A stretch of 37,326 nucleotides of DNA, taken from positions 1 to 37,326 of the forward strand of contig CANJEC010000002.1 in NCBI GenBank assembly GCA_947473395.1. Reading direction: 5' to 3'. A program made the position numbers and the translations under genes. Source of the stretch: Actinomycetota bacterium (GTDB lineage Bacteria > Actinomycetota > Acidimicrobiia > Acidimicrobiales > Microtrichaceae). The notes under the pieces are model-generated. The model saw only the letters and a list, made by a program, of their open reading frames with translations, ran no database searches and was not told the DNA's origin. Below, piece after piece: positions 1-37,326 of the stretch (position 1 is its first letter; each line of letters begins with the position of its first letter).

Positions 1-1740
1 CGCCCCGATGGCACATGGACCTGGCGCGCAGCCGGAGCCAAACAGCCCAAAGGCGATTTACGCTCATCCATTCTTCCTGCAGGCTGCAAGGTCGGCGATG
101 TCGTTCGGGCTGATGCCGAGTTCGAACTAGAGGGCATCGAGATTCTTCATGTGCTGCCTCCAAAGGCTGCAAGAAAAGAACCTGAGATGTTGACCGTGAT
201 TGGAACACGCCAAGACGAGCCGCTCGTCACGAGCACCCTGGTCGAGAAGTCGGGTCGTTCACGAGACGGCGACCGCGGAGGGTCACGTCGTGATCGTGAG
301 GATCGCGGGCCACGTGGGGACCGAGGTCCACGCGGTGATCGCCCGAGCGGCGGCCGTGGCGGCGGACGCGATGGTGCCGGCGGACGCGATGGCGCTGGCG
401 GAGGCCGTCCAGGCGGAGATCGTCCCGGAGGAGACCGCCCCGGAGGAGACCGCCCCCGCAGCGATCGTCCCCGCGGCCCTCGTCCCGATGCCGTTCCTGA
501 ACGTCCACGGCCAAAGCGCTTGCGCCCAGGTCGCGCACATCGAGCAGCCGTTCTTGACACACTCCCGGTAGAGCACCGCCCCATTGCAGAGCAGGTCATC
601 CGCGGAGGGGTTCCGGCTGTACGTGAGGCAATTGCAGAACAAAATGCCCAAGCGAAGAAGGAAGGTCGAGCAGAGATCCCCTCTGAGCAACTCATTGCCC
701 TCGCAGAAGACTTGCTGCCTCAGCTGCGAGCTGCTGAGTGGTTGGATCGAGCCGAGGCTGCGCTAGCTGACCTTGAGGAGCTTGACCTTCGTGACCTTCG
801 TTCTGTAATCGTTGCAGCGGATGGTGTTGCGCGTGGTCCCGAGGCGTTGGCCCTGAAAGAGCAGATTCAAGCCGGCTTGACGCGACGTATTGAAGAGGAG
901 CAAGCCCTATGGATTGCAGATATCACTGCCAATCTTGATGGCGGTCGATTCGTCAGGGCGCTCCGTCTGAGCTCACGTCCGCCAAAGGCAGGCGCCCCGC
1001 TCCCGGTTGAACTGTCTAGTCGCCTAGTCACTGCAGTGTCTGAGGGGCTTACCCCTACGGTCAATCAAGACCTCTGGGCCGCCGCATTGGATGCTCTGGC
1101 GTTCTCGCCTGTCCGCAATCAAGTCACCCCGGCGGGCCGACCCGAGGAACCCTCTCCAGCCCTGCTCGATGCAGTTCGTCGCGTTGGTGATCGCCTGCCC
1201 AAGATTGTTCAGTTATTTGGGCTCGATCCCGCAGAGATTGCTGCTGCTGCAAAGAAGCGTGGGCGAAGTGGTCCCCGCGGCTCAAAGCCCGGAGGCTCAA
1301 AGTCCGGATCAGCCAAGTCTGGATCACCGAAGCCAGACGCATCGAAGCCCGAAAGTCCGACAACCAGCTCCGCTCCGAGCGATGAGCAAAGTCCTGATAA
1401 TGAAAACAACGATAGGGAGAACAATTCAATGAACACCTCACAGGAATCATCAACGGCAGCGCCCGGCGAAGTCACTATTGACGAGATCATCATCGGCGAG
1501 GAGATCATCGTCGAAGAGACCATTTTGGTCGAGGAAGTCATGATGGAGAACAGCGATGGAGAAGTCGTCCTTGTTGAGGACATCATCGTTGTGGAAGACA
1601 CGATCGTGATTGACGATGTGCTCCTTGTAGAGAGCATCGACGGCGTCATCGTGGACGTCGAGGAAATCCTCGTGGTCGAGGAGACAGTCACGGTTGATGA
1701 AGCCATCATCGTCGAAGACATCACAGCCGAAGACTCATAG
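1..1740 (+). CDS. 5'-truncated RG-rich protein with acidic beta-branched repeat tail, function unknown
   Basis: The frame is open from base 1, so the start lies outside the window; a GTG at 151 is internal. About 579 residues are visible. In order: a short ordered segment (nt 1-230) rich in Val, Gly and charged residues; an Arg/Gly/Asp-rich disordered segment (about nt 244-500) with GDRPG-type 5-residue repeats; a helical, Ala/Leu/Glu-rich domain (about nt 540-1245); a Ser/Lys/Pro linker; and a C-terminal tail (1468-1737) of alternating Glu/Asp and Val/Ile. RG-rich segments are common in RNA-binding proteins, so an RNA-related role is an inference only. I do not recognise the family. An ATG at 1429 with a good Shine-Dalgarno could also start the tail as a separate 103-residue product. 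The reading frame is clearly real; the function is open. Confidence 0.8.
   Translation, partial: RPDGTWTWRAAGAKQPKGDLRSSILPAGCKVGDVVRADAEFELEGIEILHVLPPKAARKEPEMLTVIGTRQDEPLVTSTLVEKSGRSRDGDRGGSRRDREDRGPRGDRGPRGDRPSGGRGGGRDGAGGRDGAGGGRPGGDRPGGDRPGGDRPRSDRPRGPRPDAVPERPRPKRLRPGRAHRAAVLDTLPVEHRPIAEQVIRGGVPAVREAIAEQNAQAKKEGRAEIPSEQLIALAEDLLPQLRAAEWLDRAEAALADLEELDLRDLRSVIVAADGVARGPEALALKEQIQAGLTRRIEEEQALWIADITANLDGGRFVRALRLSSRPPKAGAPLPVELSSRLVTAVSEGLTPTVNQDLWAAALDALAFSPVRNQVTPAGRPEEPSPALLDAVRRVGDRLPKIVQLFGLDPAEIAAAAKKRGRSGPRGSKPGGSKSGSAKSGSPKPDASKPESPTTSSAPSDEQSPDNENNDRENNSMNTSQESSTAAPGEVTIDEIIIGEEIIVEETILVEEVMMENSDGEVVLVEDIIVVEDTIVIDDVLLVESIDGVIVDVEEILVVEETVTVDEAIIVEDITAEDS
1415..1431 (+). promoter_or_regulatory. 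Internal Shine-Dalgarno and ATG inside the RG-rich protein gene
   Basis: GGGAG at 1415-1419 is followed after 9 nt by an in-frame ATG at 1429-1431. Initiation here would give a 103-residue protein made almost only of the acidic Val/Ile/Glu tail. The preceding linker is Asn/Asp/Ser-rich, and the tail composition changes sharply about 13 residues after this point. It may be coincidental, but spacing and strength are as good as many annotated starts in this window. Confidence 0.4.
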
Positions 1741-1788
1741 AACACACGAGTACGCACCTACCACTCTTGCTGCGCTAGATTCCGCGTC

Positions 1789-2565
1789 ATGACAGTGGAC
1801 TATGAAAAACTCGGCAATGTTGGAATCATCACGATTAATCGTCCTGAGGCGCGCAACGCAGTAAGTAGCGCAGTCGCCCAAGGGATTGAGTCGGCGATTG
1901 ATCAGATTGAAGCAGACGACGAGGTGTGGGTCGGAATTCTGACTGGCGCAAAAACAGAAAAGGGGTACATCTTCTGCGCGGGCGCTGACCTGAAGCAGAT
2001 GGCAACGGACCCTGGCGGTATGTCCACGGCAAAAGGCGGATTTGGTGGATTTGTGCAGCGTGAGCGGACGAAGCCGATCATCGCTGCAGTTGACGGCCCA
2101 GCGTTGGCAGGTGGGACAGAGTTGGTCCTAGCGGCCGACCTAGTTGTCGCTTCGAAGACTGCCGTGTTTGGTGTGCCGGAGGTAAAGCGCAACCTTGTCG
2201 CAGCTGCAGGTGGGCTCTTCCGGCTGCCAAGAAAGTTGCCAAGGAATATTGCAATGGAACTCGTTCTGACGGGGCGCCTAGATTTTCCTGCTGAGCGGGC
2301 CTACGAGTTCGGCTGGGTCAACCGGCTCTGCGAAGAGGGTGAAGCCCTAGAGACTGCAAAGGCTCTCGCCGCAGAGATCACTGCCAACGCTCCCCTAGCA
2401 GTTCGAGAGAGTCGAAAGATCGTGCTCGAAGCCACAGACCAGCCTGACGATATTGGTTGGAAGCTCTCGGGAGACGGAATCGTCAAGATGTTTGGTACCG
2501 AGGACTTTGCAGAAGGTCTCAACGCCTTTATCGAGAAGCGCCCTCCGGAGTGGAAGGGCCGCTAG
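1789..2565 (+). CDS. Enoyl-CoA hydratase/isomerase family protein (crotonase fold)
   Basis: 258 residues, the normal single-domain crotonase length. Crotonases bind acyl-CoA thioesters in the cytoplasm; classic members hydrate trans-2-enoyl-CoA in beta-oxidation. The oxyanion-hole segments are visible: FCAGADL about residue 61, and the AGGTEL segment near residue 104. The two glutamates used by hydratases are kept, one in GGTE and one in GVPEVKRNL, followed by AAGG. Hydratase activity is therefore plausible, but the substrate cannot be read; the family also includes isomerases and dehalogenases. The ATG at 1789 lies 48 nt after the preceding stop. The gene ends before a perfect hairpin and is convergent with the Nudix gene. 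Confidence 0.88.
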   Translation: MTVDYEKLGNVGIITINRPEARNAVSSAVAQGIESAIDQIEADDEVWVGILTGAKTEKGYIFCAGADLKQMATDPGGMSTAKGGFGGFVQRERTKPIIAAVDGPALAGGTELVLAADLVVASKTAVFGVPEVKRNLVAAAGGLFRLPRKLPRNIAMELVLTGRLDFPAERAYEFGWVNRLCEEGEALETAKALAAEITANAPLAVRESRKIVLEATDQPDDIGWKLSGDGIVKMFGTEDFAEGLNAFIEKRPPEWKGR

Positions 2566-2584
2566 GACCAACTCTCTTTGTCTT

Positions 2585-2614
2585 GCGCCTGACCCCCCAT
2601 TGGGGGTCAGGCGC
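2585..2614. terminator. Perfect 13-bp hairpin between convergent genes (putative bidirectional terminator)
   Basis: GCGCCTGACCCCC (2585-2597) and GGGGGTCAGGCGC (2602-2614) are exact reverse complements with a 4-nt loop, CATT. The hairpin sits between the + strand crotonase (stop 2565) and the - strand Nudix gene (stop 2643). Neither side has a long U-tract, which is common for actinobacterial terminators, so position and stem strength are the main evidence. Confidence 0.8.
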
Positions 2615-2642
2615 ATAACAGAGCGGGGTATTGGCCGGGGCT

Positions 2643-3041
2643 TCAGACGAGGGTCTCGATCAATCCGTGCTCGCCCAGGAACTCAGCTAGGCCATCGGTC
2701 AGGCCGAGTTCTGCTGCGTCCCAAGATGGGATCCAGCGAACCTCTGCAGTCTGTGACGCTGGTTGTGCCTCTGAATCAAGCAGCACGGCGCGAAAATACA
2801 TCGTCAGTGTGTGACTCTGTTGGGTATCGGTTTCGATTGACTCAGCCCAACCGATGAACGGTCCACAGATTGCCTCGGCCACACCGACTTGTTCCCCCAG
2901 TGCTCGAACCACGGCCTCTGCCAGGGTCTCGCCGTAGCTCACTGCAGCGGCGGGCAGTGCCCAATCTTTCTGTTGCCTCAGCATGAGGAAGTCATCGCCA
3001 CTCACCACTAGGGCAGCTACGTGGACGGCTAGCTGACTCAT
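2643..3041 (-). CDS. Nudix hydrolase family protein with a degenerate Nudix box
   Basis: 132 residues with the Nudix beta-strand layout (AVHVAALVVSGDDFLMLRQ at the N-terminus, then a GE motif). The Nudix box GX5EX7REUXEEXGU is recognisable at residues 32-54, but the first Gly is Ala, the Glu after Arg46 is Ala, and the EE pair is Glu50-Gln51. Two of the usual metal ligands are therefore replaced, so activity may be reduced or changed. A typical Nudix enzyme hydrolyses nucleoside diphosphates linked to another moiety. The start ATG overlaps the stop of the GNAT gene by 4 nt (ATGA), implying translational coupling. Confidence 0.8.
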   Translation of the reverse strand: MSQLAVHVAALVVSGDDFLMLRQQKDWALPAAAVSYGETLAEAVVRALGEQVGVAEAICGPFIGWAESIETDTQQSHTLTMYFRAVLLDSEAQPASQTAEVRWIPSWDAAELGLTDGLAEFLGEHGLIETLV

Positions 3042-3589
3042 CTGCCAGGAAGATCCTGATGCACAGTGATGGCTCTAGCTACAAGACCAAACGTCTCGAA
3101 GAAGTTCTTGGTCTCACGATCGCCAGGCATAACCGTGGCGTCGATCCCAGCGCATTGGCGCTCGAGTGCCCATTCTGTGGTGAACTGCAGGAGCAACGCA
3201 CCCATCCCAATTTCCTGTGCCGGTGATTCAACAAAGAGTTCGCTAATCCGACAGAGCGCATAGCCCTGTTCCAACTGCGCTATCGCAGCAGAGCAGTAGC
3301 CGACCGGAGCGTCTCCTATCAGAGCAATGATTACTAGGCGTTCTCTATCTGCCCCGGGCTCCAAGCTTGCCTTGAGTGCATCCTGATCCGAGAACTCACT
3401 CAGCAGCGCTACCGCTCCCCCACGCTGCTGAGCAATATGCTCGCAGGCCAAGCTTCGCAACCGAACAAGCTCAGTTGCATCCTGAAGCGTGGCTCGACGA
3501 ACAGCCATCCTCAACTCGATCTGCAACAAACCCGATTCCCCAGCGGACTGCTCAGCGTCTGGGTCGGGTCCAGCGCTACTCAGACTCAT
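3038..3589 (-). CDS. GNAT-family N-acetyltransferase
   Basis: 183 residues from an ATG at 3589. That start is preceded by GGAG with a 10-nt spacer inside the end of the upstream gene; a GTG at 3619 and an ATG at 3508 are weaker alternatives. GNAT enzymes move an acetyl group from acetyl-CoA to an amine. The N-terminus reads VRRATLQDATELVRLR (beta1-alpha1), and the acetyl-CoA loop is seen as QEIGMGALLL, matching Q/RxxGxG/A after the ELFV strand. A conserved-type C-terminal FFETFGL segment follows. The substrate is unknown. The gene is translationally coupled to the Nudix gene and overlaps the upstream hypothetical gene by 14 nt. Confidence 0.82.
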   Translation of the reverse strand: MSLSSAGPDPDAEQSAGESGLLQIELRMAVRRATLQDATELVRLRSLACEHIAQQRGGAVALLSEFSDQDALKASLEPGADRERLVIIALIGDAPVGYCSAAIAQLEQGYALCRISELFVESPAQEIGMGALLLQFTTEWALERQCAGIDATVMPGDRETKNFFETFGLVARAITVHQDLPGR

Positions 3590-4139
3590 CTGAGTTGGAC
3601 TCCAGAAGCTCAAGGGCACGATTCAGAATTGTTTGCCTGCGGCGATGCGCTAGTTCGTAGTCAACTATTGCTTGAAGATCCACAGCCGAAAGCATGGCAA
3701 GTCTTGGCACAACCTGAGAGGCCGCAAGACTGTCGTAGTCAGGAACTCCTAGCTCTGATTCGAGCACCTGTACCCCAGTGACCTCTCTGGTGGCTTCCGG
3801 AGCCATGCTGGGCGCAGCTTCGCCTTGGCTAGTGCCATCGGTGCCTCGCCCGGACTCGTGCTGCTCTGCTTGCAACACATCAAGCACGTCGAGGGGTTCC
3901 GGCTGTACAGCACCAGCAGCGAGCAGTTCAGCAGCGGTGACCTCATGCGCAGTACCACTAGCCGCATGGCAGGTCAGTGCTACAAGTAACGAACTAGCTA
4001 ACTCGAGTTGGCGAAGGCTGCGGTCGAAGAGGCGCGGGATTGCCGAAAGCAGCGAGCCAAGATTCTCTTGGGTAGATGGCTCCGAGGGTTCAGCACCCTG
4101 GTGACTCCCCGAAATATCCTGATCTAGCTGCTCTGACAT
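3576..4139 (-). CDS. Conserved actinobacterial hypothetical protein with C-terminal YDSL...QVVPRL motif
   Basis: 187 residues, ATG start, no signal peptide. The middle (about residues 60-125) is low-complexity, rich in Ala, Glu and Pro. The C-terminal 60 residues carry DYDSLAASQVVPRL, then a Leu/Val-rich helix and YELAHRRRQTILNRALEL. From memory this segment recurs at the C-terminus of many actinobacterial hypothetical proteins; its function is not known to me. The gene heads a three-gene cluster with GNAT and Nudix genes and lies 60 nt downstream of the DUF4193 gene. Real coding is well supported by the overlaps; the role is not. Confidence 0.68.
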   Translation of the reverse strand: MSEQLDQDISGSHQGAEPSEPSTQENLGSLLSAIPRLFDRSLRQLELASSLLVALTCHAASGTAHEVTAAELLAAGAVQPEPLDVLDVLQAEQHESGRGTDGTSQGEAAPSMAPEATREVTGVQVLESELGVPDYDSLAASQVVPRLAMLSAVDLQAIVDYELAHRRRQTILNRALELLESNSDESE

Positions 4140-4199
4140 AGCTACAAGGATGCCCTGATTTGGTCGAGCCCGAAAGTCAGAACCCAGACCCGGCCTGTT

Positions 4200-4751
4200 C
4201 TACTTCTTTGCAGCCTTTTTGAGTCGCTTCTGAACCTGTGCGATCGAAGGGCAAGGAGAGTATCCCTCAGGGCAGACCAGATTGTCTTTGGGTCCAAACT
4301 GACGGGGGTGGACAATCATGAAGCATGTCCCACAGGTGAACTCTTCAGCCGACTTGGCTGCAACACGCTCTGTACCGTCCGCATCAGAAGAGGAATCCGC
4401 TATTTCTTCCTCTTCATCCTCGTCATCAGGAGTTGCAGCAATTCGGTCCTTCAAGATGGCGTCGAGGTCAGCCTCAACATCATCGGGGTCTACGTCTTCG
4501 TCCTCGTCGTCGTTGACATCGGAAGGACGCTTGCGCCGAGCGGCTGGAGCATCCTCCTCCTCTTCCTCTACAACAACCTCAGCAGAGACGTCGTCAACGA
4601 TGACATCTCCGACCACAAGGTCGTCAAGTTCTCCGTCATCTTCTTCGTCTAGCTCGTCAACTTCAAGGTCGTCTTCCTCGAGTTCTTCTTCCTCAAGGGC
4701 TTCGGCCTCTTCGCCATCAATGTCATCTTCCAAGATTTCTCTTCCGTTCAC
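4200..4751 (-). CDS. DUF4193-like zinc-ribbon protein with long acidic N-terminal extension
   Basis: 183 residues from a GTG start. The C-terminal part matches the DUF4193 pattern: DLDAILKDRIAA, an acidic spacer, then FTCGTCFMIVHPRQF and a second Cys pair. Cys140, Cys143, Cys160 and Cys167 are placed to bind zinc. Known DUF4193 proteins are small (about 100 residues) and of unknown function. Here residues 1-95 add a highly acidic tract with runs of Glu and Asp and a Val/Ile-rich stretch near residues 45-61. A Lys-rich tail ends the protein. It may be monocistronic: 149 nt separate it from the upstream thyX-like gene and 60 nt from the downstream gene. Confidence 0.8.
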   Translation of the reverse strand: MNGREILEDDIDGEEAEALEEEELEEDDLEVDELDEEDDGELDDLVVGDVIVDDVSAEVVVEEEEEDAPAARRKRPSDVNDDEDEDVDPDDVEADLDAILKDRIAATPDDEDEEEEIADSSSDADGTERVAAKSAEEFTCGTCFMIVHPRQFGPKDNLVCPEGYSPCPSIAQVQKRLKKAAKK

Positions 4752-4900
4752 GTAGACAAACCAGAAATCGGCTCGAGTCGGGCCGCATCATAGACACTCA
4801 AACAGCCACTTGTCTGCATCCAGACCAAAAAGGGCCTCTTCTGCTCAAATTACGGCGAGTTCCACGGCCCTGAGGACAGTCAGGATTGCCGCATTGTTGG

Positions 4901-6526
4901 CTAGCTCGCAGGACTACGGCGAGACTCTGCTTGACGTTCAGCCTGAAGACGCTCGAGTTCAGGCTCTCCCGAGTGATCCACAAAGAGCATCATCTCGGCA
5001 ATGGTCCTGTGCCCCGCCTGCTCGGCGATGAGGCGATGCATTTCTTGGCCCACAGAGCGATAGCTGGGATGGCCCTGAATAGAGGTTCGCAATTCAATCA
5101 GATGCATCGCTTCACGTGCGTTGAACTGCATGGCATAACGGATGCGGTAGGCCAAGGAGACTGCATACCCAGCACGCTCAGGGAATCGTTCGGACAAATC
5201 GGTCCAGAGGTCCTTGGATATACCCATTGCCTCGTCAAACTGAGCGGTGAGTCCAGCGTCGTCGATGGAAACCGGACGCGTGTAACCATGCCGCGGCGTC
5301 AGTTCTTGCCATTCAATGGTCATGAGTCGGTGACGCTGAAGATCTCGGAATGCGCCGTAGTCAGAGACAACATCAAAGCGATAATCAGTTCGCTCTAGTG
5401 CACGGCCAGGCTTATGACGCCTATTGGTTCGCTCTCCAACATATGCCCGAGCAACTGCGAGTCGGTCATCAACTGACATCAGGCGTACCCGGTCAAGAAT
5501 CTGGGCCTCTGGAATACTGGTATGGGGATACAGCATTGCTGCAATGACTTTGACTTCGCCCTCGGGGTCCCAATCGAGCAGGGTCACCGTCGGAGCTGCT
5601 AGTCCAGAGGACTCGTCCCCGGGCAACATCTCGTAGGCAACGGTCTCCATGGCTTCACGGTTGGTGGACATGTACTTCGACGAAGCGCCACCTCGGTCCG
5701 GAAGATCAACCCGCCGCAAAAAGCTGGGTATGACCTTGCGCAACTCAGTCAGCATCAAGTCCGAATATTGCCGAGCCTCTGGCAACGGGTGCGAGCGCAT
5801 CCGCAACAACAAGGCTTCGAAACCCTGACCCGAGCCATAGATACCGACATTTGAGAGCGAGGCAGCGGGAAGGATTCCTCGGGTGGCATCAAAAGCCTTG
5901 GCCCGTATGGCCTGCCGATAAACGAAGTCGGAATCCTGTTCATTCTTTGGGTAGCGCTCCCGGAAATGATCCTGGATCGACCGTGCAAGTTCTCCGTAGG
6001 TATCAAATAAGCGATCCATGTCGCCTACGTACCGCGCCCCCATATTCGACCCTAAAACTTCAGGATCACGGTGATAGCGGAACCGACCACCGAGCCGCTC
6101 GTCATAAGGGATGTATCGAGTCGATTGCTCGAGGTACGACATCAGCCGACCCCACTCCAGAATCTTGGTGAGCAGGTTCGAGGCCTGCTCGCAGGCAAGG
6201 TGTACTCCACCGAGCTGAGCGACGCTGTCGTCGCCATATTCAAAAAAGATTCGGTCGTAGAGCGCCTCGGCGCGATCCAAACCAATCGTCGCATCTACTG
6301 ACTCATCACCAGTCGTATCGAGCTCCCCGACGAACTCGTCGACGAATAACCTCCGCAACGACTTAGCAGATCGGGAATAACGCGCGAACAGCGCACCCTT
6401 CACCACCTCGGGAAGGTTGACTAGCGCGAAGACAGGACCGTCGAGATTTGAGAAGTACCGCCGGAGGACAACTTGCTCCTCTTCTGTGAACTGCTCTGCG
6501 ACGTACGTTGGTACGAGGGAACTCAC
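4901..6526 (-). CDS. Tandem ThyX-like protein (flavin-dependent thymidylate synthase family, two copies of the fold)
   Basis: 541 residues from the GTG at 6526, about twice a normal ThyX. ThyX methylates dUMP to dTMP using FAD, NADPH and methylenetetrahydrofolate. Both halves show the fold. Half 1 has RLMSYLEQSTRY (127-138) and an ARGILP-like segment (about 215-220). Half 2 has RHRLMTIEW (398-406), FNAREAMHLIELR (468-480) and a QEMHRLIAEQ end. The canonical RHRxxSxNExSxRY signature is split: half 1 keeps SxxExSxRY but not RHR, half 2 keeps RHR but not ExSxRY. The frame stays open to a TTG at 6673, which would overlap the M20 gene. Large two-domain ThyX homologues are known; whether this one makes dTMP is uncertain. 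Confidence 0.85.
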   Translation of the reverse strand: MSSLVPTYVAEQFTEEEQVVLRRYFSNLDGPVFALVNLPEVVKGALFARYSRSAKSLRRLFVDEFVGELDTTGDESVDATIGLDRAEALYDRIFFEYGDDSVAQLGGVHLACEQASNLLTKILEWGRLMSYLEQSTRYIPYDERLGGRFRYHRDPEVLGSNMGARYVGDMDRLFDTYGELARSIQDHFRERYPKNEQDSDFVYRQAIRAKAFDATRGILPAASLSNVGIYGSGQGFEALLLRMRSHPLPEARQYSDLMLTELRKVIPSFLRRVDLPDRGGASSKYMSTNREAMETVAYEMLPGDESSGLAAPTVTLLDWDPEGEVKVIAAMLYPHTSIPEAQILDRVRLMSVDDRLAVARAYVGERTNRRHKPGRALERTDYRFDVVSDYGAFRDLQRHRLMTIEWQELTPRHGYTRPVSIDDAGLTAQFDEAMGISKDLWTDLSERFPERAGYAVSLAYRIRYAMQFNAREAMHLIELRTSIQGHPSYRSVGQEMHRLIAEQAGHRTIAEMMLFVDHSGEPELERLQAERQAESRRSPAS

Positions 6527-6647
6527 GTGTTCACAATAGGGCCCTTCGGCGGGCACCTTGGCGATACGGGAGGCTGAATGGCGGAAAACGGCCGGAATTT
6601 TGGCCAAATCAGCGGTTTCGGTGGTCGGACCACTTAGGAATTCAGGC

Positions 6648-7808
6648 TCACAAAGGGTCGAGCCAGCAATCAATGATTGTTGCAGCTAGCGCTGTGGCTC
6701 CGTCGAGTACTGCGCGATCCCCGGCCTCGCTGCGAGCGCAGGCCGCAAATTCCGGCGTGTGAATCGAGACGCCAGGCGGAGCGACTGCAATGAGCGGGTG
6801 AATGGTGGGCAGGACTTGGCTCAGGTTTCCCATATCTGTGCTGCCCGTGACGTAACCAACCACTTCGGGGTCTTCGAATGGCCGCCCGAGAAACTCCGCA
6901 TTGCGCTGATACCTGCTGAGCAACTGATCGTTATCGCTCATCTCGCTGTAGGCAGGGTCAACCCAGTTCAGATCCATCACGCAACCAGCCGCTAGCGCTC
7001 CGGCCGCCAAACAGTTGACAACTCGCTCTTTGAGTTCTTCAAGACGCTCAGTGGTCGAAGCGCGCACGTACCAGTGCGCACTAGCAGCACTCGGAACAAT
7101 GTTGGGCTGCTCTCCTGCATTGGGAAACACGCCATGTACGCGCTCATCGCTTCGGATGTGCTGCCTCAACGCAGCAATGTTTACGTAACCAAGAACGGCT
7201 GCATCAAGTGCGTTTCGACCAAGGTGCGGTGCTGCAGCGGCATGCGATGCAATTCCGCTGTAGTGAACATGCAGCGTATGAACTGCAAGAGTCGTGAGCG
7301 TGGGAAGGTCATGATCGGCCGGATGAACCATCATTGCTGCGTCTACCCCGTCAAACGCACCCTGCCGCAACATAAAGACCTTGCCACCCCCTCCTTCTTC
7401 GGCAGGTGTGCCAAGAATTCTGACTCGGCCGCCCAATTCAGCAGCCAAACTCGCTGCGGCAAGTCCAGCCCCAAGGCCTGCCGCTGCAATCACATTGTGG
7501 CCGCACGCGTGACCTATTCCTGGCAATGCGTCGTACTCGCAAAGGACTGCGATTTCTGGCCCTTCGGTGCCTGCGGAGGCTACGAAAGCAGTCTCGAGGC
7601 CATAGGCATGCGCCTGAGCATCTAGTCCGTTCTCACGCAGGGTCTTGCACAAAAGGTCATGCGCATGTCGTTCCTCGAAGGCCAACTCAGGCGTTTCCCA
7701 AATCTGATGAGAGATGTCAATCAGCAGGTCCGCCTGACTCTGAACCAGTTCAGCAGCCCGCTGCTTGGCTTGTGCTGATGCTCCAGTCACTCCAGATGCT
7801 CCAGTCAC
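6648..7808 (-). CDS. M20 family metallopeptidase / amidohydrolase (AbgB/PepM20D-like)
   Basis: 386 residues. M20D enzymes use two zinc ions to cleave amide bonds, for example in aminoacyl dipeptides or p-aminobenzoyl-glutamate. Metal-site segments are visible: ALPGIGHACGHN (Cys102, His104), TPAEEGGGGK (Glu137/Glu138) and MVHPAD (His162). A SGIASHAAAAPHLGRNALDA segment marks the lid/dimerisation domain, and HTPEFA near the C-terminus completes the site. No signal peptide, so cytoplasmic. The GTG start overlaps the stop of the MDR gene by 4 nt (GTGA), and the first 12 residues are a TGASGV repeat made by an 18-bp tandem duplication. A second GTG at 7790 is an alternative start. Confidence 0.88.
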   Translation of the reverse strand: MTGASGVTGASAQAKQRAAELVQSQADLLIDISHQIWETPELAFEERHAHDLLCKTLRENGLDAQAHAYGLETAFVASAGTEGPEIAVLCEYDALPGIGHACGHNVIAAAGLGAGLAAASLAAELGGRVRILGTPAEEGGGGKVFMLRQGAFDGVDAAMMVHPADHDLPTLTTLAVHTLHVHYSGIASHAAAAPHLGRNALDAAVLGYVNIAALRQHIRSDERVHGVFPNAGEQPNIVPSAASAHWYVRASTTERLEELKERVVNCLAAGALAAGCVMDLNWVDPAYSEMSDNDQLLSRYQRNAEFLGRPFEDPEVVGYVTGSTDMGNLSQVLPTIHPLIAVAPPGVSIHTPEFAACARSEAGDRAVLDGATALAATIIDCWLDPL

Positions 7809-7821
7809 TCCGGATGCTCCA
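7777..7821. repeat. 18-bp tandem repeat (2.5 copies) over the MDR stop / M20 start
   Basis: The unit GATGCTCCAGTCACTCCR occurs at 7777-7794 and 7795-7812, with a half copy to 7821. On the minus strand each full unit contains GGAGTGACT, so the duplication copies the overlapping stop/start codon context. Confidence 0.85.
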
Positions 7822-8791
7822 AGACGACTTTGCCCAATTGGGATGCCGTGCGCAGTCGGTCAAGGGCTCGTGGAAGTTCAGACAATGGCAGGATCTCATC
7901 AAGGACTACTGGCAATCCCTGCTCCATCAGCGAAGTCACGTATCGGAACTCCTCTTGGCTGCCGCAACTTGCCCCCAAAATATCGAGCTGTTTGAAGAAC
8001 AATCGAGGCAGATTCAGTTCGACTTTTGGCCCTGAGGTACCACCACACACACACATGCGCCCGCCATTTCGAAGGGTGCGCACGGAGTACTCCCATGTAG
8101 CTGGGCCGATGCTATCGACTACGACATCTGCGCTGATCGGATAGGGCCCCTTGGAATCAAAAGCCCCTTCAGCACCCAACTCCAGCGCTCGAGCGCGCTT
8201 GGCCGGGTCTCGAGAAGTAACAAACACGCGTGCCCCAAGATGCATCGCTAGCTGCATCGCAGCCGTTGCCACACCGCCGCCGATTCCTGTGATGAGCACC
8301 GTCTCGTCTGCAGCGAGTCGGGCCCTTCGCAAAAGTCTCCAGGCAGTGGTTGTGCACACCGGGTAAGAGGCCACCTCGGCCCAAGTCCGGTTCTTTGGCT
8401 TGAACTCAAGCTGATGTGCGGCCACCACACAGAACTCGCCGTGGCCTCCCCAGCAGTGCTCGCCTAGTAGTCGCATCTTCGGATCGAGCACCGAGTCAAC
8501 CCCGCGCTGCAAAGCAGACTCAGGCACAAGGGCCGTGTTAATCACAACCTCGTCACCTATCGCGAAGCTTGTAACGCCCTCGCCTAGTGACTCCACTACT
8601 CCTGCAACGTCATTTCCAGGAACATGAGGAAACGCCGGAGGTTTGGGAAGTCCCGTGGTGAGCCAAAGATCCATATGATTGAGAGCCGAAGCACGAACCC
8701 GAACCCTGACTTGGCCGGGGCCAGCCTCGGGATCTGGGACTTCGCCCCACACAAACTGACCTGGTGATTCAGGAAGATGCCATGCCTGCAT
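7805..8791 (-). CDS. Medium-chain dehydrogenase/reductase family oxidoreductase
   Basis: 328 residues from ATG 8791, which gives the usual MQAW N-terminus; ATG 8821 would add ten residues. MDR enzymes reduce or oxidise alcohols, aldehydes or quinones with NAD(P)H. The GroES-like domain shows ALNHMDLW and PHVPGNDVAGVVESLGEGV. The Rossmann loop is GIGGGVATAAMQLA. The usual catalytic Cys of zinc ADHs is Asn, and the four-Cys structural zinc lobe is absent from the segment between VVINTAL and LLGEHCWGGHGEF, although related zinc ADHs carry it. This points to a zinc-independent or quinone-oxidoreductase-like enzyme. The substrate is unknown. It is coupled to the M20 gene downstream. Confidence 0.85.
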   Translation of the reverse strand: MQAWHLPESPGQFVWGEVPDPEAGPGQVRVRVRASALNHMDLWLTTGLPKPPAFPHVPGNDVAGVVESLGEGVTSFAIGDEVVINTALVPESALQRGVDSVLDPKMRLLGEHCWGGHGEFCVVAAHQLEFKPKNRTWAEVASYPVCTTTAWRLLRRARLAADETVLITGIGGGVATAAMQLAMHLGARVFVTSRDPAKRARALELGAEGAFDSKGPYPISADVVVDSIGPATWEYSVRTLRNGGRMCVCGGTSGPKVELNLPRLFFKQLDILGASCGSQEEFRYVTSLMEQGLPVVLDEILPLSELPRALDRLRTASQLGKVVLEHPE

Positions 8792-8836
8792 GGGACTCAG
8801 GCTAGCGAGGTCTGCCCACATTGCGCTGAAGCTGCA

Positions 8837-9523
8837 TCAAAGCAAAATTCTTGCAGCATCGGGCATGCAGGTGAGCGAGAACTGCCGGGCAGCCCCGCAG
8901 AGCAGTCCATCGGCCAAGAAACGAAACTCGGTCTCGCCGCGAACCTCTAATCGGGTGCTCACTCGCTGCTCCATCAGGGCCGGGTGCGGCAGATGCGAGC
9001 CAGTCACCGCCCGGCGCAGGGCCTGGCGTCTCTGTGACCTATCGAGTTGCCCGTCCGTCACATCGAGTCGGCCATCGTTGGGATGCGATTTTGGTGCAAG
9101 ATTCAAGTCATCTAAGAATGCGGCATTCATGGCAATGACTGTGCGGCCTTTCCAGAGCCTAGATCTGGGATCTGTCAAGGCGAGTAGATGCGCCACAAAT
9201 ACCACCTCGCGCTTCTCTCCTTGTGCATCGCTGAATTCCAAAATTCCCACATCGATCGGATAGATGTAACCCTCCCCCGCTCTTAGCGCTGCTTCGTCTC
9301 GCTGCGGCGCACCAAGGGTCCGATGGAGCGACCCGCCAAGTAGGCCGATCACGGGAGAAACTGTCTGGGAGTTCCGATAACCCTGTAGGACTGCTGCCAA
9401 CTCGGAGTCGGTCGAGACCATCAGAGTTGGACTCTCGATTCCAGCGGGTTCGCCCCATGGCTCACCCTTGCGGATTGTCATCTCTGACCCAGAGATCGAT
9501 GCCGACACGCCCTCACGAGACAT
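8837..9523 (-). CDS. Diacylglycerol kinase-like protein (YegS/DAGK C-terminal-type fold)
   Basis: 228 residues from ATG 9523, which overlaps the helicase stop by 11 nt; the open frame to 9613 lies inside the helicase gene. The VIGLLGGSLHRTLGAP segment, the FVAHLLAL strand, the VIAMNAAFL strand, HPNDGRLDV and GSHLPHPAL match the short DAGK-like proteins encoded beside helY in actinobacteria. The canonical GGD is GGS here, and there is no separate ATP-binding GGDGT motif, so kinase activity is doubtful. The neighbouring helicase and the minus-strand order are the expected context. No transmembrane segment or signal peptide is seen. Confidence 0.68.
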   Translation of the reverse strand: MSREGVSASISGSEMTIRKGEPWGEPAGIESPTLMVSTDSELAAVLQGYRNSQTVSPVIGLLGGSLHRTLGAPQRDEAALRAGEGYIYPIDVGILEFSDAQGEKREVVFVAHLLALTDPRSRLWKGRTVIAMNAAFLDDLNLAPKSHPNDGRLDVTDGQLDRSQRRQALRRAVTGSHLPHPALMEQRVSTRLEVRGETEFRFLADGLLCGAARQFSLTCMPDAARILL

Positions 9524-12164
9524 CGCCCGAAGCAAGCACGACACCACGAGAGAGCGACTCTGCGGCACGTCTTGCGGCTTTCGCCGTGGCTGGGGCCGGT
9601 GCAATATCCCCAAGTTGTCTCAGCAGATCGATGAGTTGGCGGACATTGCGCACAAAGTCTCCGCCCAACAGATCCTCATCGAGAATATTTTCGAGTTCCT
9701 GACCTGCAGACCAAGACCATGCAGACGCCGCAAACCCAGCCTCTGGTTCGCGGCTCAGCGGCAGCTTCAAGCCTCGCTCTAGGCGCTCCAACCGTTTCCA
9801 CGTGCTCTGCATCAGGCCGAAACGCTTGCGTAGTTCCGTGCTTGGCAGCAGTGGTGCGGGGGCCGGTTCCGAACTTCGGTGTTCGTAGGTTACGCAACTC
9901 AAAAGTGCCGCTAACTCGGCATCTTCCAGATCATCAAAAATTCCCTCTGTCAGACAAACTGAGATCAGCAGGTCCGACTCGTGATAGATCCGGCGTAGCC
10001 GGAGGCCTGCCGGAGTCAGCGCCCATCCATCGCTGTGGCCAGTTCGTTCAAGGACTTCTCTGACCGAACCAAAGCGCTGCACAAGGCCAGAACCACGACG
10101 GTCAATCTCTTGAACGAGTGACTGCTGTTCCTGTTGCAGTTTGGCCAGGCCGAACTGAACACGCATGAGCTGTTCTCGATCAGGGTGGTCATGTAACGGA
10201 TGGTCCTGCTGTGCCTGCAGGGCATCGAGATACGGGTCAGCGCCCGAGAGCGCTGTAGCCCCTGGGCGTGCAGGGCCTGCTCCCTGCTGCTCCCGGTCCG
10301 GCAAGCGTTTTGGGTTCAGTCGCTTCAGGAGTCCGGCGCACTGCCTGCGGAAGTTGGGATCTTTTGGCATATAGGGAACTGGCAGATCGATGTGGGCTAC
10401 CGGCTGCAGAGACCCACTCACTGTGGCGGCTTCTACCGAGGCCGAATTTCCGCTCGGGTTGACCCCGCGAACACGCACGACTCCGCCCTTTCGGGAGGAT
10501 ACCGATAGCACCAAAAACAGCTTGCTCCCCTTGCGGGTACCCCGTTCCAGAACGTCCCCTGGCCTCAGCGCTGCCAGCGCCCTCTCAACTGCAACTCTGT
10601 TGCCACGGGCATCGCGCTTGAGTTGCCGGATGGAGTCGGTGATCGCTACATATCCCGCCACGTCGAACACCAATTCGCTGGTGCTGGCCTCTTCTGAGCG
10701 GTATTCACTGATCTCTGCCTCGAGTCGATGAACTCGCGCAGACAGCAGGACTACAGCTCGGTCAGTCTGGAACTGAGCGAAGGAACGCGTCAGGACCTCC
10801 ATCGCCGCATCCTCTTCATAACGTTCAATCAGATTGGCGGCCATGTTGTACGTGGGCCGGAACGACGAGACAAGGGGAAACTCCCGGCTTGCTGCCAGAG
10901 TGGCGACCTGAGCGAATGTGCAGAAGGGCGACCACAGCACCACGGCTGAGCCTTGGTCATCGATTCCACGTCGGCCCGCTCGGCCAGTGAGTTGTGTGAA
11001 CTGCCCGGGCGTCAAGAACTCGTGGCCTTCGCCGTTAAATTTGCTGAGCCGCTCAATCACGACTGTCCGCGCCGGCATGTTGATACCTAGCGCCAGAGTC
11101 TCGGTCGCAAACACAACCTTGACGAGTCCCTCGACAAAACAATCCTCTACTGCCTCGCGAAACGACGGGATCATTCCAGCGTGATGCGCAGCAATGCCGT
11201 GTTCAAGGCCCTCAAGCCATACGTCGTAGCCGAGCACGTCAAGATCCGCATCACTCAAACTCGCCGTCCTCGCCTCTACGAGCTGTCGTATTCGGACTCG
11301 GTCCTCGGGTTGCGTTACCCGCACTCCAGCCTCGAAACACTGTCGGACTGCCTCATCGCAACCCTTACGGCTGAAGATGAAGTAGATGACCGGCAGGAGG
11401 CTTTCGGAGGTGAGCCGTTCAATAGTCTCGACTCGTCGCGGCGTATAAAAACGTGAGCGCTGCTTACGGTGCTGCGCCGAACTTGGACGCTGTTGCTCTG
11501 CGTCAAAGCGGTGGCCTTCGGGGTTCGTAGCCCCGTTGACAATCAATGGCAGCAGATGCTCTCTCTCGGCTGTGCGATCTCCGACAAAGAGCAATGGGTC
11601 CAACTCGATGGGCCGACGATGTTCAACAACGGTGTGGGTTGGGCCGCGGAGGGCAGTCACCCAGTCACCCAACTCCTCAGCATTGGACACCGTCGCGGAC
11701 AAACAGACAAAACGCACCTTCTCTGGTGTGTGAATCAGCACCTCTTCCCAGACTGGACCCCGGTACGCATCGGCTAAAAAGTGAACCTCATCGAGCACCA
11801 CCCACTCAAGGTCATCCAGAGTTGACGACCCCGCGTAGACCATATTGCGCAGGACCTCGGTAGTCATGACGACCACGGCGGCACCGCTGTTGATCGCTCG
11901 ATCACCCGTCAATAGACCGACCTGATCTGCTCCTAGCACGGCGCAGAGGTCATTGTATTTTTGGTTCGACAGCGCCTTGATCGGTGCTGTGTAAAAACAC
12001 TTTCCCCCGGATCTGAGCGCTAATGAGACAGCGTGTTCTGCAACTACAGTTTTTCCGGAACCTGTCGGGGCGGCAACAAGCACGTTCTGGCCGCGTTCCA
12101 ACGCCGCTATTGCTTCGCTCTGGAACGGGTCGAGAGCGAAATCGTGGTCGAATCTGGGTTTCAG
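9513..12164 (-). CDS. helY: HelY, Ski2-like DEVH-box RNA helicase
   Basis: 883 residues if started at the CTG at 12164. Ski2/Mtr4-type helicases unwind RNA in 3'-5' direction using ATP. Motifs in order: DPFQSEAI Q-motif-like, APTGSGKT Walker A, LDEVHFL motif II, SATVSN motif III, ALGINMPARTVV motif V and QLTGRAGRRG motif VI, then a long C-terminal DSHCT-type helical domain. The frame has no nearby ATG, GTG or TTG: the first downstream TTG would remove the Q motif, and none appears upstream for at least 30 codons. CTG 12164 overlaps the tatC stop (CTGA) and has GAGG 7 nt upstream. Typical HelY proteins are about 900 residues. The gene sits after tatC, as in other actinobacteria. Confidence 0.9.
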   Translation of the reverse strand: MKPRFDHDFALDPFQSEAIAALERGQNVLVAAPTGSGKTVVAEHAVSLALRSGGKCFYTAPIKALSNQKYNDLCAVLGADQVGLLTGDRAINSGAAVVVMTTEVLRNMVYAGSSTLDDLEWVVLDEVHFLADAYRGPVWEEVLIHTPEKVRFVCLSATVSNAEELGDWVTALRGPTHTVVEHRRPIELDPLLFVGDRTAEREHLLPLIVNGATNPEGHRFDAEQQRPSSAQHRKQRSRFYTPRRVETIERLTSESLLPVIYFIFSRKGCDEAVRQCFEAGVRVTQPEDRVRIRQLVEARTASLSDADLDVLGYDVWLEGLEHGIAAHHAGMIPSFREAVEDCFVEGLVKVVFATETLALGINMPARTVVIERLSKFNGEGHEFLTPGQFTQLTGRAGRRGIDDQGSAVVLWSPFCTFAQVATLAASREFPLVSSFRPTYNMAANLIERYEEDAAMEVLTRSFAQFQTDRAVVLLSARVHRLEAEISEYRSEEASTSELVFDVAGYVAITDSIRQLKRDARGNRVAVERALAALRPGDVLERGTRKGSKLFLVLSVSSRKGGVVRVRGVNPSGNSASVEAATVSGSLQPVAHIDLPVPYMPKDPNFRRQCAGLLKRLNPKRLPDREQQGAGPARPGATALSGADPYLDALQAQQDHPLHDHPDREQLMRVQFGLAKLQQEQQSLVQEIDRRGSGLVQRFGSVREVLERTGHSDGWALTPAGLRLRRIYHESDLLISVCLTEGIFDDLEDAELAALLSCVTYEHRSSEPAPAPLLPSTELRKRFGLMQSTWKRLERLERGLKLPLSREPEAGFAASAWSWSAGQELENILDEDLLGGDFVRNVRQLIDLLRQLGDIAPAPATAKAARRAAESLSRGVVLASGDVS

Positions 12165-12972
12165 ACTGCCGCCTCGTCCGGCTCCGTGGACGAGGATTTC
12201 TCGCCCTTGTTCTTCTTGCGCACGAGCACCCGCCCGATCACCACTGCAATCTCGTAAAAGAGATACATCGGAATTGCTAGCGCCGCCAAAGAAACTGGGT
12301 CGCCGCTGGGAGTAATCGCTGCAGCGAGGATCACAATGATCAGAACAGTCTGTCGCCGCCAGGACGAGAGTTGTTGTGGAGTGACTACCCCAATCATCTG
12401 CAGAGCGACCAGCACCACCGGGAACAAGAAGCCAGTCCCGAAGGCAAGCATCATGAACAGCGAGAGCCGGACAAACTCGACCGGCCCCGATCGAATATCG
12501 ATCTCTGGTCCGCCAACCCGAACAAGAAAGTTCACGGCTTGGCTCAAGGTGAAGTAGGCCACGATCGCACCAGCTGTGAACAAGAAGAATGAGGACAGCA
12601 CGAATGCGAGTGCATAGCGTCGTTCCTTCTTGTACAGCCCAGGTGCAATGAACCGCCACAACTGCCAGAGGATGATGGGCAAGGCTAAGAACAGCCCGCC
12701 ATATCCGGCGACTTTTAATCTCAAAGAGAACGGGTCAAGCAAGTTTGTGACCAGAAACTTGCAATCCGACCCTGGATCCACGCCGCGCAGCGCATTGCAG
12801 TAGGGGGCGTTGAGAATATCTAGCAGCCAGTTATAGAAAAACCAGGCCGGCAGCATCGCTACAAGCACAGCAACCACACAGATCAACAAGCGGTAGCGAA
12901 ATTCGCGCAGGTGGTCACTCAGGGTCATATCGCCCCCCTCGCGTTCAGCTCCTTTGAACCATGACGGTCTGC

Positions 12973-12976
<4 letters not shown>
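12161..12976 (-). CDS. tatC: TatC, Sec-independent protein translocase subunit
   Basis: 271 residues, six predicted membrane spans. TatC recognises twin-arginine signal peptides and recruits TatA for export of folded proteins. The family signature is clear: LSDHLREFRYRLL at residues 19-31, the FxLxLK-type segment PFSLRLKVAGYGG, and PIILWQLWRFIAPGLYKKERR in the first large cytoplasmic loop. The C-terminal cytoplasmic tail is charged. The ATG overlaps the tatB stop by 4 nt (ATGA), so translation is likely coupled. The upstream gene supplies a TatB-type partner and helY follows directly. Confidence 0.97.
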
Positions 12977-13482
<506 letters not shown>

Positions 13483-13491
13483 TGCTGCCCG

Positions 13492-13686
13492 CTACCCCTT
13501 GGTCCGTTCATCCACCTTGGAGCACAACGCGTCTGAAGCTTGCCTTAACTCTTCAGCTACTTGCAGTGCAGGAGCAAACTGCAGAACCTTCAGTTCATCG
13601 CTTGCTTGAGACAGTTTCTGAATTGCCCCATAGATCATCGCCATCGAGGCAAATAGCACAGCAAGGGTTATAGCTACAGCGAACAC
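13492..13686 (-). CDS. Small single-span membrane protein, unknown
   Basis: 64 residues from a GTG start, ending 9 nt before tatB. Residues 1-20 form one hydrophobic span (FAVAITLAVLFASMAMIYGA); the rest is an amphipathic helix with Gln, Leu, Glu and Lys. I do not recognise a family. Support is the close spacing to tatB, the coherent membrane-helix design and lack of a better ORF in the gap. The Shine-Dalgarno is weak, and an in-frame Met at residue 15 could also serve. Confidence 0.5.
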   Translation of the reverse strand: MFAVAITLAVLFASMAMIYGAIQKLSQASDELKVLQFAPALQVAEELRQASDALCSKVDERTKG

Positions 13687-13752
13687 CTAGAAAAGATACC
13701 CTGCGAAACCCACAAGTTCGGAACCTTCAGAAATCACCCCTGAACCCCTGTC

Positions 13753-13797
13753 AAAAATACAGCGGGACGCCCCGGCAAGAAGCAGCGGGACGCCCCG
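13753..13797 (-). terminator. Two direct-repeat GC hairpins and a T5 run after the zinc-ribbon gene
   Basis: AGCGGGACGCCCCGG occurs at 13761-13775 and 13783-13797. Each copy can fold a short CGGG/CCCG stem. On the minus strand the second hairpin is followed by GTATTTTT, as expected of a terminator for the zinc-ribbon gene ending at 13812. The stems are only 4 bp, so this is a moderate call. Confidence 0.4.
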
Positions 13798-13811
13798 GAG
13801 AGCAAAATCGA

Positions 13812-14141
13812 TTATCGGTCTGTCATCGTGGCCAAGGTGGTGTACCAGTCGGGGGTACTCAGCAGGTGATGAAAGTCCAGAACATCATCGTGATCAATCG
13901 ATTCCCCGTGATGCACCTCGTGGAGTTCTGCTGGCAGGAGCCAGTCTTCTGACTGCACTCCTGCGGCGAGCAACACGTCAACTACGTGGCCTTCTGCCGC
14001 ACGCACTTCAATCATTCGACAGACAGGGCAGCGGAACAGATAAGTAGCCTCGCTCGTGTCGATGCACGTACGAACCCGCAGATCTCGGGAACGCAATTCC
14101 ACGTCGCCGCAGTCGCTACAGGTTGCTCGAATCAGTGCCAT
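13812..14141 (-). CDS. Small actinobacterial zinc-ribbon protein, unknown function
   Basis: 109 residues, ATG at 14141 preceded by AAGGAG with an 8-nt spacer-range, a strong Shine-Dalgarno. The N-terminal half has two Cys pairs, CSDCGDVEL (Cys8, Cys11) and FRCPVCRM (about Cys38, Cys41), the layout of a zinc ribbon. The C-terminal half is acidic with several His residues (HEVHHGESIDHDD) and ends in a Leu-rich segment. Similar small proteins are widespread in actinobacteria; none has a function I know. The gene diverges from the glycerophosphodiesterase gene and seems to be monocistronic. Confidence 0.8.
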   Translation of the reverse strand: MALIRATCSDCGDVELRSRDLRVRTCIDTSEATYLFRCPVCRMIEVRAAEGHVVDVLLAAGVQSEDWLLPAELHEVHHGESIDHDDVLDFHHLLSTPDWYTTLATMTDR

Positions 14142-14193
14142 CAGTGTCTCCTTGTGTCACGTACCTGATTACTATCGGCCGCACTAGGGGCAG

Positions 14194-14214
14194 GGTTGAA
14201 CTTTCCCCTCAACC
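14194..14214. promoter_or_regulatory. 6-bp inverted repeat in the divergent region (candidate operator)
   Basis: GGTTGA (14194-14199) and TCAACC (14209-14214) are exact reverse complements with a 9-nt pyrimidine-rich spacer, in the 175-bp region between the divergent zinc-ribbon and glycerophosphodiesterase genes. The symmetry could be an operator or a weak hairpin. No clear -35/-10 pair could be read for either gene. Confidence 0.3.
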
Positions 14215-14316
14215 TTTTCAAATATTTACGCTGTTCTGGCTTGTATGGCTTGGATGCCCTGCTGTTGGCACCCAAATGGCCACTATTCCTTGCATTCAGT
14301 GGCAATATTTATCCTG

Positions 14317-15030
14317 ATGGACCCGCAATTTCCTACTCTCGAGGCAGCAACGGTGCTTTTTGCCCATCGCGGTGCCCGGGCTCACGCGCCGGACAACACC
14401 CTTGAGGCCTTCACACTCGGATTGCGACTTGGCGCAACCGGCCTAGAGAGCGATGTCTGGATCACTGCTGACGGTGTAGCTGTACTCGACCACGACGGCG
14501 TGGTGGGTGGCGCATTTCGGCGCAAACCGATCTCATCTGTGAATCGCGAGGACCTACCCCAGCATATTCCGTCCCTAGCGGAACTGTATGAAGAATGCGG
14601 TCAGGAGTATGCACTCTCTCTTGACATCAAGGACCCAAACGCCACGCAAGAGGTCCTGCGAGTGGCTCGCTCATTCGGAGCCTGCGAGCAACTCTGGCTA
14701 TGTCACCCTGACTTGGAATTGTTGGAATCTTGGCGTGAGCTCAGCCGGCCTGCACGTTTAGTCCATTCCACGCGTCTCACTGCAATGAGTTTTGGTGCTG
14801 AGCGTCATGCAGCCCAACTTCGCCAAGCTGGAATAGATGCCGTGAATCTGCATCACAGCGAATGGAGCGCCGGGCAGGTCACGTTGTTTCACAGGTTTAC
14901 CCGGCTCACACTCGGCTGGGACGCACAGTACGAGCGGACAATCGGAGCCCTCTTGCAGATGGGTATTGACGGGGTGTTCAGCGACCATGTTGACCGCATG
15001 GTCGACTTGGCATCACAAGAGAGCGAGTAG
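14317..15030 (+). CDS. Glycerophosphodiester phosphodiesterase family protein (GDPD/UgpQ-like)
   Basis: 237 residues from ATG 14317; the frame is open to 14245 but that extra segment is Cys/Trp-rich and looks non-coding. The enzyme family hydrolyses glycerophosphodiesters to glycerol-3-phosphate and an alcohol on a TIM barrel with a divalent metal. Visible catalytic elements: FAHRGARAHAPDNTLEAF (His17, Arg18), GLESDVW (Glu44, Asp46) and LDHDG (His59). LDIKD later in the barrel supplies another metal-site region. No signal peptide, so cytoplasmic. It is the only + strand gene in this part and is convergent with lepB, with a hairpin between. Confidence 0.9.
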   Translation: MDPQFPTLEAATVLFAHRGARAHAPDNTLEAFTLGLRLGATGLESDVWITADGVAVLDHDGVVGGAFRRKPISSVNREDLPQHIPSLAELYEECGQEYALSLDIKDPNATQEVLRVARSFGACEQLWLCHPDLELLESWRELSRPARLVHSTRLTAMSFGAERHAAQLRQAGIDAVNLHHSEWSAGQVTLFHRFTRLTLGWDAQYERTIGALLQMGIDGVFSDHVDRMVDLASQESE

Positions 15031-15039
15031 AACGCTCTC
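15019..15039. terminator. 7-bp hairpin between convergent glycerophosphodiesterase and lepB genes
   Basis: GAGAGCG (15019-15025) and CGCTCTC (15033-15039) pair perfectly with a 7-nt loop. The left arm overlaps the stop region of the + strand gene. Function as a terminator is inferred from its position. Confidence 0.5.
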
Positions 15040-15044
15040 GCTCT

Positions 15045-15089
15045 GCCGTTCTAGAAACAGCCGTTCAACAAATAGCCGTTCAAGAAATT
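15045..15089. repeat. Three tandem 15-bp units sharing GCCGTTC
   Basis: GCCGTTC starts at 15045, 15060 and 15075, each followed by 8 variable bases rich in A. The period is exactly 15 bp. The array lies directly after the lepB stop codon in the convergent gap. Function unknown. Confidence 0.75.
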
Positions 15090-15792
15090 ACAGCGCGGCA
15101 ATCCTGCCAGGTGGCCACATGATGGTAAATGCACGACCAATAACTGTGCTGGTTTCGATCGGCCCAAAGACGCGACTGTCTTGTGAGTTGTTGCGATTAT
15201 CTCCCATGACCCATGCCTGGCCTTCTTGGAGCGTCACGGGCTTATCAAGGTTGACCGTAGAGGTTCCGGGAGGCAAATAGGGCTCCTCTAGGAGCTTGCC
15301 ATTGACATACATAGACCCGTCTTTGGCTTGAACAGTGTCTCCGGGTACCCCGATGACCCTCTTAATCAGGTCCTCTGGCTCACCCGGCCCAGCAGGCAAT
15401 CCTGGCGGACGTGTAAACACCACGACATCTCCACGGTTGATGTCGTGGGCCCGATAACTCAGCTTGTTCACTAAGACGCGATCCCCAATTTCGAGCGTGG
15501 GGACCATGGACTCAGAGGGAATGCGAAAGGCCTGGACTAGGAAGGTCTTGATCAGCACTGCTACCAGCACAGCACCGACGATGACTGCAACCCACTCGAG
15601 GAGATTACGCATAGATGCCGCACGCTGGCGTCGGGCGACGCTCTTGCGGTTCACAGCCGATCCGGGTTGTAGTTCCACTCCAGCGACTGCTGATTCGGTG
15701 GGTTTGCGAGTTGGGTCGATCGCAGCAGCGGAAGGTGACTCTGGTGTGGAGTCAAGCGGTTGATCTGTCACCCGCAGCAGGCTACAGGCCAC
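15088..15792 (-). CDS. lepB: Signal peptidase I
   Basis: 234 residues. Signal peptidase I removes signal peptides from Sec and Tat substrates at the outer face of the membrane. A cytoplasmic Ser/Ala/Arg-rich N-terminal region (about 60 residues) precedes one membrane span (LLEWVAVIVGAVLVAVLIKTF). The catalytic Ser95 is in IPSESMVPTL, and Lys144 in DLIKRVIGVPGD. Later boxes include GDNRNNSQDSRVFGPI. The GTG at 15792 is taken as start; a GTG at 15771 is an alternative. It is the only lepB in the window and lies downstream of pafC on the same strand, separated by 81 nt that include a hairpin. Confidence 0.96.
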   Translation of the reverse strand: MACSLLRVTDQPLDSTPESPSAAAIDPTRKPTESAVAGVELQPGSAVNRKSVARRQRAASMRNLLEWVAVIVGAVLVAVLIKTFLVQAFRIPSESMVPTLEIGDRVLVNKLSYRAHDINRGDVVVFTRPPGLPAGPGEPEDLIKRVIGVPGDTVQAKDGSMYVNGKLLEEPYLPPGTSTVNLDKPVTLQEGQAWVMGDNRNNSQDSRVFGPIETSTVIGRAFTIMWPPGRIAAL

Positions 15793-15839
15793 AGCCTTAG
15801 CTCAGAGCAGCCAGAGCAGTCAGAGCTGAGGAATTGCGT

Positions 15840-15863
15840 CTTCAGGCCCTCAAGCTCCTGAAG
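15840..15863 (-). terminator. Hairpin downstream of pafC
   Basis: CTTCAGG (15840-15846) and CCTGAAG (15857-15863) are exact reverse complements with a 10-nt loop, 11 nt past the pafC stop. There is no T-run, so this is a possible terminator or processing hairpin ending the pafBC transcript before lepB. Confidence 0.4.
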
Positions 15864-15873
15864 GCCCCCAAGC

Positions 15874-16827
15874 TCAAGAAGGCAGGTAGCGATTCAGGAT
15901 TCTTTGCGCTGCTGCAGACCGGACCCGGTTCAGTGACTCCCCTGATAGACCATCAGTGGCCACAGTTGACGGGTCCAGGCGCAGCAACAAGCGTTGCAAC
16001 CAAGGAGTAGCAGTAACTGGCAAGACTAGGCGCACGGTGCCGTCCGGATTCTGTTCAAAGAGGTCATACGGGTAGGCATCGGCTACCCAAGAGATCGACT
16101 CTGGGCCAATCAACTCAACAGAGCGCGAGGTTCCAGAAAGCGTGGCCTCAACTCGGCTTATCGAATCTGGCGGCTCGAATGAATCACCAGTCAACTGAGC
16201 TTTTTGGACCCGATCCACTCGAAAGAGGCGCTCGGCATCCATGAGGTGACAATACGCAAGCAGGTACCAGTGACCCTCTCGACTGAGAACGCTGTAGGGA
16301 TCGACCTCTCGGTCCGTGGCTTGGTCACGGCCGTAGCTGAAATAGCTCAGAGCAAGGACCGAATTCGCCTCGGCTGCCTGCTGCAGAACCTGGAGGATCC
16401 CCGAGTCGGCTGGGCCAAGAGCTACCTCGACTGCAGACACTTCGCCCTCACCGAGAACAGCAGAAAGTTTTTGTACTGCGCTCCGCAAGACCCCCTCGGG
16501 ATCCGATCCATCTCGACCCAGAACGGCCCGTCCACCAGCTAGCAAGGTGAGTGCCTCTTCATGAGTCAGACGAACTGGGCGGTGGAAATAGTCCGCCAAG
16601 TTGATGGTGACACAGTCATTATCGAAACTGACTTCGACTAGGACATCTGGGGTGAAGGGATAGAGCCCAACCCCATAGAACACAAGCTCCAAGTCTTTGC
16701 GGAGATCCTCTTGGCTGAGTCCGAATCGTTCAGCGATCTCAGTCAGAGGAGTTCCAGGATTGTGAACAATCCACGGAATGACCGCCAGAATGCGCTGCAC
16801 CCGATCGGGTGCTGTAATGCCACTCAT
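15874..16827 (-). CDS. pafC: PafC, WYL-domain transcriptional regulator
   Basis: 317 residues. PafB and PafC form a complex that activates LexA-independent DNA-damage genes in mycobacteria; the WYL domain is thought to sense nucleic acid. The N-terminus is a winged-helix domain (GTPLTEIAERFGLSQEDLRKDLELV). The WYL core is seen around residues 160-205: VLALSYFSYGRD, DPYSVLSREGHWYLLAYCHLMDAERLFRVDRV. A C-terminal extension (VRLVLPVTATPWLQRLLLRL) follows. The ATG overlaps the pafB stop by 4 nt. The pair lies in the Pup locus, but the known role is in DNA damage and not in pupylation itself. Confidence 0.94.
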   Translation of the reverse strand: MSGITAPDRVQRILAVIPWIVHNPGTPLTEIAERFGLSQEDLRKDLELVFYGVGLYPFTPDVLVEVSFDNDCVTINLADYFHRPVRLTHEEALTLLAGGRAVLGRDGSDPEGVLRSAVQKLSAVLGEGEVSAVEVALGPADSGILQVLQQAAEANSVLALSYFSYGRDQATDREVDPYSVLSREGHWYLLAYCHLMDAERLFRVDRVQKAQLTGDSFEPPDSISRVEATLSGTSRSVELIGPESISWVADAYPYDLFEQNPDGTVRLVLPVTATPWLQRLLLRLDPSTVATDGLSGESLNRVRSAAAQRILNRYLPS

Positions 16828-17786
16828 GCTGGCCTCTCAGCCTGCGTGGAGACCATACTGCTCAGCCAAGCTACGAGGTCATGGCGGAACTCTTCAGGCG
16901 ACAAGATCTCGGCCCGGTCAAGAAAGTTCATCATGAAACTCCTCAATCCAGGGGGGTTTCGCACATCAAGTTCCAACACGAGCGAACCGTCAGGTCGGGT
17001 TTCGACGACTCTCAAATCGGGATCTTCTGCGAGCACTGCAGGCGCAATCTCGGAGTCAATCAGTACTCTGGCTAGCGTAATTTCGCCAGCACCAATCTCC
17101 CACTGACGCAGCAACACGCCTTCGATCACATCTGGCAGAGCGTAGGAATCCGCCGCACCAGAATCCACCTGACCTGTCAGCCTGTCGAGTCGGAAGCTTC
17201 GCTGCGCTGCCCGGTCTAAGTCGAAGCCAGTCATGTACCAATGCCCCCGCCGGTACTCCAGACGATATGGCTGTACCTGTCGAGGGGCTTCTTCATACTC
17301 AAAGCTGGCCACCCGTCTCTCTAAGGTGCAAGCGAACAGCGTCAAGAGTTGCGGAGGCATCGGAACTGCACCTACTGGGGTTGCGCTCGCCGCCGCAGTA
17401 GAAGCAAGGCCACCGAGCTTGCGAAGTCCCTCTTCAAGATCATCGGGATCAAGACCCTCAGCTTGGATCATGGTTGCTGCTAAGTGAAGCGCTGCTAGTT
17501 CCTCTAGCTCAAGTCCAAGATCTGGCAACTCATAGCTGTCACGAATGATGGTGTACGCAGCACGGGGCTGTTCGAAGTGGTGAACCTCGACCGTCTCGAT
17601 GGGTATCCCAACCTCTCGTAGCGACTCCTTGTCGCGCTCGAAAGCCCTGTGAAATGCAGCATCAGACTGATCATTCTCAGAGTTTGAATACCCAGGTACT
17701 CGTATACGGATTTGTTCCGCCGTAAGCGGAGTTGTGGTGTCGATCAATGCCGCCACCAGATTTAGGAGTCGCTCTACCCTTGCCAC
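16824..17786 (-). CDS. pafB: PafB, WYL-domain transcriptional regulator
   Basis: 320 residues from a GTG preceded by AGGA with a suitable 8-nt spacing. The N-terminal winged helix begins RVERLLNLVAALIDTTTPLTAEQI, followed by DAAFHRAFERDKESLREVGIPIE, the typical PafB recognition region. The WYL core is PYRLEYRRGHWYMTGFDLDRAAQRSFRLDRL. The C-terminal region has DPDLRVVETRPDGSLVLELDV. Pairing with PafC through an ATGA overlap fits the obligate PafBC heterodimer of mycobacteria. DUF3866 lies 9 nt upstream, so the whole S15-DUF3866-pafBC run may be one transcript. Confidence 0.95.
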   Translation of the reverse strand: MARVERLLNLVAALIDTTTPLTAEQIRIRVPGYSNSENDQSDAAFHRAFERDKESLREVGIPIETVEVHHFEQPRAAYTIIRDSYELPDLGLELEELAALHLAATMIQAEGLDPDDLEEGLRKLGGLASTAAASATPVGAVPMPPQLLTLFACTLERRVASFEYEEAPRQVQPYRLEYRRGHWYMTGFDLDRAAQRSFRLDRLTGQVDSGAADSYALPDVIEGVLLRQWEIGAGEITLARVLIDSEIAPAVLAEDPDLRVVETRPDGSLVLELDVRNPPGLRSFMMNFLDRAEILSPEEFRHDLVAWLSSMVSTQAERPA

Positions 17787-17795
17787 GTCGTGATC

Positions 17796-18878
17796 CTATT
17801 GTGTAGGTCGAACTGCCGAGCGCTCATCCTTCGGCAACATCTCTGCTGCCACTATCTCTCCTGCCAACATCTCTGCTGCCAAGGCTCCCGCTGCTACTGC
17901 GTTTTCGAAGAAGAGCAGATCCTCACTCACCGACCGGCCCATAGTTGTGGTCTTGAGTCCAGCCGAGTCCATGATCTCCGCTGCATCAATCACAACAGAA
18001 GCATCAGAAATCCGAACCCCCGAAAGTTCCGAAGCAGAAGCAGATGCGCCCGCAACCCAAGGCGAGCACTGCGTCAGGCTCGCGATCGTGACGGTGTGAT
18101 GCGAGAGACCCCGGTGCCGTGGACGCGGGTCGCCGCTTGAGGCACGCACACACAAAATGGGTGTTCCTCCAAGAGCTGTGACCGTGTCGAGAATGGATGC
18201 CACCTCAACAGCAGTGGTCCCAAGCGCCGTTCCAGTTCCGACTACGCCCGGGCCCATGCAGACCACAACGGCATCGGCACCGAGGGTGTGCACTGCTAGG
18301 CCTAGAGCTGAGGGCACACTCACTGCCTCAAGATCTCCTCCAAAGGCGTGGCCAGCTGTCACGGTGCCCGCAATGAGTTGCCGGCTCTTCAGGTCCCAGA
18401 TCAAATCCGAGATAGCTAGGGGAAGCGATGCTCCATCAGTCATCACATAGACCAATGTTTTATCCGGAGCGAGGTGGGCAAAGGCCGCTGCCACAGCTGC
18501 TACTTGACTGTGAACAGAACAAACCACCACCGGAGTAGCCGCTAGAGGTAGGTCACACTCGGGATGGGTCAACTCATCCGTGCCAGCGTCAAACTGCAGG
18601 CTGCTATAGCGAAGCTTCATGATGTGGTCGGGACCAGGCGAGATGAACTCCTCGTGGGACAGGTTCCAATGAACCACATGCCAACCACCGGTTCCTAGCT
18701 GTAACTCCACTGCTGTGGTATTCAAGATGACTTGATCGCCCAAGGCGCACTCACCGGTCAGCGCTGTGAGCGCATATGCCCGAGCTGAAAGGCCATCTGG
18801 CATTCGAACCGCTACCCGTTGAAGCCCTGCGCGTTCTTGCAGAATCTCTGTCACCGTTGCTGAGCGAAAGGTTGGCAC
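17796..18878 (-). CDS. DUF3866 family protein
   Basis: 360 residues, GTG start overlapping the preceding stop by 1 nt (TAGTG). The N-terminus is an OB-like beta segment (VTEILQERAGLQRVAVRM, ALTGECALGDQVILNTTAVELQLGTGGWHVV). The Rossmann-like core includes LVYVMTDGASLPLAISDLIWDLKSRQL, VTAGHAFGGDLEAVSVPSAL and DAVVVCMGPGVVGTGT, all matching DUF3866. The function of the family is unknown; it is conserved in many actinobacteria and some Firmicutes. The C-terminal tail holds a 10-residue near-repeat (AAEML) encoded by a 17-bp direct repeat. No membrane segment. Placed directly upstream of pafB. Confidence 0.87.
   Translation of the reverse strand: MPTFRSATVTEILQERAGLQRVAVRMPDGLSARAYALTALTGECALGDQVILNTTAVELQLGTGGWHVVHWNLSHEEFISPGPDHIMKLRYSSLQFDAGTDELTHPECDLPLAATPVVVCSVHSQVAAVAAAFAHLAPDKTLVYVMTDGASLPLAISDLIWDLKSRQLIAGTVTAGHAFGGDLEAVSVPSALGLAVHTLGADAVVVCMGPGVVGTGTALGTTAVEVASILDTVTALGGTPILCVRASSGDPRPRHRGLSHHTVTIASLTQCSPWVAGASASASELSGVRISDASVVIDAAEIMDSAGLKTTTMGRSVSEDLLFFENAVAAGALAAEMLAGEIVAAEMLPKDERSAVRPTQ
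17834..17881. repeat. Direct repeat in the 3' end of the DUF3866 gene
   Basis: CAACATCTCTGCTGCCA recurs with a 30-bp period, at about 17835-17851 and 17865-17881. It encodes two AAEML units in the protein tail. Confidence 0.7.
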
Positions 18879-21046
18879 TAGCTCACCGAGACATTCTGAA
18901 TTCGCTGAGCCGGTCGGCTGGGCTGCCCCCGAAGCGAACCGGCCGGCGGGTAGTCATCTGGGTGATCTAGTTCAAGGTTCCAGACGGGTAACACCAGCGA
19001 GGAGGGGTGATCAGCAGATCGCCCGACTAGGTGAGTGGCACCCTCGACAATTGGGTTCTCGAAGCACCAGAAGGGGTGATCCCGACCAGGCGTGGACACT
19101 GCCACTCTCAAACAAGAGCCCACACGGAGCAGATGCGCGAGCGGATGAATGGGAATCCGGAATTTCTTCCACTCCCCGACGACAAGGTCTTGCCTATCGC
19201 TTTCGAGAAAGGTGTAATCCACTCGCAGTCCGTCGGAATGATCGGGATCCTCCACCCCATGAATCGGGCGGTGCCAACCACATTGCAAGCGCTGCTCCAT
19301 GCCATCGGGGCGAACCTCGGTCAGTGTCACCTGCACAGCTGTATCGGCACTCCCCGAACGCATCCAGAGCTCAACATGACCTGACCCAGCGATCAACACG
19401 GACTCCGTCAACGGAGCAGTCTGATAGGCCACCCGGTGTGAATCACCAAAGCGTGTCCAGTCAATGATCACCGTCGGTCGAGTGAACTGATCTAAATCAC
19501 TCAGCAGTTCCATCGAATAAGCCAGTTCACCTGCAGCGGGGTCATCGGAGTACGAGTCAGCTCCGCCGCCATGTGGGGCCGACTCAAGCAGTGTTGCCCC
19601 CTCACCAAAGTACCAACGCCGAGGCTTCACCTCTTTCGGGGGGAATGAGTCAGTCTGTACCTCATAGCGATGTGCCGTAGCCCCCGTGACCTCATGACCT
19701 GCGCCACTTTCAAACAGGATTCTGACCCGAGGCTCGGCTAGATACTCTGCGAATGCGGCCTCAAAATCATCTGCGTAATGTCCAAAACGATCGCCCTCTA
19801 ACTCGGCGTCGTAACCAAAAACCTGAGCAAACTGAAGCGGAGCGAAGCTGCGTATCAACTCGGGCACAACAGGAACCCGTCGCGCGACATGAAAGGACAG
19901 AAACTCAAACCACCGCAAAATCACCATCGGGCTGTAGCCATCTGGGTGGTGACCGTTAAACAAGTTGAACCGCTGCGATGGGCTTGAATCAAAGGATTCA
20001 AGCATCAGGGCAAACCTGCTGCCGGTTTGCTCGTCCTGCCATGCGCCCGTGAGATACACCGGCACTTCGATCTGATCCACGAGTGAGGCAGCGCGACGGG
20101 CGCCCATCGTGGGCCGAAAGTTCTCGATGGCACGTCCGAACTGTTCGAAATCAAAATTTTGGGTTCGGATCATCTGATTCTTTTTCGCAACCTCGTCCCC
20201 TGCATCGATGCGCTCTTGATCCCAGGTCATCCCACCTGCGGCACTCTCTTTGTCCCTCGCAATGAGCCACGCTCGAGTGAAACCCGCGTTGTAAATCCCC
20301 CCAGGCCATTGCTGACGCCACAGGTCGTCAATCACCGATAAAGGCGTAATCGCTGCAAGGCTCGGTGGTCGTGTTGCCGCAACATAGAGCTGGCTAATGC
20401 CCGGATAGCTCAGACCAACCATGCCCACATGGTTGTGCAGGACCCAAGGCTGGCGGGCCACCGTCTCAATTGCGTCGTAGCCGTCAGCGGCTTGGGCCGG
20501 GCTAAAGATGTCGAAGACTCCCCCAGAGCAACCCGTCCCACGCATGTTGACGCCAACTACGGCAAAGCCCATGAGATTCGCAATAAGCGTTCCGGGCTGA
20601 GGCGCATCAGGGTTCGAGGGCCCGTAGCCCGAGTACTCAATAACAGTGGGATAGGGACCAGGTCCATACAGGTTCTCATCAGGAAAGCTGACCAAGATAG
20701 AGAGATCCACCCCATCTCGAACACGCAAGTAGCCAAACCCAGGAGACAGAGTCTGTTCATAGAGCGAAGGGTCAGCATGGTCATCAACAGCGAGTACTCG
20801 AACGGCCAGATCGGCAACCGTGTACTCGCCCGGGGCTAGGACTTCGCCATCCGAGAGAGCCTCTGCCAGATCCCGCTGGCTGCGAAGGACAATGGGCTCC
20901 GCTGGCACATACGCCAAATGAGCGTTCCCCGAGCGATCTGCAACAAGCGTCACGAGCAACTCTCGCTGAGAGTCGCGAACCTCGAGATGGGTTCCCACCT
21001 CGGCCCCTGTCACTGTGAGCGTCTCGACTCCTCCGTGCACCTTCAT
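18878..21046 (-). CDS. CocE/NonD-type hydrolase of the S15 (X-Pro dipeptidyl-peptidase) family
   Basis: 722 residues. S15/CocE enzymes are serine hydrolases acting on acyl esters or peptides. An N-terminal beta domain (about 1-95) precedes the alpha/beta-hydrolase core: VIEYSGYGPSNP, VNMRGTGCSGG, and the nucleophile elbow MVGLSYPGIS with Ser213. Acid and base are likely in LTGAWQDEQTG and FNGHHPDGY. The C-terminal jellyroll (S15 C-terminal domain) runs from about residue 520 with SVLIAGSGHVELWMRSGSADTAVQVTLTEV. Length is longer than a bare CocE because of the N-terminal beta domain. No signal peptide, so cytoplasmic. It lies 83 nt downstream of pafA and is coupled to DUF3866; a peptidase acting on proteasome products is an attractive but unproven idea. 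Confidence 0.9.
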   Translation of the reverse strand: MKVHGGVETLTVTGAEVGTHLEVRDSQRELLVTLVADRSGNAHLAYVPAEPIVLRSQRDLAEALSDGEVLAPGEYTVADLAVRVLAVDDHADPSLYEQTLSPGFGYLRVRDGVDLSILVSFPDENLYGPGPYPTVIEYSGYGPSNPDAPQPGTLIANLMGFAVVGVNMRGTGCSGGVFDIFSPAQAADGYDAIETVARQPWVLHNHVGMVGLSYPGISQLYVAATRPPSLAAITPLSVIDDLWRQQWPGGIYNAGFTRAWLIARDKESAAGGMTWDQERIDAGDEVAKKNQMIRTQNFDFEQFGRAIENFRPTMGARRAASLVDQIEVPVYLTGAWQDEQTGSRFALMLESFDSSPSQRFNLFNGHHPDGYSPMVILRWFEFLSFHVARRVPVVPELIRSFAPLQFAQVFGYDAELEGDRFGHYADDFEAAFAEYLAEPRVRILFESGAGHEVTGATAHRYEVQTDSFPPKEVKPRRWYFGEGATLLESAPHGGGADSYSDDPAAGELAYSMELLSDLDQFTRPTVIIDWTRFGDSHRVAYQTAPLTESVLIAGSGHVELWMRSGSADTAVQVTLTEVRPDGMEQRLQCGWHRPIHGVEDPDHSDGLRVDYTFLESDRQDLVVGEWKKFRIPIHPLAHLLRVGSCLRVAVSTPGRDHPFWCFENPIVEGATHLVGRSADHPSSLVLPVWNLELDHPDDYPPAGSLRGQPSRPAQRIQNVSVS

Positions 21047-21129
21047 GGAATACCCCTCGCTGGCCGATCTGACTGAGAACGCCTCGGCGTCCCCGCTATG
21101 AAGTTAGTCAGAGTACGCCAGTCAACAAC

Positions 21130-22488
21130 TCAGAGAGATTCGATGAGCCGCTCTACTCGTTCGTCTTCAGAAAGGAACGGGTCTTTACATAGGACTGTTC
21201 GCTGAGCCTGATCATTGAGCTTGAGGTGCACCCAATCAACGGTGTAATCACGTTTACGCTCCTTGGCCTTACGAATAAACTCGCCTCGAAGCTTGGCCCG
21301 CGTGGTCTGAGGTGGAGTCTCCATGGCCTCTGCGATTGCCCCATCGCTGACGATTCGTTCCACTCGTCCAGCAGTCTGCAGCTTGTAAAAGACTGAGCGA
21401 GATCGATTGATATCGTGGTACTGCAAATCCAAAAGAGCGACTCGAGGGTCGTCGATTTTCAGAGAATGTCGAGCGGAGTAGGCCTCAATCAGATTGTGCT
21501 TCGTGACCCAGTCGATCTCTGCATCCAAAGACAGCGGCTCGTCTTGTAGCCCAGTCATCACGTGCTCCCACATGCTCAGGGCCTGTTTTTCCTGAGGCGA
21601 CATATCGTGATTATCTGCATATCGAAGCGCTCGTGCCAGATACTCGGACTGGATCTCTACAGCTGTTGCTTCACGACCGTTGGCCAAGCGAACCTTGCGG
21701 GTACAGGTGATGTCGTGGCTGATCTCGCGGATCGCTCTGATTGGATTCTCGAGAGTCATATCGCGCAGAACCACGGTCGGGTCCTCCAACATGCGCAGGA
21801 TGATGGAGCAGGCACCTACTTTCAGGAAAGTTGCATACTCACTCATGTTCGAGTCCCCAACGATCACATGAAGTCGCCGAAACCGATCAGAGTCAGCATG
21901 GGGTTCATCGCGGGTGTTAATGATCGGACGTGAGCGTGTGGTCGCAGATGAGACACCCTCCCAGATGTGCTCCGCTCGCTGGGAGATGGAGAACTGCGCT
22001 CCACGAGCTGTCTGCAGCACCTTGCCTGCACCGGCGTAAATCTGCCGGCTCACGAGGAATGGGATGAGCACTTCGGTGTAGTGGCCAAGGTCGTCATCTC
22101 GGCTCGTGAGATAGTTCTCGTGGCACCCATAGCTATTGCCAGCCGAATCAGTGTTATTGCGAAAGAGGTAGATATCTCCGCGAATTCCTTCTTCGTTGAG
22201 CCGTTCCTGAGCCGACTCCACGAGTTGCTCAAGGATCCACTCCCCTGCCTTGTCATGGGCCACGAGGTCATAGAGCGAGTCACATTCTCCGGTGGCATAC
22301 TCCGGGTGCGAACCGACGTCCAGATACAGACGTGCCCCATTTGCAAGGAAAACATTGGAGGACCTCCCCCAAGAAACCACCCTGCGAAACAAGTAGCGGG
22401 CAACCTCGTCTGGGCTCAGCCTGCGTTGGCCTCGCAGAGTGCAAGTAACTCCGTACTCATTCTCGAGTCCGTAGATGCGCCGGTCCAT
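21130..22488 (-). CDS. pafA: PafA, Pup-protein ligase
   Basis: 452 residues, the normal PafA length. PafA phosphorylates the C-terminal Glu of Pup with ATP and joins it to target lysines. The N-terminal GLENEYGV and the [13 protein letters not shown] segment (Asp57, the catalytic base) are intact, as are [29 protein letters not shown] and [17 protein letters not shown] nucleotide-site segments. The C-terminal domain ends [18 protein letters not shown]. Unlike Dop, there is no insertion after residue 40, which separates the two paralogues. The ATG lies 29 nt after prcA. Confidence 0.97.
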
Positions 22489-22517
22489 ATGGTCAACCTA
22501 CAGGCCGTGATAACCGA

Positions 22518-23219
22518 TTAGGTGTCGATATTCGTATCGTTACTGCCAAGCACCGCAGTGACGTCTTCGTCTTCAACCCTACGGAACGCTCGCCTTGGTC
22601 CTGCCCTATCGAGCACAGCGACTTCAATCTCGCTCACCACTAGGCTGCGGTCAGGTCCAGCGAGTGCATCCACTGCTGCTTGGAGCGCCTCTGCGAATGT
22701 TCCTCCCTCTACCCACTGCTCTTGCATTCTGGATCCGATCGCCTCGGCTTCACCACCGAGTACGCACCAGCCGGTCTCGTCAATCAATGTCCCGTCATAG
22801 AGAATGTGAAAGAGCTGATCGCCCACAGAATCGTGGCCGATCTCGGCCACGAGAATCTCGACCTCCATCGGCTTCATCTCATGGGTAAAGACCTGACCGA
22901 GCATCTGTGCATATTGGTTAGCCAAGCTGCGAGCGTCCACGTCTTCACGACTAAACGAGAACCCTTTTAGGTCTGCGTGACGCACCCCAGCGATGCGCAA
23001 TTGGTCAAACTCGTTGTACTTCCCAACTCCAGCAAAGGCGATGCGATCGTAAATCTCAGAAATCTTGCGCAACATCCGCGAGGGATTCTCAGCGCACAAA
23101 AGAATGCCCTGGTCATAGGTGCAGGCAACCATTGCGCGTCCGCGTGCGATTCCCTTGCGCGCATAGTCCGCCCGGTCTTGCATCATCTGTTCTGGGGCTA
23201 CATAGAACGGAGCAGTCAT
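22518..23219 (-). CDS. prcA: 20S proteasome alpha subunit
   Basis: 233 residues. Alpha subunits form the outer rings and gate of the 20S core. The N-terminal [23 protein letters not shown] is the actinobacterial gate/H0 region, followed by [29 protein letters not shown] and [18 protein letters not shown]. No catalytic Thr, as expected. The C-terminal tail is acidic. The ATG overlaps the prcB stop by 4 nt and has GGAGG 7 nt upstream inside prcB, so both subunits should be made in balance. Confidence 0.97.
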
Positions 23220-24019
23220 CTCGATCCTCCACGCTCAGTAGCTACCTGACCCAGAATGCTCAGATAGCGGGCCTCTAGATCTTCGTCATCGAGTCGCTCA
23301 AAGCCACTGGAAGTAATCGTGGCCACCACAGGAAAGATTCCCCTCAGCAGGTCCGGTCCCCCAGTAGCTGAGTCCTCATCTGAGGCTTCGTAGAGCGCCC
23401 GCAGGACCAAGTCAATGGTCTCGTCAGCGCTCAGCGTGCCTCGCCAACCCATCTTGATAACGGTGCTCGCATGCATCTGTCCGGATCCGGTTGAAGCATG
23501 ATCAAATTCCTCGTAGCGGCCGCCCGTTACGTCGTATTGAAAGAGTCTCCCTGCGGCTCGAGCAGTGTCAAAACCAGCAAAGATCGGAACAACGGCTAGG
23601 CCTTGCATGGCAGCAGGAAGGTGATTTCGTACCATCTGCGAGAGCTGATTCGCCTTGCCTTCCAAGCTCAGTGGAGCACCCTCGACTTTTTCGTAGTGCT
23701 CGAGTTGAAGCTGGAACAGGCGAACCATCTCGATTGCCGGCCCCGCAGCACCTGCGATCGCAACCCCTGAATGACGATCTGCAGGGAAGACCTTCTCGAT
23801 AGTTCGGTGACTAATGAAATTGCCTGATGTTGCTCGGCGATCTCCTGCCATCACAACCCCACCCGAGTAACGAACGGCAACACATGTTGTTCCGTGCGTA
23901 ATCGTCAGCCTGGCATCAACCGGGCTATCTGGGACTGCTGGCGATAGCCCCATTCGCCGCACGAGTGCTGCAAAATCAGGCCCTGGATCCTCGCTAAGAC
24001 GGAAGCTGGGAAGAGTCAC
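23216..24019 (-). CDS. prcB: 20S proteasome beta subunit
   Basis: 267 residues. Beta subunits carry the peptidase sites. The propeptide is 43 residues and ends in THG, so self-cleavage would expose Thr44 as the nucleophile ([23 protein letters not shown]). Catalytic Lys/Asp-type residues follow in [11 protein letters not shown] and RTIEKVF. The [15 protein letters not shown] segment is the usual active-site GSG region. The propeptide ends in [13 protein letters not shown]. The GTG start has a weak Shine-Dalgarno. Upstream by 34 nt is pup. Confidence 0.97.
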
Positions 24020-24053
24020 GCAGGGAAGGCTACAAGCTAGGAGTCTAGAAGGA

Positions 24054-24248
24054 TTACTGACCGCCCTTTTGAATGTAAGACTTCACGAACTCTTCGGCGT
24101 TGGTCTCAAGGACATCGTCAATTTCATCAAGCAAATCATCAAGCTCAGCCTTGATCTTGGTCCCCGACTCCGTGACTGCCGGGCTGTGATCCGGCTCGCT
24201 CTCACGCTGCTGTGGTTCTGGCTTTTTCTTGAGTTCTCGTTCTGGCAT
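24054..24248 (-). CDS. pup: Pup, prokaryotic ubiquitin-like protein (Gln form)
   Basis: 64 residues from ATG 24248, preceded by GGAGG with a 6-nt spacer; the frame is open to a TTG at 24254 but the Shine-Dalgarno picks the ATG. Pup is an unstructured tag; residues of the central helix bind the ARC coiled coil. The C-terminal part ([30 protein letters not shown] region) is close to the family consensus and ends in Gly-Gly-Gln, so Dop must deamidate Gln to Glu before ligation. The length equals that of the mycobacterial protein. Confidence 0.97.
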
Positions 24249-24354
24249 GTTCAACCTCCGCTTGCTCTAACCGTACCCTGCGCTGAAGCAAAATCGGCGA
24301 CGCACTTGTCAGCAATCTCAGCACTGACGGACTCTGCACAGGGTTTGACCCCTC

Positions 24355-25842
24355 TTATTTTAATCGTTGTAACAACTCGGCGGCATCTGCAGAGGAATCG
24401 ATCAGGGCACCTACTGCTTCTTGAGTACCCCTGCCAGGCTCAAGCATGGGGACTCGCTGCAAGGAGGCTTCCCCGGTGTCAAAAACTAGGGAATCCCAGT
24501 TCGCCGCTACTACCTGGTCCGGAAAACGAGCCAAACAGCGCCCACGAAAATAGGCTCGTGTCTGAGGTGGAGGCTCGGTAGTTGCTAGGGCAACCTGAGC
24601 ATCCGTAGTCAGGCGTTCAAGGCCCATACGCCGAGAGAGCGAAGTAGCGGCACGAAGGTCGTGATACTGCAGGTCCATGGCAGCCAAGCGCGGACTTGAC
24701 CAATCCAGACTGTGTCGCTCCATAGATGCCTGAAACAACCGGTACTTGGCAACCCAATCAACCTGGGAGGCCAAACTCAAGGGATCTTGTTCAAGGCCAT
24801 TCAGAACCTGTTCCCAGCGCTGCAGAATCTGCTCGCCGACATCCTCGCCCACTGATGAAAGACCTCTGCTGCTGGCCCAATTCTGAGCATGTTCCAGGAT
24901 CAGCCACTGCATGTCTAATGCCGTCATGCTGCTCCCGTCCGCTAGGAGGAGCGGCTCGCTCAGCGAGAGATCCTGTGAAACTTGGTGCATGGCTGGAACT
25001 GGCTGAGCAAGCTGCGGCAGGTCATCGAGCACCTCATCCTCGATCATGGCCAACAAGATTGCGGTGCTACCCAACTTGAGGAAGGTTGCAACCTCTGCCA
25101 TGTTGGCATCGCCAGCGATGACGTGAAGCCTGCGGTACTTCGTGGGGTCTGCGTGGGGCTCATCTCGAGTATTGATGATCGGACGCTTCAGCGTGGTCTC
25201 CAGACCAACTTCCTCTTCAAAAAAGTCGGCCCGTTGGGTGAGCTGAAATGGTACGGAATCCCGACGAACCCCAGGCATCTCTGTGCCGACCTTGCCAGCG
25301 CCGGTGAAAATCTGCCGGGTTACAAAATGTGTGGTTGCGTGCAACACAATTGAAGGAAACGGAGTGGCTCGATCCATGAGGTAGTTCTCGTGGCACCCGT
25401 AGCTGTTTCCCTTACCGTCGGAATTGTTCTTGTAGACAACAATCTCCTGCCCATCAGGCATCTGTCGCTGTGCGGCGGCCATGGATTGCAACAGAATCTC
25501 TTCGCCGGCACGGTCATAGAGAAGGGCCTGTGCAGCATCGATACATTCGGGTGCAGAGAACTCCGGGTGCGCATGATCAACGTAGTAGCGCGCACCGTTG
25601 GTCAGGACTGCGTTCACGAGATGAGTCTCAATCTCGGGTGCAACGGCGAGGAGTCGCTGATCTTGGCGGGCATCATTGCCAGGCATCTCATCCTCGAAGT
25701 CCCACCCAATTCGAGCCCCCTCAAGCAACGAGAGATAGGAGTTAATCAACATCGAGGAAGATGAGATGGGGTTTGATTCAGCAACGCCGCGGATCAGAAT
25801 GCCGTATTCCGTCTCTATTCCGCAGATCTTTGGTATGGCCAC
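24355..25842 (-). CDS. dop: Dop, Pup deamidase/depupylase
   Basis: 495 residues, longer than PafA. Dop deamidates the C-terminal Gln of Pup and removes Pup from proteins. GIETEYGI at the N-terminus and YYVDHAHPEFS (Asp89) are the conserved sites, with [29 protein letters not shown] and HVIAGDANMAEVATFLK. The Dop-specific loop after residue 40 (EGARIGWDFEDEMPGNDARQ) is present and distinguishes it from PafA. It starts at a GTG, 29 nt after the GH43-like gene. A 106-nt gap before pup could hold a promoter, but I saw no convincing one. Confidence 0.97.
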   Translation of the reverse strand: MAIPKICGIETEYGILIRGVAESNPISSSSMLINSYLSLLEGARIGWDFEDEMPGNDARQDQRLLAVAPEIETHLVNAVLTNGARYYVDHAHPEFSAPECIDAAQALLYDRAGEEILLQSMAAAQRQMPDGQEIVVYKNNSDGKGNSYGCHENYLMDRATPFPSIVLHATTHFVTRQIFTGAGKVGTEMPGVRRDSVPFQLTQRADFFEEEVGLETTLKRPIINTRDEPHADPTKYRRLHVIAGDANMAEVATFLKLGSTAILLAMIEDEVLDDLPQLAQPVPAMHQVSQDLSLSEPLLLADGSSMTALDMQWLILEHAQNWASSRGLSSVGEDVGEQILQRWEQVLNGLEQDPLSLASQVDWVAKYRLFQASMERHSLDWSSPRLAAMDLQYHDLRAATSLSRRMGLERLTTDAQVALATTEPPPQTRAYFRGRCLARFPDQVVAANWDSLVFDTGEASLQRVPMLEPGRGTQEAVGALIDSSADAAELLQRLK

Positions 25843-25871
25843 GCCCTGACGCTAGCGGCAGGAACGGATCG

Positions 25872-26906
25872 CTACTTGACGATCGGACCAAGGCCGACAA
25901 CCGGCGAGAGTGTCAGCGGCATAATCGAAGCTGACCGTCCACCATTTTGGGTTTCACGCCCCTCCGCGAACGTCGAGAATATTGCTCTCGCTCCGCCAAA
26001 TGTATCCGTGAAGAAACTCAGCCCGCCGGGTCCCGTTCGACCTGCAGATGATGCAATCCAAGGCCCCGAAGGGTCCGAGGTGCAAGGCCCAACTGGTGCC
26101 GAACACCTTGCGATCCCCGTGGAGTAGTCCCGCTGCCACCAGACCCCTGCCGAGTAGGTCAGAAGATAATTTCCGCGGGTGGAGTCATAGACCATTGAGG
26201 GATTCTCTATGAAGTGGTACTCCCAGCCGTATTGGCGAGCCAAAATCTGCACGGGCGGCCCGACAGCGTTCGCGTTGGCATCAAGGGGGATTGAATGCAA
26301 GGGTGCCTCTGTGTCGCTAAAAGCGACAAGCAGGTAGCGGTTGCCTTGAATGTCACTCGTCACTTCCGGGTCCAGCGCACCACCAACCTGCCCTATTCCG
26401 CAGTTAAAGGGCTGCGGCTCGGGCACAAACGGACCCTCGGGTCTCTCGGCGAAGGCGCGACCAACACACTGAGCATTATGCGGCTGGGGTGGATTTATAC
26501 GATCAGCTCCGAAAAACATGACCCAGCGAGTACCAAACTGGGCCACGGTTGGCGCCCAGAGTTGCTCAGGCCTCGCAGCCCATGCCGGCGCGGTGGGCAT
26601 GGCCTCAGCAGTCAAGCTGTCCTTCTCACCGCCGGTGTATTGCCGATCGATGTCAGTGGTCTTCGTAACAGGTGCCCGCAAGTGATTATTTGACCCATAG
26701 ATATAAAACTGTGAGTCCACCCGAACAACCGAGGGGTCAGAAGTTTCAGGTAACGAAGGCTGCGATATGGTCCGAAGCTTGAACAAAGCTCCAAGTTCCG
26801 GAGCGCACCCTGTAGCCACGACGAGCAAACACGAGAACATCAGAATTGCTGGAGCAACACGCAACATGTGTCGCCGAACGCGAAATTTAGAGCTGACTAT
26901 CAACAA
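25872..26906 (-). CDS. GH43-like five-bladed propeller lipoprotein inserted between arc and dop
   Basis: 344 residues from a TTG with AGGAGG upstream (a second TTG at 26903 is equivalent). A charged n-region (FRVRRHMLR) and hydrophobic core (APAILMFSCLLVV) end in a lipobox-like ATGC, with Cys34 as the lipid-modified residue. The mature part looks like a GH43 family glycoside hydrolase: SDPSVVRVDSQFYIYG with Asp57, a WAP motif (Trp117), ALDPEVTSDIQGNRYLLV with Asp179, and IENPSMVYDSTRGNYLLTYSAG with Glu234. These are the expected base, pKa modulator and acid positions. It is likely surface-anchored and acts on arabinan or a related glycan, but this is inferred. It is unusual inside a Pup locus. 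Confidence 0.78.
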   Translation of the reverse strand: MLIVSSKFRVRRHMLRVAPAILMFSCLLVVATGCAPELGALFKLRTISQPSLPETSDPSVVRVDSQFYIYGSNNHLRAPVTKTTDIDRQYTGGEKDSLTAEAMPTAPAWAARPEQLWAPTVAQFGTRWVMFFGADRINPPQPHNAQCVGRAFAERPEGPFVPEPQPFNCGIGQVGGALDPEVTSDIQGNRYLLVAFSDTEAPLHSIPLDANANAVGPPVQILARQYGWEYHFIENPSMVYDSTRGNYLLTYSAGVWWQRDYSTGIARCSAPVGPCTSDPSGPWIASSAGRTGPGGLSFFTDTFGGARAIFSTFAEGRETQNGGRSASIMPLTLSPVVGLGPIVK

Positions 26907-26931
26907 GGACCCTCCTCCTCACACCCTTATA

Positions 26932-26961
26932 AGTTTATCAAACACTCAAGGCCCGATACAA
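26932..26961 (-). promoter_or_regulatory. Candidate promoter for the GH43-like lipoprotein gene
   Basis: On the minus strand, TTGTAT (26961-26956) is followed after 18 nt by TAAACT (26937-26932); GATAAA with 16 nt is an alternative. The stretch is AT-rich in an otherwise GC-richer region and ends about 25 nt before the start codon and its AGGAGG. It suggests the lipoprotein (and possibly dop) can be transcribed apart from arc. Confidence 0.35.
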
Positions 26962-26997
26962 GTTCCTCGCAGTACCCCAACTTCCAAAACCCGCAAG

Positions 26998-28761
26998 CTA
27001 GAGGTACTGACCCGTAGCCACCCGATCGATAGACCTACCGCCAGCCGGGTCTGCATCAATGTGATGGACGAGTGTTCGCACATAGACAATCCGCTCACCC
27101 TTCTTGCCAGAGATCTTGGCCCAATCATCTGGGTTCGTGGTGTTTGGCAGATCCTCGTGCTCCTTGTACTCCTGATGGATCGAGGCAATCAGGTCCGCTA
27201 CGCGGATGCCTGTGGTCCCCCCAGCCAGTTGACGCTTAATGGCTAGCTTCTTGCCCCGTCGCACAACGTTTTCGATCATGGCTCCAGAAGAAAAGTCCTT
27301 GAAATACATGATTTCCTTATCGCCATTTTGATACGTCACCTCGAGGAACTGATTCGATTCATCAGTGCGGTACATCTCTTCCACTGTTTGCTCAATCATC
27401 ACCAGAATCGCCTTTTGGGGATCCCCACCCCCTAAGCGCTGAACCTCATCTTGATCGAATGGCAACTCCGGGGTCAGGTACCGGCCAAAGATCTGTGCCG
27501 CAGCGCGTTCATCTGGTCGATGGATCTTGATCTTGACGTCCAATCGACCTGGCCGAAGGATTGCAGGATCAATCAGGTCTTCACGGTTAGATGCGCCGAT
27601 CACGATCACGTTCTTCAGGGTTTCGACACCGTCGATCTCTGCGAGAAGTTGAGGAACGATCGTTGCCTCCATATCGGAAGAAATCCCAGTTCCACGAGTA
27701 CGAAACAGCGACTCCATCTCGTCAAAGAAGACAATCACTGGAGTTCCGTCGGCTGCCTTTTCGCGCGCTCGCTGGAACACAAGTCGGATATGTCGCTCCG
27801 TCTCGCCCACGTACTTGTTGAGCAACTCAGGGCCCTTGATATTCAGGAAGAAGCTTCGAGCCTCTCTGCCGGTTGACTCGGTCACTTTCTTTGCCAAGCT
27901 ATTTGCTACAGCCTTGGCAATCAGCGTCTTTCCGCATCCAGGGGGGCCGTACAACAAGATGCCCTTCGGTGCTGGTAACTGATACTCGCGAAACAGATCT
28001 TGGTGAAGAAACGGCAGTTCTACTGCATCAGTGATCATCTCGATCTGCTCATCAAGCCCGCCGATGTCCTCGTACGTGATGTCGGGAACTTCTTCAAGAA
28101 TCAGCTCGTCCACCTCGGGCCGAGGTAAGCGCTCAAGGAGCATCCCGGACCGCGAATCCATCAGGACGTTGTCACCCGCTCGCATCTTGACGGTCAGCAA
28201 CTTGTCGCCAAGCTCTGCAACTCGCTCCTCATCGGCTCTGCCCACAACGAGAGCCCGTCGGCCGTCCTCGAACAGTTCCTTGAACGTAACAATCTCGCCC
28301 GAGGATTCCGAGTCTCGAATCATGACCACGTTGTATGCCTCGTTCAGCACAACCTCGGCGCCTGCAAAGAGTTCCTCTGGATGAATGGCAGGAGAAACTT
28401 CGACGCGCATCTTTCGCCCAGCAGCCTGCACATCAACAGTGCCGTCATCGTTTACTCCCAGCAACGTTGCATAAGCAGCAGGAGGTTGGGTGAGCTTGTC
28501 GACCTCATCGCGCAGGGAGGAGATGTGGTCTCTGGCTTCTCGAAGCGTGTAGGAGAGCTTCTCGTTCTGGCTCACAGCTTGAGAAAGTTGCCCCTTAGTT
28601 TCGAGCAGTCGCTCCTCAAGAGTGCGGACTCGTTTCGGTGCATCCTGAAGTCGGCGGAGCAGAACTGATACCTCTTCGTTCAGCTCGCGAACCTGCTCGC
28701 GCAGCAGGTCGCTCTCGCTCTCTCCAAAGCCAGAATCATCTGTGGTTTCCTGATCGTCCAT
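26998..28761 (-). CDS. arc: ARC/Mpa proteasomal AAA+ ATPase
   Basis: 587 residues. The hexameric ATPase binds Pup via its N-terminal coiled coil and threads substrates into the 20S core. In order: coiled coil (about 15-92, [15 protein letters not shown]), two OB domains (about 95-215), AAA+ domain with Walker A GPPGCGKT (272-279), Walker [11 protein letters not shown] (342-351), and arginine-rich sensor region [20 protein letters not shown]. The C-terminus ends GQYL, the motif that opens the 20S gate. Length and order match Mpa. It is preceded by GAGGG upstream of the ATG. A ferredoxin gene diverges from it. Confidence 0.97.
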
Positions 28762-28869
28762 GGAACCCTCTCAGTTTCAGCTGGGGCGAACCTAAAACGC
28801 CCTACCTTTGTATACCCCGCATCTGCACGGTTGGGTGGGCAGAATGCTGAGAAGGCTCAGACCTGTGAC

Positions 28870-28899
28870 GAATTACCACTGTGATTACCGTGGTAATTC
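28870..28899. promoter_or_regulatory. Operator-like array of ATTACC half-sites between arc and ferredoxin
   Basis: GAATTACCAC (28870-28879) and GTGGTAATTC (28890-28899) form a perfect 10-bp inverted repeat with a 10-nt spacer. Inside it ATTACC at 28884-28889 and GGTAAT at 28892-28897 form a second inverted pair with a 2-nt gap, so three half-sites are packed in 30 bp. It lies in the 217-bp gap between divergent genes, the expected place for an operator. The protein that would bind is unknown. Confidence 0.6.
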
Positions 28900-28930
28900 A
28901 CTAGTAGGGCTAAGATGCAACTCTACTAGT
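28900..28930. promoter_or_regulatory. 8-bp inverted repeat flanking a possible -10 element upstream of ferredoxin
   Basis: ACTAGTAG (28900-28907) and CTACTAGT (28923-28930) are exact reverse complements. The 15-nt spacer contains TAAGAT, a plausible -10 for the ferredoxin gene at 28979. It could be an operator overlapping a promoter; the -35 is not clear. Confidence 0.45.
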
Positions 28931-28978
28931 TCGTCAATCTGGCTCCCCCGAGGGCCGACACTAAGGCAGGTTATTCAC

Positions 28979-29221
28979 ATGGGTTTGAAGGTCTGGATCG
29001 ATCAGGATCTGTGCACAGGCGATGGCCTGTGCGAGGAAATCTCCCCGGCTGTGTTCGCACTCCTTGATGATGGTTTGGCATATGTCAAACAAGGCAGCGA
29101 CATCCTGAGCGACCCCGGCGGCGCCGCAGCGCTTGCAGACATCCCCGATAAAGAGATCGAAGGCGTTGTCGAATCTGCCGAGGAATGCCCAGGCGAGTGC
29201 ATCTTTATCGAAGCAGGCTGA
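28979..29221 (+). CDS. Small ferredoxin (3Fe-4S or 4Fe-4S single cluster type)
   Basis: 80 residues from ATG 28979; the longer open frame to 28808 runs through the inverted-repeat region and is not coding. Ferredoxins carry single electrons. Visible cysteines are in DLCTGDGLC (Cys12 and Cys18) and a C-terminal EECPGECIF segment, near the CxxxxxC...CP layout of actinobacterial P450-type 3Fe-4S ferredoxins. The protein is acidic. It diverges from arc; a ferredoxin beside arc/mpa is a familiar actinobacterial arrangement, but its link to proteasome function is not established. Confidence 0.85.
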   Translation: MGLKVWIDQDLCTGDGLCEEISPAVFALLDDGLAYVKQGSDILSDPGGAAALADIPDKEIEGVVESAEECPGECIFIEAG

Positions 29222-29231
29222 GTAACCGTTT

Positions 29232-29262
29232 GCTCCCTAGCACCAAAGAGTTGCTAGGGAGC
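29232..29262. terminator. Perfect 11-bp hairpin between convergent ferredoxin and Thr-rich genes
   Basis: GCTCCCTAGCA (29232-29242) pairs exactly with TGCTAGGGAGC (29252-29262), with a 9-nt loop. The right arm includes the stop codon of the minus-strand Thr-rich gene. It should terminate both transcripts. Confidence 0.78.
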
Positions 29263-29724
29263 TGAAGTAGTAGTGGTTGTTGGTGCTTCCGTAGTCGTCG
29301 GCGCTTGTGTAGTTGTCGGTGCTGCTGTGGTAGTCGTGGCCGGACGCTCAGTTGTCGTTGGGCGGGCAGTAGTACTTGGTGCCGAGGTTGTCACCGTGGT
29401 GCTAACAACGCTGCTCGTTGAACTCGTTGTGGAATCTGCTGGCGTTGAAGAGTTTCCACGCAGAACAAGGAACAGCACCAGCATCACAACTACTACCAGT
29501 AAGACAATGATGCCCACTGCCCATCCGGGCACACCGCCGCTAGGCGCATTCTTGCTGGCCTCTGGTGCAGGCTGTCCCGGCTGAGCGACTGTTGCAGATG
29601 GATCGCCAACTGCCGGCACTGCTGCCGTGGATGGAAGGACCTGGGTAGGGTCCGTGGTTGCTTCGGAGGGGTCAAAGGGGCCATCCGGAGTGGATCCGCC
29701 AACTGGTGTGTTCTCATCAGACAT
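29254..29724 (-). CDS. Thr-rich single-pass membrane protein, unknown
   Basis: 156 residues, ATG start with AGGG upstream. A Pro/Ser/Asp-rich N-terminal cytoplasmic part (about 1-65), one membrane span (WAVGIIVLLVVVVMLVLFLVL), then a 65-residue C-terminal domain almost only Thr, Ser, Pro and Ala with TTTxAPTTT repeats. The orientation inferred from the positive residue after the span is uncertain. Such stalks are often O-mannosylated in actinobacteria. No catalytic domain. It lies downstream of the marP-like gene after a 121-nt gap and ends in a shared hairpin. Confidence 0.72.
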   Translation of the reverse strand: MSDENTPVGGSTPDGPFDPSEATTDPTQVLPSTAAVPAVGDPSATVAQPGQPAPEASKNAPSGGVPGWAVGIIVLLVVVVMLVLFLVLRGNSSTPADSTTSSTSSVVSTTVTTSAPSTTARPTTTERPATTTTAAPTTTQAPTTTEAPTTTTTSAP

Positions 29725-29845
29725 AACGCAAGCCCTTCATTGGTCGTACCACGCAGGTAAACGCGTGAGTGCAAACTTAGCGACTCTGCTGTGGAATTGG
29801 AGTGACTAGTTCTTGCGCTGCGATCACGCAGGCGCGCTTCGCCAC

Positions 29846-31030
29846 TCAGACACAACTACCTGTGCTGACTACTGCACCCGTTCCCTGCTGAAGGAGTTGA
29901 CTCAACTCGGTTGCAGAGAGCGCATACGCAACCCCGGGCTTATCGGGGGCAATTGCGACAGCAACCCCAATCGCAGAACCATCCGCACGTAAGACTGCGC
30001 TACCCGAGTCTCCGGGTTCTAGGTTGCTGCCCAGAACTAGAAGATCTCGAGTGACTTTGCTGCGGTCGTAGATGTCGTAGCCGCTTGCGTCCACCCGCTC
30101 ACCGACTTCGAAAGGCGAGGGGGCAAATGGCCCTCCGCCCGGAAAGCCCATCACTAGGCCTCGGTCCCCAACGGCGGGAGTAGCTAGAGGTAAAGCTGGC
30201 CGATTGAGGTCCGTAGCAATCAGGGCAAGATCAACCGATGGGTCAAAGGCAACCACCTGGCCAGTGGTCACTTCCCCTTCGTCAGCGGTTACCACCTGCA
30301 CTGATGTCGAACCGGACACCACATGAGCGTTCGTGGCAATCAGGTTATCGCCCACAAAGAACCCGCTACCCGCCTGAACTCGATCGCAGGCCGAGGCCTC
30401 AATACGTACGGAACTTCTTGATGCGGCAGTGAGTTGATCCTGCGAGATTGGGCTTCCCTCGGGAGGAGCAACGATCTCAGGAGCTGATCGAAGCCCGGAG
30501 AACACCTGGGGAAACTCGCCTCCCGTGAGTTGCCGCTCCAGGTCTGTGATCTGCGATGGAGGCGACGGTAGCGAGTTGCTGATCTCTCGAGCAATGACAG
30601 ACCCTCGTGCGGCCGAAGAAGGCCACCCCTTCGTCTCGGCCATAACGGGCAGAATCAGCCAAGCCAGAACAACGACCCCGAGGACTCCGAGCAGTGCACC
30701 TCCAAGCGCATCAAGGCCTCGCGCCGCACTGCTATCAACTCCGCGTCGCAGCCATGATCCAACGGTCGAACCGATGGCCTGCCCAACCATGAACGCAAGG
30801 AACAGCACAGCCGCACTCAGCGTCAAGATTGCAATGTCAGAACTCACACCAGACAACCTGCTGAGTTTGGGTAACAGCAACAGAGCCAGACCTAATCCAG
30901 CAGCTGCGCCCAACCATCCGGACAACCGTTGCAAGAATCCAAGCTTCCATCCCCCATAGGCGCCAAAGGCCGCCCCGGCAACGAGGATTCCATCAAAAAG
31001 ATTCATCCCGCTGCGAGCATCGAACGGCAC
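29846..31030 (-). CDS. MarP-like membrane serine protease (CvpA + trypsin-like)
   Basis: 394 residues. MarP in mycobacteria is a periplasmic protease needed for survival in acid. Residues 8-130 hold about four membrane helices of CvpA type. The protease domain from about residue 200 has the triad His236 (ATNAHVV), Asp268 (SVDLALI) and Ser342 (EPGDSGSAV). Cys215 and Cys393 are placed like the regulatory disulfide of MarP. The length is close to that of the mycobacterial enzyme. The GTG at 31030 is used; ATG 31006 is a possible shorter start. It follows trmI by 21 nt. Confidence 0.9.
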   Translation of the reverse strand: MPFDARSGMNLFDGILVAGAAFGAYGGWKLGFLQRLSGWLGAAAGLGLALLLLPKLSRLSGVSSDIAILTLSAAVLFLAFMVGQAIGSTVGSWLRRGVDSSAARGLDALGGALLGVLGVVVLAWLILPVMAETKGWPSSAARGSVIAREISNSLPSPPSQITDLERQLTGGEFPQVFSGLRSAPEIVAPPEGSPISQDQLTAASRSSVRIEASACDRVQAGSGFFVGDNLIATNAHVVSGSTSVQVVTADEGEVTTGQVVAFDPSVDLALIATDLNRPALPLATPAVGDRGLVMGFPGGGPFAPSPFEVGERVDASGYDIYDRSKVTRDLLVLGSNLEPGDSGSAVLRADGSAIGVAVAIAPDKPGVAYALSATELSQLLQQGTGAVVSTGSCV

Positions 31031-31051
31031 TTGAGGCGGCCTTGTGACACT

Positions 31052-31825
31052 TCAGGATCCACCTAGCCGAGCGTGAGTCAAGAATCCCGTGTGAGCGACC
31101 ATCCGATGATCTGGTCGCACTGCTTGGCCTTCCACGTACCAGCCCCGCTGAAGAACCTCAAGAGTCTCACATGCAAAAAATGATGCTTCAGCAAGCGCTT
31201 CTCGGAGCCGAGCGACCTGGGTAACGCTTGGGGTGTAGGCCAAGAAGATTCCGCCCGTGCGCAAACTCGTTGCAGCGTGAGGTACGACCTGCCACGGCTC
31301 CGGTAAGTCGAGGACGACCCGGTCGAGGTCCTTTTCGTCGATGCCCTCGTAACAGTCGCGCAGCTCGACGCGGTACCGACTCAGAACATCAGCACCCAGA
31401 AATTGTTCCACGTTTTTTTGAGCACGAGATGCAAAATCCTCTCGAATCTCGTAGCCCACGATATCTGCGCCAGCGCGCAGCATGCCCATAGACAGCGCAC
31501 CCGACCCGACCCCAGATTCAAGGACACGCACACCAGGGCCGATATCAGCAAGCATCAATATCGGACCAATGTCTTTGGGGTAAATGACCTGAGCCCCCCT
31601 TGGCATCTTGAGAATAAAGTCCGACAGCGTGGGCCGGAGCACTGTGAGCACTTGGCCACGCGTGGTGTTGAACTTGGATCCCTCGGCTCGACCAATGATT
31701 TCGTCATGAGCGATATACCCGGAGTGAGAGTGAAACTCCTTACCTATGGTCAGCACTGCCTGATAGCGCCGACCTTTGTTATCAAGGAACTGCACTAAGT
31801 CCCCTTCGGCTAACGGTCCGCTCAT
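31052..31825 (-). CDS. trmI: TrmI, tRNA (adenine-58 N1)-methyltransferase
   Basis: 257 residues. TrmI methylates A58 in the T-loop of tRNA with S-adenosylmethionine. An N-terminal beta domain (GDLVQFLDNKGRRYQAVL) precedes a Rossmann domain with the SAM loop ESGVGSGALSMGML and catalytic Asp in VVLDLPEPWQVV. C-terminal PDHRMVAHTGFLTHARLG is typical. The ATG overlaps the ttuA stop by 4 nt. In Thermus, A58 methylation promotes 2-thiolation of U54, so the linkage to ttuA/ttuB is functionally sensible. Confidence 0.95.
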   Translation of the reverse strand: MSGPLAEGDLVQFLDNKGRRYQAVLTIGKEFHSHSGYIAHDEIIGRAEGSKFNTTRGQVLTVLRPTLSDFILKMPRGAQVIYPKDIGPILMLADIGPGVRVLESGVGSGALSMGMLRAGADIVGYEIREDFASRAQKNVEQFLGADVLSRYRVELRDCYEGIDEKDLDRVVLDLPEPWQVVPHAATSLRTGGIFLAYTPSVTQVARLREALAEASFFACETLEVLQRGWYVEGQAVRPDHRMVAHTGFLTHARLGGS

Positions 31826-32877
31826 TGTCCTGCCTCAACTTCTCTGGTTGTACCTGATGCCAAGCGTTCTGCTCGGGTAGTTATCCTGACAGATTGAGCA
31901 GCACTGTCCTCCGACCCGCCTCCGACCATGTCATGTTCAACTCTGACTGACCCTCCGGCCTTGTCCACCAATCGACAAAAGGCGCAGAGGGTTGCCGTGC
32001 TCGGTGCCGAACAACGAACGCAGTAGGTGAGTTCTGCGCCAGACCGCGAATCTTGGCCAGCGGGGGACTTCTCGAGATACGCCGTGCGGAACAACTCGGA
32101 TGCTTTCCTCAAGAATCCGGAATAAAAGTCAGACTTCGTTCCCGGTGAAGCAAGCTCTATGGAATTGAGCGCCTCCTTGTAGCCCAGGTGCTTGTTGCCA
32201 GCGGACATGGGGCACTCCTCCACCATGTAGTCAATACCCAAAAGGATGCAGTACGCAGCAGTATCTCGCTCGGAGAGGCGAATCAACGGCTTAACCTTCT
32301 TTGGAAAGCCAGCTCGGGCCTGCAATACCGGCATCTGGCGTGCCAAGTACTCGGTCTGCCACCGCAACACGTTTCCAAAAAGAACTGCGGCCTCATCATC
32401 AAGGTTGTGGCCCGTTACCAAAACATCGTACGAGCCCTCCAGCGCGGCCTTATCAAAGAGGTGCCGTTTAGAGGTACCACAGGCCGAGCAGGGCGCTCTC
32501 CGTGCAGCACGTGCTCCCGTTGGGATGTCGTACCCGTAGTCAGTGGGAAGGTCGATCTCTATCAATCTCAGTCCGCGAGACTCGGCAAAGGCACGTGCAT
32601 ACTCGCCAGAGGTATCGCTATAGCCGTCAATCCCTAAGCCCACATACAGGCCGTCTGCCTCGTAGCCCGACCTCTGTAGCAAATCCCAAACTGCTAGCGA
32701 GTCTTTGCCTCCTGATACAGCAACTAGGACGCGATCCGTGGGTGCCAACATGTCGAACTCTCGGATCGCTCGAGACATCTGCTCTTGGCAGAAACGCAGA
32801 AAGTGATCGCTGCAGAAATTGGAGTTTGCCCTCCGGACATCGATGACAGCCGACTCACGACAAACCACACACTTCAT
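31822..32877 (-). CDS. ttuA: TtuA-like tRNA 2-thiouridine synthetase (TtcA/TtuA family)
   Basis: 351 residues. TtuA adenylates U54 of tRNA and adds sulfur delivered by TtuB, using a 4Fe-4S cluster. N-terminal zinc finger (Cys3, Cys6, Cys22, His25), PP-loop VAVSGGKDS (53-60), and cluster cysteines Cys130, Cys133 (APCSACG) and Cys222 (EECPMS), the same layout as the Thermus enzyme. A C-terminal zinc finger is in YCVRCSAP and LCAFCRL, followed by a variable Ser/Glu-rich tail of about 45 residues. It overlaps ttuB upstream and trmI downstream by 4 nt each. Function by analogy; s2T54 is best known from thermophiles. Confidence 0.88.
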
Positions 32878-33128
32878 TCTGAGTGCCTAGCGTCCGCTGT
32901 CGAGCTTTGGACCGCCGCTGGCTCAACATCGAAGGCACCACCAGAAATTACGGGGCGAACCTCGACCTCGTCGTCATCCTCAAGCCGGCAATCCCCTGCA
33001 ACGATTGTGCCGTTGCGTATCACCAGAAATGACTCACGATTGAGTTTCAAACGCTCAAGCAGCACCGAAACCAATGCGGGTCCAGGCATGATTACTTCAG
33101 AAGTTGGGTTTCGTAGGCGGACAATCAT
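32874..33128 (-). CDS. ttuB: TtuB/MoaD/ThiS-like sulfur carrier with C-terminal extension
   Basis: 84 residues, ATG start. The ubiquitin-like beta-grasp fold is suggested by [14 protein letters not shown], a Leu-rich helix ([12 protein letters not shown]) and [30 protein letters not shown]. Sulfur carriers normally end in Gly-Gly, whose terminal carboxylate becomes a thiocarboxylate. Here Gly63-Gly64 are followed by 20 more residues ([20 protein letters not shown]). The extension would have to be cut, or the carrier works differently. It overlaps ttuA by 4 nt (ATGA). Confidence 0.82.
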
Positions 33129-33253
33129 GGCTACATGATGGACGACAGTGCGCCTCTTCTGTGACCAGCCCGAGAACTCTGGCTCTCAAGAGACCCTACG
33201 TATGCAGAGATCCTGCCCATCAAGCGAACCTGCACCCTGCCCGAGGTAGAAAA

Positions 33254-33802
33254 TCAGTCGTACACGGTGACTTTGGTTCGTCTGCGCCGAATCCGATTTT
33301 TGCGGCGGGCAAGCTGCAAGCTGACAGCGCGAGATGCATCGAGTTGACTCGTGGTAGCGGTTAGCTCGCGTGCTACCTTCACTTGCTGTTTGCTCGGCCG
33401 CATCTTCTGATCAAATCGTCTTCCGAGTGCAGCCTCTTTCTGTGCCCGCTTTCGACCACGCTTACTGACTGGAGTAGCTGGTCCCATCCGTCGCTGTGCA
33501 CGCGAGAGCTTTCTGGCGCTGCGAAGCTGCGATTTCGTTGGACGATTGAGCGCTTCGAACCGGCGGTTGAGCGAGCGCTCAGATTTTGCCAGCTTGCGTT
33601 CCCTCCTCGTCGCCGGAGGTCTTGCCACAACGGTATAGCTCTCTCCAGCGCGTAAGCGGACACGCGTGACATCTTGGTCCTCTTTGTGGACTGCCTGGGA
33701 AATCTCTTTTCCGAGGAACTCAGTTCCGCGAACGGCGACACCCGAGGCCATCCCCTCGCCAAAGACGCGTGAGAGAAGCCACTCCCACAAGCTCTGCAGC
33801 AT
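33254..33802 (-). CDS. Basic protein with internal duplication, unknown
   Basis: 182 residues, ATG start overlapping the upstream stop by 1 nt. Residues 1-45 include a short hydrophobic start (LQSLWEWLLSRVFGEG) and a GVAVRGTEF segment; residues 48-62 look like a beta hairpin (VTRVRLRAGESYTVVARPP). The rest is Arg/Lys-rich and predicted helical. Two copies of a unit are visible: RRFEALNRPTKSQLRSARKL and RRFDQKMRPSKQQVKVAREL, about 50 residues apart. The charge would suit nucleic acid or acidic-membrane binding, but nothing proves it. I do not recognise the family. It is linked to two small membrane protein genes. Confidence 0.68.
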   Translation of the reverse strand: MLQSLWEWLLSRVFGEGMASGVAVRGTEFLGKEISQAVHKEDQDVTRVRLRAGESYTVVARPPATRRERKLAKSERSLNRRFEALNRPTKSQLRSARKLSRAQRRMGPATPVSKRGRKRAQKEAALGRRFDQKMRPSKQQVKVARELTATTSQLDASRAVSLQLARRKNRIRRRRTKVTVYD

Positions 33803-34020
33803 TAGGAGCGGCGAACTTCAATAATTGCGGAGGACCGCTTGCCTCCGCGTCGGCCCAGAAGAAAGACCACAACGAGTACTGCAACGGCAACCCCTGCAGC
33901 TACTGCGACGAGTTGGCTCTTCGCTTCGCCGACCTGATCTAGGGCCTCACCCTGAAGGTCTCCGAGTTTGTTCTTGATGTCTTCACGACTGATCGGAACG
34001 TCTGACCTGTTCTGGCTCAT
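33802..34020 (-). CDS. Small single-span membrane protein, unknown
   Basis: 72 residues, ATG start. The N-terminal half is polar (SREDIKNKLGDLQGEALDQVGEAKSQ), predicted helical, and followed by one span (LVAVAAGVAVAVLVVVFLLG) and a basic RRGGKR tail. This resembles small actinobacterial membrane proteins with an N-terminal amphipathic helix; function unknown. It overlaps the basic protein gene by 1 nt and lies 34 nt after the holin-like gene. Confidence 0.68.
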   Translation of the reverse strand: MSQNRSDVPISREDIKNKLGDLQGEALDQVGEAKSQLVAVAAGVAVAVLVVVFLLGRRGGKRSSAIIEVRRS

Positions 34021-34054
34021 TGCGATCCCTTGTTCGTTTTGGTGAGCGATGTCT

Positions 34055-34438
34055 TCATGCTGGGTGGGCGCTTGCTGCGTGATGCTTGTTCAAATTGACG
34101 AGCAAACGCCACAGAAACAGCACGACCAACACCGTACCTGCAGCGGCCGTTATGAAATACGGTGCCCAAGAAAAGGTTCCGCCGTCGATCTGGCTTGGGT
34201 CATTAAAAACTGTGAACTGCTGAAGGCCTCGCAGGAGTGCGAGTAACAGCAGAAAGAATCCAAGCCCCATCACCATGGAACCTGCGAACCCGTACCCCAA
34301 GTACCGACCAAGAGTCTTGAGTGGATCCACAGTCTGCTGCTTGGCGTAGCCAGCAACGAGGTCCTTCAATTCGGTGATTTGCCCTACCGGTCCAGACTTC
34401 GATTTCGGCCGGAACTTCTCTGCGAACTGATCTGACAA
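34055..34438 (-). CDS. Small two-span membrane protein, holin-superfamily-like
   Basis: 127 residues from TTG 34438, chosen because GGAGG lies 5 nt upstream; the frame is open to a GTG at 34474 with a poor ribosome site. After a polar helix (ITELKDLVAGYAKQQTVDPLKTLGRY) there are two spans (SMVMGLGFFLLLLALLRGL and YFITAAAGTVLVVLFLWRLL). The layout matches actinobacterial membrane proteins annotated as phage-holin-family, which are not phage genes. No phage neighbours are present. It probably starts a three-gene operon with the next two genes. Confidence 0.68.
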   Translation of the reverse strand: MSDQFAEKFRPKSKSGPVGQITELKDLVAGYAKQQTVDPLKTLGRYLGYGFAGSMVMGLGFFLLLLALLRGLQQFTVFNDPSQIDGGTFSWAPYFITAAAGTVLVVLFLWRLLVNLNKHHAASAHPA

Positions 34439-34569
34439 CTTCGCCTCCTGCTTTTCAGACCCCCGTTTTACCACCCCCGAAGAGTCAGACGTGTTACTAC
34501 GCGGGACCGAGTTTCATGTGGCCACGTAAATCTTGAGCAGCAGGAGTAGCAACCGGAGAGCAAGATTTT

Positions 34570-35253
34570 CTAGTCACCGAACGTTAAGCGTCCTTGTAAC
34601 AAGAGTTCTTGTTCTTCAAGCATCTCGATCAGCAGTTCAAAGCGGGTAGGAAGATCGGGGGCACAGAGCAGTCGACTCCTGTCTAGAGCCCCGAGGGGAG
34701 CCATCGTGGCCAACTCATAGACACGACTGCTGGGGTCGGCACTGAGCTGAGAATCTGCGAGCAACCCCTGAGCTCCCATCTCTACAGCCAACGCTGCCAC
34801 CCGGCGCGCAAGCCGCTCAGCACCTTCAATCAAGGCCTGATCGAGTTGCTGGTCGGTTCGGTCATCTGGCCAGGCAACAACGCTCGCTCTTGGGTATGGA
34901 TCATCTGGCAGCCAAGCAAGCACCCTGATCCGCTCAGTGCCCACGGCGATCAAGACCCAAGACCCATCGGCTTGCTCCTCGGCTTGGGCAATAACTGCTC
35001 TGCATCCGACTTGGCCACGCGTGTCACCGCCCCCAACCTCACTTCCCCGCTCAATCAATACCACCCCGAACTCCTGAGAGTTCGACTGCTCCAAGTCGTG
35101 CATCATCACCCGATAGCGGGGCTCAAAGAGATGAAGCGGCAACCCCATGCCAGGAAGCAGCACCGAGCCAAGCGGAAACATTGGCAGTTCAAGGCCTTCG
35201 ACTACCTGATCCGAACTATCCGGCGAGGATTCCCATGCAGGTTCTTGCGTCAC
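34570..35253 (-). CDS. LON substrate-binding (N-terminal) domain protein
   Basis: 227 residues, GTG start 2 nt after the stop of the D,D-carboxypeptidase gene. The domain matches the Lon N-terminal PUA-like fold: LPMFPLGSVLLPGMGLPLHLFEPRYRVMMHDL, FGVVLIERGSEVGGGD, GCRAVIAQAEEQADGSWVLIAVGTERIRV, then a helical end. There is no ATPase or protease domain, so it is a free-standing version, common in actinobacteria; function unknown. The C-terminal helix is rich in Leu and Glu. Confidence 0.87.
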   Translation of the reverse strand: MTQEPAWESSPDSSDQVVEGLELPMFPLGSVLLPGMGLPLHLFEPRYRVMMHDLEQSNSQEFGVVLIERGSEVGGGDTRGQVGCRAVIAQAEEQADGSWVLIAVGTERIRVLAWLPDDPYPRASVVAWPDDRTDQQLDQALIEGAERLARRVAALAVEMGAQGLLADSQLSADPSSRVYELATMAPLGALDRSRLLCAPDLPTRFELLIEMLEEQELLLQGRLTFGD

Positions 35254-35255
35254 AA

Positions 35256-36902
35256 CTATCCTTTTGGCGGTTCCGGTGCGAGGGGAACAAGCGTGTCAAG
35301 TGCCGGCGCATCCGGATAGCTCAACATTGCCTGCAAAACCTCTCGTTGTGTGTTCAGGTCGGCTGCATTCACGTTCCTGCTGCCTGTGTTGATCAGTAAT
35401 GAGAAGCCCAAGTTCTTCTCTGCAGTAGTTGCCAACCAGCCTGACAGAGCAGTGACCTGCAACAAGGTCCCGGTCTTTGCTCGCAAACTGCTACGAAGTG
35501 GCTCAGACAAGAACCGATCATCGAGCGTGCCTGGGTTGCCAGGCACAGCCAAGGAAGTCGCTATTTCGCCTTCGCTCCCTTCGCTAGCCAACAGGGCCGA
35601 GAAGAACGCGCAAGTAACTCGATCATCTGGAGAGAGCCCGGAACCATCAACAAAACTCACACCCTCAGAAGGTAGGCCCGAAGCTGCGACCCACTCCTGC
35701 AAGACTCCAACTCCAGCCGCAGTAGAGCCGGTGCCCCCAGCAGACAGACCGAGCTCCTTGACGAGCAGTTCGGTAGTGGTGTTGTCAGAAAATCGAACTG
35801 CATCGGTAACCAACTGGCTCACTGTTGGAGATTCGACTTGCATCAGTTCGGTGGCACTCTTTGGGGCTACACCGACGCTGGGGTCTGATTCGATGGTAAC
35901 GCCACGCGAGCGAAGCAGCTCGGTCAGCACTGCTGCAGCATGCAAGGTCGGATCATTCACCACGGTGCCGCTGCCATCGACGCCATCATTGACGAGTAGC
36001 GCTGACAGCGGGGCAACTTGGCCCTGGGTGGTGTACCGATCGGGCCAAGATTCAACTGATCGAACTCCGTCGTGACGGGTCTCATCACCAACAACTGAGC
36101 CAGTAATGGTGCGAATTCCAGTGTCATAAATCTGATCAGCGACTTTGTCTAGGTCTGTGAAGGCCTGACCGGCCCGATCAGGACGGCCTGCAAACGAGGC
36201 CGTACTGAGCACGGGGTCACCTCCGCCGACCATGTACAGATTGCCCTGAACAGTCGAGCCATCCGTTGCTTTGCCATCGGTAACAAATTTTGTGCTGAGT
36301 CGACTATTCGGATCGAGGCGATCAAGTGCAGCCGCAGCAACAAGCAGCTTGAGGTTTGAAGCTGGGACGAGCGGTTCGCTTACCTGATACGAAAAGACGG
36401 GATTATTGGAGTCTCGAATCTGAAGACAGGTACTTGCAGGAGCCTTGGCAAGGATGGGACGCAAAGCGGAGTCCAGGTTTCGAGCAGCCACTGGGCGAAC
36501 CACAGCCTCGGCAACTCGACGGGCCGAAAAGACGTCGGTGGAAGCAACTAACGGCGGCCCTGAGGCTGCAGCAATGGGAGTATCCACCTGTTGGGAATAG
36601 CCCACTGCTGCAAGAAGCAAAGCAAACGCTGCAGTACATCCAGCCGCAATCATCCAAGGCCTTGAGGCTCTCTTTGACTGTGACCGGGAGGACTCTAGGG
36701 AGCGGTGTCTCTGGCGGGATTTTCTTCTAACGACGGCAATCTCGGTACCCTCGGCAGACATGTTGCGTTGCTGCTTCGGCACAGCCTGAGCCGCTGCCTG
36801 CGCAGCAGTAGCCCGAAACAAATCAGGGTCGAGTGGGGTTGCACCGGCGCGCTCCGCTGGGGTCTGATCGCGTGTCGGTGGCGGGGGCTCTTCGCTAGTC
36901 AC
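35256..36902 (-). CDS. dacB: D-alanyl-D-alanine carboxypeptidase/endopeptidase, S13 (PBP4/DacB) family
   Basis: 548 residues. The enzyme trims or cleaves peptidoglycan cross-links outside the membrane. A cytoplasmic N-terminal region (about 1-80, Arg/Ser-rich) precedes one membrane span (WMIAAGCTAAFALLLAAVGY). Catalytic motifs are SxxK (Ser182-Lys185 in PASNLK), SDN (in RFSDNTTTELL) and KTG (AKTGTL). Length suits PBP4. The GTG start overlaps the upstream stop by 8 nt; an ATG at 36761 would remove 47 residues but keep the membrane span. Downstream by 2 nt is the LON-domain gene. Confidence 0.92.
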   Translation of the reverse strand: MTSEEPPPPTRDQTPAERAGATPLDPDLFRATAAQAAAQAVPKQQRNMSAEGTEIAVVRRKSRQRHRSLESSRSQSKRASRPWMIAAGCTAAFALLLAAVGYSQQVDTPIAAASGPPLVASTDVFSARRVAEAVVRPVAARNLDSALRPILAKAPASTCLQIRDSNNPVFSYQVSEPLVPASNLKLLVAAAALDRLDPNSRLSTKFVTDGKATDGSTVQGNLYMVGGGDPVLSTASFAGRPDRAGQAFTDLDKVADQIYDTGIRTITGSVVGDETRHDGVRSVESWPDRYTTQGQVAPLSALLVNDGVDGSGTVVNDPTLHAAAVLTELLRSRGVTIESDPSVGVAPKSATELMQVESPTVSQLVTDAVRFSDNTTTELLVKELGLSAGGTGSTAAGVGVLQEWVAASGLPSEGVSFVDGSGLSPDDRVTCAFFSALLASEGSEGEIATSLAVPGNPGTLDDRFLSEPLRSSLRAKTGTLLQVTALSGWLATTAEKNLGFSLLINTGSRNVNAADLNTQREVLQAMLSYPDAPALDTLVPLAPEPPKG

Positions 36903-37326
36903 TGCTAACAGAACCGCCTAAGAGATTCCCCGTTGGCAGAAAAGCTTCAGGGCAACCATCGATCAATGGCAGGTCTCGCAGAATTCGATAACGACTATGT
37001 CTCCACATGTGGCCAAGTGCTATCACTGCGCGATCGGCTGAGCTGTAACACAAGCGCCCCGTGCTGCGAACCGTGGCTGGACCGGCATTGTCTCCAAAGG
37101 CTACGGCGAGCTCGGTTGCAGTCAGAATTGGTTTTCCGGTTGCTACAGATACGTCGTGGGCGGCCTGCGCGAATCGTGCATCTTGTCTCTGGTGATACGC
37201 AATGATCCGCTCCACGTCAGCCTCATCGGCAAACGGACCTTCGCTGAGCATCCGAGCTTGATTGGATTGAATCCCAATTCCTAGATAAATGACTGCGTCG
37301 ACTTGCGGGTGAGAGGCAACAAGTTC
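36895..37326 (-). CDS. C-terminal end of an NDP-forming acyl-CoA synthetase-like protein (partial)
   Basis: 143 residues are visible; the frame is open to the right edge, so the start lies outside the window (the Met at 37251 is internal). The segments DAVIYLGIG, KPILTATELAV and a C-terminal CYSSADRAVIALGHMWRHSRYR resemble the end of the alpha part of ADP-forming acetate-CoA ligases (succinyl-CoA synthetase superfamily), where the Y-S-S-x-x-R-A-V-x-A-L pattern recurs. Only the C-terminal part can be seen, so the substrate and any fusion are unknown. The stop overlaps the dacB start by 8 nt. Confidence 0.62.
   Translation of the reverse strand, partial: ELVASHPQVDAVIYLGIGIQSNQARMLSEGPFADEADVERIIAYHQRQDARFAQAAHDVSVATGKPILTATELAVAFGDNAGPATVRSTGRLCYSSADRAVIALGHMWRHSRYRILRDLPLIDGCPEAFLPTGNLLGGSVSSD

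Follow-up and report, generated by a model that had tools for sequence, protein, structure and literature searches.

At its left edge, the actinobacterial contig analysed here carries a long open reading frame that closes with a strongly acidic, valine- and isoleucine-rich repeat. The question raised by this locus is whether the repeat is only the C-terminus of a long protein or may also be produced as a small protein of its own. The window, by which we mean the whole stretch of DNA that was analysed (37,326 nucleotides; G000:C2 starting at base 1), begins inside the gene. The frame is open from base 1 to 1740 and encodes at least 579 amino acids, the 5' end being lost at the contig edge. An intact relative of 610 amino acids is found in the actinobacterial strain IMCC26207 (L005:4965-6797). 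This strain is encountered in publications on the class Acidimicrobiia, and among the titles and abstracts on it none concerned this gene. The features discussed below are collected in Table 1.

Table 1. Features at the left edge of the window. Positions are those of the window; the borders of the N-terminal domain are approximate and were mapped from L005.
Feature	Position	Strand	Basis
Long ORF, body and linker	1-1428	+	ORF list; homologues in the family
Remainder of N-terminal OB / cold-shock-like domain	1-153	+	AlphaFold2, Foldseek
RG/RPGGD-rich basic low-complexity segment	250-483	+	Translation; tandem repeats of 15-18 nt
Conserved helical domain, family unassigned	526-1263	+	AlphaFold2; first half predicted with confidence
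Hypervariable SK/PE-rich linker	1264-1413	+	Amino-acid differences and indels within the genus
Shine-Dalgarno-like AGGGAG	1414-1419	+	Anti-Shine-Dalgarno pairing; alignment of six species
Nested in-frame ORF, 103 aa	1429-1737	+	Stop codon 1738-1740; synonymous divergence
Acidic V/I/E repeat core	1468-1737	+	Period of 5-6 residues
Enoyl-CoA hydratase-like gene, neighbour	1789-2565	+	ORF list; gene order in sister genera

The body of the long protein, homologues of which are present in 30 of the 33 genomes of the family, is probably RNA-binding, since it combines a predicted OB fold with an RG-rich segment. AlphaFold2 places five strands (E3-63) in the N-terminal domain, with pLDDT mostly 66-83, and in a Foldseek search the matches were led by the cold-shock domains of YB-1, CspA and Lin28 (probability up to 1.00, E 0.12, TM score 0.64 by target). 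The Pfam cold-shock profile matched none of the 21 members of the body family, and no family in Pfam, NCBIfam or PHROG was matched by the body as a whole. The helical domain is conserved over 21 sequences and is modelled as helices (H190-322 of L005) with pLDDT of about 80-88; the long protein outside these two domains is modelled with low confidence. In the IMCC26207 protein the RG-rich segment has a charge of +11.9, and the predicted pI of the long form is 9.4 without the tail and 4.8 with it. The linker that precedes the tail shows a mean pairwise amino-acid difference of 42% within the genus and has acquired several indels, every one of which preserves the frame in the six species. Body and tail are not separated by a stop codon in any of the genus's six genomes, so that the long product is near certain to be made, provided that the gene is expressed.

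A preliminary description of this DNA had reported some 90 residues chiefly of Glu, Asp, Val and Ile at the end of the frame, and this is borne out. The core is a single open frame of 90 residues containing 20 Glu, 20 Val, 17 Ile and 11 Asp; D/E/V/I together account for 76% of it and I/V/L/M for 49%, Lys, Arg and His do not occur, and the charge is about -31. When D/E/V/I content was compared across 1,154 ORF stretches no shorter than 90 amino acids (320 kb of a sister genome), for which the 99th percentile is 41%, the core ranked above them all. The roughly seven-residue pattern given by the same description is contradicted, however. Acidic pairs recur once per 5-6 residues, the correlation of acidic residues is high at spacings of 5 (z=3.3) and 6 (z=3.9) but not at 7 (z=0.16), and the spectral peak lies at 5.5 residues, with none of 2,000 shuffles giving an equally strong one. 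At the DNA level the tail consists of degenerate repeats spaced mainly by 15 and 18 nt, and it has therefore probably grown by duplication of units. While place and composition were correctly described, the real conserved unit is larger than the core and starts at the upstream in-frame ATG. This ATG and its Shine-Dalgarno sequence (1414-1431), which had been missed, are the more interesting part of the locus.

The ATG is situated just 5' of the repeat core, and AGGGAG precedes it by a gap of 9 nt, within a 19-nt block (AACAACGATAGGGAGAACA) that shows one change among the six species aligned. The predicted anti-Shine-Dalgarno pairing, at -8.8 kcal/mol, is stronger than that of 98% of the 170 internal in-frame ATGs in the window. 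It also exceeds that of 94% of the 31 first-start codons in the window, although this comparison is rough, the starts having been called mechanically. Both the ATG and its spacing are kept in all six species, and the single substitution in the Shine-Dalgarno sequence occurs in L002, where the predicted pairing is -6.4 as against -8.8 in the other five. These conserved elements are embedded in the hypervariable linker. Initiation at the ATG would give a protein of 103 residues (11.2 kDa, pI 4.05, charge -32), and a sigma-70 consensus scan detected no separate promoter 5' of the tail. We note that L002 and L003, two metagenome assemblies from the genus, carry the title Bifidobacterium breve in the public record, apparently by a mistake in naming.

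Synonymous divergence falls abruptly at about the same point. Over the first 60 tail codons there are 0.110 synonymous differences per conserved codon, compared with 0.273 for amino-acid-matched codons drawn from the body and the next gene. For the most diverged pair, G003 and G001, this corresponds to z=-6.1, and none of 150 internal 60-codon windows is as low (minimum z=-3.66); closer species pairs give a weaker signal, with z of about -2.4. Because five of the six genomes of the genus used in this test are close to one another, the evidence from divergence depends mainly on a single lineage (L006/G003). The observed/expected ratio is 0.33 over the whole tail and 1.01 in the body of this ORF, the range for recognisable ribosomal-protein genes being mostly about 0.32-0.64, and a ratio of 0.84 was obtained for an acidic control gene. 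Divergence then climbs with distance from the ATG, resembling the profile that runs from the true N-terminal start of the ORF. Weighing against a nested start, the tail is matched in lowness by 1 of 12 true gene starts, and the first 70 or so codons of the long ORF (L005:4965-5174) likewise have a low observed/expected ratio (0.59) and form a longer low stretch than most gene starts.

Two general causes of such a drop were considered and set aside. Exchange between species in the recent past is unlikely: at the amino-acid level the tail has diverged no less (0.062) than the body (0.031). High-expression codon bias as the sole cause was rejected: the codon usage of ribosomal-protein genes is barely biased in this genus, and slow synonymous change is therefore to be read as a correlate of expression or position.

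The control gene (4200-4751, minus strand) is itself worth recording. It encodes a very acidic protein of 183 amino acids with V/D/E runs that resemble the tail in composition and a C-terminus containing CxxC, and it matches DUF4193 weakly (E 0.0011, under the curated cut-off). On L067, a ribosomal-protein contig of G001, the minus strand likewise has an ORF with a long acidic low-complexity stretch rich in A/V/D/E, situated among ribosomal-protein genes.

From these sequence comparisons we judge the chances to be about even that translation of the gene begins at two sites, yielding a long, probably RNA-binding protein together with a free acidic protein of 103 amino acids that would act as a polyanion. 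The alternative that survives best is a single long protein of which the tail is simply the C-terminal domain, the Shine-Dalgarno and ATG being coincidental and the slow synonymous evolution having some other origin, such as mutation rate or an mRNA or co-translational constraint. We regard this as doubtful but a reasonable possibility. The unbroken frame in all six genomes is what it predicts, the acidic C-termini of the sister proteins need no internal start, and an equally good Shine-Dalgarno arises by chance at about 2% of the internal ATGs in the window. A zone of low Ks that reaches well past codon 10 has been described for bacterial gene 5' ends, and the lowered rate can be mutational instead of selective (PMC12725619). 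Either cause would mark a gene start alike, and some other cause of low mutation could act in the tail. Coincidence would nevertheless have to account for a Shine-Dalgarno, spacing and ATG maintained in six species amid a linker that varies so freely, and for a synonymous drop that coincides with the ATG when the only other one in this ORF is at its 5' end.

Each of the six genomes of the genus has the tail (87-92% identity), and it is confined to them: outside the genus, searches of 298 genomes from the order, of 397 from the phylum, and of phages, viral contigs, plasmids, PDB, PHROGs and Pfam/NCBIfam gave no homologue. The one order-level match (G089, E 2e-4) was dismissed as compositional, being a V/D run in a frame that is apparently not coding. 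In sister genera the homologues of the body have variable low-complexity C-termini, rich in A/E/P/D and usually acidic, with D/E up to 37% and V/I at most 18%; that of L025, from another genus, is unrelated and includes the V/E-rich run VVVEEVPDAEAEVVADEAVV. The preliminary description had regarded absence of the tail from the orthologues, or its replacement there by random acidic sequence, as evidence against its interpretation; this is the situation in all other genera, but not within the genus.

Gene order in the sister genera is body, convergent phosphatase, enoyl-CoA hydratase, and the tail occupies the interval where the phosphatase gene lies in those genomes. This HAD-type phosphatase (L020:407-970; L076; G010:C1:472343-472882) was not found in any of the six genomes of the genus with a query that was positive in all four sister genomes. 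The antisense strand of this lost gene was rejected as the source of the tail, as DNA matches extended over only 25-27 nt and there was no protein match. The genus, which is one of freshwater actinobacteria, has swapped a loose acidic end for a conserved V/I-rich repeat. As a separate observation, several genera have a TA-N3-T box (TAGATT, TACATT, TAGTGT) about 8-14 nt upstream of the enoyl-CoA hydratase-like ATG (window 1770-1791 and the corresponding position in L076, L078 and L081), and its location so close before this ATG suggests that the transcript of that gene is leaderless.

This distribution bears on a second alternative, namely that the tail is an ordinary disordered acidic extension which drifted to V/I/E through expansion of the 15/18-nt repeats and whose role is negative charge alone. 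The repeats themselves are visible in the DNA, and acidic tails of unrelated sequence do occur in other genera, L025 being an example in which V/E-rich runs are present. A freely drifting tail would resemble the linker, however, whereas its high identity is maintained over about 100 residues directly beside that far more divergent segment, and the proportion of I/V/L/M in the core is unusual for disorder. We therefore consider this explanation somewhat unlikely. It is unlikely, too, though it goes beyond the two-start reading, that a young orphan gene for an abundant acidic beta-repeat protein arose where the phosphatase was lost and acquired dual starts, its free form co-assembling with or neutralising the RNA-binding form; if true, an RNA-protein condensate or complex would thereby contain its own stoichiometric regulator.

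The preliminary description had favoured a beta-solenoid-like or self-assembling tail, and a module of this or an amyloid-like kind we now hold to be distinctly improbable. The alternation of beta-branched and acidic residues, with a regular period of 5-6 residues, is in keeping with it, and structure prediction of the tail did draw strands and nothing else. Mean pLDDT was only 39.5, so that no confident fold emerged, the AlphaFold2 model resting on a shallow alignment of near-identical sequences, and a sequence search of the PDB was empty. The mixture of 5- and 6-residue spacings departs from the strict 6-residue period of the hexapeptide left-handed beta-helix, and a charge of -31 would counter stacking unless neutralised by cations or basic partners. 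Most improbable of all is that the synonymous sites are constrained not by a nested start but by RNA structure or by an overlapping gene on the antisense strand: all six species have one open antisense frame, but its third positions pair with sense third positions and would not suppress sense-synonymous change, every other frame carries stops, and the stability of the RNA fold does not exceed that of shuffles (z 0.02), with 0 of 102 pairs compensatory.

Returning to the two-start reading, one mRNA would give both a long protein ending in the acidic repeat and a separate, probably abundant, free protein of 103 amino acids. Within the long form the repeat would act as a polyanion, folding back on the RG/K-rich segments and competing with RNA for them, which is the simplest role that can be proposed for the tail; the free form would exert the same competition in trans. 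Alternatively, the free form may pair with the long form's tail by means of the alternating beta-branched/acidic pattern and set the stoichiometry. A charge-based role is plausible because a basic RG-rich segment is present on the same protein and the C-termini in sister genera are mostly acidic. To this extent the earlier idea of a counter-ion sponge beside the RG-rich segment holds up, while the charge-based mechanism itself is something that we infer, as are the short product and RNA binding by the body. The I/V content and the conservation of the tail may indicate a more specific role, perhaps beta pairing between tails, but with a tail model of such low confidence this is conjecture. We put at about even the odds that the free protein is produced as well and functions in this way.

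Mechanical gene calling would report the long protein alone. If the short protein is made, it would be a dated case of the origin of a new module, limited to one genus and with the sister state known, in which the module fused to an old RNA-binding protein yet retained its own start, allowing origin, fusion and dual expression to be followed side by side. Bacteria would then also provide an example of an acidic regulator that is available in cis as well as in trans. Long ORFs might be screened for further cases by looking for abrupt falls in synonymous divergence at conserved Shine-Dalgarno-ATG pairs.

What we describe is a candidate nested in-frame product combined with the acidic tail of a probable RNA-binding protein, both of them known phenomena, here built from an orphan repeat module. 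In its body the protein resembles cold-shock and other OB-fold RNA-binding proteins, with the predicted OB fold nearest to YB-1, CspA and Lin28 followed by an RG-rich segment; it differs from cold-shock proteins in lacking a Pfam cold-shock match and in possessing an additional conserved helical domain outside the known families. The tail shares with left-handed beta-helix (hexapeptide) and RTX repeats a short regular repeat of beta-branched or acidic residues, but its period is 5.5 and not 6 or 9, it has no G-rich turns, and its translation contains no GGxGxD nonapeptides. Parallels for its proposed function are the acidic C-terminus of Hfq, for which competition of a polyanion with RNA has been shown (PMC5606850), and D/E-rich tails of the HMGB1 type, the charge role of which has been analysed (PMC10250230). 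In each, and perhaps here too, a negative tail belongs to a nucleic-acid-binding protein with a basic surface, and nucleic-acid mimicry is proposed. Those tails are disordered, however, whereas about half of the present one is hydrophobic and mostly beta-branched, and unlike D/E-repeat tails with their long D/E runs it has no acidic run longer than two residues (position list). The proposed nested arrangement has its counterpart in Cas11, produced from cas8 by an internal start (PMC11899642). Although the locus studied here is not CRISPR-related, and its nested product would be a genus-specific acidic repeat without homologues, the two have in common a single ORF, an internal Shine-Dalgarno-like sequence and an in-frame ATG, with the C-terminal part released as a separate small protein, as proposed here from sequence; the two in-frame Rep proteins reported for plasmid pIGRK (PMC6854812) are a further counterpart.
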